The notes under the pieces are model-generated. The model was not told the origin of the DNA. It worked only from the letters and a program-made list of their open reading frames with translations, and made no database searches. A stretch of 58,844 nucleotides of DNA, taken from the IMG/VR virus record IMGVR_UViG_3300031463_000546, positions 1 to 58,844 of that record; one strand, 5' to 3'. Both the position numbers and the translations under genes were made by a program. Below, piece after piece: positions 1 through 58,844 of the stretch. This DNA comes from a virus. Position 1 is the stretch's first letter, and each line of letters begins with the position of its first letter.

Positions 1-1941
1 TCAAATATGGATTGCACGATGTGTTACGTTAGTCATCTCGATAGCGGCGCCGGTCACATGGGATGGGTCTGCCTGTGAAAGATCCGACCGGCGCCCTCGG
101 CCCGCGGGGTTGCGCCGGGGGTCTTCGTTGCCGGCTCCGGGGATCAGCCAAAACTCGGCGGTCCCAGTGCGCGTATCCGGATCGAAGTGAATCTTGCGTA
201 GAAATGCACGGACGATCAGGCGCTGCTCCTCGATGGTGCCGGCGAGAAGAACGTTTCGCGCCATGCGGATGCGCTGGCAGGCCAAGCTATACTGCGAGTC
301 GACGGCTTCATCCAGCATTTCGCGCTGGGCTGCTTGCCGGCGGATGGCTTCTTCCTGGCGCTGTAACTCCTCCATCTCCAGGCGCAGTGTTTCCAGATGA
401 GTATTCACAAACTCGCGGTTGACGTCGCTGATGTTGCCCAACACAGTGCTCACCGTCTGGCTGATCTCCCGCTTGCGCGCAGCAATGGATTCCAGTGTCA
501 CCCCGCCTTGTGCCTGCTCCCGCGTGGCGGTGGCTGCCAGTTCCTGCCGGATCATCCCCCGCAGTTCCTCTTCACCCCCGTCATGCAGATAGCGCTGAAT
601 GATGTCATCGATCTGATCGAGTACCCAGTTCTCCAACGTTTCCTGCGAGATGACCGAGCGGTGGCAGACGGCATTACCTTTCGAGACGTAACCGTTACAC
701 GCGTAATAATACGTCTTCACTTTCGTGCCGTCTTTTCGTGGCTTCCCCTTATTGACGGCGTACCCTTGCCAGTAGTGTTGACAGCGGTCGCACTGGATGA
801 GGCCGGTCAGGAGATATCGAGATTTGGCCCCTTGCCCGACGCGGTATGATTGTCCGCTGTGGGTTTTCCGCCGATCTTCCCGCTTGGTGCGGGCCAGTTC
901 GAACTGCTCCCGTGTAATCAACGCCGGATGCGCGGAAGGGATCACGATCCAGTCGTCCTCCCGATTTTGTTCGGCGCCTCCACTGGGGATGCCATGTCGT
1001 CGTACCGCTTTGCCATCAGCAATCTTATGGAATTTGGCAAAGGATAAACGATTCCATACGAGGTCGCCGATGTAGGCCGGGTTGAGTAAAATATCACGGA
1101 TGGTGGTCATCGACCAATCGGCACCATGATAGCGCGACCAGGCTCCACCGCGCGGTGAGCAGATGCCCATGGCATTTAACCGGTCGGCGATCCCTTTGAA
1201 TCCGAGGCCATCACGGGTGTACCAGGTAAAAATGTTGCGGATGGTTTCGACACGCTCGGGATCGCTCGGAGTCAATTTGCACCGGTCGGCCTTGCTGACA
1301 TTGAGCGACTCCCCGCGTTCGACTGCACTGGTCACTTCACCCTGTGCGTTCAGCAACTCTTTACTGCCATCCGGTTGGTAGCGGACGATGGCGCGAATGG
1401 CTCCCGCGCTCGTGTAATAGGCCAGGTCATAGCCATACGGCGGGGTGCCGCCATTCCACCAGCCTTCGTTTATACGGGAAAGTTGGCCGCGGATGGTGAC
1501 CAGCGACAGATCTTTCGATTCCTGCCGCGCCTGCCACTGCTTTACCGGACGCAGCAGGTCATCGGTATCGTCGCCGTTGAACCCCTCGGAGATGTAGACG
1601 ATCTCAATCCCGCGTTTACGTAGGGTGAAGCGGTAATAGCCGGCTTCATCGTTATCCAAACGTCCGAAGCGTTTGACATCGTAGACCAGTACGTATTTGA
1701 ACGGGCATTCCCGTTCCTTTGCATCTTCAATCAGTTCCTGAAAGGCCTTCCGCCCCTCGGTCGACGTGCCGCTGATGGCATCATCGATATAGTAATGCAG
1801 CACTTCATACCCATGTTCTTGTGCATACCGGTCGATGGCTTTCCGCTGGTCGCCGATGGATTGTTCTTGTCGATCCGTCGAGCGGCGCAGATACCCAACT
1901 GCCGGCAGCAAGCCACGGGCTGTCATCGTTGCTACAGTCAT
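1..1941 (-). CDS. Large serine recombinase (phage integrase)
   Basis: 646 aa, the usual size of large serine integrases that join attP and attB. The N-terminal resolvase domain (about residues 13-160) opens with GYLRRSTDRQEQS, whose Ser in RRST is the expected nucleophile, and continues with YVLVYDVKRFGR. A recombinase domain follows (about 165-330: GTPPYGYD, NPAYIGDLVWNR). A zinc ribbon (about 385-440) holds CDRC and later CNG and VCH cysteines. The C-terminus (about 475-560) is a coiled coil, which in this family controls directionality. The ATG overlaps the stop of a small upstream gene (ATGA). The stop codon is the first three bases of the window, so any attachment site lies outside or is not recognisable. 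Confidence 0.93.
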   Translation of the reverse strand: MTVATMTARGLLPAVGYLRRSTDRQEQSIGDQRKAIDRYAQEHGYEVLHYYIDDAISGTSTEGRKAFQELIEDAKERECPFKYVLVYDVKRFGRLDNDEAGYYRFTLRKRGIEIVYISEGFNGDDTDDLLRPVKQWQARQESKDLSLVTIRGQLSRINEGWWNGGTPPYGYDLAYYTSAGAIRAIVRYQPDGSKELLNAQGEVTSAVERGESLNVSKADRCKLTPSDPERVETIRNIFTWYTRDGLGFKGIADRLNAMGICSPRGGAWSRYHGADWSMTTIRDILLNPAYIGDLVWNRLSFAKFHKIADGKAVRRHGIPSGGAEQNREDDWIVIPSAHPALITREQFELARTKREDRRKTHSGQSYRVGQGAKSRYLLTGLIQCDRCQHYWQGYAVNKGKPRKDGTKVKTYYYACNGYVSKGNAVCHRSVISQETLENWVLDQIDDIIQRYLHDGGEEELRGMIRQELAATATREQAQGGVTLESIAARKREISQTVSTVLGNISDVNREFVNTHLETLRLEMEELQRQEEAIRRQAAQREMLDEAVDSQYSLACQRIRMARNVLLAGTIEEQRLIVRAFLRKIHFDPDTRTGTAEFWLIPGAGNEDPRRNPAGRGRRSDLSQADPSHVTGAAIEMTNVTHRAIHI

Positions 1942-2192
1942 TCGTCATTCCCTTCTACGTATGATGGTCCTGCATTCATCGCTCCGGAGGGCGAACAAGT
2001 CAAGTCGCGTGGTGGAAGCGGGTTATCTGGTTGACCCATACGAACTGCGATACTTGCAAGCAGTCGCAAAGCCCCCCTCATCGAATCCCGCTGTGACGGC
2101 ATGGCCGGCGTCATTGTCGCATGCATTGAGAATCGCTCCGCGACTTCCAGGCTCGACTGCGAAGATTTTTGTCGTTTACTACCGATAGGCAT
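1938..2192 (-). CDS. Small protein coupled to the serine recombinase
   Basis: 84 aa; no family recognised. The ATG at 2192 follows a purine-rich GGGGGAA stretch, and the stop overlaps the recombinase ATG by four bases (ATGA), implying translational coupling. The central part (SLEVAERFSMHATMTPAMPSQRDSMRGALRLLASIAVRMGQ) could form helices; the tail is Pro/Gly/Ser-rich. The position is what would be expected of a recombination directionality factor or an integrase regulator, but no motif shows this. It could be a chance frame, although the exact overlap argues against that. Confidence 0.45.
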   Translation of the reverse strand: MPIGSKRQKSSQSSLEVAERFSMHATMTPAMPSQRDSMRGALRLLASIAVRMGQPDNPLPPRDLTCSPSGAMNAGPSYVEGNDE

Positions 2193-2220
2193 ATCAATTC
2201 CCCCATGTCATCTCTCAAGC

Positions 2221-2511
2221 TCAATCCAAAATCGTCAGCATTACACGTTCAAGGCTCGGGATACGCAGCGTGGCACCCACCGGCAAGTCGAGCGGAAAGC
2301 AAATGTCATTCCAATCACAGATGATCCACCAGAGCGTGGCATCACCCAGATACTGATAGGCCAGCAAATCGATCCGATCTCCGTCCATCACGATATGGAA
2401 GCGGTCGTCCGACTGCGGTGTGGTGTCAGCTTGGGGGCGATTACCCAGGAATTTCGTCTCGCCATCCTGGTAGATCACGCAGTCTCGATAGCGCGAGCGG
2501 TCATTGATCAT
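2221..2511 (-). CDS. LysM-domain baseplate protein (tail protein X-like)
   Basis: 96 aa. The C-terminal half reads as one LysM-like module: DRIDLLAYQYLGDATLWWIICDWNDI, then LPVGATLRIPS, as in phage gpX and the small LysM proteins of contractile injection systems that sit at the hub/baseplate. The start overlaps the stop of the upstream gene (ATGA at 2508-2511), so the two are probably co-translated. It is the last gene of the leftward tail operon. Confidence 0.8.
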   Translation of the reverse strand: MINDRSRYRDCVIYQDGETKFLGNRPQADTTPQSDDRFHIVMDGDRIDLLAYQYLGDATLWWIICDWNDICFPLDLPVGATLRIPSLERVMLTILD

Positions 2512-2975
2512 CGTCTCACCTCACTGGCATTTACGGATTGTGTCACTATCTCTTCCAGCGTCACCTCGACATCGGCGCGTTGCGGCAGCAGCGTCGTCGG
2601 ATCGAAAAGATAGCTGTAATGCGCACGCACCTCGCGCACGAGACACGGCGTGCCGGGATACAGCTCTCCGAAAAAGAACAGCACCTGGTGCGGCGCTTGT
2701 TTCAGCATCGTGCCGGCGTGCGTCGGATAGAGCAGCGCCTGCAGCCAGGCGACCTGTTTCTTCACGTCTTTCTGGTAGAAGATCGCGGTGAAGCTGATTT
2801 TCCGGGCATCACCGGCGATAAACTGATAGCGTGGGTGACTCATCCCCGGCACCACCAGCGTGGCATAACTGGTCGATTTGCTGTCCACGATATCATTCGG
2901 ATTGTATTGAAATGCCAGTCGTTCACGGGTGATGGCATCGACCAGATATGCTGTTAAGGGTTTCGTCTGTGCCAT
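2508..2975 (-). CDS. CIS-tube-type baseplate protein
   Basis: 155 aa. The pattern matches the contractile-injection-system tube/LysM-adaptor family: an N-terminal FQYNPNDIVDSKSTSY stretch, FIAGDARKISFTAIFY in the middle, then VLFFFGELYPGTPCLVREVRAHYSYLFDPTTLLPQRADVEVTLEE near the end. In these systems the protein joins the inner tube end or hub to the LysM baseplate protein, which is exactly its neighbour here. It lies just downstream of the tape measure gene. Confidence 0.7.
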   Translation of the reverse strand: MAQTKPLTAYLVDAITRERLAFQYNPNDIVDSKSTSYATLVVPGMSHPRYQFIAGDARKISFTAIFYQKDVKKQVAWLQALLYPTHAGTMLKQAPHQVLFFFGELYPGTPCLVREVRAHYSYLFDPTTLLPQRADVEVTLEEIVTQSVNASEVRR

Positions 2976-2983
2976 CCGTTACC

Positions 2984-5900
2984 TCACCGATTGTCGTAAT
3001 TACGGATTCGACGTTCCTGCATATCGCGATAGACCGCACGTGCAATCTCCCGGCCATCTAATGTAACTACCATGTCCCCCGGCGTTTGCCCACCAAGCGC
3101 ATCCAGCTTGCTGGCAATCAACTCCAACAAATCACGCATCGGCTCACTGGCAGATTGCGTGGATGCCGACTGCTGTAGCGGACGTATGGGCACCGGTGTG
3201 ATCGGACGCACGACTGGCGTGCCTGCCGTGACCGGTGCCAAAGTCGGCGGTATCACCGACGGCAGGTTGTTGCCAAACGCAAACGCCTGCTGCATGGCCA
3301 ACGCCGGCAGATGCGAGGCTTTGGCGATCCCCCGGCTCATGGTGTCGAGCACCGAGAAACCGGACTGTGAGAGCGTGGACAGTGGACCCAACTCCGCATC
3401 GGAGTGCGGCAGTAGTTTGCCCAGTTTCCCGAGTCCGGCTTTCAATGCCTCGAACGGCGCACTCACCGCTGAACGTATGCCGTCCGCCAGCGTGCTCATC
3501 AACTTCTTCCCGGCATCCAGCGCATTCGGCAGCAGATTAGCCAAGCCTGATGTAATATGCTGGAATGCCCCCGACCCGGCGTTCTTCACGCCGTCCCACG
3601 CGGATACCGCCCAGCCTTTGATCGATGCCCAGGTCGATGATGCCACGCCACGGATGGATGCCCAGACTCCCACGATCGTGGCACCCACCGTTTGCATGGC
3701 GTGCCCCAGCCAGGGATATTGCGCACTGATCTGACTCACCGCCATCGACGATGCCGCTTTGCAGCGATCCCATAACGAGCCGTGCCCGTTGGCGATGGTG
3801 TTCCAGGCGTTCGAGGCGATGGATTTCGCCAACTCCAGATTCGTCGCATGGAAGTTCACATACGACGAGACGCCGGATTTGATACCGTCCCAGGCCTGGC
3901 TGGCGCCGGATTTGATGCCGTTCCACGCCGTGCTGCACCAGTTCCCGATAGTCGATGCACCCGCCTTCACGCCATCCCAGATGGCGCTGCCCGCGCTTTT
4001 GATCCATCCCCACACCGCTCCCAGGAAGCCCTTGATCCTATCCCAGTTCTTATACACCGCCAACGCGATCCAGCCGAGTGGTCCCGCGACGACCGCGAGG
4101 ATGGTCGGTCCCCAGGTTTTCAGGAACGACACGACTCCCGTGAACACCGACACCGCCGTATGCTTCAGCCCATGCCAACAGCCCAGCAGGAAGGCTTTTA
4201 TGTGATCCCAATTCTTCCAGACCAGGATGCCGATGCCGATCAACGCGGCAATCGCCAGGCAGATGAGGCCGATGGGGCCGGTGGCGATAGTCATCGCCAT
4301 CCCGAAGGCCGTCGTCGCCGCCGTTGCGATCCACGTCGCCGCCGCCCCCGCCAGCATGATCCCACGCTGAATAAGCAAGGCGGCGTTGGCTGCCACAGTA
4401 CGCGCCTGGAGCGCCACCCACTGCGCCCCTTGCGCCACCAGTACGCCGACAGCACGCCAGGCGGCTACGGCGTATTGTGCGGTACTCACGGTCGCCATCC
4501 GTATGGCCTGCCAGGCGCTGGTGATCCCGCCGATGAAATTCGACCAGGACGTACTGACGATGGTCTGGAGCTGGGTGATGGTCCGCACCAGGCTGATCGA
4601 GCCGGCCATTTGCAAGCCCATGACGAAATTGCTGATAATCCGCGCGCCGGCGATGGTCGCCTGAATCCCGGTCTGGATCAGCGCCGGTCCGAAGATCGTC
4701 CCCAGCACTATCGCTGCCCACTTCACGACGGTGGCGATGGTGCCCCAATGCCTGACAAACACATTGCTGACGACCGTCATGCCTTCCCGCAGCCACCCGA
4801 ACGCCATCACCAATCCACGCACAACTTGCACGATGCCAGTGATGACCCAGACCACCCCGGATAACACCATAACGATGACCTGACCGATGAAGCCTAGCAC
4901 CCCGCCGACCACCTGTCCGAATGTCCGCCAGCTCCCCGTGGTGCCTGCGACTTCCACCTTGACCGATTGCACGATGCCAAAGACACGCCCTAACGCGGTG
5001 AAGAGGCCAACGAATGCGTGCACCAGCGCGGAGACGGACGGTTCGATGATCGCGCGAATCTTCCCAAAGAAACTGCTGAATCCTTGCCAGAGCCCGACGA
5101 GAAACGCACGCACGCGCGCATAGACTTGAAAGACGGTCACCACGAAGTTGAAGAGTCCGGATCGCTGCAGTTGTGCGGCGATGCTCGCGCTCATCGTGCC
5201 GGTTTCTCCGTTGAAGCTTGAGATGAGCTGCGACAATCCCAGGAAGACCGCTTTGATATTCGTCCAGGCGGTCATCACCACATCGCGAATGCCAGCGAAG
5301 TTCGTTATCCATGCCTGGCGAAGCAGCCAGACGGCGACGATGACTCCGGCGATGATGAGCATGGCAGGCAGCAATGATGTACTGACCGCTCCCATGGCGC
5401 CGGCGAGAATCGGGCCAATCGTCGCCAGTCCGGTCTGGATGGCGGGGATCAACAGGCCGAGTGAGCCGATGGCCGCAATAGACCCGCCGACCACCAGCAA
5501 TAACGCGCCCAGTCCCAGCGTGGCAGCCAGGATGCCGCGTACCAATCCGGGATGCGCCCGCGCCCAATCCTGCAGCCGCAACACCACGAACTGCACCCCT
5601 TGCAACAGCGGGGCAAAGACGGGAAGCATGGTGTTGCCGGCGATTTCCGCCAGATTCTTCATCTGCTGGGTTGCCAGCTTCAACCCGGAGCCGATATCGC
5701 TGGTCATCGCCCGTGCCATCTCTTCGGTCACGGCGGTGCCGCCCTGCATCGCCTGGCGTACCCCATCGATGTTGACTTTCAGGGTGTCCATCCCCTGCAT
5801 CATCTGGGTCAGGAAACGGATCGACTCTTCCGAGCCGAACGCTTTCTGCAACTGCATCTGCGTGGTGACGCTGGCCAGATCCGGGAATTTGCGCTTGATC

Positions 5901-6718
5901 GCTTCCAGGATGGGGATGATACCGAGCATATGTCCCTGGGCATCGGTGAAGGTCAGCCCCAGTTCCTGCCCGGCCTTGCCGACCTTTTGCACGAAGTACT
6001 TATACAGCGTGCCTGCTTCCGCCCCTGGCATGGTCGTCTGCATCTGGCCGAGGATCGCGAGTTGCTCTTCCAACGGGACGTTCGCGGATGCGGCGATGGC
6101 GCCGATATTGCGGATGGCTTCCGCCATCTGTGCCCCGTTCGTTTTGAAGGCCGCCACGGTCTGCGCCATGCCGCCGGAGAACATCCTCGCCCAGTCCATG
6201 TCCGTCATGTCTTTGGCCAGCGGCTTGTAGATGCCATAGCCGGTGGTGAAGGCGCTGACCATTTCCGCGACACTGGCCTTCGTCGCCGATGCAGTCAACG
6301 CGGCCGCCGCGGTGAAGTCGCCGACCGCGGCATCGGAGAGATTGGCCAGTGCGCCTTTGACTTCATAACAAGTGCCGATGAATTCGCCTTTCGTCGCCCC
6401 CGACCACTGGTTGGTGAAGCGCTCGGCGGCAGCGGCGATGGCATCCAGGTCTTTCACGCCCTCGGATTTCAACCCGGCCAACCCGCTTTGCGTCGCCATG
6501 GTCGCGGCGACCAGTCCGGATGGAATGGCTATCATCGCCACGCCGGCCCCCATGAGCGTCGCGCCTTGCTGGATCAACTCCATGTTGTGCGAGATGCGTT
6601 GACTCGATGCGGCGATGGTGGCATCCAGCGATTGCATGGACGACTGCACACGGCCCGCATTTTGCGAGAACGCATCCTTCATGGAGACGAGGATACCGAG
6701 GCCGAGATCCTCCATCAT
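2984..6718 (-). CDS. Tail tape measure protein
   Basis: 1,244 aa from the first of two ATG codons at 6718, which overlaps the upstream stop (ATGA) after a GGGAGG ribosome site. A longer frame exists, but its extra residues lie inside the upstream gene. Residues about 60-320 resemble the TP901 minor-tail/tape-measure domain (ALTASATKASVAEMVSAF, LEEQLAILGQMQTTMPGAEAGT). Several long hydrophobic stretches follow (about 400-480, 600-650, 815-850), then Trp-rich repeats (AWDGIKSGAS and similar) as in tape measures. By the usual scaling of roughly 0.15 nm per residue the tail would be about 185 nm long (inference). Confidence 0.93.
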   Translation of the reverse strand: MMEDLGLGILVSMKDAFSQNAGRVQSSMQSLDATIAASSQRISHNMELIQQGATLMGAGVAMIAIPSGLVAATMATQSGLAGLKSEGVKDLDAIAAAAERFTNQWSGATKGEFIGTCYEVKGALANLSDAAVGDFTAAAALTASATKASVAEMVSAFTTGYGIYKPLAKDMTDMDWARMFSGGMAQTVAAFKTNGAQMAEAIRNIGAIAASANVPLEEQLAILGQMQTTMPGAEAGTLYKYFVQKVGKAGQELGLTFTDAQGHMLGIIPILEAIKRKFPDLASVTTQMQLQKAFGSEESIRFLTQMMQGMDTLKVNIDGVRQAMQGGTAVTEEMARAMTSDIGSGLKLATQQMKNLAEIAGNTMLPVFAPLLQGVQFVVLRLQDWARAHPGLVRGILAATLGLGALLLVVGGSIAAIGSLGLLIPAIQTGLATIGPILAGAMGAVSTSLLPAMLIIAGVIVAVWLLRQAWITNFAGIRDVVMTAWTNIKAVFLGLSQLISSFNGETGTMSASIAAQLQRSGLFNFVVTVFQVYARVRAFLVGLWQGFSSFFGKIRAIIEPSVSALVHAFVGLFTALGRVFGIVQSVKVEVAGTTGSWRTFGQVVGGVLGFIGQVIVMVLSGVVWVITGIVQVVRGLVMAFGWLREGMTVVSNVFVRHWGTIATVVKWAAIVLGTIFGPALIQTGIQATIAGARIISNFVMGLQMAGSISLVRTITQLQTIVSTSWSNFIGGITSAWQAIRMATVSTAQYAVAAWRAVGVLVAQGAQWVALQARTVAANAALLIQRGIMLAGAAATWIATAATTAFGMAMTIATGPIGLICLAIAALIGIGILVWKNWDHIKAFLLGCWHGLKHTAVSVFTGVVSFLKTWGPTILAVVAGPLGWIALAVYKNWDRIKGFLGAVWGWIKSAGSAIWDGVKAGASTIGNWCSTAWNGIKSGASQAWDGIKSGVSSYVNFHATNLELAKSIASNAWNTIANGHGSLWDRCKAASSMAVSQISAQYPWLGHAMQTVGATIVGVWASIRGVASSTWASIKGWAVSAWDGVKNAGSGAFQHITSGLANLLPNALDAGKKLMSTLADGIRSAVSAPFEALKAGLGKLGKLLPHSDAELGPLSTLSQSGFSVLDTMSRGIAKASHLPALAMQQAFAFGNNLPSVIPPTLAPVTAGTPVVRPITPVPIRPLQQSASTQSASEPMRDLLELIASKLDALGGQTPGDMVVTLDGREIARAVYRDMQERRIRNYDNR

Positions 6719-8379
6719 GCGGAGCCTCCCCGGTACTCTTCCCAGACGGCGCCGGGGGATTGGCCCAGCCACGGCTGCAGGTTCAACCCAGCCATCAGCC
6801 GGTCGCTCACGCTCACGGGGAGGGTCAGCAGGCGTGTCGCCCCGTCGTCATCGACCGCGGTGAAGCGTAAGGTGTAATCACCAGGCACGGCATAGGCGTG
6901 TGCCAGGGGATCGCCACTGGCATATCCGGTCGTCGTCGTCCCATCACCCCAGTCCAGTTGCAGGTTGGTAACCGCTCCGTCTGCATCATCTGCCAGCGCC
7001 AATACCGAGAGCTGGCAACCAGCCTCCGGTCGGGCATAGAGGGTGCAGGTGGGCGCCTCGTTCTCGACGATGATTTCCGCCTGGTGCTGGGCGCTGGCCC
7101 CTTCGGAGTCCGTCACCTCGACGGTCAGCCAGTATCGCCCATGGGTCGGGTAGGTGTAGCTCGCTTCCTGCCCGAGCACCCCGGCACGCCAGCCGGCGCC
7201 ATTGCCGGGGAGATACCGCCAACTCACAATGGCCGTGTCGTCGGACGAGGAGGACGCATTGATGTGGAGCGTGCGGTGATCGGCATCGACACGGGTGGTG
7301 AACGCACACGTCGGTGACTGATTCGGCGCAATCACCACCTGGGTGATTGCACTGTCGGTCATCGTCCCCTCACAGTCCGTCACCCGCGCAAATACGTTGA
7401 AGGTGCCGCCGGTGGCCGCATAGGTATGCGAAGACGGCAGACCAGGACCACAGTGAGAGGTGACCGGACCATCCGTGCGTCCTTCCCAGTAGATGCACAA
7501 ATCCGTGAATGATACCCCGTCGCCCTCGCTGACCAGCGGGGTGATCGTGACCGTGCGCCGGTTGATCGTGACGTCGGTCAGGGAACAGATCGGCGGAATC
7601 TTTGCGGCGATGACCACGTTGGCCGGTGTTGCCGGCTGTGCCAATCCCTCGTTATCCGTCGCCGTGGCCTGGATGGTGAAGGTGCCACCGGTGCTCGGAT
7701 AGGTGTGGGTATATCCCTGCCCGCTGACGCAGCCGCTCGTTTGCGGACTGCCATCACCCCAGGTGATGACCAGGGTGCTGATCGTGCCATCGGGATCGCT
7801 GGCCACCGGTGTAGCAGTCACCGTGCGATGATCGATACTGGTGGTCAGCGAACATGTCGGTGGACGATTCACCGCATAGGCCTGGGAGGCGACCCCGCTG
7901 GTGGTGAACCCGGTTTTCAACGCGATGACTTTGACCGTGGTATCCGCCTGCAGCGACAGTGATCCCGACAGGATCGCTGACGTGCCATTGGGCGTCGAGC
8001 CATCGGTGGTATACCGTAATGTCACCCCGGTCGTCGCACAGGATACCGTGACGGTGAGTGGTGCCGCATACGTGCTGCCGGTATATGGCGCTGATCCGGT
8101 CCCGAAGGTCGGTGTGGCACATAGTAGCGTATAGACCGCGGTGGCGACACCCGAATTGGTGTAGCTGGCTTTTTCCGCCATCGCCTTCACGGTGGTCGTA
8201 GCGGTGATATTTAACGGGCTGCTGTAGACAGGCGACCCGACCGTTGGGGTCGAGCCATCGGTGGTATAGTGAATGGTGGCGCCGGACGTCGCACAACTCA
8301 ACGACAGACTGAAGCTATTGTTATACGTGCCGGCAACGGTGCCGAAGGTCGGGTCGGCCACCACGGGCGGTGAACACAT
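6715..8379 (-). CDS. Chitobiase-like and PKD-repeat protein of the tail operon
   Basis: 554 aa. It starts with two chitobiase/beta-hexosaminidase C-terminal-like modules (each with IHYTTDGSTP or LRYTTDGSTP followed by VKAMAEKASYT or VKVIALKTGFT). About four to five PKD-type Ig folds follow, marked by ITWGDGSPQ, LDWGDGTTT, SYTYPTHGRYWLTVEVTD and DYTLRFTAVDDDG. No catalytic domain or signal peptide is visible. It lies between the tape measure gene and another PKD protein, so it is probably a structural, surface-exposed tail or side-fibre component that binds glycans or lengthens a fibre (inference). A GAGGAGT site precedes the ATG. Confidence 0.8.
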   Translation of the reverse strand: MCSPPVVADPTFGTVAGTYNNSFSLSLSCATSGATIHYTTDGSTPTVGSPVYSSPLNITATTTVKAMAEKASYTNSGVATAVYTLLCATPTFGTGSAPYTGSTYAAPLTVTVSCATTGVTLRYTTDGSTPNGTSAILSGSLSLQADTTVKVIALKTGFTTSGVASQAYAVNRPPTCSLTTSIDHRTVTATPVASDPDGTISTLVITWGDGSPQTSGCVSGQGYTHTYPSTGGTFTIQATATDNEGLAQPATPANVVIAAKIPPICSLTDVTINRRTVTITPLVSEGDGVSFTDLCIYWEGRTDGPVTSHCGPGLPSSHTYAATGGTFNVFARVTDCEGTMTDSAITQVVIAPNQSPTCAFTTRVDADHRTLHINASSSSDDTAIVSWRYLPGNGAGWRAGVLGQEASYTYPTHGRYWLTVEVTDSEGASAQHQAEIIVENEAPTCTLYARPEAGCQLSVLALADDADGAVTNLQLDWGDGTTTTGYASGDPLAHAYAVPGDYTLRFTAVDDDGATRLLTLPVSVSDRLMAGLNLQPWLGQSPGAVWEEYRGGSA

Positions 8380-8385
8380 GCCGTC

Positions 8386-11067
8386 TTACTCCTCGCTCAA
8401 TGTGCAGGTTTGCGAGACGGTGGTGACCGCCCCATCATCGTCTACAACGGTCAGCAGTACGGAATAGGTTCCTGCCGTTGTGTAGTGGTGCGTAAATAGT
8501 GCTTGGGGGAGTGCAGGTGATATGGTTCCATCACCCCAATCCAGGGTGGCGCGCATCACGATGCCATCCGGATCGGAGAAATCGATCTCGGCGTCGCAAC
8601 GGAAGCCTGTCGCGGTCAGCGAGAGGGTGGCCTGTGGCGGTTGATTCGCCAGGTTGACCGGACAGATCACCTGCTGACCATCACCCGATCCGGTCGTCGT
8701 TTCGATGGTGATCGTCCTGTCGTCCGTGTAATGAGCCAACGTACGATACCGGCTGGTTTGCCCGATGATTCCGTCGCGCCACCCTTGATCATCGCCGGGA
8801 TTCCAGCGCCATCCGATCACCGGCTCACCGTCGCTCGTTTCGGCAGGTGCGGTGATGATCAGCGTCTGATGGTCACACGAGCGATCTGCCGTGGTATAGA
8901 CGAGCAGGCGCTTCGTGGCGGCATCGAGGACGGTGAGATACCCCTCGAATCCGTTCATCGAACTGTAGGTCGGGATGGATTCGCCGGCATCCGGAGCAGG
9001 GAGCACGTCGAGCAGACTGTCATCGGGCGCCAGCAGAAAGATGCGATCACCTTGTCCATCCGGTCTCGTGCAGTGGCAGTAGAGGTGCCCGAACAGTTTC
9101 GTTAGATTCATCGGGATCTCATCGGCCTGCCAGAGGCCGAGAATGCGCCGGAGGAACACGCCGTCCGGTGAAAACACCTTAATGCAGCGGTTGGCCGTGT
9201 CGGTGACATACACCAATCCGTCGTTGACGGTAATCCCATACGGTTGGCCTGGCACCTTGTCGTCATCAATCGCGGCACTCCAACTCCGGCAGCATTCTCC
9301 CTCGGGGGTATAGCAGAAAATCCGGTTGGCGCCCGAGTCACTGATATACAACAATCCGTCGGCTTCCGTCATCCCGGTGACATCGGTGAAAAGGCCGTCG
9401 CCAAACGTGCGGAGCACCTCGCCGGTGACCCCGGATATGACCTGTATAGCGGTATGCGTGGTCACATGGGGATTGCCGTACCAGAGGATGAAATGCGAGT
9501 CCCGGTCGACCGCCACTGGTGCAATCACCCGCTCCAGTAATCGGCCATCGAGCGGCGCATACCGGGAGATCACCGTCGATTGGGCATCATCGAGTGCTGA
9601 CCCGATCACGTAGAGTGTCGAGTACGCACGGCGAACTGCCCATGGCCGGCAGCCTTCCATTGGCAATTCCTGGGTCAGGGGCGACGCCAGCGACCCGCCG
9701 TGTTCCAGGGCAACGGCAGTGCGCACATCCGGTGGTACCGCAACAGTGAGATCAGTCACCCCGCTGCAGATGCCCGCGAAACCTGGAGCAGATGCCTGCA
9801 CCTGGAACACACCGGCGGCAGTGTAGGTATGGCAGACGGTCTGCTCATCGTAGCTGCTTCCTGCAGGGATGATGACGTCAGTTTGCTCCCCGTCCCCCCA
9901 ATCGAGAAGCAACGGGATGCTCTCAGCAGCATGATCGATGACCGATGTGATTTGCAGTGTCACCGTCGCGCCTTTTAGCGCATTGACTGCGACATGGCAC
10001 TGGAGTCTGGAGCGGCGAGTAAAATGCTGCGTCACCACCGGTGATGCAAGCTGTCCACCAGAGGCGTTATGCGTGGCCATGGCGATGATTGTTTGCCCAC
10101 CGGCAATGGCTATCGGCATGGTAAACTGCTCCGGGGTGACAGGCAGGCCTGTGGGGTCAGTGCCGTCGGTGGTGATCCAGCACATGGATGCCGGGGGCGA
10201 GAGCTGGGGGAGAATCATATCGGTTTGCCCGGGCGCGATGGTAAAGATCGGCGCTGCACAGGTTTCGATACGTTGCGGTAGACTGCTTGTTCGCTGTCCG
10301 CAGCAGTTGCTTGCCACCACGGTAATTGTTCTGGGTGCCGAGGATCGATAGGTGTGGTGTGCCCATGCCCCCGGATGGCATCCGCTGGTCAGGCAGCGCT
10401 GGCCATCATCATTGAGCTCATCCCAATCGATGGTGATATCGCTGATGGCGTCGCCATCCGTGGTGGTATCCGCTTCGACCAGGATCGACAACGTCCTGTC
10501 CAGCGTGAACCAGTCGGCAATACGGCAGGTAGGCGGATCACATGCGACCAACAAGGGGACTGTCGCCACCGCGTATTCACCACGATCATCCTGCACCGTG
10601 AGCGTGATCGTCCGCTCACCGGATGCCATATAGCAATGCTGATATGTCTGGTCGCTGGTGATCTCGGTTTGCCGGGCACCGTCTCCCCAATCCAATACGA
10701 CCTCGGTGACGATGCCGACCGGTGTCGAGAAGGTAGGGATCACCATCGCGCACAGACCAGTCTGCATGTGGCACAATGATACCTGCGGACGAATCGGCTC
10801 CAGCACCAGGGGCACTTGCTGGCTGACGGTATCGCCATCCATGCCGATGACTTCTACCGTCAACGGCAGCGATCCAGCGACCGTCGGATGGTATTGATAG
10901 GTAAACTCTTTGCCGGGAATCCCGGTGTGCCAGCCCGACCCATCACCCGGATCGATACGCCACCAGGCGATCTGCGGCGAGGCATTCACCCGCACTGCGA
11001 TGCGGCGCTGTTCCACATCCACCTGCAGGGTGAACGCACACAGCGCACCGAACACTTCCGCTGACAT
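8386..11067 (-). CDS. PKD/NHL beta-propeller protein of the tail operon
   Basis: 893 aa. Several PKD-type domains (GDGSGWHTGIPGKEFTYQYH, LDWGDGARQTEI, LLLDWGDGEQTDV, ATLDWGDGTISP) and one chitobiase-like module (CWITTDGTDPTGLPV) surround a beta-propeller at about residues 450-740. The propeller has NHL-like blades: ADGLLYISDSGANRIFCYTPEGE and NDGLVYVTDTANRCIKVFSPDGVF. NHL propellers usually bind proteins or glycans. It shares its PKD style with the next gene and with the C-terminus of the major capsid protein. It is likely a large adhesive virion protein; an enzymatic role cannot be excluded. Confidence 0.8.
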   Translation of the reverse strand: MSAEVFGALCAFTLQVDVEQRRIAVRVNASPQIAWWRIDPGDGSGWHTGIPGKEFTYQYHPTVAGSLPLTVEVIGMDGDTVSQQVPLVLEPIRPQVSLCHMQTGLCAMVIPTFSTPVGIVTEVVLDWGDGARQTEITSDQTYQHCYMASGERTITLTVQDDRGEYAVATVPLLVACDPPTCRIADWFTLDRTLSILVEADTTTDGDAISDITIDWDELNDDGQRCLTSGCHPGAWAHHTYRSSAPRTITVVASNCCGQRTSSLPQRIETCAAPIFTIAPGQTDMILPQLSPPASMCWITTDGTDPTGLPVTPEQFTMPIAIAGGQTIIAMATHNASGGQLASPVVTQHFTRRSRLQCHVAVNALKGATVTLQITSVIDHAAESIPLLLDWGDGEQTDVIIPAGSSYDEQTVCHTYTAAGVFQVQASAPGFAGICSGVTDLTVAVPPDVRTAVALEHGGSLASPLTQELPMEGCRPWAVRRAYSTLYVIGSALDDAQSTVISRYAPLDGRLLERVIAPVAVDRDSHFILWYGNPHVTTHTAIQVISGVTGEVLRTFGDGLFTDVTGMTEADGLLYISDSGANRIFCYTPEGECCRSWSAAIDDDKVPGQPYGITVNDGLVYVTDTANRCIKVFSPDGVFLRRILGLWQADEIPMNLTKLFGHLYCHCTRPDGQGDRIFLLAPDDSLLDVLPAPDAGESIPTYSSMNGFEGYLTVLDAATKRLLVYTTADRSCDHQTLIITAPAETSDGEPVIGWRWNPGDDQGWRDGIIGQTSRYRTLAHYTDDRTITIETTTGSGDGQQVICPVNLANQPPQATLSLTATGFRCDAEIDFSDPDGIVMRATLDWGDGTISPALPQALFTHHYTTAGTYSVLLTVVDDDGAVTTVSQTCTLSEE

Positions 11068-11096
11068 ATCACTCCTTGCGACGTGTTACGTCGAAC

Positions 11097-11240
11097 TCAC
11101 CGGCGGAATTGCTCGCGCTCATACGCCAACTGGCGGTCGAGCGCTTCCACGAATTCCGCGCGCCGGCGTAATGACAGCCGGCGTATCTCCTCAAAGCCCC
11201 AGGGCAGGCCGCCATAGCCGAGGAAGAAGGCATCTTGCAT
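11097..11240 (-). CDS. 47-aa tail-assembly protein, DUF6760-like
   Basis: Sequence pattern: GYGGLPWGFEEIRRLSLRRRAEFVEALDRQL, a short helical protein with a Trp and a basic LRRR stretch. Its ATG overlaps the stop of the gp26-like gene as TGATG, so it is translationally coupled. A tiny protein of this kind (DUF6760 type) often follows the gp26-like gene in myovirus and injection-system clusters. It occupies the place where tape-measure chaperones are found in other phages, so an assembly role is likely. Confidence 0.65.
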   Translation of the reverse strand: MQDAFFLGYGGLPWGFEEIRRLSLRRRAEFVEALDRQLAYEREQFRR

Positions 11241-11914
11241 CAGCGACCGTTCGGGAAGAAAAAACCGGCATCGCCTTCCACCCGGATGCGGATTGGTTGC
11301 CCGCAGTGTTCACAGGCGGTATCCACGGTGGTGTCGATACCGCCGTCGACGGCCAGCATCGCCTGCCGGAGTGCCTGGCGATCCTTCAACGACATTTCGG
11401 TCACCGTCTTTCTGGTGGGGGCTTTGCCGTCGATGTCCAGGATGCGGATAAGCATGCCCTGTGAGATGGTCGCCTCGGGCAAGGCCGCCAATCGTTTTTC
11501 TTTGTGACCATCGAGATAGCCGAAGCGCACAACTTGCCCGGAGCCGGGGAGTGTGCAGGTGAATTCTCGTTCCGTCGGATACGGCGTGACCGGCAAGTCC
11601 GCCAGGTTGACGGATAATAAACTGATCCCCTGGCAATTCGCATTGGGGCACGCCAACCGTAACGTCATCTCATCGCCGAGAGAGATCTGCCGGAGTTTCA
11701 CCAGAATGAATAGACGATCCCCCGCCAGCAGGTCGAGGACATCCTGTGGACTGACCTCCGACTTCTCGCCCAGGTGCACCAGGCAGTTGCGCAGCAATTG
11801 ATTGACGGCATCGCCGGAGCGCAGCAGCTTGCCATTGGTGAGCAGCTCCTCCTCGGCGCCAGTCAACTCGCGCAGTTCACAGGGGATGCCACTCGGTAAA
11901 GTATAGGGATACAT
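11240..11914 (-). CDS. T4 gp26-like baseplate / tail assembly protein
   Basis: 224 aa. It has the layout of the gp26-like proteins of phage and injection-system clusters: an N-terminal YTLPSGIPCELRELTGAEEELL segment, then two cysteine pairs (CPNANC near residue 90, CEHC near residue 202) that could bind one zinc. AAGGAGA precedes the ATG. Downstream it is coupled to a 47-aa gene by a TGATG overlap; upstream lies the tube gene. The protein probably works in baseplate hub or tape-measure assembly. Confidence 0.7.
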   Translation of the reverse strand: MYPYTLPSGIPCELRELTGAEEELLTNGKLLRSGDAVNQLLRNCLVHLGEKSEVSPQDVLDLLAGDRLFILVKLRQISLGDEMTLRLACPNANCQGISLLSVNLADLPVTPYPTEREFTCTLPGSGQVVRFGYLDGHKEKRLAALPEATISQGMLIRILDIDGKAPTRKTVTEMSLKDRQALRQAMLAVDGGIDTTVDTACEHCGQPIRIRVEGDAGFFFPNGR

Positions 11915-11923
11915 GTCTTCTCC

Positions 11924-12391
11924 TTAATCCCAGTATTGGTAGGCCAGGGACAGCTTCTCGATGTTGTTGTCGGTCTTGCCGCCTTCGAGCTCGTCGTAGT
12001 CCAGCGATTTGATCCAGGCGCCGTGAATGTGCCAGCGGCGGGTTTCGATCCCCGCCCGGTCGTACTGCACGATGTCGAGATCGCGCAGGTACATGTCCGG
12101 GGTGCCGCCGATACCCAGCGTGGGATCGCCCACTTGCAACAGCCACTGCCGCGCGGCATCGTCGGAGCCGTCAGCCAGCGTCCCTTTCTCGAGGCTGAGC
12201 GCGTCGAACTTCATGCGCCCGGCCACCTTCTCATCGAAGAGCGACCCGGCGGGCGCGAAACTGACCTCCTCGAACTCCGTCTTCGGGAGCGAGCATTTCT
12301 GAAAGAGCGCCACATCGAACCCGTTGATCTCGATGGCGAATTGCCAGTTCTGATACAGGTTGTGCGGCGTGGTCGCGACTTGTAATGGCAT
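11924..12391 (-). CDS. Tail tube protein, T4 gp19-like
   Basis: 155 aa. Matches the gp19-type tube family (PF06841): NLYQNWQFAIEINGFDVALFQKCSLPKTEFEEVSF at the N-terminus, a middle with GRMKFDALSLEKGTLADGS, and an ending in LSLAYQYWD. In the virion this protein stacks as hexameric rings around the tape measure, inside the sheath. The sheath gene is over 34 kb away (46180-47709) on the other strand, so tube and sheath are not co-transcribed here. AGGAGA precedes the ATG. Confidence 0.9.
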   Translation of the reverse strand: MPLQVATTPHNLYQNWQFAIEINGFDVALFQKCSLPKTEFEEVSFAPAGSLFDEKVAGRMKFDALSLEKGTLADGSDDAARQWLLQVGDPTLGIGGTPDMYLRDLDIVQYDRAGIETRRWHIHGAWIKSLDYDELEGGKTDNNIEKLSLAYQYWD

Positions 12392-12402
12392 GGTGCATTC
12401 TC

Positions 12403-12837
12403 CTAACGGACTCGTCGGCCCGAATTAGCGTCGATGACGACGGATTGGGATGGTGCTGTGCGCGCCGGGGGCGGCACGGAGGACGAAGCGGCCGTGGACG
12501 CATGTTGCGTGTTTCGCTTCCCGAGCGTGTCGGTGGCCGTGTGCCCCGCGCCGTTCCCCAGCGCATTGCGACGGAGCGTCAACTCGCAACTGTATCCGCC
12601 GCTATCGATGCGATGCCGGACGGCTTCGACGTAGTAGACGCCGGAGAATTTCCGTCCCACCCCCCGCATTTCAATATTCTGCTTGGCTCGCAACGTCGGC
12701 AGACCGATGGTCGTTGCTTCCGCCGTGACGTGCCGAAGTTCCCCAGTGACGAAAGCCTGCTCGGCGGCAGGTTGTGTCTTCGCCGTGCCTGTTGACGGCG
12801 TAATCTTTCCCGCGCGCTGTCCAGCCGGTGTGCCCAT
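12403..12837 (-). CDS. gpD-like hub protein, C-terminal half as a separate gene
   Basis: 144 aa. The segment TLRAKQNIEMRGVGRKFSGVYYVEAVRHRIDSGGYSCELTLRRNALG is what normally ends phage late-control D / Pvc8-type hub proteins. The N-terminal part of that family is encoded two genes upstream (13237-14097). After it comes a low-complexity Ala/Ser/Pro linker ending in SVVIDANSGRRVR. That tail closely resembles the C-terminus of the N-half gene (PVVIDANTGKPVR), suggesting duplication of a docking tail. A GGGAG site precedes the ATG. Confidence 0.65.
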   Translation of the reverse strand: MGTPAGQRAGKITPSTGTAKTQPAAEQAFVTGELRHVTAEATTIGLPTLRAKQNIEMRGVGRKFSGVYYVEAVRHRIDSGGYSCELTLRRNALGNGAGHTATDTLGKRNTQHASTAASSSVPPPARTAPSQSVVIDANSGRRVR

Positions 12838-12863
12838 CGTGCTCTCCCATGGGTGCGATCACC

Positions 12864-13226
12864 TCACCGCATCACCGGTGTGGGAAACAGCGCGAGCAGA
12901 TTCGACAGCACCGCATAGATGAAGCGATGCACGGTCAACTCCGTCGCCGGTTCGAACGCGATCAATGCGCGCGAATCCCCGTACAGGACCATAGTGACAT
13001 GTCCCTTCAATCGGGATGGCACCATCGCGAACCAGCGCGACGCATCGAGCACCGGCCATCCATCTGTGCCGTTTTCGAATCCAATGCTGCCGCAGAGTCG
13101 TGCCGGGGCGAAACATTCGTCACCGAACCAGGCCAGGCTCGCGGCGTCCTCTTCGGCTGCCGTGGCGAAATACCAGGGATTGCCGTTTCCCCACCGCTCC
13201 AGCACTTCAGGATATGTCAGACTCAT
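12864..13226 (-). CDS. Hypothetical protein between the two hub halves
   Basis: 120 aa starting at MSLTYPEVLERWGNG; an AGGAGCT site lies about seven bases upstream. A longer frame would run into the upstream gene. No family recognised. The protein is rich in aromatics (WYFAT, RWFAMVPS) and ends in a hydrophobic helix-like segment (FIYAVLSNLLALFPTPV). Because it sits inside the split gpD pair it is probably a hub or baseplate component of the same operon (inference from position only). Confidence 0.65.
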   Translation of the reverse strand: MSLTYPEVLERWGNGNPWYFATAAEEDAASLAWFGDECFAPARLCGSIGFENGTDGWPVLDASRWFAMVPSRLKGHVTMVLYGDSRALIAFEPATELTVHRFIYAVLSNLLALFPTPVMR

Positions 13227-13236
13227 CGGCCAGCTC

Positions 13237-14097
13237 CTATCGCACCGGCTTGCCGGTATTCGCATCGATGACCACCGGATGGGATGGTGGTCCCTGCGTC
13301 AAGGCGGATTTGTTCCCGAGTACTGGGCGATCCGGGGTTGACGCATTATCTGCTTTTGCTATCGCCGACTTTTTGGCTTTCGGATCGACGCCGACCGCTT
13401 TGGCCGATTGCCCACCGGTCGCATTTCCCTGGGTCTGGGTCTGCGGACGAAACGACCGTAAGATCCCTTTCCGGCTGGTGAAATATTCCAAGGCCAACAC
13501 CGGAGGCTTCTCCAACCCGCGCGGGTGGAAGTGCAACTCTTCCCCCTCGACATAGAACACATAGCCAGTCGTCCCCTTGCCGTCGGCAGCTCGTGCGGTC
13601 TTCGCCAGGTGCGCCAACCATTGCGCGTCCGACAATTTGCTCTGATGCAGCCGCGGGAACCGGTCGATACTCGGCGTGACCACCGGCATCAGGCCATGTT
13701 CATTCGCGATGGTGTTCGCGATGTCGCTCGCGCGAATGCCGCCCGAGTGTTCCCACACCCGCTGCACCTGCTCGGTAGACAACTTGCACGCCTTGTCATA
13801 CGCCTTGATGGTGATCGTCGGCGCTCCCGATTCCGGGAAGTCGTAGCCGATCTCCTTGATCACCGCCACTCGGGTCGGCGAGAGATTATCCGCATACCCG
13901 AAGCGCACCCGCACTTCATGACCTTCCTGCAGCGAGGGATGATCGATCCATTGCAAATACGGATCGGTCAACGTCACTTCCAGCAAATCCATCTCTTTTT
14001 CGTGATCCTCATAAGTGAAGGAGATCAGGTCACCGGACAGATCAAGGGAGAGACGATGGCCTTCGATATCGAGCAGCACGATGGGTGCCTGCGTCAT
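13237..14097 (-). CDS. gpD-like baseplate hub protein, N-terminal half
   Basis: 286 aa. Residues about 10-230 match the contractile-tail hub family (late-control D, VgrG/Pvc8 N-domains): DLISFTYEDHEKEMDLLEVTLTDP, HEVRVRFGYADN, VAVIKEIGYDFPESGAPTITIKAYDKA, then FYVEGEELHFHPRG. The usual C-terminal barrel is missing and appears as a separate gene at 12403-12837. The C-terminal 50 residues are a Lys/Ala/Pro-rich linker ending in PVVIDANTGKPVR. It is the first gene of the leftward tail operon, with a GAAGGAG site before the ATG. Confidence 0.85.
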   Translation of the reverse strand: MTQAPIVLLDIEGHRLSLDLSGDLISFTYEDHEKEMDLLEVTLTDPYLQWIDHPSLQEGHEVRVRFGYADNLSPTRVAVIKEIGYDFPESGAPTITIKAYDKACKLSTEQVQRVWEHSGGIRASDIANTIANEHGLMPVVTPSIDRFPRLHQSKLSDAQWLAHLAKTARAADGKGTTGYVFYVEGEELHFHPRGLEKPPVLALEYFTSRKGILRSFRPQTQTQGNATGGQSAKAVGVDPKAKKSAIAKADNASTPDRPVLGNKSALTQGPPSHPVVIDANTGKPVR

Positions 14098-14157
14098 GCC
14101 TGATCTCCTTCATGCCACCACTTACGCATGAGACCGGAAAATCTACGAACTCCCACG

Positions 14158-14183
14158 AAAAAAAGCGCGCATCGCTGCGCGCT
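14158..14183 (-). terminator. Hairpin with U-run, read leftward
   Basis: Arms AGCGCGC (14164-14170) and GCGCGCT (14177-14183) with a 6-base loop. On the plus strand seven A residues (14158-14164) precede it, so a leftward transcript would read hairpin then U-run, the form of an intrinsic terminator. It lies about 60 bases upstream of the first tail gene, so it may be a leader terminator or attenuator of the tail operon, or a block on antisense transcription. Confidence 0.55.
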
Positions 14184-14211
14184 CTCCCCGAAATGCCCCT
14201 GCCTGATGGTC

Positions 14212-14231
14212 CATCGTGAAATTTCACGATG
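14212..14231. promoter_or_regulatory. Operator-like palindrome, copy 1
   Basis: CATCGTGAAATTTCACGATG is a perfect 20-base palindrome. It shares the 14-base core CGTGAAATTTCACG with a second copy 99 bases to the right. Such a pair in a divergent phage control region is typical of sites for a dimeric repressor or activator. The binding protein is not identified. Confidence 0.6.
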
Positions 14232-14237
14232 CGACGC

Positions 14238-14259
14238 CAACTTTTTTCCAACTTTTTTC
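14238..14259. repeat. Tandem repeat CCAACTTTTTT x2
   Basis: Two adjacent copies of CCAACTTTTTT (14238-14248 and 14249-14259). Copies one helical turn apart could position a DNA-binding protein or a bend; read leftward they give A-tracts. They lie between the two palindromes. Confidence 0.5.
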
Positions 14260-14313
14260 ACGCTCGAATTAGGTCCATTTCGCTCCCTGACTGCCCGTCA
14301 CACCGGGCATCTC

Positions 14314-14327
14314 CGTGAAATTTCACG
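14314..14327. promoter_or_regulatory. Operator-like palindrome, copy 2
   Basis: CGTGAAATTTCACG, a perfect 14-base palindrome identical to the core of copy 1 and about 92 bases before the sigma-like gene start. The outer bases differ from copy 1 (no A/T extension), which may mean weaker binding. Confidence 0.6.
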
Positions 14328-14419
14328 AGTAACGGGTGAGGCCTCGGTGCCACACCGTTCCTGCGCCCTCCCGGATGACGCGTCAACGCCGGGCCTCCAT
14401 CTCACTCAAGGAGGCCGAC

Positions 14420-15061
14420 ATGGCTGACCCGACCTTCACGTATGACCTCGATCCGGTCATGGTGCATAAAGTGGAGTATTTCGCGCACTTGCTGCGCCGT
14501 TGTCTCAGACTGTCCGAAGACGATTACCAGGATTATCGCCAGGAGCTGTATCTCCATGCGATTCGTCGCACCCCGCGTTATGACCCCAGGAAAAGCGGAT
14601 GGGCGAAATTCATGGAGTGCGTGGTGCATGCCCAGGCCGTGACCATCATGCGCCGGCATACCTATCGGATTGAGCGAGAAATTTCATACAGCCGCTATCT
14701 CCCGGCAGACGGCGTGTTCGATACCGACAATGTCCTCGTGTCACGGCTGGACGGCGTTCCCGTCACCGATGACCAGGAGTTGATGACGACGCATCGGCAA
14801 GGGGCGGAAACCGACAATATCGATGCCGCCATCGTCATTAACGAGGCGCTCACCGCGTTGGCCCCGCATCTCCAACACATCGCGCGCCTGTTGATGGCCG
14901 GCTATCGCACCAGCGACATCGCGCGCGAACTGGAGATGCCGTATACCTCGATACACCACCAGGTGCAGCGCGTGCGCCAGCTCCTCGCCGCGCAAGGCGT
15001 CACATTTTTCCCGGTGCAGGTTCGTAAGAATCCCCGACCCGCGCGTAAGAGGGACAAGTAG
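14420..15061 (+). CDS. Sigma-factor-like (ECF type) transcription regulator
   Basis: 213 aa from the ATG at 14420, 7 bases after AAGGAGG. Residues about 15-90 resemble sigma region 2 (YFAHLLRRCLRLSEDDYQDYRQELYLHAIRR, WAKFMECVVHAQAVTIMRR). Residues about 150-195 form a region-4-like helix-turn-helix (LLMAGYRTSDIARELEMPYTSIHHQVQRVRQLL). Phage proteins of this type switch on middle or late genes. It directly follows the divergent control region and heads the rightward operon, so it may direct polymerase to phage promoters, perhaps including the leftward tail promoter. Confidence 0.7.
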   Translation: MADPTFTYDLDPVMVHKVEYFAHLLRRCLRLSEDDYQDYRQELYLHAIRRTPRYDPRKSGWAKFMECVVHAQAVTIMRRHTYRIEREISYSRYLPADGVFDTDNVLVSRLDGVPVTDDQELMTTHRQGAETDNIDAAIVINEALTALAPHLQHIARLLMAGYRTSDIARELEMPYTSIHHQVQRVRQLLAAQGVTFFPVQVRKNPRPARKRDK

Positions 15062-15082
15062 CGACAACCGACACGGAGTGCC

Positions 15083-16096
15083 ATGACCACGCATCCCATT
15101 CTCACCACCTATTCGTTCTGGAACAGCTATCGCAATTGCCCGCGGGCATGTGCCTGGCGGTATGTCGAGGAGCTGGCGCCGATTGAGCGGAGTCTTTCCC
15201 TGCGCTTCGGCACGATGATCCACCAGTGCCTGGAATGCTGGCACCTGCGCCGCGATCTGGGTGAGACGCTGGAGTTGATCGAGCGGGCCTGCTTAATACA
15301 CCAGCAGTCGCCGGAAGTGCGTGCTGCCCAACACCTGGCGACCGCCATGATGCTGGGCTATGCCATGCGGTATCCCGAGGAATCGTTTCGCGTCGTGGCG
15401 CTGGAGAAAACCTTCGCCGGCCCGCTCTATAACCCGGAGACCGGCAAACCATCACGGACCTTCGTGTTGGCGGGCAAGGTGGATGGCATCGTCCAGATCG
15501 AGGGTGAACTGTTCCTGCTGGAACACAAGACCGCCGCCACGCTCGACAGCGAGTATCTGGAGAAGCTGTGGATGGATTTCCAGATCCTGCTCTACGCCTA
15601 CGCATTGGAACGGTATTGGGGGCTCCGCATCGCCGGCGTCATCTACAACATCCTCGTCAAAGCCAAACTGCGCCAGGGACAGGGGGAAACCGAGGCGGAA
15701 TTCCGCCAGCGCGTGGTGGATCTGTCGGCGAGGAACAAATCCGGCAAATCCACCGCACAGCGGAAATACCCCGAGACAGACGCCGATTATCAGGGACGGT
15801 TACGCGCGAAGTATACCGACGCCAGCATGTTCCACCGGGAGATGATCTATTTTTCCCGCGAGCAGTTGGCGGAGGTTGAAGCGGAACTCTGGCTCCTTTC
15901 CCAACAGTTCCTGCAGGCGCGGCGGCACGGCTGGTTCTTCCGCAACACCGGCTATTGCTTTCATTACGGCTCCCCCTGCGCCTACTACCCGCTGTGCCGG
16001 GCAAACGGCGCAGCGCACATCATCGCCAACCTCTACGAGCGTCGTCCGCCGCACGAGGAACTGCAGCCCTCGCATGACACCGATCCCGTATTTTGA
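15083..16096 (+). CDS. PD-(D/E)XK nuclease, RecB/Cas4-like
   Basis: 337 aa. Core motifs: RFGTMIHQCLECWH (motif with the catalytic His), AGKVDGIVQIEGELFLLEHKTA (D...E-x-K active site) and the QILLYAYAL helix with Gln. One cysteine pair near the N-terminus (RNCPRAC, about residues 16-24) and two cysteines near the C-terminus (SPCAYYPLC, about 296-310) would hold a 4Fe-4S cluster as in Cas4/AddB-type enzymes. It probably resects DNA ends for recombination together with the annealing and single-strand-binding proteins encoded next. Confidence 0.85.
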   Translation: MTTHPILTTYSFWNSYRNCPRACAWRYVEELAPIERSLSLRFGTMIHQCLECWHLRRDLGETLELIERACLIHQQSPEVRAAQHLATAMMLGYAMRYPEESFRVVALEKTFAGPLYNPETGKPSRTFVLAGKVDGIVQIEGELFLLEHKTAATLDSEYLEKLWMDFQILLYAYALERYWGLRIAGVIYNILVKAKLRQGQGETEAEFRQRVVDLSARNKSGKSTAQRKYPETDADYQGRLRAKYTDASMFHREMIYFSREQLAEVEAELWLLSQQFLQARRHGWFFRNTGYCFHYGSPCAYYPLCRANGAAHIIANLYERRPPHEELQPSHDTDPVF

Positions 16097-16114
16097 GCTG
16101 AAAGGAGCCGTCCC

Positions 16115-16831
16115 ATGGGTGTCTTGCCGACACACAAAACCCCCGCACGCACTGACCTTGCCGACTTGACCGTGCTCATTTACGGAGCGCCGAAGATCGG
16201 CAAATCGACCTTTTGCAGCCAGGGTGACCACGCGTTGTTCCTGGCGACGGAGGCCGGACTGAACCATCTGGACACCTATCAGGTGCCCGTCGCGAGCTGG
16301 CTGGAGTTGCAGGAAGCCTGTGCGGAAATCGCCGCCGGGCAACACGACTTCCGCACGGTCATCATCGACACCATCGATAACGCCTTGCACATGTGCGAAC
16401 ACTACATTTGCGAGCGTCATGGGATCAAGCATCCCTCGGATTTAGAGTACGGCAAGGGATACGCGCTGGTGACCAATGAGTTCACCCGCGTATTGACCAA
16501 GCTCTCGCTGCTGCCGTATGGCCTCTATCTGATCAGTCATGCCGAACAGATCGAGGTGAAGACGCGCACGGACAAATACAAAAAGTGGGTGCCGTCCCTG
16601 GGCGGGAAAGCGCGCAAAGCGGTGCTCTCGCTGATGGACATCATCCTGTACGCGGACATCGAAGATGCCGTGGATGCCGAGGGGCATCCCATCGAGCTCC
16701 GCGTCCTGCGTACGAAACCCACGACAGGCTATGAGGCGGGAGATCGCACCGGACGTCTGCCCGATACGCTCCCGCTCGATTATCAGGCATTCGTCGATGC
16801 CTTCAACGTCGATCCCTTCCGGGATCAATAA
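16115..16831 (+). CDS. Sak4-like RecA-fold ATPase (AAA_24)
   Basis: 238 aa. Walker A is GAPKIGKS at residues 24-31 and a Walker B-like strand is TVIIDTIDNAL near residue 88. Later motifs include LISHAEQIEVKTRTDKYKKWVPSLGGKARK and YADIEDAVDAEG. This is the phage nucleotide-binding family (PF13479), including Sak4, an ATP-dependent single-strand annealing protein that works with a phage SSB. Its neighbours, a DUF669 protein downstream and a PD-(D/E)XK nuclease upstream, fit that role. AAAGGAG precedes the ATG. Confidence 0.85.
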   Translation: MGVLPTHKTPARTDLADLTVLIYGAPKIGKSTFCSQGDHALFLATEAGLNHLDTYQVPVASWLELQEACAEIAAGQHDFRTVIIDTIDNALHMCEHYICERHGIKHPSDLEYGKGYALVTNEFTRVLTKLSLLPYGLYLISHAEQIEVKTRTDKYKKWVPSLGGKARKAVLSLMDIILYADIEDAVDAEGHPIELRVLRTKPTTGYEAGDRTGRLPDTLPLDYQAFVDAFNVDPFRDQ

Positions 16832-16869
16832 TCCCCCACACACTGACCAACGACAAGGAGACCAATGAC

Positions 16870-17364
16870 ATGAGTATGTATGAATTCGACCAGGATCTGG
16901 CCAACATGCAGCACACCTGGGAAGAGAGCGATCCCATGGAAAAGAAATCCTTCGAGGATGTGCCATCGGGACGGTACCAGGCCTATATCGATAAGCTGTA
17001 CCTTGATCGCGCCAAGACCAGCAGGCGACTGCTGCTGAAATGGGAGCTGGTCATTGCCGCGGGACCGTATCAGGGACGTCGCCTGTTCCGCAACAACACC
17101 ATGGAAACCCCGGACAACCTGCGCTGGCTGAAGACCGACTTGCTGTCGGTCGGGCTGGAGTTAGGCCAACTCGCTGATCTGCCGGCGAAACTGCCGGCTC
17201 TCATCGGGGTGCTGCTGGATATCAACGTCTCGATCAAAGGCGATGGCGATCAGGCACGCACCAACGTCTACATCAACAAACGCGTGGATCGCGATGGCGC
17301 TCTGCCGGCAGCCACACCGACCGTGACGCCGAAGGGAGGCAGCAGTGGACTCTCGCGCTTCTAA
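16870..17364 (+). CDS. DUF669 protein, probable single-strand DNA-binding protein
   Basis: 164 aa. Typical of the family: FEDVPSGRYQAYIDKLYLD, RRLLLKWELVIAAGPYQGRRLFRNNTMETPDNLRWLKTDLLSVGLEL, GVLLDINVSIKGDGDQARTNVYINKRV, then a Gly/Ser-rich tail ending SGLSRF. DUF669 genes regularly sit beside Sak4-like annealing proteins and are thought to be phage SSBs. AAGGAGA lies 7-8 bases before the ATG. The 3' end overlaps the next gene by 20 bases. Confidence 0.8.
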   Translation: MSMYEFDQDLANMQHTWEESDPMEKKSFEDVPSGRYQAYIDKLYLDRAKTSRRLLLKWELVIAAGPYQGRRLFRNNTMETPDNLRWLKTDLLSVGLELGQLADLPAKLPALIGVLLDINVSIKGDGDQARTNVYINKRVDRDGALPAATPTVTPKGGSSGLSRF

Positions 17365-17824
17365 ACCCATCGTGGTGATCGATACGCGAGAACAGCGCCC
17401 GTATAGCTTTAGTGAGCATCGTGTGGGGGGTGTCGCGCATGCGGCGCTCCCCGCGGGGGATTACAGCCTTCAAGGCTACGAGACGCAGATCGCGGTCGAG
17501 CGGAAATCGCTGGACGACTATATCAGCACCATCATTCATGCGCAGGATCGCTTCGGGCGGGAACTGGCATTGCTGAAGACGTATCCGCGCGCCTGGATTG
17601 TGGTCGAGGCGTCGCTGGATGACATCCTGCAGGGACGGTACCAGTCGCGTGCTCACCCACAGTCACTGTTGGCATTAACGGCATCATTGATGACGACCAT
17701 CGGCATTCCGGTGCTCTTCGCCGCCGACCGGCCCAGCGCACCTGCGCTGGTGGAAGAACTGCTACTGCAATGGCATGAGCGACAGGAGAGGAGGATGCAT
17801 GAGCGCACCGGCGACCGCCCATGA
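17345..17824 (+). CDS. ERCC4/XPF-family nuclease
   Basis: 159 aa with a GTG start and GGAGG ribosome site, beginning inside the preceding gene. The nuclease core is clear: VVIDTREQRPY (D13, R15, E16), AGDYSLQGYE (D39) and the diagnostic VERKS motif (E52-R53-K54). A second helix region runs through IIHAQDRFGRELALLKTYPRAWIVVEAS. Enzymes of this family cut branched DNA (flaps, Holliday-type junctions). Here it probably resolves recombination or replication intermediates for the neighbouring RecD2-like helicase, whose start overlaps its 3' end. Confidence 0.88.
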   Translation: MDSRASKPIVVIDTREQRPYSFSEHRVGGVAHAALPAGDYSLQGYETQIAVERKSLDDYISTIIHAQDRFGRELALLKTYPRAWIVVEASLDDILQGRYQSRAHPQSLLALTASLMTTIGIPVLFAADRPSAPALVEELLLQWHERQERRMHERTGDRP

Positions 17825-20033
17825 GGAAGAAATCACCGTCCGCGGCGCCGTTGTCCATCTGTTCTACCAGTCGCCCACATTCACCACCGGCGTATTGAAA
17901 TCGCCCAGCAATGGCAAAGTGAAATTCTCCGGGAAGTTCATGGTGTCAGAAGGTGACGAGGTGAGTCTGGTCGGGCACTGGGCACAGCATCCGAAATACG
18001 GACTCCAGTTTTCTGCCGTGGGGTTGCGGCAGGAGTTGCCCATCGACGCGGAGGGATTGGCGCAGTACCTGGCGACCGAGACGGCCTTTCGCGGCATCGG
18101 CCCGGAGAAAGCGCGGCGCATCGCGGAAACTTTCGGCGACACGTTCGATTACGTCATTCGTGAGGAGCCATGGCGGGTGGCACAGGTAGCACATCTCCCT
18201 GCGAAGACGCTGGAAGCGTTGCGCACGGCTTGGATGCAGCGCGCGGAGGTGAACGCGTTGAGCGCCTGGCTGGGGGCTTTCGGTCTGACACATCGGCAAA
18301 TCACCAGGCTGGTTGAGGAGTTGGGGCACAATGCCAAAGCCCTCCTGCAGGATAACCCGTATGAGCTGTGCCGCCTGCTGCCGGGACTGGGCTTTGCCCG
18401 CGTCGATGAGATGGCGCAGAAACTCGGGGTGGTGAAAGAGCATCCCGCCCGCATGGCGGCGGTGTTTCGTCATCTGCTGATGAAGGCCGAACAGGACGGG
18501 CATTGCTGGGTGGAAGAGAACGTGCTGCTCTACGAAGCGTTTAAAACGCTCTGCCTGGATTCGCTGCAGGCGCGGGTCATCATCAGCGAGCAACTGGATC
18601 GTGAAGTGGAGGCCGGTCGGCTGTTCCGCTATGACGGGGGCGGGCGCGATGTCGTCGCGCTGCCGACCCTGGCACATCGCGAATTGGCAATCATCCGGCA
18701 ATTGCTGGCCAGTGTCACGGATGAAGGCGCACCGCCACCGGCATGGGAGATACTCCTGGACCGGGAAGCGTCAGATTTGCATCCGACACAGCGACAGGCC
18801 GCGCTGATGGCCTTGCGCCATCGGATCTCCGTCATCGCCGGGGCAGCAGGCAGCGGTAAGTCCTATACCATTGCAGCCATCCACCGGGTGCTGTCGCAGG
18901 TGGTCGATGATGTGGCCCTTGCCACGCCCACCGGCAAGGCGGCGAAACGGTTGGAGCAGCTCTGTGGCACCGAGGCGAAAACCTTGCATCGGTTGCTTGA
19001 ATACAACACGATCACCTGGGGACGCAGTCACGATGCCCCGCTGGAGCAGGACGTGGTGATCGTTGATGAGGTGAGCATGTGCGATGTGCATCTGATGTGG
19101 CGCCTGCTCGATGCCATCGATCTCACGCGCACCAGGCTCATTCTCGTCGGTGATCCGAATCAGTTGCCGCCGGTGGGCCCGGGCAATCTCCTGCGCGATC
19201 TGCTCCAGCGCCGAGTCGTGCCGACGGTGGTGCTCGATCAGGTCGTCCGACAAGCCGGCACGCTCAAGGACAACTGCACGGCGATCCTGCGCGGCGAGGT
19301 GCGGGCGACCGCGGATGGCACGAACGGCGTGTTGCGCCCCTGGTATCTCATCGACGATTGCCGGGGTGAAGAGGCGGTGCTGGAGACACTGGAAGCGATC
19401 ATGCGGGATGTCGTACCCCGCTTGGGCCTCAATCCGGTGCGGGACGTGCAGGTGCTCACCCCAACCAACAAGGGGCCACTCGGCACGCGTGCCTTAAATG
19501 TCCTGCTGCAGCGTGTGTTGCAGGAGCAACTGTATGGCATTCGCGTGCCGCCGACCCCAGAGCATCGCCGCCCGGAGTTCTACCTCGGCGACAAGATCAT
19601 GCAGGTGCGCAACAACTATGGCCTGGAGGTCATGAACGGCGCCATCGGCGTGGTCAAGGATATTGTGTTCGAGGAAGAGCGACCTGGCCAGACGGTCGAG
19701 AAGCTCGTCCTCGATTTTGACGGTCATGTCATCACCATCCCCCGGCTCTCCGAGGCGGCGGATGATGTGATGCTGGCCTACGCCTCGACGGTGCATAAAT
19801 GCCAGGGATCGGAATTCCCGGTCGTCATCGCCATTGTGCATCGCGGGCAGTCGTTCATGCTGAACCGCAACTTGCTCTATACCGCGGTCACCCGCGCGCG
19901 CACCTCGGCCATCCTGCTGGGGGACGCGGTCGGCGTGCGCCGCGCCATCGATAAACGCGACGTGGATCATCGAAAGACCTTCCTGGGGTTGGTCGATCTG
20001 GAGGCCATGCGTCGGGAAGGAGACCAGGGATGA
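17799..20033 (+). CDS. RecD2-like ATP-dependent DNA helicase
   Basis: 744 aa from the ATG at 17799 after AGGAGAGGAGG; an upstream in-frame start is less well placed. An N-terminal OB-like segment (about 10-75) and helix-hairpin-helix region (GIGPEKARRIAETFG, LPGLGFARVDEMAQKLG) precede the superfamily 1B motor. Motor motifs are Walker A GAAGSGKS (about residue 346), DEVSM (about 422), GDPNQLPPVGPGN, TPTNKGPLGTRALN and, in the C-terminal UvrD-like part, YASTVHKCQGSEFPVVI and LLYTAVTRAR. It should unwind DNA 5' to 3' in phage replication or recombination. Full length for the RecD2 group. Confidence 0.92.
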   Translation: MSAPATAHEEEITVRGAVVHLFYQSPTFTTGVLKSPSNGKVKFSGKFMVSEGDEVSLVGHWAQHPKYGLQFSAVGLRQELPIDAEGLAQYLATETAFRGIGPEKARRIAETFGDTFDYVIREEPWRVAQVAHLPAKTLEALRTAWMQRAEVNALSAWLGAFGLTHRQITRLVEELGHNAKALLQDNPYELCRLLPGLGFARVDEMAQKLGVVKEHPARMAAVFRHLLMKAEQDGHCWVEENVLLYEAFKTLCLDSLQARVIISEQLDREVEAGRLFRYDGGGRDVVALPTLAHRELAIIRQLLASVTDEGAPPPAWEILLDREASDLHPTQRQAALMALRHRISVIAGAAGSGKSYTIAAIHRVLSQVVDDVALATPTGKAAKRLEQLCGTEAKTLHRLLEYNTITWGRSHDAPLEQDVVIVDEVSMCDVHLMWRLLDAIDLTRTRLILVGDPNQLPPVGPGNLLRDLLQRRVVPTVVLDQVVRQAGTLKDNCTAILRGEVRATADGTNGVLRPWYLIDDCRGEEAVLETLEAIMRDVVPRLGLNPVRDVQVLTPTNKGPLGTRALNVLLQRVLQEQLYGIRVPPTPEHRRPEFYLGDKIMQVRNNYGLEVMNGAIGVVKDIVFEEERPGQTVEKLVLDFDGHVITIPRLSEAADDVMLAYASTVHKCQGSEFPVVIAIVHRGQSFMLNRNLLYTAVTRARTSAILLGDAVGVRRAIDKRDVDHRKTFLGLVDLEAMRREGDQG

Positions 20034-20359
20034 CGGACGTGTATTATATTGCCTTCATTGTGGAGCGTGACATCACCGCGGGACGAGATGTGGTGGTGGA
20101 AGCCGGTGTTGATTTACTGGCCGGCCCATTTCCTACGCTACAGGATGCCGCAGCAGCGATGCGCGAGACATGTGTGCGACACCCCACACTCTCGGCGTTC
20201 GCCGCGCTGGCCGCCTGCATCTCGGTGCAGGGACAACGCCGACCATCCGCCTGCATCAGCATTATCCCCGTGCGGCAGGACCACTGCGTCCGCTATAACG
20301 CACGGCATGCCGCGGCACTGCCGTGGCCTCCGCCACCCATTTCGGCGCGGGCGGCATAA
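20030..20359 (+). CDS. Hypothetical protein coupled to the helicase gene
   Basis: 109 aa. The ATG overlaps the helicase stop (ATGA). Nothing recognised: an N-terminal beta-like stretch (VYYIAFIVERDITAGRDVVVEAGVDLL), an Ala-rich helix and a Pro-rich end. Its reality rests on the overlap and on filling the gap before the primase gene. Confidence 0.55.
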   Translation: MTDVYYIAFIVERDITAGRDVVVEAGVDLLAGPFPTLQDAAAAMRETCVRHPTLSAFAALAACISVQGQRRPSACISIIPVRQDHCVRYNARHAAALPWPPPPISARAA

Positions 20360-20387
20360 CACCCATCGCAATAAGACAGGAGAAATT

Positions 20388-23300
20388 ATGACAACACTTT
20401 CGCAGGAGGTGCGGGCGTATTATGCCCAGATCACCTCCGCCGATATCGGAACGGTCGCCCGCATCGTGATGGGCGACCATATCACGGGAGAGTCAGGGGA
20501 TACGATCTTCTGCAATTGCCCGATGCATGCTTCGATCAGCGGTAAATCCCTGCACATTGAACTGGAGAAGCAACTCTGGCGCTGTTGGGGATGCGGCATC
20601 AGCGGTGATGTGCTGCAACTCGTGGAACTCGCACGACATGGCGTGGTCACCAGTGGCGTGGCCGGCCAGATGACGGAAACCCATCGCGATGCTCGCGACT
20701 GGCTCGCGGAGCATCTTGGCTTGCCCAAGCTGGCCCATCTGGGGCTCTCCGATGACGAGATCGCCGTGTTGGAAGCACGGCAAGTGACACTACACAAAGC
20801 GCGAGCGGTGTTGACGCAGGCTGCCGCCTGGTACCACGAGCAGTTGCTGGCGCATCCCGAGGTGGTGGCGTGGCTACAGGAGCAATACGCCTTTACCCCT
20901 GAAGTGCTGGAGCGCTTCACCATCGGATACGCCGGCGTCAGCGGGTTGCGCGATCATCTCTACGCGCAAGGCTTCACGACAGAGGAGGTATTGGCCAGCG
21001 GGCTGTTCATGCCTAATGAGACCGGTGACGAGTCGAAGGTGGTGCCGTTCTTCAATCAACGGGTGATGTTTCCGTATTTCGCACAAGGGAAGGCTGCATA
21101 TTTCATCGGGCGTGCCACCCCCTGGACGCCGAAGGATGAATGGGAACTCGGAAGAAAATACAAAAAGCTCTTCACCCATGATCCAAAGAAACGGCCATGG
21201 ATCGCTGCCGGCATTGAGAACGATCGGCTCTACCACGAAGATGCGCTATTGCGCCGCCCGGAGCAGGTCATCATCACGGAAGGCATCACCGATTGTATAA
21301 CGCTGATCGCGCATGGCTTCGTCAGCATCAGTCCGGTGACGATTACCATTCGCCATGAAGATTGGGTGCGCATCATCCCAAAGCTTCGTGGGGTAAAAGA
21401 AGTCATTATCTGTCAGGACAACGAATTGTCCGGTGCCGGCTGGAAAGGCGCACTGGGTACGGCCAAACAATTGGAAGCGGCGGGGATCGCCTGTCGCATC
21501 GCCGAGTTGCCGCTCGATGCGACCCAGCGGGAGGCACGCACCCAGTTGCACGCACGCTTCGGCGTCACCGATGCCGTGGGACAGAAGGCGTTGGCGAATT
21601 CACTGACGAATCGGCCCGAGGAGGAACGGGTGGAGGCCCAGCGGTTGCTGGAAGCCGCGAAGGTCGATGTCTGCTCGTATTTTGTCGCCGGCCACACCGC
21701 TGAAGAATTCAGCGCGATCCTGCAGGATGCACGCTCACCATTGGAATGCGCCATCGACACCCTCACACCAGAGATGCCGGCGCGAGAACGGGATGACGCA
21801 CTGACCATGATCTTCCGGCAAGTCGCCACCCGTCCGGTCGTGGAACACACTCGCTTACTGCAGGCGATCCGCCAGCGTCTGGGCAAAGCGGCGGTGGGCA
21901 TGGGGGAATTGCGCACCGTGCTCAAAGATGCTCAGCGTACGAGCCGTGAGGAACATCGTGCACAGGCACAAGCCACGACGGACGAGACGCCGGTCTATAC
22001 CGATGGACGCCGGTCGTATTACCTGGTAGACAACGGCATCGTGCGCGAGCGCAGCCGGGAGACGGCACAGGGACCGGTCTCGACTCGCGAAATCCTCTCC
22101 AACTTCCATATCAAGATTCACCGGGAGCGCATCACGGAAGCGAAAGAACCCAACCCGGATGGCAGCGTAGCGCTGCGCACCCTCCTCTATGGTGAGATCA
22201 TCGGCAAGGATTGGACGAAGCCCCTGCAGGTGGAAGCGGATCATTGGGGATCGAATGCGCGGCTGGCCAGCCAGATCACCGGCAGTTGTGGCCCCCGCGC
22301 CATCTTTGCCACCGGAGAACTGGATGAAGTGCGCATGGTGTCCTCGGCGTTGTCCGGCGCCTTCGAGTGCGATACGCTGAGCAACTTCTTCGGCTATCAC
22401 CCGAACGGCGGCTTCCTGACACCGCTCCTGAGTATTCGCGATGGCGAGATCCGTGAGAATGCCGATCTGGGCGTCCACGTCGAGATGGATGCCGAGTATA
22501 CCATCGCACGCATGCTGGAGTTGGCCCCGGCGTCCGTGGATGAGGTGCGGGAGTTGGTGACGCACCTGCTGACGGATTTCCTGCACATCTGCCCGCTTGA
22601 TGTCATGTTGCCGTTGCTGTCGCATGCCTTCCTGGGACCGGTACTCTTCAGCGGGCCATTACTGGATCAGGGGTTCATGCCGTTCACCCTCTTCATCAAC
22701 GGCTCCTCAGGGAAAGGCAAAACGGAAACGTCCTTACTGGCGCAGTGTCTCTGGGGCCGCTTCTTCACGAAAGAAAAGATGGGCGCCTTTGGCTCGACCC
22801 CGGAGAGCAACCGGCAGGAGGCCGCGCGCAATCGCGGCGGACTGTGGTTCATGGATGACTTCCGCCGGCAGAAACTCGGCACCCAGTATCCCAATGCCGT
22901 GCGCATCCTGTGTGACTACGCCGACTTGCAAGCGCGCCGGCGAGCGACTCCCGGCTCGAAGATGATCGTCTCGCATCCGGCGAAATGCATGCTCATCGTC
23001 AACGGGGAAGATTTGCCGTACAGCGAGCCGGCAGTCATTGCTCGCATGCTCATTGTCGATTATCACCGGTATGACGATACCGTCCGCTTTATGCGCTGCA
23101 AGGACATGGCGCATCAGTATCGCAAGGTGCCGGCGCATTTCATCGCCTGGTGGCAACGGCAGGACCCGGTGTATTGGATCAGCCGCGCGAACGCGGCACG
23201 CAACAGCTTCCAAGCCTTCCTGGTCAGCGAAGGGTTGAATGGCGACAACTCGACCCGCCTGGCTTCGAATGCGGCGCTGTCGCTCATCGGCCTGGAAGCC

Positions 23301-23831
23301 TTCCGAGATTTCGTCTACAGCCTCGATCTGGACCCAGATGCGTTGGCGGGCTGTGATCTCTGCGTCGAGCACACCACGGTCCTGCAGGACATGCTGCGCC
23401 GCATGAGTCGTCTGGTGACGGACGTGCGACCCGCCGATATCTTCATCCACACGCTGATGCAGTTGCTGGCGGCGGGACGTGTGCGTCTACTCGATGGCTA
23501 TCAGGATGATCCGCGAGACACCAATATCAAAGTCGTCGGTCATTACCGACGCGACATCGGCATGGTGTATCTCTATCCCACCATCGCCACTGGCGAGGTG
23601 CGTGAGGCCTATCGCCGGGGTGAGGAACATAACCTCAACTGGGAGACGATGACCATCGGCAAGCAACTGGTGGAAGACGGATACCTTGTCGAGGAGGATG
23701 CGACCTGCCGGCAACGCAAAGCGCGGGTGCCGGGTGCTGGCCGTGCCGAGAACCCACGTCGCGTCTGGCGGTTGAAGCTCGCCAAATTCGAAGAGCAGCT
23801 CCGGCAGTATCAGCAGGGGCACGACGAGTAG
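20388..23831 (+). CDS. Primase-helicase fusion protein
   Basis: 1,147 aa from the ATG at 20388 after ACAGGAGA; the frame is open further upstream but without a site. Domain order: CHC2-type zinc finger (CNCPMH...CWGCG, about 40-70); primase core with TOPRIM-like VIITEGITDCITLIAHG (about 294) and EVIICQDNELSG; a linker; a DUF927-like part (about 560-760); then a helicase/ATPase with Walker A FINGSSGKGKT (about 770) and Walker B GGLWFMDDF (about 818); finally a winged-helix-like C-terminus. It should prime and unwind at the phage origin, combining two replisome functions in one chain. The polarity of the motor cannot be told. Confidence 0.85.
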   Translation: MTTLSQEVRAYYAQITSADIGTVARIVMGDHITGESGDTIFCNCPMHASISGKSLHIELEKQLWRCWGCGISGDVLQLVELARHGVVTSGVAGQMTETHRDARDWLAEHLGLPKLAHLGLSDDEIAVLEARQVTLHKARAVLTQAAAWYHEQLLAHPEVVAWLQEQYAFTPEVLERFTIGYAGVSGLRDHLYAQGFTTEEVLASGLFMPNETGDESKVVPFFNQRVMFPYFAQGKAAYFIGRATPWTPKDEWELGRKYKKLFTHDPKKRPWIAAGIENDRLYHEDALLRRPEQVIITEGITDCITLIAHGFVSISPVTITIRHEDWVRIIPKLRGVKEVIICQDNELSGAGWKGALGTAKQLEAAGIACRIAELPLDATQREARTQLHARFGVTDAVGQKALANSLTNRPEEERVEAQRLLEAAKVDVCSYFVAGHTAEEFSAILQDARSPLECAIDTLTPEMPARERDDALTMIFRQVATRPVVEHTRLLQAIRQRLGKAAVGMGELRTVLKDAQRTSREEHRAQAQATTDETPVYTDGRRSYYLVDNGIVRERSRETAQGPVSTREILSNFHIKIHRERITEAKEPNPDGSVALRTLLYGEIIGKDWTKPLQVEADHWGSNARLASQITGSCGPRAIFATGELDEVRMVSSALSGAFECDTLSNFFGYHPNGGFLTPLLSIRDGEIRENADLGVHVEMDAEYTIARMLELAPASVDEVRELVTHLLTDFLHICPLDVMLPLLSHAFLGPVLFSGPLLDQGFMPFTLFINGSSGKGKTETSLLAQCLWGRFFTKEKMGAFGSTPESNRQEAARNRGGLWFMDDFRRQKLGTQYPNAVRILCDYADLQARRRATPGSKMIVSHPAKCMLIVNGEDLPYSEPAVIARMLIVDYHRYDDTVRFMRCKDMAHQYRKVPAHFIAWWQRQDPVYWISRANAARNSFQAFLVSEGLNGDNSTRLASNAALSLIGLEAFRDFVYSLDLDPDALAGCDLCVEHTTVLQDMLRRMSRLVTDVRPADIFIHTLMQLLAAGRVRLLDGYQDDPRDTNIKVVGHYRRDIGMVYLYPTIATGEVREAYRRGEEHNLNWETMTIGKQLVEDGYLVEEDATCRQRKARVPGAGRAENPRRVWRLKLAKFEEQLRQYQQGHDE

Positions 23832-24147
23832 TCTTGCCAACGTGACCTATGGCCACGGGGGGATGGATGGCACATATCTGAATCCCGTGGCCAGTCCGGC
23901 AGCTCGACCGCGCGACCGGTCCTGCTGCTGTTGCCGCTCGCCTCCTACATATGCGCCATCGCGAAAGAGAGACCAATACCCCCTCACAGGATGAAGCAGA
24001 AAGATTTCTCGCGCTCTTCGTAATTTCCTCAGGCTCATGCGTATAGGGATGCATGATGGGGCTTCGGCATGCGTCGGAGCCAGTACTGAGGAAAGGAGCG
24101 GACGTGTCCCGTGCGATCAGCCATATAGCACTATCTACATGATAGGC

Positions 24148-24287
24148 GTGAAAAAAAGAAAAAGTTCCTGCTCTCTGCTCAACCCTTTTATATTACGTGA
24201 CGTAACCCCCCTACCTCCCCTAGTCCGTAAAGAGAGAAGAGAGAGAAGAGAGAGTCTTCCTCTTAATAGAAATTTTCTTTTTTTCAC
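24148..24287. repeat. Inverted repeat with 15-base arms
   Basis: GTGAAAAAAAGAAAA at 24148-24162 and its exact reverse complement TTTTCTTTTTTTCAC at 24273-24287, 110 bases apart. The arms enclose the palindrome and the purine tract. Long A/T arms around a special sequence suggest protein-binding sites or an extrudable structure rather than a terminator. Confidence 0.55.
24193..24205. promoter_or_regulatory. Palindrome TTACGT-G-ACGTAA
   Basis: Exact 6-base arms around one central G. An operator-like site in the middle of the AT-rich segment; the binding protein is unknown. The CD3324-like HTH protein encoded at 25451-25834 is one candidate. Confidence 0.45.
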
Positions 24288-24347
24288 ACGCTATACGAGG
24301 CTGTAGTGATTTATACGCGGGAAAGCCACACGCTCCAGGAGCGCTGT

Positions 24348-25454
24348 ATGACAACAGGCTGCCTATTTGAAGAATTCCTTCCAACATCGATCATGCCCGA
24401 ACCAGTGGCATCATCGGTGCCAGCCGCGCCTGCCATGCCAGCGCCGTTCTATGCGACCGATCTCAATCGGCTTGATGGTTCAGTATCACTGGAAGACGAC
24501 GATCTCACTCAGGATGGCAAATGCTATCGGCGTCTTTCCCCGGAGTATTACGCCTGGCTGCGCGCCCAAATGGAAGTGGCGCGTGAACGGCATGCGCGTG
24601 GGCTCTTGCCCGATGTCCATTACCAGGCGCTGCGCGACCGCTTTAACGCCATGCACGATGCGGCTATTTCCTGTTTCGGGGAAGCTGCGTTATTACAAGC
24701 CATCGAGCATGGGAATGTCACGGCGTATACGCCACCGAGCGTGCGCATCAGTCGCGCGGCCTCTGTGCTCTTCAGCGATGTCGAAGGTCGTGAGCGCTGG
24801 ATGCCAGAGGAGTCGAGGGTCGAGTGCCCGATGCCGGTTCCGACGGTACCGCAGGCACCACCAGCCGTCACCATGCCCGCACCACAGACTCGACGCTTCG
24901 TGCAATCCTGCGCCGGCGACTGGTCAGGCTGGATCGTCACCGAGCATCCCGCGGATGAGTGGTTCCCCAATGGCTGGGCCGATATCGTCACCACCGATGG
25001 GCAACCGGGACAAGTCGATCTGCGCTACCTGCTCGATGCTCATGGGACACCGCTGGTCGAGTCACCACGGTATACGCCGTATGAACTTCGGGCGATGGAG
25101 TTGGCGCGGAACGAACGCCCGGAAGACTTTGACGATCTGGTCGCCTCGCTGCCCATCCTGTCCTATTCCATTCCCGGTGACTGGCGCTTCGAGGAATCAC
25201 CATCGTTCGATGATTTCCTGAAGGTCAACGACATCCGTGATGATGCTCATGTACTCGGTTGGACAGATGCCGATCTCTTTCAGACCAGCGGTAATCTGAA
25301 ATTTCCCTATGGTCAGGATTACGGTCTCGTCTGTTTCATCCATGGGCGCACCGCAGGCGAAATCACTGCCGACGCGATTACCCTGGTGCCAGAGAAATCC
25401 TGCGGCGCGGTCTTAACGTTTCAGCGTCCTCACCGGGCTGCGAAGGAGGCATGA
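24348..25454 (+). CDS. Hypothetical protein
   Basis: 368 aa from the ATG at 24348, 6 bases after AGGAG (24337-24341); an earlier GTG frame exists without a site. No family recognised. The N-terminus is Pro/Ala-rich, followed by a helical part (EYYAWLRAQMEVARERHARGLL), a long Pro-rich linker and a C-terminal region with conserved-looking Trp/Asp motifs (CAGDWSGWIVTEHPADEWFPNGWADIV). It overlaps the following HTH gene (ATGA-type junction), so they form one operon with the small terminase gene. Confidence 0.75.
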   Translation: MTTGCLFEEFLPTSIMPEPVASSVPAAPAMPAPFYATDLNRLDGSVSLEDDDLTQDGKCYRRLSPEYYAWLRAQMEVARERHARGLLPDVHYQALRDRFNAMHDAAISCFGEAALLQAIEHGNVTAYTPPSVRISRAASVLFSDVEGRERWMPEESRVECPMPVPTVPQAPPAVTMPAPQTRRFVQSCAGDWSGWIVTEHPADEWFPNGWADIVTTDGQPGQVDLRYLLDAHGTPLVESPRYTPYELRAMELARNERPEDFDDLVASLPILSYSIPGDWRFEESPSFDDFLKVNDIRDDAHVLGWTDADLFQTSGNLKFPYGQDYGLVCFIHGRTAGEITADAITLVPEKSCGAVLTFQRPHRAAKEA

Positions 25455-25834
25455 CCATGGGACGCTCCGTGAAGCGCTATCAGAATGCCGCCAAACTCCT
25501 GCCAAAGGCACTGCTCCAGGAACTCCAGCACTATGCCGCCGGCAAGATGCTCTACGTCCCGTATCCCATTTCGCGTCGGGATTTTAATCGGCTGAAAGTG
25601 TTGGACTTACGCACGCAAGGCTATTCCCTGAACCAGATCGCCTTTCGCACGGGCATGACCCGGCAAGGCGTCTGCCGGATACTGCGCCAGGACCGTCAAC
25701 GGGCGCTGGCCATCATGAACATGCTCTATGAAGGTCGCGAGGGTGAGCACGGCGATGAAGCGATCAATCGCGATTCTGGCGAAACGCCTCCCTCCCGCCA
25801 AACGGCTTCCTTCAAAAGCACGGAGAACGAATGA
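25451..25834 (+). CDS. CD3324/Mor-like helix-turn-helix protein
   Basis: 127 aa. YQNAAKLLPKALLQELQHYAAGKMLYVPYP matches the opening of CD3324-type and Mor-related small regulators (LP..LL..IQ.Y..G..LYIP). VLDLRTQGYSLNQIAFRTGMTRQGVCRILRQ is a clear helix-turn-helix. The C-terminal 35 residues look disordered. Mor is the middle-operon activator of phage Mu, so a role as activator of packaging or head genes, which follow, is plausible. Start and stop both overlap neighbouring genes by four bases. Confidence 0.7.
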   Translation: MTMGRSVKRYQNAAKLLPKALLQELQHYAAGKMLYVPYPISRRDFNRLKVLDLRTQGYSLNQIAFRTGMTRQGVCRILRQDRQRALAIMNMLYEGREGEHGDEAINRDSGETPPSRQTASFKSTENE

Positions 25835-26394
25835 CCCGCAAGACTCCTCCAAAACCGAAGACCATCGAGGCGTTGCCAACCGATGATGCCGAGCATGTTC
25901 GCACCTGGCAGCGTGCCACGGGCCGGAAGCCCGGTGATGAGACGAATGCGCCGCATCCGTATCGCGCTAAGCTGCAACACGGCATCTTTGCCAACCGCAT
26001 CTTTGGCGCCGAGGAGATGGCGTTGTTCACGGCGATGATCGACATCTTCCGCGAGGAGACGGCGTTCAACGGCAGCGGTGATATGGTGCAGTTGGAACTC
26101 TTCTGCATCTACTGCCTGAAGATCACGCGGGCGTTGATGGCCGAACAGTGGGATGCGGTCGAGCGGCTGGACCGGATGATCCGCTCCCACATGATGGACC
26201 TGAAACTGACGAGGAAGATGCGCGAGGGTGATGGGCCGGCAGACGGCACCCCCAGTCCGCTGGATTACGCCATGCAGTTGGTGGAGCGGGCACGGCAGCG
26301 ACAGCAGGAATTGGCTGGTACGGATGAGGTGTCTGCGAAAACGCCGGAAACATTGCAGAGAACATCCGACGATGAGAGTGAGGGTCACGCGTGA
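25831..26394 (+). CDS. Probable terminase small subunit
   Basis: 187 aa. Central helical part: FGAEEMALFTAMIDIFREETAFNGSGDMVQLELFCIYCLKITRALMAEQWDAVERLDRMIRSHMMDLKLTRKMRE. This pattern recurs in phage small-terminase proteins, with the RMIRS-MDLK-TR tail as the best clue. The C-terminal 50 residues are Gln/Arg/Glu-rich and probably disordered. It lies before the large terminase gene, separated by an oppositely oriented recombinase gene. The call rests on pattern and position; it could be another packaging-related protein. Confidence 0.55.
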   Translation: MTRKTPPKPKTIEALPTDDAEHVRTWQRATGRKPGDETNAPHPYRAKLQHGIFANRIFGAEEMALFTAMIDIFREETAFNGSGDMVQLELFCIYCLKITRALMAEQWDAVERLDRMIRSHMMDLKLTRKMREGDGPADGTPSPLDYAMQLVERARQRQQELAGTDEVSAKTPETLQRTSDDESEGHA

Positions 26395-26675
26395 ATCGGC
26401 TGGTGTTTCCGAGAGAGATTGCAGAGAAGAACTGTTCTCCGCAATGTGGCGATGCCGGCTCCGGTGTTCCTGCTCGCAAGATGACAATGCCTGTCGCATG
26501 TATCATGGCCGAGATGTGTTCTTCTCCGGCATGTTCGTGGAGTGTCATGAGAGTGTCGAAGTCTGTCGGTGCCTGTCAGATGGGGTCATCAGATGGGAAC
26601 CGGATCGCCAGACGGATGACCGAAGATGACAGGCAGGGTCATTCGCTGTCATCTCCGGTCATCGCCGGTCAAGCA
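26395..26675. other. Non-coding gap beside the tyrosine recombinase
   Basis: 281 bases between the convergent small-terminase and recombinase genes. No supported gene. It contains repeated GGTCATC / CGGTCA elements between about 26583 and 26670 and a strong inverted repeat (listed separately). It could be a bidirectional terminator or the recombinase binding region. Confidence 0.5.
26617..26661. repeat. Inverted repeat downstream of the recombinase gene
   Basis: TGACCGAAGATGACAG (26617-26632) pairs with CTGTCATCTCCGGTCA (26646-26661), 15 of 16 positions, with a 13-base loop. It begins 14 bases past the recombinase stop on the minus strand. No U-run follows on either strand, so it is not a classic intrinsic terminator. 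A folded 3' end or a recombinase-binding site are alternatives. Confidence 0.5.
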
Positions 26676-27560
26676 TCACAATCGCTCCAGCGCCTCTTCC
26701 AGCGTGCCGTCCACCAGGTGTGTGTAGATCTCGGTGGTGGCGATATTGCGATGGCCGAGGGCGCGCTGGACGACCAGCAAATCCCCGGTGCGGCTGTACA
26801 GCCGCGTGGCGAACGTGTGGCGCAAGCCGTGCGGCGAGATGGCCTTCTCGATGCCGGCTTCCTGGAGCCAGTGCTCAAAGCGATAGCCCACCTGCCGAGG
26901 CGACAAACGTGTTCCCCGCTGGCTGATGAACAGTGCCGGACAGGATTCTCCCTGCTTCCTGCGCCACTGGAGATAGGCACGCAGGACGCCACGCAGGTGT
27001 GTGTTCAGGAATTTGACCTGGGGCTGTCCGCCCTTCGCCCGGCGGATATGCAGGTGCTTCGCGTCCAGATTGACATCCTCGATGTCCAGCGCGACCAGCT
27101 CCTGCAGGCGGATGCCGGTGGCCAGGAAGGTCTCGATGAGCGCGCGGTCGCGTTTGGCGATCTCGCTGTGCCGACCGGTCAGGCATTTCACCAGGCGCCG
27201 CACTTCCGAGTCGGTGAGGAAGGCCGGTGGCGTGCGTGGTGCCCGCTGCAGATGGATGCCGAGTGCGGGATTCTCGGTGATGTGTCCCGTGTCGAGCGCC
27301 CAGGTGAAGAAGGCGCGGACGGCGGCACGGCCTCGATTGAGTGTGGCCGGCGCTTTCGGTGTTCCCGAGGGGCTGGTGGTTAGTGTGGGATCGGATAGGG
27401 TGGCGGTGAGTTTCGCCGCGGTGATGTCCGCGATGCCCATGTCACCCAGCCGGTTGAAGACGTGCTGCAGGTCATGGGTGTAGATGGCGACGGTTTTCTC
27501 CGACCGTCCCTGTGCCTGTTGGTGTGTGCAAAAGGCGTTGAGCGCCTGGTCGAGTGTCAT
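26676..27560 (-). CDS. Tyrosine recombinase, XerC/D-like
   Basis: 294 aa from the ATG at 27560 after AAGGAGG. An N-terminal SAM-like core-binding domain (LDQALNAFCTHQQAQGRSEKTVAIYTHDL) is followed by the catalytic domain. The catalytic set is complete: Arg in ATGIRLQELVAL, Lys in IRRAKGGQPQVKF, HGLRHTFAT (H-x-x-R), GHRNIATTEIYTH with Tyr as nucleophile. It has no arm-binding N-terminal domain, so it is closer to Xer-type enzymes than to lambda-type integrases. It sits alone on the minus strand between the small and large terminase genes. Being the second recombinase, it may resolve dimers, move DNA, or be an older integrase. Confidence 0.92.
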   Translation of the reverse strand: MTLDQALNAFCTHQQAQGRSEKTVAIYTHDLQHVFNRLGDMGIADITAAKLTATLSDPTLTTSPSGTPKAPATLNRGRAAVRAFFTWALDTGHITENPALGIHLQRAPRTPPAFLTDSEVRRLVKCLTGRHSEIAKRDRALIETFLATGIRLQELVALDIEDVNLDAKHLHIRRAKGGQPQVKFLNTHLRGVLRAYLQWRRKQGESCPALFISQRGTRLSPRQVGYRFEHWLQEAGIEKAISPHGLRHTFATRLYSRTGDLLVVQRALGHRNIATTEIYTHLVDGTLEEALERL

Positions 27561-27673
27561 CGGTGAAGTCCTCCTTCTCCGCAATGAACGCTCGGAAGGC
27601 GCGATGGAGTCAAGTCCGATGAGTCAGCAAATCGTGATGTGTGGAACGTGCGGCGAAGCAGCGGAGATGCGGC

Positions 27674-29224
27674 ATGTCGGATGATCTTCGCAAAGCCGCG
27701 GTGCAGATGCCCGAAGCGGATCGGCGGTTACTGGAAACGGTATTCGCCGATACCGTCGTCTGGGGGGAGACGGTGCTGCTCAATCGCGACGGATCACCCC
27801 GGCGCTATTGGGAACACCAGGTGAACGATCTGCGCTGCACCGCCCGCAACATCATCCATCTCGATGGCCGGGACGTGGGGAAGACCATTGTACTCTCCAC
27901 CGATGCGCTCTACTTCGCCACCACGACCGCAGGCGTGTCCGGGCTGATCGCCGCTCCCCATCAGGGACAGCTCGATACCATCATCGAGGAGATCGAGTAC
28001 CAGCTCGATGCCAGCCCGCTGCTGCGCTCGCATCTGGCCGTCAACGCCTTCGGCAAGCCGAAGATTCAGCGCAAGCCGTATTTCCGCGTGGAGTTCAAAA
28101 ACAACTCGGTGTTGTATTTTCGCCCGGCGGGCAATTATGGGGAAGCGTTCCGTTCGCTGCACGTCGAGCGCGTCTGGGTCGATGAAGGAGCCTGGCTCAC
28201 CGAATCGGCGTGGAAGGCGCTCCGGCAATGCTTGAAGGCCGGGGGACGCATGCGGATTTACTCGACCCCGAACGGCATCCGCACCAGCACCTATTACCGG
28301 CTGACCTTCTCGGATCAATTTACGCAGTTCCGCTGGCCCTCCTGGCTCAATCCCAATTGGACGACGGAGCGCGAACAGGAGCTGGTCGAGTTCTATGGTG
28401 GGCGCGATACTGCCGGCTGGCAGCACGAGGTCGCCGGCGAACACGGCAAACCCAGCTATGGCGCCTTCAATCAGGAACAGTTCGATGCCGCTTGCCAGGA
28501 GATTATCGAGTATCGCACCGTGCGCATCACCGGTGACGATCTGTCCGGCTGCCAGGACAATGAGCAGCTTTTCGATTTGCTGGAAGCGATGCTGGACCTG
28601 GTGCCGCAAGCCGGCGTGTTCTGGATCGGCGCCGACCTGGGGTATACCAACGACCCCACGGAGATCGTCGTGTTCCAGGATGCCTCCGGGGAGAAGCCGG
28701 TGGCCAGCCTGGTGCTCCGTATCCACTGTGAACACGTGGCTTATCCCATATTGTCTATGTTGGTCTCGCTCCTGGAGCGCTACTTCACGCCGGCGGGCAT
28801 CGGCATCGACAACGGCGGGAACGGCGGCGCGGTGGTGCAGGAACTGTTGACGCTGGACGCCTATCGTACGCTGAATCTCAGCGGTCGCCTGCGTGGGGTC
28901 GATTTCGGCGGGGTGACCACACTGCCCACCCCGGATGGGGGTGAAGTGCGCAAACGCACCAAGGAACTGATGACCTCCATCATCAACGGCATGCTCCAGC
29001 GCCGGGAGATTCGTTTCCCGCATGGCGATCTGGAACTGCAGGATCAATTCACCACCCATACCTATTCGATGACCAACAACGCGGTGGTCTACTCGAAAGG
29101 CAACGATCACATCATCGACGCGGTGCGCTGCGCCGTGCTGGTGCGGGAACTGGGACGACTCAACCTTGGCGAGACGCAGTCGGTCTGCGTCAGCCCATTG
29201 CTCACGGCTCCGATTTTCTATTGA
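27674..29224 (+). CDS. Terminase large subunit
   Basis: 516 aa from the ATG at 27674; a few upstream in-frame codons are possible. ATPase domain: Walker A variant GRDVGKT near residue 65 and Walker B VERVWVDEGAW near 165, with motif III IYSTPNG. Nuclease domain: FWIGADLGYTNDPTEIVVF (first Asp), GIGIDNGGNGGAVVQ and DHIIDAVRCA (last Asp). The enzyme packages DNA through the portal, which is encoded next. The portal ATG lies 11 bases after this stop. Confidence 0.93.
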   Translation: MSDDLRKAAVQMPEADRRLLETVFADTVVWGETVLLNRDGSPRRYWEHQVNDLRCTARNIIHLDGRDVGKTIVLSTDALYFATTTAGVSGLIAAPHQGQLDTIIEEIEYQLDASPLLRSHLAVNAFGKPKIQRKPYFRVEFKNNSVLYFRPAGNYGEAFRSLHVERVWVDEGAWLTESAWKALRQCLKAGGRMRIYSTPNGIRTSTYYRLTFSDQFTQFRWPSWLNPNWTTEREQELVEFYGGRDTAGWQHEVAGEHGKPSYGAFNQEQFDAACQEIIEYRTVRITGDDLSGCQDNEQLFDLLEAMLDLVPQAGVFWIGADLGYTNDPTEIVVFQDASGEKPVASLVLRIHCEHVAYPILSMLVSLLERYFTPAGIGIDNGGNGGAVVQELLTLDAYRTLNLSGRLRGVDFGGVTTLPTPDGGEVRKRTKELMTSIINGMLQRREIRFPHGDLELQDQFTTHTYSMTNNAVVYSKGNDHIIDAVRCAVLVRELGRLNLGETQSVCVSPLLTAPIFY

Positions 29225-29235
29225 CAAGGACACTC

Positions 29236-30708
29236 ATGGCCAAATCACGATACCGCACATCGCAGCAGACGACCGGCGCAGTGGCGCAGCCGTTGCCCCA
29301 CGCGAGCGCCGCCACCATCGACGGCTCAGCGTTCATCAGTGTCACGCCCACCGATCCGATCCCGGTCACCTGGGAAGAGCGCGCACGACGAGCGTGGACC
29401 TACTATATCGAGGAGCCACTGGTGAAGAACTGCGTCAACTCCTGGCGCTCCTTTGCCGTGGGCGACGAGATCAAGCTGGCCAGCGATGATGAGGTAGTGA
29501 AGGAGGCGGTGAACGAATTGCACGACCGGCTGGCGCTCTCCACCTTCGTCAAGGATATGATCCTGCAATTGCTGGTGAAAGGCGACGCGGTCGGCTTCAA
29601 ACGTTACCGCCAGGATGGGCGCGATGTCGAGGGGATCACCTGCGTCAATCCCACCTCGGTGAAAGTGAAGTATGCGCAAGGCACGCTGATGGAGATGCAA
29701 CAGTACCCGGAGGACGCGCCTGCCGCCGGCGACGGCCTGTCGCTGCCCGTCGAACAGGTGATCCATCTGCGCTGGGATGCGCCGCCGTTCTCTCCGCGAG
29801 GCAATAGCCTGGTGCTGCCCGCCTTCCAGTCCATCGAACTGCTGCGCGATTACCGCAAGGCCGAGCAGGCCATCGCCAAACGCTGGGCCACGCCATTCCG
29901 CCTCATCAAGGTCGGCGGGGCCTACAACCAGCGCGTGATTACCCCTGACCAGAAGATGCTTCAGGACATCCGCGACATGGTCAACAAGATGGACATGAAG
30001 TCGGGCCTGGTGGTGCCGTTCTACGTGGGGGTGGAGACGCATGGCGCCGAGGGAACCGTGCTCAATGTCGAGGAGAAGGTGAAGGAAGTCAAGGAGGACA
30101 TCATCGTCGCGCTGGGGTTGTCCCGCTCGCTGGTGACCGGCGATGGCCCGAATTATGCCACGGCGTCCGTCTCCATGCAGAAGATGCTGGTGATGATTCG
30201 TGAGATCAAACAAATCGCCCGGCAGCTCCTCGACTGGGTGGTGGATGACTGGCTCGCGCTCAGCGGCCATGAGGATGCCACCGTCCAGTATCTCTTCAAC
30301 GATCTCGATCCGAACGACGCGGTCGATATCAAGAAGCTGTTGCTCGAACTCTACGACCGCAAGCTCATCTCCCGCGCCAGCCTGCAGGTGAAGATGGAAC
30401 TGGACCCGGATGTCGAGGCGGCCAACCGCGCGCAGGAGAAGCCGGGCATCGACGTGCTGGACGAGAAGCAGGCGAAGCCTATCGTCGATATGGTCACGCT
30501 CGGTGTGCTCGACGTGGATGAAGCGCGGAGTTTTCTGGGGCTGGGGCCGAAGGCGACCACGCCGGAGACAGCCTCCGCGCGTGCTGTTGCCGATGACGTC
30601 ATCTGTGACGAGTGCCGGCATTTCGAGGACGCGGAAAATCGCTGCGCGGTGCAGCGGCAGGAGACCACCTTCGAGACGCGCGCCTGCCGGTTCTTCGACC
30701 GGAAGTAA
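29236..30708 (+). CDS. Portal protein
   Basis: 490 aa from the ATG at 29236 (AAGGA site); an upstream TTG is poorly placed. It fits phage portals: YIEEPLVKNCVNSWRSFAVGD, QLLVKGDAVGFKRY, EQVIHLRWDAPPFSPRGNSLVLPAFQSIELLRDYRKAEQAIAKRWA, LGLSRSLVTGDGPNYATASVSMQKM, then a helical C-terminus. The extreme C-terminus has four cysteines (CDECRHF, NRCAVQ, TRACRFF) that could form a zinc ribbon, unusual for a portal. It lies between terminase and the MuF-like gene, the standard order. Confidence 0.9.
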   Translation: MAKSRYRTSQQTTGAVAQPLPHASAATIDGSAFISVTPTDPIPVTWEERARRAWTYYIEEPLVKNCVNSWRSFAVGDEIKLASDDEVVKEAVNELHDRLALSTFVKDMILQLLVKGDAVGFKRYRQDGRDVEGITCVNPTSVKVKYAQGTLMEMQQYPEDAPAAGDGLSLPVEQVIHLRWDAPPFSPRGNSLVLPAFQSIELLRDYRKAEQAIAKRWATPFRLIKVGGAYNQRVITPDQKMLQDIRDMVNKMDMKSGLVVPFYVGVETHGAEGTVLNVEEKVKEVKEDIIVALGLSRSLVTGDGPNYATASVSMQKMLVMIREIKQIARQLLDWVVDDWLALSGHEDATVQYLFNDLDPNDAVDIKKLLLELYDRKLISRASLQVKMELDPDVEAANRAQEKPGIDVLDEKQAKPIVDMVTLGVLDVDEARSFLGLGPKATTPETASARAVADDVICDECRHFEDAENRCAVQRQETTFETRACRFFDRK

Positions 30709-30719
30709 GGGGCGAATCC

Positions 30720-33700
30720 ATGCCGGTCGAAACCACATCACAACACGACCTGATTCGCCAGGCCGTCGCGCAGAGCCTGCATGCGCGGAATCGCTATGTC
30801 GAACAGGTCGTGAACGATCTCACCGATGAGCTGGTTTCCGCACGCGAGCAGGTGGCCGCGGCGATCCTGCGCTACAAATCCCTCGGCTCTCTGCCGGACA
30901 ACAAGCTGGCAGGATTGAAGGGACTGGAACGGCTGGACACTGACATCAAAGGCATCATGACCCAGCTCAAGCGGTCACAGACCGTCCGTTGTCGCACGGA
31001 GGCGAAAGCCGCTTTCCGGCTCGGGGTGTACCACGGCATCGAGGAATTCGCCACCGCGCAACTACCGGTGTATCGTGACCTCACCGCTGATGGGCTGGAC
31101 AAGCTCACCACCAAAGCCTTCCAGATCGTCGATACCGATGCGCTGGACTTTCTGGCGAACTACACCACCACGCTGGTCGGTGACGTGAACCGGGAGACGA
31201 CCGATGGCATCATGCGGACCATCCGCGGCGCCATCGCCACCGGCAAAGGGGTGGATGACATCGTACGCGACCTCGGTGAGGTGGTGAAGGATCAGGAGTC
31301 CTTCCGCCATGCCGGGACAAAAGTGTTCAGCAAGGCGCAGTATCGCATGGAGGTGATTGCCCGCACCGAGGTGCTGCGCGCGCATAACCTGGGCAAACTC
31401 AAATTCCACCAGGCGGTCGGCATCCAGCAGTTGGAGTGGTTCACCATGGATGACGAGCGCATGTGCCCCATCTGCCGAGATCTGGACGGAAAGCCTTTTC
31501 CCATCGACGAATTCCCCGCGCAACCGGCGCATCCCCAATGCCGGTGCGGACATTATCCAGTCTGGCCGTTGGTGATCTGCGGACAAGGCGTGCTGGCAGC
31601 GAGTGCCGCTCCGAAGACCGGCGACGCCTGTATCCTGCCGCCGCAGAGTATCGAGGGGATGGCCGCGGCCCAGGCCGAGGAGCAGAAGACCCTCAAAGCG
31701 GCGTTCGAAGGTGGCGACCCCGCGAAGCTTGGTGCGCTCACCATGAAGCAGGTACAGACACTGGCCAAGCAGCAGGGAGTCGCCATCGCGCGCACCAAGG
31801 CAGATTTCCTCAAGCTGCTCGCGGATAAAGGGGTGGATGGCAGTGGGCTGTCGGGGAAGGCGCTGGAGGCGATGCTCAAGCAGTATGGCATCGGCGCGCT
31901 CCGCAGCAAGGATGAATTGGTCGCGCTGCTGGTGCAGAAACAAGCGGCGTTTATCCAGGCCCAACTCCAGGCGCAACTGTTGAAGGAGGCGGCGCAGTCG
32001 GCTACCGGGCTTGAGTCGATGACGGTGAAAGATCTGCAGGATCTGGCCGTAAAGAAGGGTCTCTCGCTGAACATGACCAAAGCCGACGTCATCGCCTTGC
32101 TCGATCAGTTGGAACCGGGCGTCGATCACAGTGGATTATCCGGGCAGGCACTAATCACTGCAAAGAAACAGTTCCATATCGGCCCACTCAAAAACAAGGC
32201 GCAGCTCATTAAGGCGCTTCAGCAGGTGGCCGGCAAGGAGATGGCACAGCAAGCTATACAGGATACCCAGCAGGCGGCAGTGACGGCAGCGACCAACGCG
32301 TTGAAAGAGGCTGCCGGAAAAGTCATACTCCCGGCGACTCCGAGCAATTTTGCACCGTTCCTTGAACAACTTGCTGCCGCTGAACAGGCGCTGGTCAACA
32401 GCCCCACCGTGCCGCAGGAGGTGATCCAGCAGATCGCCACCGAGCTCTCCGCGAAGAAGCTGGCGTTCCAGCAGCAGGTACTATCCCTTGGCGCTTCAGA
32501 CGTGAAAAAGATCGCGCAGGCGGCAAAAATTCCGAAATACCAGTGGGCGACCAAAGACGAACTCGTCACGCTGATGACCGAAACCTCGCCGGCGAAGCTC
32601 GATCCGGTGAAGCAATCCATCGCCGACAAATGGGCCAAGTGGAACACCCAGCAGCAGGCGCACAAGGTTGGGAAAGTCACCGCACAGGCGCAACTGGAAG
32701 CCCAGCAAGCCGCGGAAGCCGCCGCCGCCAAGGCGAAATCCCTCCTGCAGGACAAAGTCGATGCCGTGATGCATCCCGGCGCTGCCGGGGAATCGCTCGA
32801 TGCCTATGTCACGGCGATGCAGGAATTGAAATCAGCACTCGCGGCACAGGCCGGCATACTCTCGCCGGATGATCTGGCGCACTACTCCGGTGTCACGCAG
32901 GTGTTGCATGGCTGGGGCATCTCCCACTTACAGGAGATGAAAGTTGCCGATCTAAAGAAGCTGGCGCAGGCGAAGAAATTTCCGAATTGGGCCTTTGCCA
33001 ATAAGGACCAGCTTGTGACGCTGCTGTCGGCGTCGGATGAATCAGCCAAGCAGGATGTGTTGCAGGCGCTGGCCACCAAGGTTGCCGGGTATGGGAAAGC
33101 GACGCCTTCCCTGAAATCCGGTAAAGCGCTGGCGGCAGAGTTGGCCACACCCGATACGCCAACGATTCAAATTGGCACGTCCGCTTATGCTCAGGTGGAT
33201 GCGCAGTGGACGAATATCGCCGTCCATCCCGACCGCCATTTTACCTTCGCGCGTGACGCCAAAGATCTGGGTGGCGTTCATCCGAAGCAGATCTATCGTG
33301 ATCCGGATGGTCACGAATGGCTCTTTAAGCCCATTGAGAAGGCGTCGGATGGCTTCCTCGCTGATGCCGATGAGATGACATACCGTGTCTCTCGCCTGCT
33401 CGATCCCAACGCCATCGAGGTGCGCAAGGTGACGTTGAACGGGCAACGCGGCACCATCCAGCGCATGAAGTCAGGATTGCAGGCTCAGAAAAATTATGAC
33501 GGCATGGACCCGGCGTCGATCCCCCCGGAGGAACTGGCGCAACTGCTCCGGCACCATGTCGTGGACTGGTTGCTCTCCAATCATGATAGCCACAGCGCGA
33601 ATTTCCTGCGGCTCACCGATGGCTCGGTGGTGGCCATCGACCGCGCGCAGGCGTTCAAATACTTCGGACGGGATAAGCTGGACATCGGCTATAACCCGAA

Positions 33701-35804
33701 CAACCTGCCGGAGCATCCCACCACACTCTACAATGCCATCTTCGGGCAAGTGAAAAAGAAGAAGCTGATCGTCGATCCGATGCACACATTGGCGGCAATC
33801 GAACGCGTTGAAGCCATCGATGATGCCGAGTACCTGGCACTCTTACGGCCGTATGCCCAGGGACGACCGGAGGGGACCGAGGCGTTCCTGCAGGCGGCAT
33901 TGGAACGGAAGCATGCGCTCCGTGCCGACTTCGAAGGGTTCTATCAAGGCGTCCTGGGTGATAAAACCTTCAGCTTTGAGCAGTTGGTAAAGGCGCGGGC
34001 TAAGCAAACCACCACGGTACTCTCCAAAGAACTGGAAGACGCGGTGAGCACCATCGTGGAGAAAGAATCGTGGCAAGGGGTCGTGATTCCGTTCGACCGC
34101 GACATGGTGGAAGATGTGCAACTCCATCTGTTCACCGAGCGTGTGCCGGGGCGCCGTGGGAAGGTGGATCACCGCACCGTCTATCGGCTGAAGCTGCGTC
34201 CGGACAAACAGCAGCGTATGCTCGATGCCATCGAGATGGTTCAGAAAGGGGAGAGCGGTCTCCCGCGAGCTGGTGATCCCCTGATCGATGACGTGTATTA
34301 CACCCGCATCCTGAATGGCGTGCGCACGGTCAATGCCCATCTGGAACGCGGAGGGAAATTCAACACGTCAAAACTCGATCCGGCCCTTGCGTGTGAAGCG
34401 GAACTACGCACGCTGCTCAATGCTGACCGGATCGAAGTGCGGGACATGGCAGCGCATTACCTGAAGACCATCGATGAGTTGACCATCTTCGCGCGTGGCG
34501 GCGCCACCCCCTCGGGGCGCGTCTCGCAGTTCGAAATGTTCCGCGTGCTGCCCGGGCGCGTGAGTGTGCCAAAGATGACCGGGCCGACGTTCCGTGTAAC
34601 GGAAGGCATCGTGCAGTTCGACCAGCGAATGTGTGTCGAGGGGCATATCGAACTGAAAGCCACCGATAAACGTGTCGGACAACTGTTCAAAGGCAATCTG
34701 CCGAAAACCGGCAAGCAATACACGCTGGAGTATGACGACGGCACGAAGATTCGCGTGCGCCCCTTTGCTACTGACCATTACGACGAGCACTATATTCAGC
34801 CGGGGCAAAACTATTATGCCATCTCCGGCGATATCGAAATCATCGTGCCGGGGAAAGGCACGCCGGAACAGGTGGAGCAGACCTTTGAGAAGCTGCGTCA
34901 ACTCGGCCTGCCCGCGGAAGTGGCGCCCCCCGAATACCAGGAATACCTGTATCTGCACCAGGTGGCGGTCGCCAATAATTTGCATACTTCGGATGTCGGC
35001 TACCAGCAGATGATGCGCCAACTGGAGGCACGGAATGCGCCGATCAGTGAGCGGGTCGAGGAAATGGTGGCGTATTGGAACACACGCCTCAAGGTGAAGG
35101 ATGTGCGGAAGCTGGCCCGGTATAATCCTGCCGGCGAGTATCAGCTCGATACGAGCGAGCGGCGAAAGGGAAACATGGTCGGATATCGGCGCACCTTTCG
35201 TTTCGACCTCGATGTCGAGAAAGAGATGCGCGGGTATAACTTGATCCACCAGGTCGTCGGCGGTGCGGCGGATGAGTATGTGAAGATGGTCGACCTGGCG
35301 CTCTCGCATAACGGATCGCTGCTCTCCACCACGGAGAAGCTACGCATCGGAGTACCGCCGGGGGGCATGTCGCCGGAAGCGGATATGGGTTCCGGTGGGG
35401 CGAATTATGTCTTTACCCGCTGGCGACCCGATCCCCGCGGCGCCAAGTCGTTCCGCGAGATGGGCTTCTACTTGAGGCCCGGTGTGGTGCAGCGCACGGA
35501 CACCATCGTATATGCCACCGACCATTACGGACGGTGTTACGGGAAATTCGTCGAGACGCACCGGGAGACGTCGCCGGCGCGGTGGAAGCGCATTGCCGAG
35601 ACCAGCCGGAATAACGAAACGATCATCAAGCAGAACGTGACGCTGCTTGACAATCTCGACTGTATCGTGTTGGATTCAGCCAGCGCCAAGCAACAGATGA
35701 TCGCCATATTCCAGAAGCATGGCGTGACCGCGTTGCCGGACGGACGGAAGATCGAAGAGATCATTCACATCATCCCCGGCGCGAGGAGAGGATATACGGG
35801 ATGA
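30720..35804 (+). CDS. Giant MuF-like head protein with SAP-like repeats, kinase-like domain and unknown C-terminal domain
   Basis: 1,694 aa from the ATG at 30720, 11 bases after the portal stop. Residues about 100-280 are an SPP1-gp7/MuF head-morphogenesis domain (VIARTEVLRAHNLGKLKFH, DDERMCPICRDLDG, HPQCRCG). Residues about 335-790 hold four SAP-like helical repeats (LTMKQVQTLAKQQGV, MTVKDLQDLAVKKGL, ASDVKKIAQAAKI, MKVADLKKLAQAKKF). Residues about 815-1080 look like a HipA/PI3K-type kinase: EWLFKPIEK (ATP Lys), SNHDSHSANFLR (catalytic Asp and Asn) and VVAIDRAQAFK (metal Asp). Residues about 1500-1694 contain LLSTTEKLRIGVPPGG and GSGGANYVFTR, with a weak ADP-ribosyltransferase look. MuF proteins enter the capsid, so these domains may be delivered with the DNA (inference). 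Confidence 0.85.
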   Translation: MPVETTSQHDLIRQAVAQSLHARNRYVEQVVNDLTDELVSAREQVAAAILRYKSLGSLPDNKLAGLKGLERLDTDIKGIMTQLKRSQTVRCRTEAKAAFRLGVYHGIEEFATAQLPVYRDLTADGLDKLTTKAFQIVDTDALDFLANYTTTLVGDVNRETTDGIMRTIRGAIATGKGVDDIVRDLGEVVKDQESFRHAGTKVFSKAQYRMEVIARTEVLRAHNLGKLKFHQAVGIQQLEWFTMDDERMCPICRDLDGKPFPIDEFPAQPAHPQCRCGHYPVWPLVICGQGVLAASAAPKTGDACILPPQSIEGMAAAQAEEQKTLKAAFEGGDPAKLGALTMKQVQTLAKQQGVAIARTKADFLKLLADKGVDGSGLSGKALEAMLKQYGIGALRSKDELVALLVQKQAAFIQAQLQAQLLKEAAQSATGLESMTVKDLQDLAVKKGLSLNMTKADVIALLDQLEPGVDHSGLSGQALITAKKQFHIGPLKNKAQLIKALQQVAGKEMAQQAIQDTQQAAVTAATNALKEAAGKVILPATPSNFAPFLEQLAAAEQALVNSPTVPQEVIQQIATELSAKKLAFQQQVLSLGASDVKKIAQAAKIPKYQWATKDELVTLMTETSPAKLDPVKQSIADKWAKWNTQQQAHKVGKVTAQAQLEAQQAAEAAAAKAKSLLQDKVDAVMHPGAAGESLDAYVTAMQELKSALAAQAGILSPDDLAHYSGVTQVLHGWGISHLQEMKVADLKKLAQAKKFPNWAFANKDQLVTLLSASDESAKQDVLQALATKVAGYGKATPSLKSGKALAAELATPDTPTIQIGTSAYAQVDAQWTNIAVHPDRHFTFARDAKDLGGVHPKQIYRDPDGHEWLFKPIEKASDGFLADADEMTYRVSRLLDPNAIEVRKVTLNGQRGTIQRMKSGLQAQKNYDGMDPASIPPEELAQLLRHHVVDWLLSNHDSHSANFLRLTDGSVVAIDRAQAFKYFGRDKLDIGYNPNNLPEHPTTLYNAIFGQVKKKKLIVDPMHTLAAIERVEAIDDAEYLALLRPYAQGRPEGTEAFLQAALERKHALRADFEGFYQGVLGDKTFSFEQLVKARAKQTTTVLSKELEDAVSTIVEKESWQGVVIPFDRDMVEDVQLHLFTERVPGRRGKVDHRTVYRLKLRPDKQQRMLDAIEMVQKGESGLPRAGDPLIDDVYYTRILNGVRTVNAHLERGGKFNTSKLDPALACEAELRTLLNADRIEVRDMAAHYLKTIDELTIFARGGATPSGRVSQFEMFRVLPGRVSVPKMTGPTFRVTEGIVQFDQRMCVEGHIELKATDKRVGQLFKGNLPKTGKQYTLEYDDGTKIRVRPFATDHYDEHYIQPGQNYYAISGDIEIIVPGKGTPEQVEQTFEKLRQLGLPAEVAPPEYQEYLYLHQVAVANNLHTSDVGYQQMMRQLEARNAPISERVEEMVAYWNTRLKVKDVRKLARYNPAGEYQLDTSERRKGNMVGYRRTFRFDLDVEKEMRGYNLIHQVVGGAADEYVKMVDLALSHNGSLLSTTEKLRIGVPPGGMSPEADMGSGGANYVFTRWRPDPRGAKSFREMGFYLRPGVVQRTDTIVYATDHYGRCYGKFVETHRETSPARWKRIAETSRNNETIIKQNVTLLDNLDCIVLDSASAKQQMIAIFQKHGVTALPDGRKIEEIIHIIPGARRGYTG

Positions 35805-36277
35805 AACCGATTGCGCCTACGGATACCGACAAGCCGATGGAAACGCTCATCGCGTGCATCGAGGAACTCAACGCCGGTGGCTCGGACGGTAAACTCGTCT
35901 GGTCGGATGGCTTTGCCATATCACTCGGCGTCATCGTGCGTGTTGAGATCAAAATGGTCGATGATCCACGCTACTTCTTCCTCGCCCATGCCGTCCTCGG
36001 TTTCGAAGAGGGTGGTGAGCACCATGGCGGCGTCCATGTGCATAAGATCGTCAACTGGTATGCCGATGATCCGCCACTCGAATTTGCGGTGATCGATACC
36101 GAGGGACGCACATTGGAGTTCTGGCTGATTGAACCGAGCTGCCAACCAGAAGAGGCTCAAGCATATGCGGCATGGCGTGAACAGATGGATCGCCAATCCG
36201 AGATGCGTGATGCCGCCTATACGCGAATGCGTGAAGCGTTGGAAAGTATGGCGCGTGAGTGGCCGGAGGATTACTAA
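35801..36277 (+). CDS. Hypothetical acidic protein coupled to the giant MuF-like gene
   Basis: 158 aa. The ATG overlaps the stop of the giant gene (ATGA), so it is translated in step with it. No family recognised; beta-rich centre (LVWSDGFAISLGVIVRVEIKMVDD, GGVHVHKIVNWYADDPPLEFAVIDTEGRTLEFWLIEP) and a charged helical end. Acidic small proteins directly after toxin-like genes are often immunity proteins. A head accessory role is equally possible. Confidence 0.7.
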   Translation: MKPIAPTDTDKPMETLIACIEELNAGGSDGKLVWSDGFAISLGVIVRVEIKMVDDPRYFFLAHAVLGFEEGGEHHGGVHVHKIVNWYADDPPLEFAVIDTEGRTLEFWLIEPSCQPEEAQAYAAWREQMDRQSEMRDAAYTRMREALESMAREWPEDY

Positions 36278-36279
36278 GC

Positions 36280-36648
36280 ATGAAAGTGGAGTATTACATC
36301 GAGTATGCGCTCAAGCACGATTCGACTGATAGGTATTACTACAAGCCCATCGGCGTCTGGGCACATGGCCTGGGGGGAGGCTTGAACGTGTATGGCCTAT
36401 ATCTTCCCGAGGAAACCGAAGCCCAGGAACGTGCTGATTGGATCATCAACGATCTGGTCGAGCAGGAGGTGGTGACGCTCCCGGAGGATTGGCTTCGGCG
36501 AAAAGCCGCGAGCATTGGACTCTACCAGGGAGATGTTTCTCCGATCTACTTCACCGAGGGATTACACGCAGATGATGTGGCGGAACGCGTGCTGGCGTTG
36601 ATTATGGCTGGGGGGCCGATTGGCGATCCACCGTTGCCTTCCGCATAA
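36280..36648 (+). CDS. Hypothetical small protein
   Basis: 122 aa from the ATG at 36280, two bases after the preceding stop, with a GGAGG site inside the upstream gene. No family recognised. KVEYYIEYALKHDSTDRYYYKPIGVWAHGLGGGLNVYGLYLPEETEAQERADWIINDLVEQEVV suggests a small alpha/beta fold. It closes the packaging/MuF operon before the AT-rich cargo. Confidence 0.7.
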   Translation: MKVEYYIEYALKHDSTDRYYYKPIGVWAHGLGGGLNVYGLYLPEETEAQERADWIINDLVEQEVVTLPEDWLRRKAASIGLYQGDVSPIYFTEGLHADDVAERVLALIMAGGPIGDPPLPSA

Positions 36649-36676
36649 TGCCATCGTCTGTTGGTATAACCGCGAT

Positions 36677-36748
36677 AGAGGTAGCAACCTACTCAGTGAT
36701 ATCCCCGAGTCAATCGGCATAAATGACAATTTGTAGAGAGCTACCTCT
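36677..36748. repeat. Inverted repeat AGAGGTAGC / GCTACCTCT
   Basis: Exact 9-base arms at 36677-36685 and 36740-36748, 54 bases apart, just upstream of the cargo promoter. This could be an operator pair or a trace of the insertion edge. Confidence 0.4.
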
Positions 36749-36755
36749 TAGTCAC

Positions 36756-36784
36756 TATACAGGATTTAGTACTGGCGATATAAT
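36756..36784 (+). promoter_or_regulatory. Sigma-70-type promoter of the kinase cargo
   Basis: -35 TATACA (36756-36761), 17-base spacer, -10 TATAAT (36779-36784, perfect consensus). It lies about 105 bases before the first cargo gene, in AT-rich DNA, and is the best promoter-like sequence I found in the window. It suggests that the cargo is expressed from the prophage independently of the lytic programme. Confidence 0.65.
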
Positions 36785-36888
36785 TCCGATGTCTTTGGGC
36801 AGCAACGCCCTACGCAAAATTGAGGCACTCGGCTGGTCCAGACATCGGTAATAAGATATCGCACTACATGGTGAAGGAGGCAATTTTT

Positions 36889-37350
36889 ATGAGTAGGGTA
36901 ACCGCTCTGAAGTTCACAACGCGAGGCTTCAGCGTTGTCACGCTCGAGGGGACACGAACAACCCCCACTTGTGTTACTAATAAGGCGTTACTCTATCCTA
37001 CTAGCCATGATACATCGAGACTGATGGACTGGTGTGAAACCCAATTCAATCTGCTAATTGACCAGGAAATCCCTGACAGAGTCGCTTATAAGTTGGTAAC
37101 CTCCCTATCAGCACACGACCAAATATTCCACGTCTACTACGCACTAGGCGTGCTCCACCTTGTTTGTCATAAAAAAGAATTGGAGATCCAGCACGTTACT
37201 CCGTCTAGCTTATCTGCCAGATGTTTCGGCCTTCAACAAGGCACTGACATGGACAGCTATATTGCCTCGTTATTCACTGGTCGCCCGTCTCCTTGGAATA
37301 GTGAGATTCGGGAAACAGCTTTAATTGCCTTGTCGAGGTTAGGACGATGA
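36889..37350 (+). CDS. RNase H/RuvC-fold-like small protein, partner of the kinase
   Basis: 153 aa from the ATG at 36889, 8 bases after AAGGAGG. The layout resembles a RuvC/DUF3010-type RNase H fold: first strands VTALKFTTRGFSVVTLEG, a strand PDRVAYKLV, then YYALGVLHLVCHKKELEIQHVTPSSLSARCFG, the GVL...P-x-x-(V/L)...G pattern of that fold. Expected acidic residues appear as Lys (ALKF, AYK), so it may be catalytically dead. The 3' end overlaps the kinase ATG (ATGA), showing joint translation. Codon use is much more A/T-rich than the flanking phage genes. Fold assignment is tentative. Confidence 0.7.
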   Translation: MSRVTALKFTTRGFSVVTLEGTRTTPTCVTNKALLYPTSHDTSRLMDWCETQFNLLIDQEIPDRVAYKLVTSLSAHDQIFHVYYALGVLHLVCHKKELEIQHVTPSSLSARCFGLQQGTDMDSYIASLFTGRPSPWNSEIRETALIALSRLGR

Positions 37351-38360
37351 CTTCAGGCTACACAGATATCGGAAAATACCAAAGAATTGAGAGACTAGGT
37401 GGTGGTTATTTCGGCGATGTTTATAGGGTATATGATCGCGCGTTAGATACCCAGAGAGCGCTTAAAGTAATCCCGGAAGATCCAAGCCATCCTCGGGATA
37501 TTGAATTATGGGAGGCACAGCTCCTAGAAGTATGCAAACACAAACACATCGTTGAAGTAAAGGAAGCAGATCTTGCAGACGTTGATGGAATTCCCAGCGT
37601 TATCATTGCATGCGAATTGATGCCAAGAGGATCTGTCGATGACCTGTTAGAGAATAACTTTATATCGGTATATTCGTCTGCTGATATTATTACTCAAGCA
37701 CTGTTCGGTTTAGCGCACTTACACGCAGCAGGAATCTTACACTGCGACTTAAAACCAGGGAATTTACTGATTGGCGATAGTGGAGTGATAAAATTATCTG
37801 ATTTCGGGTTGGCTGTTTCGTGTGGTGACACACCAGACCATTTTTACACTATGCATAAAGCTCCCGAATTAATTCTCGGTGAGGCTCCATCCGAACTGAC
37901 CGATGTTTATGCAGCCGGAGTCACCTTATTTCGCTTACTGAATGGTGTTTATGATATCGCAGCTATACTACCCACGAACTTTAATGAGGCAATTACTCGT
38001 GGCCGTTTCCCTGATAGGTCAGCTTACTTGCCACATATACCTGAAAGAGTAAAACGCATATGCAATCGAGCAATGCATATAGATAAGACAAAACGGTTTC
38101 AGAGTGCAGATGGGTTTCGCCAAGCACTCGAGGGACTCCCATGGAGTATTGACTGGCATAAGATCAGTGACACTGAATGGCATGGAATAAAATCCGACGT
38201 GCAATATACTATAGAGGTATTTGAAAAGCGTACTGGATGGTGCCTTGATTTCAAACGTAATAATAGACGAATTATTGATTATTGCGGATCAAGGTTACCG
38301 TCTGAGATGGACGCTGTTTCTGCTTTGTATGAGATGATACGCACTACAACATTGAGTTAG
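37347..38360 (+). CDS. Hanks-type Ser/Thr protein kinase
   Basis: 337 aa. Complete kinase core: Gly-rich loop LGGGYFGDV (18-25), ATP-binding Lys40 in ALKV, catalytic loop HCDLKPGNL (D134, N139), DFG at 152-154, APE at 172-174, and an Arg near residue 254 in the C-lobe. The catalytic loop has Cys in place of the Arg of HRD, so it is an RD-minus kinase. About 65 residues follow the kinase domain (WHGIKSDVQYTIEVFEKRTGWCLDFKRNNRRIIDY), an unrecognised domain that may sense a trigger. No membrane segment. AT-rich like its partner gene and unlike the phage genes. A defence or exclusion role is the main hypothesis. Confidence 0.9.
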   Translation: MTSGYTDIGKYQRIERLGGGYFGDVYRVYDRALDTQRALKVIPEDPSHPRDIELWEAQLLEVCKHKHIVEVKEADLADVDGIPSVIIACELMPRGSVDDLLENNFISVYSSADIITQALFGLAHLHAAGILHCDLKPGNLLIGDSGVIKLSDFGLAVSCGDTPDHFYTMHKAPELILGEAPSELTDVYAAGVTLFRLLNGVYDIAAILPTNFNEAITRGRFPDRSAYLPHIPERVKRICNRAMHIDKTKRFQSADGFRQALEGLPWSIDWHKISDTEWHGIKSDVQYTIEVFEKRTGWCLDFKRNNRRIIDYCGSRLPSEMDAVSALYEMIRTTTLS

Positions 38361-38580
38361 GTATCCACCATTGAAGGATCATTATGGCGATTAACATTCC
38401 TGTCAATTTGTAACTGAATAACACTGCCAACATGTTTGCTTCTGTACCGTATGACCATGCACCAATTCAACTTGTGTATTTCCCTCCTGCCTAATTAGCC
38501 ACGTCACTTTCCACAACGTTTACGTATGTAAGCCAGCGCATGTAAGCGCTCTCCCAGCATCTATTCTCAAGGTATTTCTG
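38361..38580. other. Non-coding AT-rich end of the cargo
   Basis: 220 bases after the kinase stop with no supported gene. TGTCAATTTGTA (38401-38412) nearly repeats TGACAATTTGTA (36724-36735) on the other side of the cargo, 11 of 12 bases. AGCGC-ATGTAA-GCGCT at 38534-38549 is a small hairpin. Composition returns to GC-rich after about 38590. Confidence 0.45.
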
Positions 38581-38583
38581 ATA

Positions 38584-38730
38584 CATGTCTTTGCCACCGA
38601 CCGAGAGCGCCTGGCCTTTCTGTTCGTATATTACGACCGCCTCTGGTCCGAGGAAGATGCGGTCGATATCACGCTGCTAGCAGAAGAGCTACAAGTGATC
38701 GAGGAAAAATTCTTCCCTAGCATTTCGTAA
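38584..38730 (+). pseudogene. Gene fragment HVFATDRERLAFLF, probable remnant
   Basis: An open frame of 48 codons before the TAA at 38728 with phage-like GC-rich third positions but no start codon or ribosome site. It reads HVFATDRERLAFLF and continues YYDRLWSEEDAVDITLLAEELQVIEEKF. Its beginning resembles the N-terminus of the next protein (HTFATDLDRIVFLLE), suggesting a diverged duplicate. It begins where the AT-rich cargo ends, so the cargo may have cut off its 5' part. Confidence 0.45.
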
Positions 38731-38796
38731 TATTTGCTGCCTCAAACGTATGAGGGTGCATGTAGGGGTGTTTACACCCCGCCAGAGATCACTCAC

Positions 38797-41700
38797 ATGC
38801 ACACCTTCGCTACCGACCTGGATCGTATAGTCTTCCTCCTGGAAGCCGATGCCGACCTGCATGGCTTCCTCGGCCTGACCGCCGAGGGAGCCACACAGGA
38901 GCCGTCGGTTGACATCACCACCGAGGAACTCCCCGAGGGTGAACGTCCGAAGTACATCACCAACTACATCGGGAGCAAGCAGAAACTCGTCGAGTGGATC
39001 TGGAAGCATACCCCGGATGGCATCGCCTCGGTGCTCGATGGGTTCAGCGGGTCGAGTGTGGTCGCCTATATGTACAAGACCAAGGGGCTGCGAGTGGTCG
39101 CCAATGACCGGCTGCGCTACGCCTATCACGCCGCGCGGGCCATCGTTGAGAATGATGACACCCGCATCAGCAGCGAGGAACTGAACACGCTCCTGCAGCC
39201 CAACGCGAAAGCCGCCACCTTTGTGCAGGACAACTTCAAAGGGTTGTTCTTCGCCAACGGCGTGCATGCGATCATCGACCAGGTGCGCGCCAATATCGAC
39301 GCGGTCTCCGGTTACAAAAAAGACATTGCCCTCTTCGCCCTCGGTAAAACGTGCATGTCCGGCAAGGGGGGATTCGGACACTTCTCCAGCAGCACCGATT
39401 ACGGCAAACGGCAGGATACCCCGGATGAATTCAAACAGCGCTTCGCCAAAAACGTCGCCCGCATCAACGCACTGGTATTCAGCAACGGCAAAGACTGCAA
39501 GGCGAACCAGAAAGACATCAACGCCCTGCTACCCGAGGTGAAGGTCGATCTCGCGTATTTCGATCCACCGTATGCTACCGAGTTCAGCACCACCAATTAC
39601 GAGAAATCCTACCATTTCGTCGAAGGGTTGATGAGCTACTGGGATGGGTTGGAGATCAAAGCTGATACAAAGACGCATCACTACGTCACCGATCACCAGA
39701 CGGTGACCAAGGCAAATGCCAATGCTTTCTTCGCTGAGTTCCTGGCCAATGCCAAGCAGATCCCGCATTGGCTGATTTCCTATCGGGATCATGCCTATCC
39801 GAACGAAACGGAGATGCGTCAGATCATCGCCGACACCGGCAAGGATGTCAGCCTGCGCTCGCACGACCATCATTATTCGATCTCCTCGCGGCATGGCGAT
39901 GCGTCCGATGCCAAGGAGTACCTGTTCATCTGTGCGCATGATACCGGCGCGAAGGCTAAGGCTGATGAAGAAGCGGGGGATTTCGAAACGTCCGGGGAGT
40001 TGGATCATCTGGAACTCCTTACCTGCATGGCGGGTAAAGACGATGACCCTGTGCGGGTCACCGGCTACATGGGCTCTAAGTACGTCATGCTTGGGTGGAT
40101 CGCCCGGCAAGTACCGAAGGAGGCGAAGTCCATTCTCGATGCCTTCAGTGGCGGGGCGAATGTCGCCTACCACTTCAAACGCCAGGGGCTGAAGGTGGTC
40201 GCCAACGACCTGCTGCGCTATCCCTATCACCTGGCGCGCGCGGTGGTCGAGAACAGCCATGAAACGCTCACCGATGACGATATCGAGCGCATCCTCGCGC
40301 CGAATGCCGATGCCGGGGATTTCATCGTGCGCACCTTCCACGGTTACTACTATTCGAAGCCGGTGCTGGCGTGGCTAGACCAGGTATGGGCGAACATCCA
40401 GAAACTGCCCGGCTACAAGAAAGACCTGGCGCTGGCGACCCTCGGCACCACGGTGAAGGCGAAATCCGCTTTCGGACAGTTCAACCGTTCGAAGAAAAAT
40501 TCGAAAGCCTCGCTGGATGCTGACGCTGGTCTGTCCAATTCCCAATTGACCAATGTGCCAGTCTCCGAGTTCGTGGCGACCTTTCGCAAAACCGCCAAAC
40601 GGCTCAACAGCCTGGTATTCGATAACAGCCAGGAGTGTAAAGCGACGAATCTCGATGCGGTCGAGGCCGTGCAGAAAGTTGGCGCCGATGTGCTCTATCT
40701 CGATCCGCCGTATGTCACCGAGTTCAATCGGAACGATTACGAGAACGATCTGCATTTCGTTGAAGGTTTGATGACCCGCTGGGCCGACAAGGAGATTCTC
40801 GACAACGGGCGTCGGAGCTATCCGTCGCGCACCACCTTCACACGGGAGTCGATGCAGGAGTTGATGGCGTCGCTGGCGCGCGAGTCGCGCGGCAAGTATG
40901 ACACGGTGCTCCTCTCCTATCGCGATAAAGCCTTCCCCGCTGAAGCGGACATCCAGCGCATCTTCGCCGAACACTACGGACTGGTACGCCGGAAAGCCAT
41001 GGAGGTGGAGTACAACATGGCGCGCACCTATGGCGCCGGCGGTCAATTCGCAAAAGAACTGCTCTTCGTCTCCTCGAAGCCGCGCCAGGCGGCGAAGACG
41101 GCGCAGGCCGATCACCGCCCGGCCAATTGCCATACCAGCGTGCCCGTGGACATTCATCTCTCGACGGAAGGCCAGGCAACAACACCCGGGTCGGGTGATC
41201 CACGTTTCACTTGCATCCTCTGCCGGGTCGGCACGAACAAGAACGGCGACCACTTCCTCGCTGAAGAGCTGGCTAGCCGCTACGTGACTGCCGTCAACAA
41301 AAAAGTCGACCTGCAGCACTCGCAGGATGTCACCGATATCGTCGGCGGCATTGTCGGCTCGGATTACATCGAAGATGACGCCGGGGGCCGGGTCGAGTGC
41401 GTCGGCGAGTTGTATGTCCAAGATGCGCCCAATGCGCAGTTGGCCTACCGGCTGATGAAGTCCGGCATCATCGCACAGGTCTCGATGGAGTGCGATTACA
41501 CCGAAGGCGAATGCTCGGTCTGCGGGAAGCGGGCGCAATCGAAAAACGATTACTGCCTGCATCTGCGTAAGTACAAAGGCGGCGACTTCCAGGGTCAGCC
41601 CGTCTATGAAATTCTGCATGGCGTGACGTTCACCGGTCTCGGTCTGCTCGACCGCAAAGGGGCCGACGAAAATGCACGCATCACCCAGGTGGCCTCGCAG

Positions 41701-42306
41701 GGGGCCGACATCCCGGAAGGAGACACAATGGACGAACCGATCCGCGACGCGGCTGACAGCGAGGCCGCCAAAAAATCCACGCCGCCCGCGGGAGGCGGCA
41801 CACCGCCGGCAGATCCTGCCGCACAACTCAAGGCGCTGGAGCAGGAGAACAAGCAACTGAAGCAACAGGTTGTTGATCTGCAAAAGCAAGTCGACGAACT
41901 GCTGGCCGCACAGAAAGCCGCCGCCAATCGTGCCAAAGCCCAGGCGCTGGTGCGCAAGCTGGAACGCCAGGGGCTGAAGTTCGGCACCGACGAGGAGAAG
42001 GATGTCGAAATCGGTCGGTTGGCTGGCCTCTCCGATGAGGCATTTGCCGCCAGCGAAGCCGCTTATGGTCGTATGGCACAGGCCATGCCCGGCAAAACGG
42101 ATGCCAGTGATAAGACCAGTCAGGCCGACAAAGCCGATTGTGCTTGCGACAAGAGTAAAGCCACCGAGCAGATCACCCCGCCGTTGAAAACGGATGCCGG
42201 GGTGCGCCCGCTGGACGTCGATGACCGGAATGACTCGCTGGAAGAGCAACTGAAACGTGGCTTCCAGCAAGCGTATGACGAGCGCATCGCCCGCGTACAG
42301 AGTTAA
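38797..42306 (+). CDS. Tandem Dam-type methyltransferase fused to capsid protease/scaffold
   Basis: 1,169 aa from the ATG at 38797; a TTG 63 bases upstream is the alternative and neither has a strong ribosome site. MTase 1: YIGSKQKL (about 54), VLDGFSGSS (SAM site, about 80), FDPPYATEF (about 253). MTase 2: YMGSKYVML (about 424), ILDAFSGGANVAY (about 446), LDPPYVTEF (about 633). Both keep the DPPY catalytic motif of N6-adenine methylases. From about residue 790 it is a prohead protease: VDLQHSQD (His), GIIAQVSMEC (Ser), CSVCG and YCLHLRKYKGG cysteines. A coiled-coil scaffold (about 1005-1050) ends it. Methylases tied to the head could modify packaged or incoming DNA (inference). Confidence 0.88.
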   Translation: MHTFATDLDRIVFLLEADADLHGFLGLTAEGATQEPSVDITTEELPEGERPKYITNYIGSKQKLVEWIWKHTPDGIASVLDGFSGSSVVAYMYKTKGLRVVANDRLRYAYHAARAIVENDDTRISSEELNTLLQPNAKAATFVQDNFKGLFFANGVHAIIDQVRANIDAVSGYKKDIALFALGKTCMSGKGGFGHFSSSTDYGKRQDTPDEFKQRFAKNVARINALVFSNGKDCKANQKDINALLPEVKVDLAYFDPPYATEFSTTNYEKSYHFVEGLMSYWDGLEIKADTKTHHYVTDHQTVTKANANAFFAEFLANAKQIPHWLISYRDHAYPNETEMRQIIADTGKDVSLRSHDHHYSISSRHGDASDAKEYLFICAHDTGAKAKADEEAGDFETSGELDHLELLTCMAGKDDDPVRVTGYMGSKYVMLGWIARQVPKEAKSILDAFSGGANVAYHFKRQGLKVVANDLLRYPYHLARAVVENSHETLTDDDIERILAPNADAGDFIVRTFHGYYYSKPVLAWLDQVWANIQKLPGYKKDLALATLGTTVKAKSAFGQFNRSKKNSKASLDADAGLSNSQLTNVPVSEFVATFRKTAKRLNSLVFDNSQECKATNLDAVEAVQKVGADVLYLDPPYVTEFNRNDYENDLHFVEGLMTRWADKEILDNGRRSYPSRTTFTRESMQELMASLARESRGKYDTVLLSYRDKAFPAEADIQRIFAEHYGLVRRKAMEVEYNMARTYGAGGQFAKELLFVSSKPRQAAKTAQADHRPANCHTSVPVDIHLSTEGQATTPGSGDPRFTCILCRVGTNKNGDHFLAEELASRYVTAVNKKVDLQHSQDVTDIVGGIVGSDYIEDDAGGRVECVGELYVQDAPNAQLAYRLMKSGIIAQVSMECDYTEGECSVCGKRAQSKNDYCLHLRKYKGGDFQGQPVYEILHGVTFTGLGLLDRKGADENARITQVASQGADIPEGDTMDEPIRDAADSEAAKKSTPPAGGGTPPADPAAQLKALEQENKQLKQQVVDLQKQVDELLAAQKAAANRAKAQALVRKLERQGLKFGTDEEKDVEIGRLAGLSDEAFAASEAAYGRMAQAMPGKTDASDKTSQADKADCACDKSKATEQITPPLKTDAGVRPLDVDDRNDSLEEQLKRGFQQAYDERIARVQS
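41728..42306 (+). CDS. Nested in-frame scaffold protein (internal start)
   Basis: A GGAAGGAG site at 41714-41721 followed by ATG at 41728 lies inside and in frame with the fusion gene. It would give a separate 192-aa protein: Ala/Pro-rich start (MDEPIRDAADSEAAKK), coiled coil (LKALEQENKQLKQQVVDLQKQVDELL), helical C-terminus. This mirrors the lambda C/Nu3 arrangement, where the scaffold is made in excess from an internal start of the protease gene. Confidence 0.55.
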   Translation: MDEPIRDAADSEAAKKSTPPAGGGTPPADPAAQLKALEQENKQLKQQVVDLQKQVDELLAAQKAAANRAKAQALVRKLERQGLKFGTDEEKDVEIGRLAGLSDEAFAASEAAYGRMAQAMPGKTDASDKTSQADKADCACDKSKATEQITPPLKTDAGVRPLDVDDRNDSLEEQLKRGFQQAYDERIARVQS

Positions 42307-42327
42307 ATCACGAGAGGAGATTCATCC

Positions 42328-42690
42328 ATGTCCTATATTACTCCGGTCCATCAGGGGCTGTGCTATGGCGACGGGACGCTGCAAGGTGCGGGCGCGCTCG
42401 GGCAGGTGGTGCGCCTGGTTGGCAACGACCGCTTCGCCGATAACACCGATCCCGCGCTAAAGAGCTTCGGCATGCTGGCCAAAGACTACAAGGACGGCGA
42501 CATGCCGGGCGTCTACTGCAACGGCGGCGTCTATGAGACCGATGTGTTCGACGGCACGATTCAGGCTGGTGACGATCTGAAGGTGTCGACAAACGGCAAG
42601 CTTTCCGCCGGCGTGCAACAAGGCGAACAGATCATCGCCCGCGCCATCGCCGTCGAGGGTGGTCTGCTGAAGTTCCGGCTGTGGCTGTAA
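42328..42690 (+). CDS. Head decoration / capsid cement protein (DUF2190-like)
   Basis: 120 aa. The small beta-rich sequence LCYGDGTLQGAGALGQVVRLVGNDRF, GVYETDVFDGTIQAGDDLKVSTNGKLSAGVQQGEQIIARAIAVEGG has the look of the capsid-cement/DUF2190 family, which caps the capsid lattice. Its place between protease/scaffold and major capsid genes is typical. AGAGGAGA precedes the ATG. Confidence 0.7.
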   Translation: MSYITPVHQGLCYGDGTLQGAGALGQVVRLVGNDRFADNTDPALKSFGMLAKDYKDGDMPGVYCNGGVYETDVFDGTIQAGDDLKVSTNGKLSAGVQQGEQIIARAIAVEGGLLKFRLWL

Positions 42691-42706
42691 AGGAGACTTG
42701 CCAGTA

Positions 42707-43825
42707 ATGAAAACGACCATGAATCAAGCGTATATGGCGAAAATGGCGCAGTTGATGAGCCAGGCGCTGGAATCCCCCGAGGGGATGCGCGCGCTGGCGG
42801 CCGCCATTGCCGCGCCTATCGAGCAGGAGATCGCCCGCAAGGAAATCTCATCGCTACTCCTCACCCAGCACACGTTGCCGAAGGGGGAGCGCCCGCTGTA
42901 TCAGAAGAAGCCGCGTGTAAAAGCCTACTGGATTTCCACCGAAGGGGAGATCCGCGAGCAGCAACTCGGGCAGGATGAGGTGGAATTCGGCACCAACCGC
43001 ATCCACTCGAACCCGATGGTGGATGTGTCGGTGCTGAAAAACGGCAATATCGGCACGTTGATGGATATCCAGCAGGCGGCCGCCGACGAGATCCGCAAGG
43101 AGATCGACAAGCGCACCATCAACGTGGTGTCCGCGGCGGTGCCCAGCGCCAACACCATCGAGGTGGCAGGCAGCGTCATCACCGAAGCGGCGCTCAACGA
43201 GGCCATTTCCATTCTGGAAGACCTGGAACTGTCGGCCAAATACATCGTCATGCGCGGGAGGCGCTTCAACGATCTGCGCGGTTGGGATCTCGATCCGCAG
43301 ACGCAAAACGAGTTGCGCACCAAGGGTGTGATCAAAAACTACGGCACCGGCGGCATCCTGCTCACCGCGTCTGCGGCGCTGAATGAAGTGCTCATTCTCC
43401 CGGAGGATGAAGTCGGCAAAATGCCGATCCGCGAGACGCTGAAAACCGAGGCTATCGACCGCAAAGAGCGGTTTAAAACCGGCTGGTTGGTCTGGTCGGA
43501 ACTCGGGCAAGGCATCCTGCGCCCGGATATCCTGGTGAAGATCAAGCTGCTCGGGGTGAACAATCCGCCCACCGTGGGGTTGAGCAATCCAGCCGCGGTG
43601 AACCTGCAGGTGTCTGTGGTGCCGACCGCCTCCGATGGCGATACCGGTTTGGCCAATCTGCTCATTCTCTGGGGTGATGGCGAGAAGACGGATGCCGTGA
43701 CCAGCGGACAAGTCACCCAGCACGACTATGCGTTGGCTGGAACGTATCGTATCACGCTGGTCGCCACCGACACCTCCGGGCAGACGGCCACCACGACGAA
43801 GATGGTCACCGTGACCGCTGGATAA
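42707..43825 (+). CDS. Major capsid protein with C-terminal PKD domain
   Basis: 372 aa from the ATG at 42707 (AAGGAGA about 11 bases upstream). Residues 1-280 suit an HK97-fold capsid protein: EVEFGTNRIHSNPMVDVSVLKNGNI, ADEIRKEIDKRTINVVSAAVP, AKYIVMRGRRFNDLRGW, GILLTASAALNEVLILPEDEVGKMPIRE, GWLVWSELGQGILRPDILVKI. Residues about 285-372 add a PKD Ig-like domain (LLILWGDGEKTDAV, HDYALAGTYRITLVATDTSGQ) of the same style as the two tail PKD proteins. It probably projects from the capsid and binds surfaces, as Ig-like domains on other phages are thought to do. Confidence 0.88.
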   Translation: MKTTMNQAYMAKMAQLMSQALESPEGMRALAAAIAAPIEQEIARKEISSLLLTQHTLPKGERPLYQKKPRVKAYWISTEGEIREQQLGQDEVEFGTNRIHSNPMVDVSVLKNGNIGTLMDIQQAAADEIRKEIDKRTINVVSAAVPSANTIEVAGSVITEAALNEAISILEDLELSAKYIVMRGRRFNDLRGWDLDPQTQNELRTKGVIKNYGTGGILLTASAALNEVLILPEDEVGKMPIRETLKTEAIDRKERFKTGWLVWSELGQGILRPDILVKIKLLGVNNPPTVGLSNPAAVNLQVSVVPTASDGDTGLANLLILWGDGEKTDAVTSGQVTQHDYALAGTYRITLVATDTSGQTATTTKMVTVTAG

Positions 43826-43835
43826 GGGGAATCCG

Positions 43836-44138
43836 ATGTCGTACGTCATCCGTAACCTTCATCCCTCCGTGATCCACATCCCGGATGCCAGGCTGCGCCT
43901 GAATGCCGGGCAGACGGCGGTGATGGAGACCCTTACCCCGCAGATCGAGACGTTGCTGGTGAATCGGACGCTGGAGATCATGGCCAGTAACTCCGATTCG
44001 CCAGAGGCGATAATGCCGGTCGATGGGGAGTGTATTGCTTCCGAAGTCACGGAACCTGCCATGCCGGCAATCGCAGAGAAGAAGAACAGAAAATCCGTGA
44101 CAGCGACAAAATCGGAGCAGAGTGATGACGCTCAGTGA
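43836..44138 (+). CDS. Small structural protein after the capsid gene
   Basis: 100 aa. Opening YVIRNLHPSVIHIPDARLRLNAGQTAVMETLTPQIETLLVNRTLEIM is a compact beta-like domain; the rest is low-complexity and ends Lys/Ser-rich. A gene at 45954-46175 encodes a protein of similar design. Function unknown; probably a head or neck accessory. The end overlaps the next gene. Confidence 0.65.
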   Translation: MSYVIRNLHPSVIHIPDARLRLNAGQTAVMETLTPQIETLLVNRTLEIMASNSDSPEAIMPVDGECIASEVTEPAMPAIAEKKNRKSVTATKSEQSDDAQ

Positions 44139-44580
44139 ACTCGTGCAGGCGATGCGAATCGATCTCGGCGACACAGAAAGCGAACTCTTCGGGGATATGG
44201 CGCTGGAGCGGTGTGTGATTCGGGCGATCTACCCCGTGGGCCAGGATGCGGGACAACCGCTGAAGATGGTCAATGGGGAAATCGCCCCCGAACCGGATGG
44301 CAATAGCGCGGAGGTGCTGCTGCTCCTCGCGGAGAGTTACGCGTGCGGCGTGATGCGCGGCAAAACCGCGAACGGGGTCAACATCAGCTCCGGCGATAAA
44401 CGGGTGGATCGCAGTACGCAAGCCAAGCACTGGGCCGACCTGGAAGCCGATTTATTGGCGCGATACCGGCAGCGCATCACGGAGATGACGGGCGGTGAGT
44501 TCTTCATCACCCCGCCACCGCTGCGCCCTGTTATGTACGAGCAAGGCTGTGAGGTGATCGAGTATGAGCTCAGTGAGTGA
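44125..44580 (+). CDS. Head-tail connector (adaptor) protein
   Basis: 151 aa from the ATG at 44125, with a GTG codon directly before it; it overlaps the previous stop. Helical with TLSELVQAMRIDLGDTESELFGDMALERCVIRAIY and LLLLAESYACGVMRGKTA, the layout of gp6/gp15-type adaptors that form the ring below the portal. Gene order (capsid, adaptor, closure, neck, terminator, sheath) supports this. Confidence 0.65.
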   Translation: MTLSELVQAMRIDLGDTESELFGDMALERCVIRAIYPVGQDAGQPLKMVNGEIAPEPDGNSAEVLLLLAESYACGVMRGKTANGVNISSGDKRVDRSTQAKHWADLEADLLARYRQRITEMTGGEFFITPPPLRPVMYEQGCEVIEYELSE

Positions 44581-44926
44581 GGCGGAACAGCGGCAGGCTG
44601 TCGCGGACGTGCGGACCATCATCCTGGCTGCCGGGCAGCGGGCCATGGTCATGCGGGAGATGTCCGGTGAGCGACTGTACGGTGCCGATGATGCCGAGTA
44701 TGCCATGATCGGCACGATCCCGGTGGAATGCGTGCCCACCCCGCCCGAGGAGCTGGCGCAGAAGATCGACGGCACGGCGAATGTGCTGGCGGATGCGGAT
44801 GTGCAGGCGAAAGATCATCTGACTATCGGGGGCCTGCCGTATCGAGTGCAGGCGGTGCGTGAGGAGCGCTGGTTTGGCGTGGTCACGCACAAAGTGTTGT
44901 CACTGGTGCGGTTTCATGGGCGTTGA
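44564..44926 (+). CDS. Head closure / head-tail joining protein
   Basis: 120 aa, starting inside the preceding gene. Mostly beta: ERLYGADDAEYAMIGTIPVECVPTP, GTANVLADADVQAKDHLTIGGLPYRVQAVREERWFGVVTHKVLSLVR. This is typical of small joining proteins (SPP1 gp16-like), where a strand motif on coordinate reference (GGLPYRV) is common. Assignment by pattern and position. Confidence 0.6.
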   Translation: MSSVSEAEQRQAVADVRTIILAAGQRAMVMREMSGERLYGADDAEYAMIGTIPVECVPTPPEELAQKIDGTANVLADADVQAKDHLTIGGLPYRVQAVREERWFGVVTHKVLSLVRFHGR

Positions 44927-45407
44927 ATTGTTTGGCGATTGGGAGCGCGTGCGGCATCTGCTGGAAGATCAACCCGGCGCGCGCCTGGCGCTGGCCATCC
45001 GGCAGGCCACAGTGAAAGCCGCCATCCTGCTGGTGCGGGAAATCCAGCGTGGCATTCGCAGCCAGGCGCCGGGCGGACAGCCTTTCGTGCAATTGGCGGC
45101 ATCGACCATTACCCGCAAGCATTCGAGCAAGGCATTGATCGACACGGGTTTCCTGATCAATTCGATCTCGCATCGCATCCTGAAGGATCAGGCGTTCGTC
45201 GGGTTGCTGAAGACGACAGTGTATCGTGATGGCGAGTCGGTGGCGAATATCGGGGCGGTCATGGAGTACGGCGCGACCATCCCCATGCCGAACGGGGTGA
45301 CGATCATCATCCCTGCCCGTCCCTTTCTGCACCCGGTGATGGCGCAGCATAAGGATGCGATTCTCGATCTCTATCGCGATGCATTACGGTCGGCATTGTT
45401 GGAGTAA
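44916..45407 (+). CDS. Neck / tail completion protein, HK97 gp10-like
   Basis: 163 aa from the ATG at 44916, which overlaps the previous gene. An N-terminal helix (ALAIRQATVKAAILLVREIQRGIRSQ) leads into KALIDTGFLINSISHRI and ANIGAVMEYGATIPMP, ending IPARPFLHPVMAQHKDAILDLYRDAL. The L-x-D-T-G-x-L, EYG and I-P-x-R-P-F motifs are those of the gp10/virion-morphogenesis group. Confidence 0.75.
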   Translation: MGVELFGDWERVRHLLEDQPGARLALAIRQATVKAAILLVREIQRGIRSQAPGGQPFVQLAASTITRKHSSKALIDTGFLINSISHRILKDQAFVGLLKTTVYRDGESVANIGAVMEYGATIPMPNGVTIIIPARPFLHPVMAQHKDAILDLYRDALRSALLE

Positions 45408-45417
45408 AGGGAGTGCG

Positions 45418-45957
45418 ATGGACACCATCCGCCTAACGACTGAAGCGTTGATCCGTCTCTTCCAAGCCGAGATCGATCCGCACACGCTGCTGGTGGCCGC
45501 CGATGATGTGTTCGAAGCCACCGAGGTGCCGGCGCTGCTGCTCCAGGGGCCGACGCCGGTGGAGGATGCGCGACGGCGCACGCTGGCGCAGTGGACGGAG
45601 CGGGATCAGGCGGCGATGTCCTTTCGCCGTGGGCGCTATCCCCGGCTCTATCACCTGGAGTTCGAATTGGTGGCGTCCGCGGGCGATGAACGGAGCTTAC
45701 TCACGCTCATCGGCAAGGTCGCGGCGCTCTACCAGCGGATACCGCTGCTGACGGTGCCGGATATGGGTGCGCTCCCGCTGACGGAAGTGACGCCGCTTGG
45801 AGGCGGGCGGCGTGTGAATTTATCGAATCTGCGCCAGGCGTCGGGTCGCCTGCGCATCGAGGATTGTCCGGTCGGCGATGCGGACGCCTTGCAGACGGAA
45901 ACGGGATCTCTCATCGGGACACCCACCATCGCCGTAGATTTCGGAGGACGGGAATGA
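45418..45957 (+). CDS. Probable tail terminator protein
   Basis: 179 aa from the ATG at 45418 (GGGAG site). Alpha/beta pattern with FELVASAGDERSLLTLIGKVAALYQRIPLL in the centre. In this position (after the gp10-like gene, before the sheath) phages encode the terminator that caps the tube. No strong sequence signature; call by position. Confidence 0.5.
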   Translation: MDTIRLTTEALIRLFQAEIDPHTLLVAADDVFEATEVPALLLQGPTPVEDARRRTLAQWTERDQAAMSFRRGRYPRLYHLEFELVASAGDERSLLTLIGKVAALYQRIPLLTVPDMGALPLTEVTPLGGGRRVNLSNLRQASGRLRIEDCPVGDADALQTETGSLIGTPTIAVDFGGRE

Positions 45958-46175
45958 CGGTCGTACTCAATAAGCTGTTTCAGCCGCTGACCTATCAGAC
46001 GGCGAGTGGCGCCGGATTGCACCTGCCGCCGCGGGGGCGGGTCGAGTTGCCAGAACGTGAAGTGTCCGAGGAACTGCGCCGGGCGGCGCAACGCAGATTC
46101 ATCGTCCTGGATGCGGAAACGCCGACCGCCGGTGATCCCGTCGACTCGGCGGACACCGGGACAAAGGAGGGCTGA
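45954..46175 (+). CDS. Small hypothetical protein before the sheath gene
   Basis: 73 aa; the start overlaps the previous stop (ATGA). LNKLFQPLTYQTASGAGLHLPPRGRVELPEREVSEELRRAAQRRFIVLDAE is similar in design to the protein at 43836-44138 (short beta part, then a helix with L..A..R). Function unknown. Confidence 0.65.
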   Translation: MTVVLNKLFQPLTYQTASGAGLHLPPRGRVELPEREVSEELRRAAQRRFIVLDAETPTAGDPVDSADTGTKEG

Positions 46176-46179
46176 TTCC

Positions 46180-47709
46180 ATGCCGAGTTATTTCTCACCG
46201 GGCATTTATCCCCGTGAAATCGACTTTTCCTTTTACGTGAAGCAGATCTCCACCAGCGCCTGCGCCATGGTAGGTGTGACCGAGCGCGGTCCTGTCAATG
46301 AGCCGACGCTGGTGACGAGTTGGGAGCAGTTCCTGCACACCTTCGGCGGCTATCTCGCCGCCGGGTACCTGGTGTATGCCGCACGCGCCTTCTTCGATAA
46401 TGGCGGTTCGGTGCTCTGGGTCACGCGCATCGCACATGCCACCGATCCGACGAAACCCGAGACACTGGTTGCAGTGCCGGCGACCGTCACGTTGAAAGAT
46501 CGTGCGGGGACGCCGGTCAATACGCTGACGATCACGGCGGCGTCGCCGGGCACGTGGGGACGGAAGCTTTCGATCACCGTGCAGGACGGCACGCGTAATC
46601 CGACCACCGAGTTTACCCTGCTGGTGAAGGAAAACGGCGTGGTCAGTGAAGTCTACGCCGACCTGTCGCTGGACGAAACGAAGGCGAACTACGTTGAGTT
46701 GATGATCAATGGGAAGTCCGACAGCATTCTCGCCGCGGACAAACAGAGCGCAACCGCATCTCCCGCGAACCGTCCGGCAACCGGAACATTCGCGCTGACC
46801 GGTGGCGACGATGGCCTGACCGGGCTGACCGACCAGGATTATATCGGCGATCCTGGTGTGCATACCGGACTCTATGCTTTCGACTCCGTCGAGGCGTTGA
46901 ACCTGCTGTGCGTGCCCGGGGTTACCACGGCCACGGTGATTATCGCCGGCCTCACGTATGCGGAGAACCGGAAAGATGTGCTCTTCCTGGCCGATGCGCC
47001 ATTTGGCATTCCCCCACAGGAAGCGCTGGATTTTCGTAAAGGCACGGGAACGTACAATCACGCGGCGTTCGATTCGTCGTATGGCGCGCTCTACTACCCA
47101 TGGCTGCGCATTACCGATCCGCTGACCAATACGGCGAAGTATGTGCCGCCCACCGGCGCGGTGGCCGGTTGTATCGCACGTTCCGACCAGAAGGCGGCGG
47201 TCTGGTCTGCCCCGGCGGGGATCGACCGGGGCCGGATACGGAACGTGTTGGGGCTGGGCTATATCACCAACCGTTCCGAGCGTGATGTGCTCTATCCGGA
47301 AGGCATCAACTGCATCGCCTCGCTCCCAGATGCCGGCATTTGCCTGTGGGGCCAGAAAACGCTGCAGGAGCTCTCATCGGCGACGGATCGGGTGAATGTG
47401 CGCCGGCTGATGATGCACATCGAGAAAGCGGTGGCTAAATCCTCGCAGTTCGTGGTCTTCGAACCGAATATCAAGGCCACCTGGCGCGCGCTCATTCGGC
47501 TGGTCACCCCTTTCCTGCAGGACATCAAGGACAAAGGCGGGCTGTATGACTTCGCCGTGCAATGCGACGAAGAGACCAATACCCCGGCGGTCATCGACCG
47601 CAACGAACTCGTCTGCCGCGTCTTTGCGAAACCGACGAAGACCGCCGAGTTCATCGAACTGAACTTCATCCTGACCGCCACCGGCGGCGATTTCAAAGAA
47701 CTGATCTAA
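46180..47709 (+). CDS. Tail sheath protein
   Basis: 509 aa from the ATG at 46180 after AAAGGAGG. Classic sheath features: YFSPGIYPREIDFSFYVKQISTSACAMVGVTERGPVNEPTLVTSWEQFLHTFGGY at the N-terminus, TFALTGGDDGLTGLTDQDYIG in the middle, NVLGLGYITNRSERDVLYPEGINCIASLPDAGICLWGQKTL and VNVRRLMMHIEKAVAKSSQFVVFEPN, and a C-terminal strand IELNFILTATGG. It contracts around the tube. It defines the phage as a myovirus type. Confidence 0.95.
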   Translation: MPSYFSPGIYPREIDFSFYVKQISTSACAMVGVTERGPVNEPTLVTSWEQFLHTFGGYLAAGYLVYAARAFFDNGGSVLWVTRIAHATDPTKPETLVAVPATVTLKDRAGTPVNTLTITAASPGTWGRKLSITVQDGTRNPTTEFTLLVKENGVVSEVYADLSLDETKANYVELMINGKSDSILAADKQSATASPANRPATGTFALTGGDDGLTGLTDQDYIGDPGVHTGLYAFDSVEALNLLCVPGVTTATVIIAGLTYAENRKDVLFLADAPFGIPPQEALDFRKGTGTYNHAAFDSSYGALYYPWLRITDPLTNTAKYVPPTGAVAGCIARSDQKAAVWSAPAGIDRGRIRNVLGLGYITNRSERDVLYPEGINCIASLPDAGICLWGQKTLQELSSATDRVNVRRLMMHIEKAVAKSSQFVVFEPNIKATWRALIRLVTPFLQDIKDKGGLYDFAVQCDEETNTPAVIDRNELVCRVFAKPTKTAEFIELNFILTATGGDFKELI

Positions 47710-47721
47710 AGGAGGCATTCC

Positions 47722-47886
47722 ATGGCAACAGCCTACTGTCTGAAGTGCAAATGCACGCGGGAGATCAACGATCCCCGTTATGAGACGCTGAAGAACGGCA
47801 CACTCGCGGTGAAGGGGGTGTGTCCGATCTGCAGCAAGCCGATCTCCCGCATTCTGGGCAAGGCCGAGAAAGGAACCACACGATGA
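47722..47886 (+). CDS. DUF5679 zinc-ribbon mini-protein
   Basis: 54 aa after AAAGGAGG. AYCLKCKCTREINDPRYETLKNGTLAVKGVCPICSKPISRILGKA is the DUF5679 pattern, with CxxC and CPIC pairs that would hold one zinc. Its stop overlaps the amidase start (ATGA). Function unknown; commonly found as a small phage or archaeal protein. Confidence 0.85.
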   Translation: MATAYCLKCKCTREINDPRYETLKNGTLAVKGVCPICSKPISRILGKAEKGTTR

Positions 47887-48476
47887 ATTTGCTAATCTAC
47901 CTCGACCCGGGGCATGGCGAAGGCGTCACCGGTCAACGCGACCCGGGAGCCATTGGGCCTACCGGATTGACGGAAAATGAGGTGACGTTCGATGTGGCTA
48001 AACGCCTTGGGCATCTGCTCCGTGAACAAGGTGTGGAGACGCTGGGCGTTACGCTGACAGCCGCCCGCGATGACGAGAATCTCAACGAAGCGATCAAGGC
48101 GGCGAACGCCGCGGGGGTGCACCTGTTTGTCTCCCTGCACTGCAACTCGGCGACCACACCGTCCGCGCATGGTGTGGAAGTCTGGCATGGTGGGGGCAGT
48201 ACCGCCGAGAAAGTGGCCAACACGGTGCTGGCACGCATCATGACGGAATTCACCGGCGGCCAGGGCGCCTGGCTCAACGGGCGCGTGTTGCCGTTGACCA
48301 GCCGGGGTGCCAAACACGGCACCTTCGCCGTGCTCCGCAACACGCACATGCCGGCCATCCTGGTGGAGATGGCCTTCATTTCCAATCGCCAGGAAGAAGG
48401 CTGGCTGTGCGACGCGAGCGTGCGGCAGCAGTTCGCGCAGGCCATCGCGGATGGCATTCTCGACACACTAACATAA
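47883..48476 (+). CDS. Endolysin: N-acetylmuramoyl-L-alanine amidase (Amidase_3)
   Basis: 197 aa, single catalytic domain without a visible wall-binding module or signal peptide. Motifs of the zinc-dependent family: YLDPGHGEG (first His), GLTENEVTFDVAKRL (Glu ligand), VSLHCNSATTPSAHGVEVW (second His) and PAILVEMAFISN (catalytic Glu). It cleaves the bond between muramic acid and the stem peptide during lysis. A holin-like gene follows. Confidence 0.9.
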   Translation: MNLLIYLDPGHGEGVTGQRDPGAIGPTGLTENEVTFDVAKRLGHLLREQGVETLGVTLTAARDDENLNEAIKAANAAGVHLFVSLHCNSATTPSAHGVEVWHGGGSTAEKVANTVLARIMTEFTGGQGAWLNGRVLPLTSRGAKHGTFAVLRNTHMPAILVEMAFISNRQEEGWLCDASVRQQFAQAIADGILDTLT

Positions 48477-48492
48477 GAAAGGACGGCAAGCA

Positions 48493-48807
48493 ATGAGTAT
48501 TTTCCATTTTGTGATCACCCATGGGGACGCCTTCGTTACCCTCCTGGTGGCGCTGATCGGCGTGTTGAAGTTGACGGCCTGGGGGAAGGCGAACGCCGAA
48601 GCGTTGGCGTTGCTCGTGGATGTCATCGAGCAGAAGAACAGCACGGACATTAAGCAGACGGTGGCCGCCTTGCACGGTGACCTATCCGGGGTGGCCCAGG
48701 ATGCGTTGGACGATGCCGTTAATACCGCAGATGCGAAAAAGAAGGCGCTGCCGACGATCTTGCGCGTGTGTCGTGAGGTGTTCCGTGGGCTGTTTCCCGT
48801 GCGCTGA
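48493..48807 (+). CDS. Putative holin
   Basis: 104 aa with one hydrophobic segment near the N-terminus (FVTLLVALIGVLKLTAW, about residues 14-31) and a charged helical rest with a basic end. Directly after the amidase gene, the usual holin position. A second small membrane protein at 49413-49775 is a competing or cooperating candidate. Confidence 0.6.
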   Translation: MSIFHFVITHGDAFVTLLVALIGVLKLTAWGKANAEALALLVDVIEQKNSTDIKQTVAALHGDLSGVAQDALDDAVNTADAKKKALPTILRVCREVFRGLFPVR

Positions 48808-48819
48808 ATAGGAGTGACC

Positions 48820-49407
48820 ATGCTGGACATCCCGCGACAGGATGAGGAACCGGGTGACCGGGGACGCTGGTATGGCAAGTATCGGGCGTTCGTACGGGAC
48901 AACCGCGACCCGGAACGGCTGGGGCGTCTGCGTCTGGAGATTCCTGCCGTGTTGGGGACGGGGACGGACGCCTGGTCTGAGTGGGCCAGTCCGTGCTTTC
49001 CCTATGGTGGGAATCCCGACTGCGGTCTCTATCTCATTCCCGAGATGGGTGCCTCCGTGTGGGCGGAATTCGAAGGCGGCGATGTCCAGGCGCCGATCTG
49101 GAGCGGGGTGTGGTTGGCGGGATCGAATCCCGGTGAAATGCCGGCGGAAGCGGCCGCCAACCCCACGTCCTGCAACGTGTTGAAAACCGCTGCCGGGCAC
49201 ACCATCCTGCTGGAAGATGCCACGGGGCAGCAGCGGGTGCTGATTCGGGATGCCGGCGGGCAGCATCTGTTGCTGGACGTGGCTGGGTTACGGGTGGAAT
49301 TGGTGAGCGCGGGAGAGATCGTCATTCGTGACGGATCGGGCAGTGAAATCGTGTTCTCCGGTGGGGCGATTCAGATCAAAGCCGCGGGACAGGTATCCAT
49401 TAATTGA
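48820..49407 (+). CDS. Baseplate spike protein, gp5/gpV-like
   Basis: 195 aa from the ATG at 48820 after AGGAG. An OB-like domain: WYGKYRAFVRDNRDPERLGRLRLEIPAVLG, WASPCFPYGG, LIPEMGASVWAEFEGGDVQAPIWSGVWL, as in gp5/VgrG/gpV spikes. It is followed by a short beta-repeat stem (GHTILLEDATGQQRVLIRDAGGQHLLLDVAGLRVELVS). It forms the membrane-piercing tip together with the PAAR protein encoded downstream. Confidence 0.9.
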   Translation: MLDIPRQDEEPGDRGRWYGKYRAFVRDNRDPERLGRLRLEIPAVLGTGTDAWSEWASPCFPYGGNPDCGLYLIPEMGASVWAEFEGGDVQAPIWSGVWLAGSNPGEMPAEAAANPTSCNVLKTAAGHTILLEDATGQQRVLIRDAGGQHLLLDVAGLRVELVSAGEIVIRDGSGSEIVFSGGAIQIKAAGQVSIN

Positions 49408-49412
49408 GGTGA

Positions 49413-49775
49413 ATGATGGCAGAACAGACACAGGACACGGAGATGACCCCGGGCACCGTCGCGTTGACGTTCGAGCGCTGGCATTCCGAGTTTCGCGCCT
49501 TGCTGGAAGAGCACCGCCGGGACATCCAGACGCGCCTGGAGCGCATCGAGAAAGAACTGGATCGCAAATCCGATAAGGAGACGGTCGAGCTGATGATCAG
49601 CGGTGTGCGCGAGGATCTGCGCCGGCATGCCGAGGATATCAAGTGCCTCTATGTCGGCATGAGCACGAAAGTCAGTGCGGAGACGATGTGGAAAGTCGCC
49701 GGCCTGGCGCTGTCGGTCGGTGGCATCATCGCGGGGATCGTCTCGTTTCTGCTGCATTTGCTGGTGAAACGCTGA
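49413..49775 (+). CDS. XhlA-like membrane protein
   Basis: 120 aa (119 if the second of two adjacent ATGs is used); GAGG site. A long charged coiled coil (FRALLEEHRRDIQTRLERIEKELDRKSDKETVELM) ends in one membrane segment (VAGLALSVGGIIAGIVSFLLHLL) and KR. This is the layout of hemolysin XhlA proteins, which assist lysis in Gram-positive phages. It lies oddly between spike and PAAR genes and overlaps the PAAR start. Confidence 0.65.
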   Translation: MMAEQTQDTEMTPGTVALTFERWHSEFRALLEEHRRDIQTRLERIEKELDRKSDKETVELMISGVREDLRRHAEDIKCLYVGMSTKVSAETMWKVAGLALSVGGIIAGIVSFLLHLLVKR

Positions 49776-50032
49776 TGCCGGCCATTGCACGCATCGGCGA
49801 CGCCATCTCTCATGGCGGAACGATTGTTGGTGGTGCGGAACGCGTCTGTGTCGAAGGTGAACCTGCCGCGCGACAAGGCGATCCGGTGCGCTGTGACCAA
49901 CATGGCATGCAGACGATTACCGGGGGGTCCTCGACCGTCCTGGTCGAAGGCAAACCCCTCGCGCGGGTAGGAGATACGGTGTCCTGTGGGGCGACGATCA
50001 CGAGTGGCGCCGGTACGGTGCAGGCGGACTAA
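49775..50032 (+). CDS. PAAR-motif spike tip protein
   Basis: 85 aa; the ATG overlaps the previous stop (TGATG). Repeated PAAR signatures: IARIGDAISHGGTIVGGAERVCVEGEPAARQGDPVRC and VLVEGKPLARVGDTVSCGATI, with Cys/His that can bind a metal at the cone tip. It sharpens the spike encoded at 48820-49407. Confidence 0.92.
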   Translation: MPAIARIGDAISHGGTIVGGAERVCVEGEPAARQGDPVRCDQHGMQTITGGSSTVLVEGKPLARVGDTVSCGATITSGAGTVQAD

Positions 50033-50035
50033 GCG

Positions 50036-50432
50036 ATGACGGACATTCTCGGCCAGGGGTGCAAATTCCCCTTTCCAGTTCGGCAAGTTGACCGGCGCCA
50101 CAGTGACCTCCACCGCCACGTCGCGCGATCAGCAACACATTCACGAGAGCATCCGGCAAATCCTCGGCACGCCTCGAGGCACGCGTTTCCTGCTCCCCGA
50201 ATTCGGCAGTCGCCTGCAGGAGTTTCTGTTCGAAGGGAATGACGCCATCCTGCGCGGGCTGGTGCGCCACGAGGTGACCGAGGTGTTGGCACGCTGGGAA
50301 CCGCGCATCATCGTGGACGATGTCCAGGTGACCACCGATGAGCATGCCGTGGTGGTGACGATCCAGTACCGGCTGATCGCTTCGCAAGTATCGGGCAATT
50401 ATGTCTATCCGTTCTACCGGGAGAACGCATGA
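50036..50432 (+). CDS. gp25-like baseplate wedge protein, frameshifted
   Basis: The family's start (MTDILGQGCKFPF) is read in the frame of the ATG at 50036, but the rest (FQFGKL, then TGATVTSTATSRDQQHIHESIRQIL, LLPEFGSRLQEFLFEG, WEPRIIVDDVQV) lies one base later. Joining them by a +1 shift at about 50069-50073, in AAATTCCCCTTTC, gives 131 aa, the normal gp25 length, without a gap or repeat. The site CCC-T is prone to +1 slippage, so this may be programmed; a sequencing error or a real mutation in the C4/T3 run are the alternatives. The downstream frame alone lacks a proper start. The end overlaps the baseplate J start (ATGA). Confidence 0.8.
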
Positions 50433-51850
50433 GTACAGGGCGTGCACGTCTGCCCTATATTAATAAGGATTACGACGCGATGCGCCGAGAGCTGTTGGCG
50501 CGCATCCCGCAACTCACCGACCGCTGGACGGATTTCAACGAATCCGATCTCGGGATTGTGCTGCTGGAACTCTTCGCCGGCGTCGGCGATATGCTGGCCT
50601 ATTACCTCGATGCGCAAGCCGCCGAGTGCTATCTGCCCACCGCGCGGCGTCGCCAGAGCATCATCGATCTCTGTGCGCTTGTCGCCTATCGTCTGCACGG
50701 CCCGGTGGCCGCCACCACGCAATTGCGATTTACGCTCGCGCAGCCGGCAACGAAGCCCATCACCATTCTCGCCGGCACCGTCTGTCGCGTGCCCGCGGAT
50801 GGTGAGAGTGATGCGATTCCCTTCGAGACAATGATGGATGTCACCATTCCTGCCGGACAAACGACGGGAGAGGTGGACGCCTGGCAAGGCACGCGGCAGA
50901 TCGATACCGCGCAGGCGACCGGTCAGGCGCTGCAGCGGGTGACGTTGAGTAAGACGGAAGTCGCTCACGGGTCGGTGACAGTATCCGTTGATGGGATCGC
51001 CTGGCAGACGGTCGCGCATTTCGCGGACAGCGGTCCCACGGATCGACATGTCCGCCTTGATCGCGATGGCCTTGATCGGACCACGCTGCGCTTTGGCGAC
51101 GGCAAGGCGGGAGCCATCCCCGGTGCCGAACAGACCATCATCGTCAGTTATCTGGTGACCGGCGGTCCGGTGGGAAATCTGGCGCCGGATCGAATCACGG
51201 AATTGCCGACCTCCAATATGGTCAACGGGCAACCCGTGACCATCGCGGTGACCAATCCGATTTCCGCCACCGGCGGTACCGAGGCCGAGACGATGGAACA
51301 CGCACGCATGGTTGCCCCAGAAACGGTGCGCTCTACCTGGAAAGCCGTGACGAAAGCCGATTACCTCGCGCTCTGCGAAGCGTTCCCCGGCGTGGCCAAG
51401 GCGCAAATCCTCGACTTGAACGACGATCCCACGCTGCGAGTCTATACCGTGCGCATCATCATCGCCCCGGAAGGTGGCGGGCTGGCGTCACCTTCGCTGA
51501 AAGCGGCGTTGCTGGCCTTCCTGGAAGCACGCCGCATGGTGACGGTGGAAGTGACGCTGGACGATCCTGTGTACCGTGCGGTCCCGGTGCAGGCTGATCT
51601 CTATACCTATCCGGGTGAACGGGCTGACGAGGTGCGGCAACGTGCCGAGATAGCATTGAGCGAGTATTTCGCATTCGAGCGGCAAGTGTTCGGGCAGGCG
51701 GTGTATCACTCTGATCTCGTTGCTTTGCTTGATGGCGTGCCCGGTGTCAGTCATGTGACGCTGCGCCAACCGGAAGGTGATGTGGTGCTCGGGGCGCGAG
51801 AGTTGGCGACGTTGGGCACGGTGACGCTGAATATCCGTGGGGTGCAGTGA
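50429..51850 (+). CDS. Baseplate wedge protein, gpJ-like
   Basis: 473 aa. Baseplate J signatures: an N-terminal RWTDFNESDLGIVLLELFAGVGDMLAYYLDAQAAECYLPTARRRQSIIDLCALVAYRL, a middle with GNLAPDRITEL, GGTEAETMEHARMVAPETVRSTWKAVTKADYLALCEAFPGVAKAQI, and VPVQADLYTYPG near the end. It joins the hub/gp25 ring to the fibre-bearing rim. Overlaps both neighbours by four bases or fewer. Confidence 0.93.
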   Translation: MSTGRARLPYINKDYDAMRRELLARIPQLTDRWTDFNESDLGIVLLELFAGVGDMLAYYLDAQAAECYLPTARRRQSIIDLCALVAYRLHGPVAATTQLRFTLAQPATKPITILAGTVCRVPADGESDAIPFETMMDVTIPAGQTTGEVDAWQGTRQIDTAQATGQALQRVTLSKTEVAHGSVTVSVDGIAWQTVAHFADSGPTDRHVRLDRDGLDRTTLRFGDGKAGAIPGAEQTIIVSYLVTGGPVGNLAPDRITELPTSNMVNGQPVTIAVTNPISATGGTEAETMEHARMVAPETVRSTWKAVTKADYLALCEAFPGVAKAQILDLNDDPTLRVYTVRIIIAPEGGGLASPSLKAALLAFLEARRMVTVEVTLDDPVYRAVPVQADLYTYPGERADEVRQRAEIALSEYFAFERQVFGQAVYHSDLVALLDGVPGVSHVTLRQPEGDVVLGARELATLGTVTLNIRGVQ

Positions 51851-52545
51851 TGCCCACATTCGCGGAACGATTGCGCGATCTGTTGCCGGATCTGTACCTG
51901 CTGGAGGATGCCACGAACGACCTGTGGACGCTCCTGCAAGTTGTCGGCGCCACGGGAGATGAACTGCAGCAGGCCATCGAACGCCTGCCGGCAGTCGCCT
52001 CTGCCGGTACCTGTCCGCTGGACTTCCTGCCGTATCTGGCGGCGCTGGTCGGGTATGCTTATGATTCGCTCGCAGATCCGGAACGGCAGCGTCTCGGCAT
52101 ATTGGAAGCACTGGAGCGGTATCGCCGGCAAGGCACACTGGCCGCGCTCTCGCGCGAGCTGATCGCATATGGCTGGCAAGGTGAAATTCTCGAAACGCAT
52201 CAGCGGGTGATGCGTCTGAATCGCCGCGGTCGATTGAATCGCCAGCGTCTGCCCGGCCCGCACTACAACCTGGGCGTGTTTCAGATCGATAGCCTGACGC
52301 TCGATGAAGGCATTGCCGAGATCGTCGCCCGGCATCAGCCTGCCGGGACACGTGGGTGGATTCGCCAGGGGCATCCGTTGCTCTCGACCGGATCATATAT
52401 CCCCGCCGTGGCAGCAACCATCACGTTGGAAATCCGGGAACGGACGCTGTCGCACTGGCAATTCGGTTTGAATCGCAGCGCATTGAACGGCGCCGATCCC
52501 CTGACGCGATCCACCCTCGATGGTGGAGAACTGACCACTGTGTAA
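51850..52545 (+). CDS. Tail protein I-like baseplate protein
   Basis: 231 aa; ATG in a TGATG overlap with gpJ. AERLRDLLPDLYLLEDATNDLWTLLQVVGATGDELQQAIERLPAVASAGTCPLDFLPYLAALVGYAYD is the typical tail-protein-I opening, followed by RYRRQGTLAALSRELIAYGW and an APAGTRGWI-like segment (HQPAGTRGWIRQG). It attaches tail fibres to the baseplate. Confidence 0.88.
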   Translation: MPTFAERLRDLLPDLYLLEDATNDLWTLLQVVGATGDELQQAIERLPAVASAGTCPLDFLPYLAALVGYAYDSLADPERQRLGILEALERYRRQGTLAALSRELIAYGWQGEILETHQRVMRLNRRGRLNRQRLPGPHYNLGVFQIDSLTLDEGIAEIVARHQPAGTRGWIRQGHPLLSTGSYIPAVAATITLEIRERTLSHWQFGLNRSALNGADPLTRSTLDGGELTTV

Positions 52546-52558
52546 AGGAGACGGAAGC

Positions 52559-53092
52559 ATGGCAGATGGGATTATCACACGGCAGGGACGCATCTTGCTG
52601 GCGCGCATGCTGCACGGCGATTTGCTGGCTGGCATCACACACTGCGCGCTGGGTGATGGGGATGCCGGTTTCACTGATCCGCTGCATCCCCCGCTGCCGT
52701 CGGTGAACCAGACGGGATTATGCCACGAGTGGGTGCGAAAAACGGCGGATCGCCGTGCCTATCTGGTGGAAGATCCTGCCGGCGCGCTGGTGGTTAACGG
52801 GGTGTCGTATCGCGAAACGACGGAGCCAACGCCCATCCTTGGAGTGTACTTTCGCTTTGATGAGGGGGAAGCCAACGGGGTGCCCATCAGGGAATATGGC
52901 TTCTTTGGCGGTAGGGTGAGTTACGTTGCGTCCGCACCGGGCGCCGTGGCGGTCGGGGGTGTGTACAATGCCACGACCAATCCGGATGGACAGGTGCTCA
53001 CTCCCGGTTATCTTTACGAAGTCTGGACGATCCCCGACGTGGTGAAGACCGATGCCATGCAACTGCAACTGGTCGGCGTGATTGGATTGTAA
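52559..53092 (+). CDS. Tail fibre-associated protein
   Basis: 177 aa after AAAGGAGA. It resembles the N-terminal part of tail-collar/fibre proteins: GIITRQGRILLARMLHGDLLAGITHCALGDGDAGFTDP, GVYFRFDEGEANGVPIREYGFFGG and AVGGVYNATTNPDGQVLTPGYLYEVWTIPDVVKTD. It probably links the baseplate to the fibres encoded next. Confidence 0.75.
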   Translation: MADGIITRQGRILLARMLHGDLLAGITHCALGDGDAGFTDPLHPPLPSVNQTGLCHEWVRKTADRRAYLVEDPAGALVVNGVSYRETTEPTPILGVYFRFDEGEANGVPIREYGFFGGRVSYVASAPGAVAVGGVYNATTNPDGQVLTPGYLYEVWTIPDVVKTDAMQLQLVGVIGL

Positions 53093-53101
53093 GGAGACGA
53101 G

Positions 53102-54781
53102 ATGACGATTTCACGCGAGACATTCGATCCCGCGAAGCGCTATAAACGGATTCGCTTTCATGAAGACCGGGATCTGCTGGATTCCGAGATGAATGAGCTG
53201 CAGGAGATCGCGGCCCATGCACAACGGCAACTGTTCGATGTGTTGTTCGTACAGGGAGCCATCCTCGATGGCCTGGCGGCCAGTGTCGATGGTCATGTGG
53301 TGACACTCACCGACGGTCATGTCTACATCGATGGTTCGTTGGAGGAAGTAGCTGGCGCCACGCTGAACTTCGATCCAGCGCGAACCACGGGCACGGATAC
53401 CGTGTGGGTGGAAATCCTGCGTTCCGTCGTGGACATCGGTCAGGATACTGAATTGCTGAATCCGCTGACCGGGGAGCCGACAGCGGAACGCGAGCGATGG
53501 ACGGCCTTTCTCCAGACGCGGGATACCGGCAGTGATCCCTTACCTCCTGGTTCTATCGGGCGCAGCACAGCGGCGATTTATTCCTTTGATCGAGCCACCG
53601 GAACGATCACGCCATATGTGGCTGGTACTCTCGGACATGACGACACCACGCGCCTGAATGCCCATATCGGGCATGGCGGGGCCAGCCAGCATCCTGTCGC
53701 GACTGTCAACCAGGATGGATTTATGAGTGCGGCGGATAAAGCAGCGCTGGGCAATCATATCGGTGAGGGAGGTGCGCAACATCCCGTCGCGACACCGACA
53801 GTGGCGGGTTTTCTGTCGCCGACGGACAAGGCCAAATTGGATGGCATCCAGGCGGGGGCAAAAGCCGGTGGGCGTTCCGCCACACTAGTGGTAGCGGCGG
53901 CGAATGCCAGTGCGGCCTCGAAAGCCGTCGCGGATTACGTCTGCGATGGCGTGGACGACCAGGTGGAACTCAACGCGGCGCGCGCCGCGCTCCAGGCTCT
54001 CGGCGGTGGCAAACTGGTGCTAACCGAAGGAACATTCACATTCTCCGATGTGCTGAAACTCTGTTCCAACCTGCTCATCGAAGGCCAGGGACAGGCGACG
54101 TTGCTCAAGGTGTCCGTGCCGCAATATTTCAACTGGGGGATGATCACCGTCAGCAATTCCGTCGAACCAAATCCGAAGAATATCACCATCCGTGATTTGG
54201 CCTTCGATGGCAGCCGTCCGGCACTTCCCCCCAACAGCAATGGGGCATCGGCGATCAACTTCAGCGGAGTTGACGGCGGGTTGCTGGAGAATCTGGACGC
54301 CGCGCATTTTCAATATGCCGGCACGGCGATCTATGTGGCCGGCAGTACGAATGTCATCGTACGGCATTGCCGCTCACACGATAACGACGGTTGTGGCATC
54401 ATGCTGCACACGTCCTGTCGCCACTGCCTGGTAGAAGGCAATGTCTTTTACCGCAACGGCATCCATGGTATCTCGCTGCCCATCGCGTACGATTGCGCCA
54501 TCGTGAATAACCTGTGCTGGAACAACAGCCTGGCAGCAGATAACAGCTATTCGAATATCTACCTGGGGAACGACACCGCCTGGTGCAATATTCAGGGGAA
54601 CACCTGCCGCTATCACGATACCGCCGTGCGGCCCAAGGCGGGAATCGAAATCGTGAACGGCACGGGGACGTTGAAAAATCTGGTGACGAACAACGATTTG
54701 ATGAACGGCGGCGTGACCCCCTTCATCAACAGCGCCCCGAGCACCGTAACGACATCCGGCAATCGCGTCGGCACGTATTAA
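53102..54781 (+). CDS. Tail spike with beta-helix, DUF4815-type N-terminus
   Basis: 559 aa. Residues 1-220 are a DUF4815-like attachment domain (ETFDPAKRYKRIRFHEDRDLLDSEMNELQEI, FVQGAILDGLAASVDGHVVTLTDGHVYIDG). Two collar-like repeats follow (HPVATVNQDGFMSAADKAAL, HPVATPTVAGFLSPTDKAKL). The C-terminus from about 265 is a right-handed beta-helix of pectate-lyase type (VDDQVELNAARAALQALGGGKLVLTEGTFTF, NVIVRHCRSHDNDGCGIML, CLVEGNVFYRNGIHGISLP). It probably cuts or binds surface polysaccharide as receptor. Confidence 0.88.
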   Translation: MTISRETFDPAKRYKRIRFHEDRDLLDSEMNELQEIAAHAQRQLFDVLFVQGAILDGLAASVDGHVVTLTDGHVYIDGSLEEVAGATLNFDPARTTGTDTVWVEILRSVVDIGQDTELLNPLTGEPTAERERWTAFLQTRDTGSDPLPPGSIGRSTAAIYSFDRATGTITPYVAGTLGHDDTTRLNAHIGHGGASQHPVATVNQDGFMSAADKAALGNHIGEGGAQHPVATPTVAGFLSPTDKAKLDGIQAGAKAGGRSATLVVAAANASAASKAVADYVCDGVDDQVELNAARAALQALGGGKLVLTEGTFTFSDVLKLCSNLLIEGQGQATLLKVSVPQYFNWGMITVSNSVEPNPKNITIRDLAFDGSRPALPPNSNGASAINFSGVDGGLLENLDAAHFQYAGTAIYVAGSTNVIVRHCRSHDNDGCGIMLHTSCRHCLVEGNVFYRNGIHGISLPIAYDCAIVNNLCWNNSLAADNSYSNIYLGNDTAWCNIQGNTCRYHDTAVRPKAGIEIVNGTGTLKNLVTNNDLMNGGVTPFINSAPSTVTTSGNRVGTY

Positions 54782-54793
54782 GGAGCCAACCGC

Positions 54794-55870
54794 ATGAGCA
54801 TCTCGCGTGACACCTTCGATCCCACGAAGAATTACCGGCGTATCCGCTACCACCAGCGACGCGATCTGCTGGATTCCGAACTGAACGAACAGCAGGACAT
54901 CGCCTTGCATGAGCAACAGCAGCTCTTCGATACCCTCTTCGCGCAAGGCGCCATCACGCAGGGACTGCAGCCCACGGTGAATGGCGCGGTGGTAACGCTG
55001 ACAGCCGGAAACGTGTATGTCGATGGGCATCTCGTCACGGTGCCGGGCGCAACCCTGCAATACGATGGCGCGAAGGTGACGGGGACGGATTACGTCTGGC
55101 TGGAGGTCCTGTGCCTGGTGGTTGATGCATCGGAAGACGCCTCCCTGATAAATCCAACCACCGGCGAACCAACGGCGGAACGTGAGCAATGGGTGGCGAC
55201 GGTACATGCCAGCGATCCCTCCGGTGATCCGTTTCCGGAACATGCCCTGGGACGCACGGTGGTTGCCATTTATGACTTCCATCGCGATACCGGGCAAGTG
55301 TTGCCCAGCGTGACTCGTCCATGGCATCCGGAAGATGCCGCCCGTCTGGATGGGCATATCGGACAGGGTGGTGATGAGCAGCACCCCGTGGCCACGGAAC
55401 AGGAAGCCGGATTTCTGAGTGCCGCAGATAAAACGAAACTTGACAGCCTCCTTGCCGGAGGAGTGCCGGTCGGCGCCGTGATGGCGTTTGCGACCCTGAT
55501 CTTGCCGGGAGGGTGGTTGGAGTGCAACGGTGCGCTGATCAGTCGCCAAACATATGCGGCGTTATTTGCGGCCATCGGCACCACCTTCGGAGCCGGGAAT
55601 GGTGTGACCACCTTTGCGCTCCCCGATCTGCGCGGGGAATTTGTCCGTGGTTGGGACCATGGGCGTGGAGTCGATCCGGGACGCGCATTCGGGGGAGAGC
55701 AAGACCATGCATTCTTGCAACATGGCCAGCACGTGGGCGGGATCGGGAATTATCCGGGATACGTGTCGCTGGAAGATGGGCAGGATACCCCCAACTATCC
55801 ACTCGTCAGCATTGGGGGCACGGAAACCCGTCCGCGCAACGTGGCGTTGGTCTACTGCATCAAGTATTGA
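54794..55870 (+). CDS. Tail fibre with collar domain, paralogue of the spike
   Basis: 358 aa. The first 220 residues are a paralogue of the preceding gene (DTFDPTKNYRRIRYHQRRDLLDSELNEQQDI, NPTTGEPTAER, HPVATEQEAGFLSAADKTKLD). The C-terminus differs: a phage tail-collar domain (MAFATLILPGGWLECNGALISRQTYAALFAAIG, FALPDLRGEFVRGWDHGRGVDPGRAFG, ending VALVYCIKY). Two fibres with one anchor and different tips could give two receptor specificities. Confidence 0.9.
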   Translation: MSISRDTFDPTKNYRRIRYHQRRDLLDSELNEQQDIALHEQQQLFDTLFAQGAITQGLQPTVNGAVVTLTAGNVYVDGHLVTVPGATLQYDGAKVTGTDYVWLEVLCLVVDASEDASLINPTTGEPTAEREQWVATVHASDPSGDPFPEHALGRTVVAIYDFHRDTGQVLPSVTRPWHPEDAARLDGHIGQGGDEQHPVATEQEAGFLSAADKTKLDSLLAGGVPVGAVMAFATLILPGGWLECNGALISRQTYAALFAAIGTTFGAGNGVTTFALPDLRGEFVRGWDHGRGVDPGRAFGGEQDHAFLQHGQHVGGIGNYPGYVSLEDGQDTPNYPLVSIGGTETRPRNVALVYCIKY

Positions 55871-55956
55871 CCGGTCAGCACAGTCTCGAATTGTTTTGCG
55901 AAAATACGCACCACATGCCTTGACTTCATCGGCCAGTGTGAGTGATTCATTGGGTG

Positions 55957-55976
55957 TGCACACACGGATGTGTGCA
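55957..55976 (+). promoter_or_regulatory. Inverted repeat before the amidoligase operon
   Basis: TGCACACA (55957-55964), loop CGGA, TGTGTGCA (55969-55976), exact 8-base arms ending five bases before an AAAGGAGAG site at 55980-55988. It may be an operator or an mRNA hairpin controlling translation. A TTGACT element at 55920-55925 could be a -35, but no good -10 follows. Confidence 0.5.
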
Positions 55977-55995
55977 TATCGAAAGGAGAGACACA

Positions 55996-56961
55996 ATGGC
56001 CGTAACAATCAACGATATCCGGTTTGGCCTGGAAATTGAAACGGTGGGTCGCACCCGCCACGAGGTGGCGAAAGCGATCCAGAGCGTGGTCGGGGGAACG
56101 GTCACGCATGTCGGCGTCCCTGCATGCTATGATCCCCACCAGGTGATCGATGCCCGTGGGTTGGAGTGGAAGGTGGTGGCTGACAGCAGCCTGACCAATG
56201 TCCCCGCGGACTTACGCGCGGAGGTGGTCACCCCGATCCTGAGCTACGACGACATCCCCCTGCTGCAGGAGGTGGTGCGCGCCATCCGCCAGGCTGGTGC
56301 CCGCTGTGATGAAAAGTGTGGGCTGCACCTGCACTTGAGCCATCCCAATGTCACCGCGAAGGCGCTGGCCAATCTCGCGAAAACGATCTACAAGCAGGAA
56401 GAGCTGATTTACGCTGCACTCGGAGTGACCCAGGAGCGCATGGAACGGTACTGCCGACCGCTGAACGCCACTTTTATCGAGCGCATAACGCGCATCACCC
56501 CGAAAACCTTTGACCAGCTCAATCGCCAGTGGTACGGGAAATACAACCCGACCCCACAACGCTACGACAGCAGCCGCTACGCGATCCTGAACCTGAACGC
56601 CTTCTTCCTGCGCGGGGCCGTGGAGATGAGAGCCTACGCGGGCAGCCTCCACGCCGGCAAGGTGAAAGCCGCCATCCAGTTCGGCATGGCGCTCTTCGCC
56701 AAAGCCCTCAACACGCAGGCGGCGTCGGCGAAGAAACGCAAATACGATCCCGCATCGGCGAAATACGATTTCCGCGTGTTTCTGATCAGCGCCCTCAGCA
56801 TGAATGGTGACGAATTTAAAACCGCAAGGAAGCATCTGCTGACGCTTATGCCGGGAGACAGCGCATTCAAATATGGCAGGCCAACCGGCAAAGCCGGCAA
56901 GGCCAAAAAAACCGAAGAGACGACCGGGGCTGGAGCCGAGATGCTCCAGCCCTCGTGCTAA
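55996..56961 (+). CDS. Phage amidoligase (COOH-NH2 ligase, PF12224-like)
   Basis: 321 aa from the ATG at 55996 after AAAGGAGAG. Family features: FGLEIETVGRTRHEVAKAIQ at the N-terminus, LEWKVVADSSL, ELRAEVVTPIL-type segment (DLRAEVVTPILSYDDIPLLQEVVRAI), CGLHLHLSHPNVTAKALANLAK and NAFFLRGAVEMRAYAGSLHAGKV. These glutamine-synthetase-fold enzymes join an amine to a carboxylate using ATP. The gene heads an operon with DUF5049 and a class II glutamine amidotransferase. Substrate unknown (peptide, cell-wall or protein side chain). Confidence 0.9.
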   Translation: MAVTINDIRFGLEIETVGRTRHEVAKAIQSVVGGTVTHVGVPACYDPHQVIDARGLEWKVVADSSLTNVPADLRAEVVTPILSYDDIPLLQEVVRAIRQAGARCDEKCGLHLHLSHPNVTAKALANLAKTIYKQEELIYAALGVTQERMERYCRPLNATFIERITRITPKTFDQLNRQWYGKYNPTPQRYDSSRYAILNLNAFFLRGAVEMRAYAGSLHAGKVKAAIQFGMALFAKALNTQAASAKKRKYDPASAKYDFRVFLISALSMNGDEFKTARKHLLTLMPGDSAFKYGRPTGKAGKAKKTEETTGAGAEMLQPSC

Positions 56962-56975
56962 GAGAGGAGAGGATC

Positions 56976-57215
56976 ATGGAGAAAAAACTGATATTGATCA
57001 GCGCCGCTGTGTTCGAAGGACTGGAAGCCGTCCGGCAATGCGGCGCCACCAACATGCTCGACCGCCCGAGAGTGATCGAGATCGCCGAGATGATGGGTTA
57101 TGACGAGACCGCCGAATGGCTGCGCGAGAACAGGAATCTGTACGCCCAAGGCATCTTCCAGGGGTTTCGAGTTATCGAGGAAGGAGAAGCGCCATGTGCG
57201 GACTCTGCGGAGTGA
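56976..57215 (+). CDS. DUF5049 protein
   Basis: 79 aa from the ATG at 56976 after GAGGAGAGG. LISAAVFEGLEAVRQCGATNMLDRPRVIEIAEMMGYDETAEWLRENRNLYAQGIFQGF is the DUF5049 pattern: a small helical protein commonly encoded with phage amidoligases. No catalytic residues evident; probably an adaptor. The 3' end overlaps the amidotransferase gene by 22 bases. Confidence 0.88.
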   Translation: MEKKLILISAAVFEGLEAVRQCGATNMLDRPRVIEIAEMMGYDETAEWLRENRNLYAQGIFQGFRVIEEGEAPCADSAE

Positions 57216-57994
57216 TCATAGGTAGGCACTCAAAGCGTCGCGCGAGTGAGATGGATGCGCTGGCCGATACCTTCATCCGGCTATTGCTTTGCTCGGAACA
57301 CCGAGGTCAGCATGCCACCGGTGTCGCCTGGGTGAAACGTGATGGCGCCATGCAAGTAGCAAAAGAGCCACTGCCTGCACGGTCATTCATCCAAGGTGAG
57401 GCATTTATCGACTGGCTGCTTGGCATCGACCGGCAGGTAACCTACCTGATGGGACATACACGTTGGCCGTCCCGTGGGAGCGTAACGAATACAGCGGAAA
57501 ATCACCCTATCAGCACGCCCCCCATCCTGCTGACCCACAACGGCACGATCACCGATCATGCCCGGCATTTCCGCCGGCTCGGGTTACCCCGCACCACCCA
57601 GGTGGACAGTGAACTGCTTGCCCGCCTGGCACAACACAATACCGCTTATAATAGTATCGACGTCGAAGGCTTCTTGGCCGGTTTGACCCAGTTAGAGGGG
57701 AGTATGAGCGCCGCACTGGTCGCCACCAGCCGCCCGGATGAGATATTGCTGCTGAAAGGCAACATGCCGCTCGAAGTCCGTTTCCACAGACGAAGACATC
57801 TACTCATCTATGCGTCTGAGTCCCGTATCCTCGATATGGCTATTGATAACGAGACAGGGTGGGAAGAGATGCCAATAGCTCCAGGTGAAGCGCTGGCGAT
57901 CAGTACTACTGCGATATACGACCCATGCCGGCATCAGTTTACTTTTCAGGGAATGGCACGACAAGCAACATGGATGCGTTATACTGGAGCATAG
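57194..57994 (+). CDS. Class II glutamine amidotransferase
   Basis: 266 aa from the ATG at 57194, set so that Cys2 becomes the N-terminal nucleophile (MCGLCGV). Other Ntn-type motifs: LCSEHRGQHATGVAW, YLMGHTRWPSRG, LLTHNGTITDHARHF and RTTQVDSELLARLA. It lacks the synthetase or isomerase domain of GlmS/PurF, so the ammonia it frees from glutamine probably goes to a partner, here the amidoligase. Full-length single domain. Confidence 0.92.
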   Translation: MCGLCGVIIGRHSKRRASEMDALADTFIRLLLCSEHRGQHATGVAWVKRDGAMQVAKEPLPARSFIQGEAFIDWLLGIDRQVTYLMGHTRWPSRGSVTNTAENHPISTPPILLTHNGTITDHARHFRRLGLPRTTQVDSELLARLAQHNTAYNSIDVEGFLAGLTQLEGSMSAALVATSRPDEILLLKGNMPLEVRFHRRRHLLIYASESRILDMAIDNETGWEEMPIAPGEALAISTTAIYDPCRHQFTFQGMARQATWMRYTGA

Positions 57995-58040
57995 AGTCAG
58001 TACTGATTGGAATGATCGCAAGCTTGTGATAAGGACAGTT

Positions 58041-58070
58041 AGACCATGGTGCCCGGTAACACCATGGTCT
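58041..58070 (+). terminator. Strong hairpin after the amidotransferase gene
   Basis: AGACCATGGTG (58041-58051) and CACCATGGTCT (58060-58070), perfect 11-base arms with an 8-base loop, then T-rich TCTTGTATTC. It lies between convergent genes, so it may stop transcription from both sides. The U-run is weak. Confidence 0.7.
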
Positions 58071-58139
58071 TCTTGTATTCAAAACTGTTACAGCCTGACT
58101 TGACTGAACTTTTTATAGCCGGTTTTGCAGATGGAAAAT

Positions 58140-58844
58140 CTATATTCGACTTAGCACAGCAAATAATTCTTCTAGCATGCTTGTGTGCTTTTCGATCTCC
58201 TCAGCAGTTGGGGTGGTAAGGCCATGAACAACGTTGTTCCTAAAACTGCTTACGGCATCAAATGTCTCTCGTGCTTTCGGATCTATTTCAGAGAGAAAGT
58301 CCCTTTTCCAGTAGTATGCGAACTCACCATTCTTCGGTGGAAGCTTTTCTCTGAGTGCCTTCTCGAAAGCCGCCCATTTGATTATAAACTCTCCTAATCT
58401 ATCAAAGCCATCTTTGTAAGTGATGTCAAGGGTATCTCCAAATAGGTTCTCAAACAGAATACGTGCTAATTCTAGATACGTCTCAACTTTTGTATGCTCT
58501 ACGGTTATTCCATTCCCATCGTGGTACATCCTATTCCTAAGCCGATGATACCATTCGATATCATCAAGTGATATACCGATTAGTTTGTCAGAAGCAAATT
58601 CTTCAAGCAGATCAAGCAGTTTGGGAAAAGAATTTGTCGCTTCTTCTAATTGGGTCCTACTTGGGGATTTGGCGCCAGCATCACGAGTCCGTTTAGGCAA
58701 ACCGAGATATGTCTTTATCATCAACTCGACGGCATTATCGATGCTTATCATTGCAATGCGTCGGTCAAAGTCGCCTTTTTGACGGAAATGATCAACAGCA
58801 TGCTGAAGCAACTCTTTAGGCCCATCTGTCCAAGGCTTGGGCAT
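58140..58844 (-). CDS. Tandem-HEPN protein, putative RNase/toxin
   Basis: 234 aa; the start codon coincides with the window end, so an upstream start cannot be excluded. Two HEPN R-x4-H motifs are visible: RNRMYH (R103, H108) and FRNNVVH (R202, H207), each within helices. HEPN domains are RNases of toxin-antitoxin, Abi and CRISPR-linked systems. Base composition is clearly more A/T-rich than the phage genes, like the kinase cargo. It may be a defence gene at the phage edge or a host gene. No partner gene is visible in the window. Confidence 0.75.
   Translation of the reverse strand: MPKPWTDGPKELLQHAVDHFRQKGDFDRRIAMISIDNAVELMIKTYLGLPKRTRDAGAKSPSRTQLEEATNSFPKLLDLLEEFASDKLIGISLDDIEWYHRLRNRMYHDGNGITVEHTKVETYLELARILFENLFGDTLDITYKDGFDRLGEFIIKWAAFEKALREKLPPKNGEFAYYWKRDFLSEIDPKARETFDAVSSFRNNVVHGLTTPTAEEIEKHTSMLEELFAVLSRI

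Follow-up and report, generated by a model that had tools for sequence, protein, structure and literature searches.

The shorter product made from within the protease gene is the scaffold in both lambda C/Nu3 and herpesvirus UL26/UL26.5, the lambda C protease belonging to a different family. The T4 gp21 gene also has an internal start (gp21/gp21s) (PMC9026906). Packaged antirestriction functions and internal proteins processed by the prohead protease have precedents in P1 DarB/DarA and T4 IPI (PMC9024508, PMC12810830, PMC9026906); in P1, DarB is a head-associated N6-adenine methylase linked to antirestriction, and the prohead protease cleaves DarA (PMC9024508, PMC12810830). The part of Iyer et al. 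2017 (PMC5512222) drawn on here describes polyvalent proteins, probably virion-delivered, that carry an assemblin-like peptidase at their C-terminus.

In the window (the whole 58,844-nt stretch of viral DNA that was analysed), one gene joins two Dam-like methylases, a prohead protease and a scaffold. We consider it fairly probable that this is a head protease/scaffold gene with N-terminal methylases and two 3'-coterminal products, whose fusion product is co-assembled in the prohead, where the methylases would be freed and would protect the DNA from host restriction.

Architecture and distribution of the fusion gene

The gene and its domains are located as follows:

38797–42306, + strand: fusion gene MTase1-MTase2-protease-scaffold, 1169 aa (P0001), a single open frame
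38944–39936, + strand: methyltransferase domain 1 (MT1; D12/Dam fold), DPPY at 39562–39573
40045–41082, + strand: methyltransferase domain 2 (MT2), anciently diverged from domain 1, DPPY at 40702–40713
41179–41700, + strand: prohead protease domain, assemblin/S78 fold, with invariant His841 (41317–41319) and Ser896 (41482–41484)
41512–41562, + strand: CxxC...CxH zinc-knuckle-like insert (C906, C909, C920, H922), just past the catalytic Ser strand

The reading frame ending at 42306 starts at 38734 (TTG) or 38797 (ATG) and contains no stop. Along the 1169-aa protein, two D12 (Dam-fold) adenine methyltransferases are followed by an assemblin/S78-type prohead protease and a coiled-coil scaffold, and the structure model predicted disorder in the linkers at residues 383–417, 765–821 and 965–1006. 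The polypeptide combines at least two domains of disparate activity (two methylases, a protease and a scaffold), as polyvalent proteins do. The sequence-only reading had described the methylases as continuing in frame into the protease and scaffold; the frame is indeed uninterrupted, and the identity of the protease and scaffold and their location in the head cluster were supported. The alternative that it raised, an unseen stop or an assembly error joining separate genes, was excluded by the intact fusion in many independent contigs and genomes at 39–93% identity. A conserved N-terminal peptide of about 20 residues, MxLFATDxDRLAFLLE (38797–38856), is set off from MT1 by a variable linker and could be a targeting or pro-peptide. 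In L005 and L007, the inter-methylase linker contains an extra domain of about 100 aa (ETPNEIRYRVRDPEQF...WTMEKAQEW), which the window lacks.

Scans of viral contigs yielded 74 distinct loci with the protease-scaffold gene, and nearly all those keeping the 5' end carry one or two methylases fused in frame (at least 60 homologues have such a fusion). The architecture is widespread among uncultured phages of this group, with homologues in IMG/VR. The gene takes two forms, with one methylase (about 800 aa) or with two (1160–1390 aa); the pairing first noted thus holds for the 1169-aa protein and fails as a general rule, several lineages keeping only one. PHROG_27806, annotated only as 'DNA methyltransferase', is the single-methylase form, its 798 positions covering residues 417–1165 of the fusion protein with 1253 bits. 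In the phage and plasmid collections, matches were confined to the protease domain or to free-standing Dam-like enzymes, none extending over the full length. One homologue, L150, has the same gene order and a 416-aa protease-scaffold without a methylase; no MT1- or MT2-like methylase was found elsewhere in its 90-kb record, and it illustrates the carrier in a cargo-free state. Among the homologues in proper genomic context, methylase and protease-scaffold were never found as separate neighbouring genes, and the proposition that homologues always encode them apart is false. L068 was set aside as a chimera, an exact 300-nt repeat flanking its methylase piece, and L082 is likely a chimera as well; L079 is frame-split within the protease. 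Truncation at the contig edge accounts for the missing methylases at the ends of L006 and L144 and for the incomplete ones of L143 and others.

The double form was also present in 6 of 291 genomes of Armatimonadota, the phylum of the Armatimonadetes MAG (L007), phyla outside Armatimonadota having been searched only by short exact patterns. One of these six copies lies on a contig with genes encoding EF-G, RpoA and carbamoyl-phosphate synthase together with a serine recombinase, which identifies it as a prophage. A Type I restriction HsdR gene was located near the serine recombinase of this related prophage (L188 12495–15698; G246 C4).

Methyltransferase domains

Pfam MethyltransfD12 (PF02086) matched the fusion protein twice (E 1.2e-44 for the whole protein), at 38965–39684 and 40066–40824, both above the cut-off, whereas matches to TIGR00571 (dam) fell far below theirs. 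Motif I (DGFSGS and DAFSGG, respectively) and DPPY are found in both copies, as described for the SAM site and DPPY in the initial reading, and as in the D12 class of N6-adenine methyltransferases. DPPY is invariant in 67/67 MT1 and 37/37 MT2 domains of the family. Among close relatives, dN/dS was 0.04–0.10 for MT1 and 0.03–0.08 for MT2, about equal to the protease and below the scaffold. These values (0.03–0.10 overall) and the invariant DPPY rule out degenerate methylases and support two intact domains under strong purifying selection, which are predicted to be active enzymes. E. coli Dam was the best solved-structure match of the full-length model in Foldseek; searching solved structures by sequence with MT1 and with the protease gave no useful match.

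In the tree, MT1 and MT2 form two deep clades, which rules out a recent tandem duplication of one methylase; most of the single forms group with MT1, the placement of some branches being tentative. This topology suggests that the single-methylase forms arose more than once, more likely by repeated loss of MT2. The pattern of retention also bears on a role of the methylase domains in head assembly. They could be mainly structural or regulatory, through DNA binding near the portal, the timing of protease activation or control of head size, instead of protecting DNA; the position in the head cluster and the fusion to the scaffold would suit such a role, and DarA of P1 has head-size as well as Dar roles (PMC12810830). 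DPPY is, however, kept in every copy of both domains, as catalysis would require, some related lineages have MT2 and others lack it, which makes it dispensable for assembly, and L150 has a protease-scaffold without either methylase. We regard this explanation as improbable and favour protection of DNA by the methylases.

Prohead protease domain

The match to Peptidase_S78 (PF04586) was weak in the window (E 0.036, below the cut-off), and the same profile matched 26 of 44 homologues, with a best E of 7e-4. AlphaFold2 modelled the domain with confidence (pLDDT 86.6); among solved structures, Foldseek ranked herpesvirus assemblins highest (probability 0.96–1.00, E 0.004–0.02, TM-score 0.31–0.46), a likeness of the modelled domain that is at the level of the fold and not close. 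His841, Ser896 and the CxxC...CxH insert are invariant across the family, giving the domain the catalytic His/Ser as well as the fold of assemblins; the insert has weak zf-C2H2 matches in 38 of 44 members. No second S78 match was found by profile search in the 58,844-nt window.

Predicted nested scaffold start and translation signals

The first reading, accurate as to the domains, overlooked a conserved internal ribosome-binding site and start between protease and scaffold. The signals and the predicted product are as follows:

41717–41730, + strand: internal ribosome-binding site AAGGAG (41717–41722) and ATG (41728–41730)
41728–42306, + strand: 192-aa scaffold protein predicted from the nested start, sharing its 3' end with the fusion, with a coiled coil at 41815–41967 and a conserved C-terminal helix
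38756–38802, + strand: predicted RNA hairpin enclosing the translation start of the full-length product (weak ribosome-binding site and initiation codon)

The assignment of the last quarter of the protein as a scaffold is based on the coiled coil and the conserved C-terminal helix, as a scaffold would have; in the structure model, the coiled-coil helix occupies residues 1007–1057, after the protease, and the C-terminal helix residues 1148–1168. A strong Shine–Dalgarno (SD) sequence with an in-frame start was found in the protease-scaffold linker of 68 of 74 members, against 2–12 expected from synonymous-codon shuffles, the members being related by descent and the counts consequently non-independent. 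The rest of the gene has fewer sites of the same kind than expected (10 versus 15–34 in the same type of shuffles), and the other six members have a weaker SD and an ATG at a similar position. The internal site is kept while start codon, spacing and SD differ among lineages, and L150 has an internal start as well. Assuming the standard 16S 3' end, the internal SD was stronger than that of the full-length gene in 43 of 44 testable members, a comparison biased by taking the best of several codons on the internal side. The SD duplex of the full-length start reaches only −2.9 kcal/mol, and the hairpin covering it has a predicted energy of −22.9 kcal/mol (z −3.8 against 200 shuffles).

A conserved in-frame start before the scaffold is the arrangement of a nested protease/scaffold gene of the lambda C/Nu3 type. 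With a strong internal SD and a hairpin-covered full-length start, much scaffold and little fusion are predicted: a nested scaffold-only product resembling those of lambda C/Nu3 or herpes UL26/UL26.5, and a fusion that would be a minor component taken into the prohead. The original suggestion that the fusion places the methylases inside the prohead is strengthened by the scaffold tail that it would have in common with this nested product.

Alternatively, the methylases may do their work in the cytoplasm, whether or not they are encapsidated afterwards. On that account they would work in late infection, the fusion would serve only co-expression or dosage, and they would be lost through proteolysis or exclusion as the head matures or earlier. 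The usual substrate of phage methylases is replicating DNA, and a fusion that is a minor product, as the SD comparison and the hairpin suggest, would be compatible with this account. Co-expression, however, needs no fusion, the neighbours being separate genes and L150 encoding the protease-scaffold alone. Moreover, no recurrent internal start was found at the methylase-protease junction among family members and the fusion persists through 39–93% identity, which together indicate that methylase and protease are kept linked; the common scaffold tail should also draw the fusion into proheads. We judge cytoplasmic action unlikely and encapsidation of the fusion the better reading.

Genome neighbourhood

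The fusion gene lies among virion genes, another trait of genes for polyvalent proteins:

27641–30708, + strand: terminase large subunit (27641–29224) and portal (29221–30708), by profile matches
30612–35804, + strand: MuF minor head protein of the head cluster, whose long C-terminal extension contains a HipA_C-like kinase motif, by profile matches
42328–43825, + strand: directly downstream of the fusion, small head protein (42328–42690; weak PHROG head-scaffolding match) and major capsid protein (42698–43825) (PHROG_673, PHROG_2522)

The phage is contractile-tailed, carries a serine recombinase and is temperate. The MuF protein (1730 aa) contains repeats resembling Rho_N besides its HipA_C-like kinase motif, and is probably another virion-delivered multidomain protein. 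Between its gene and the fusion gene, a Ser/Thr protein kinase is encoded at 37347–38360, which was not seen in L007; it partially matched the methylation-associated defence kinase MAD6, far below the cut-off. The major capsid protein has a C-terminal PKD domain, absent from the 287–288-aa versions of L005, L007 and L150. Past the tail fibre genes, an amidoligase adjoins a glutamine amidotransferase-like gene (55942–57994). Close relatives bear an additional m5C methyltransferase-like gene (DLFSGIGG motif) downstream of the capsid genes (L003 11227–12624, L004 9630–11084, L006 4055–5374).

A temperate phage (serine recombinase; a relative is a prophage) whose MuF protein has a kinase-like extension suggestive of injected effectors might alternatively use packaged methylases on its host, to alter the lysogen epigenetically or through regulation or to control superinfection, and not to protect its own genome. 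No regulatory target is known, however, and the D12 methylases of mobile elements generally serve in DNA modification; we hold an action on the host to be slightly more improbable still than a structural role, and retain protection of phage DNA as the preferred explanation.

Proposed mechanism and significance

In the proposed mechanism, the strong internal start would yield abundant 192-aa scaffold, and the weaker, hairpin-occluded start a minor full-length methylase-methylase-protease-scaffold protein. Because both products would have the same coat-binding scaffold tail, a limited number of fusion copies would co-assemble with scaffold inside each prohead. During maturation, the protease would destroy the scaffold and probably cut its own flexible inter-domain linkers (the three disordered segments given above), leaving the methylases free in the head. 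These could then methylate phage DNA at packaging, in the virion or on ejection, protecting it from host restriction. Such protection, if any, appears to be incomplete, since GATC is not avoided in the genome and several 6-bp palindromes are strongly avoided across the whole window (GGATCC, 0 versus 22 expected; CAGCTG, 0 versus 14; CGATCG, 2 versus 42; CTCGAG, 4 versus 23).

More tentatively, the gene may represent an as yet unrecognised class of capsid-loading device in a widespread phage group, in which the protease/scaffold is the carrier of one or two methylases, nested translation sets the cargo:scaffold ratio and the protease frees the cargo in the head just before the DNA arrives, each virion thus being supplied with methylases for its own genome; the MT2 cargo would be gained or lost while the carrier stays. 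If this is right, head maturation and DNA protection, usually separate processes, are joined in one gene, and nature provides a self-cleaving route for loading enzymes into a phage head at a controlled copy number. Protection of DNA by methylases on entry, rather than during replication, would become testable, and the database family PHROG_27806 would receive a fuller annotation than 'DNA methyltransferase'.

Comparison with known systems

The closest known kinds are the virion methylase DarB of P1 and those polyvalent proteins whose C-terminal domain is an assemblin peptidase. That polyvalent proteins can carry such a peptidase C-terminally is already known from the part of PMC5512222 used here, and single-methylase members of PHROG_27806 exist; the initial remark that a direct fusion of methylases to the maturation protease was unknown was in that respect too strong, although the methylase-protease-scaffold arrangement is absent from that part of PMC5512222. 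No report of this architecture was found in the open-access literature, and none of the sources searched mentioned the phage's own protease-scaffold as carrier, the paired Dam-like cargo or the nested scaffold start. PHROG_27806 members resemble the fusion in having methylase, protease and scaffold, but with a single methylase, and the PHROG record lacks the double-methylase form, the identity of protease and scaffold, and the nested start.

As far as that portion of PMC5512222 describes them, polyvalent proteins are like the fusion in uniting different enzymatic domains in one polypeptide, in their phage head-gene neighbourhood and in an assemblin-fold peptidase placed C-terminal to the effectors and thought to be active in virion assembly. 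In the fusion, the peptidase is C-terminal to both methylases but is followed by the scaffold and so is not at the very C-terminus; by the same partial account, it differs from theirs in being the sole S78-type prohead protease detected in the window and in preceding a scaffold with a nested start. The methylases are D12/Dam-like, unlike the DarB-like MTase-SNF2 module of the polyvalent proteins described there, and Pfam detected no helicase domain in the fusion protein. P1 DarB is likewise a head-associated N6-adenine methylase with an antirestriction function (both predicted for the fusion), but it is a separate 250-kDa methylase-helicase with an N-terminal targeting signal, whereas the methylases described here are joined covalently to protease and scaffold. 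Finally, lambda C/Nu3, T4 gp21/gp21s and herpesvirus UL26/UL26.5 resemble the fusion gene as protease genes with a shorter product from within (predicted in our case), and the fusion gene differs in carrying DNA-modification enzymes, which none of the three is known to have.
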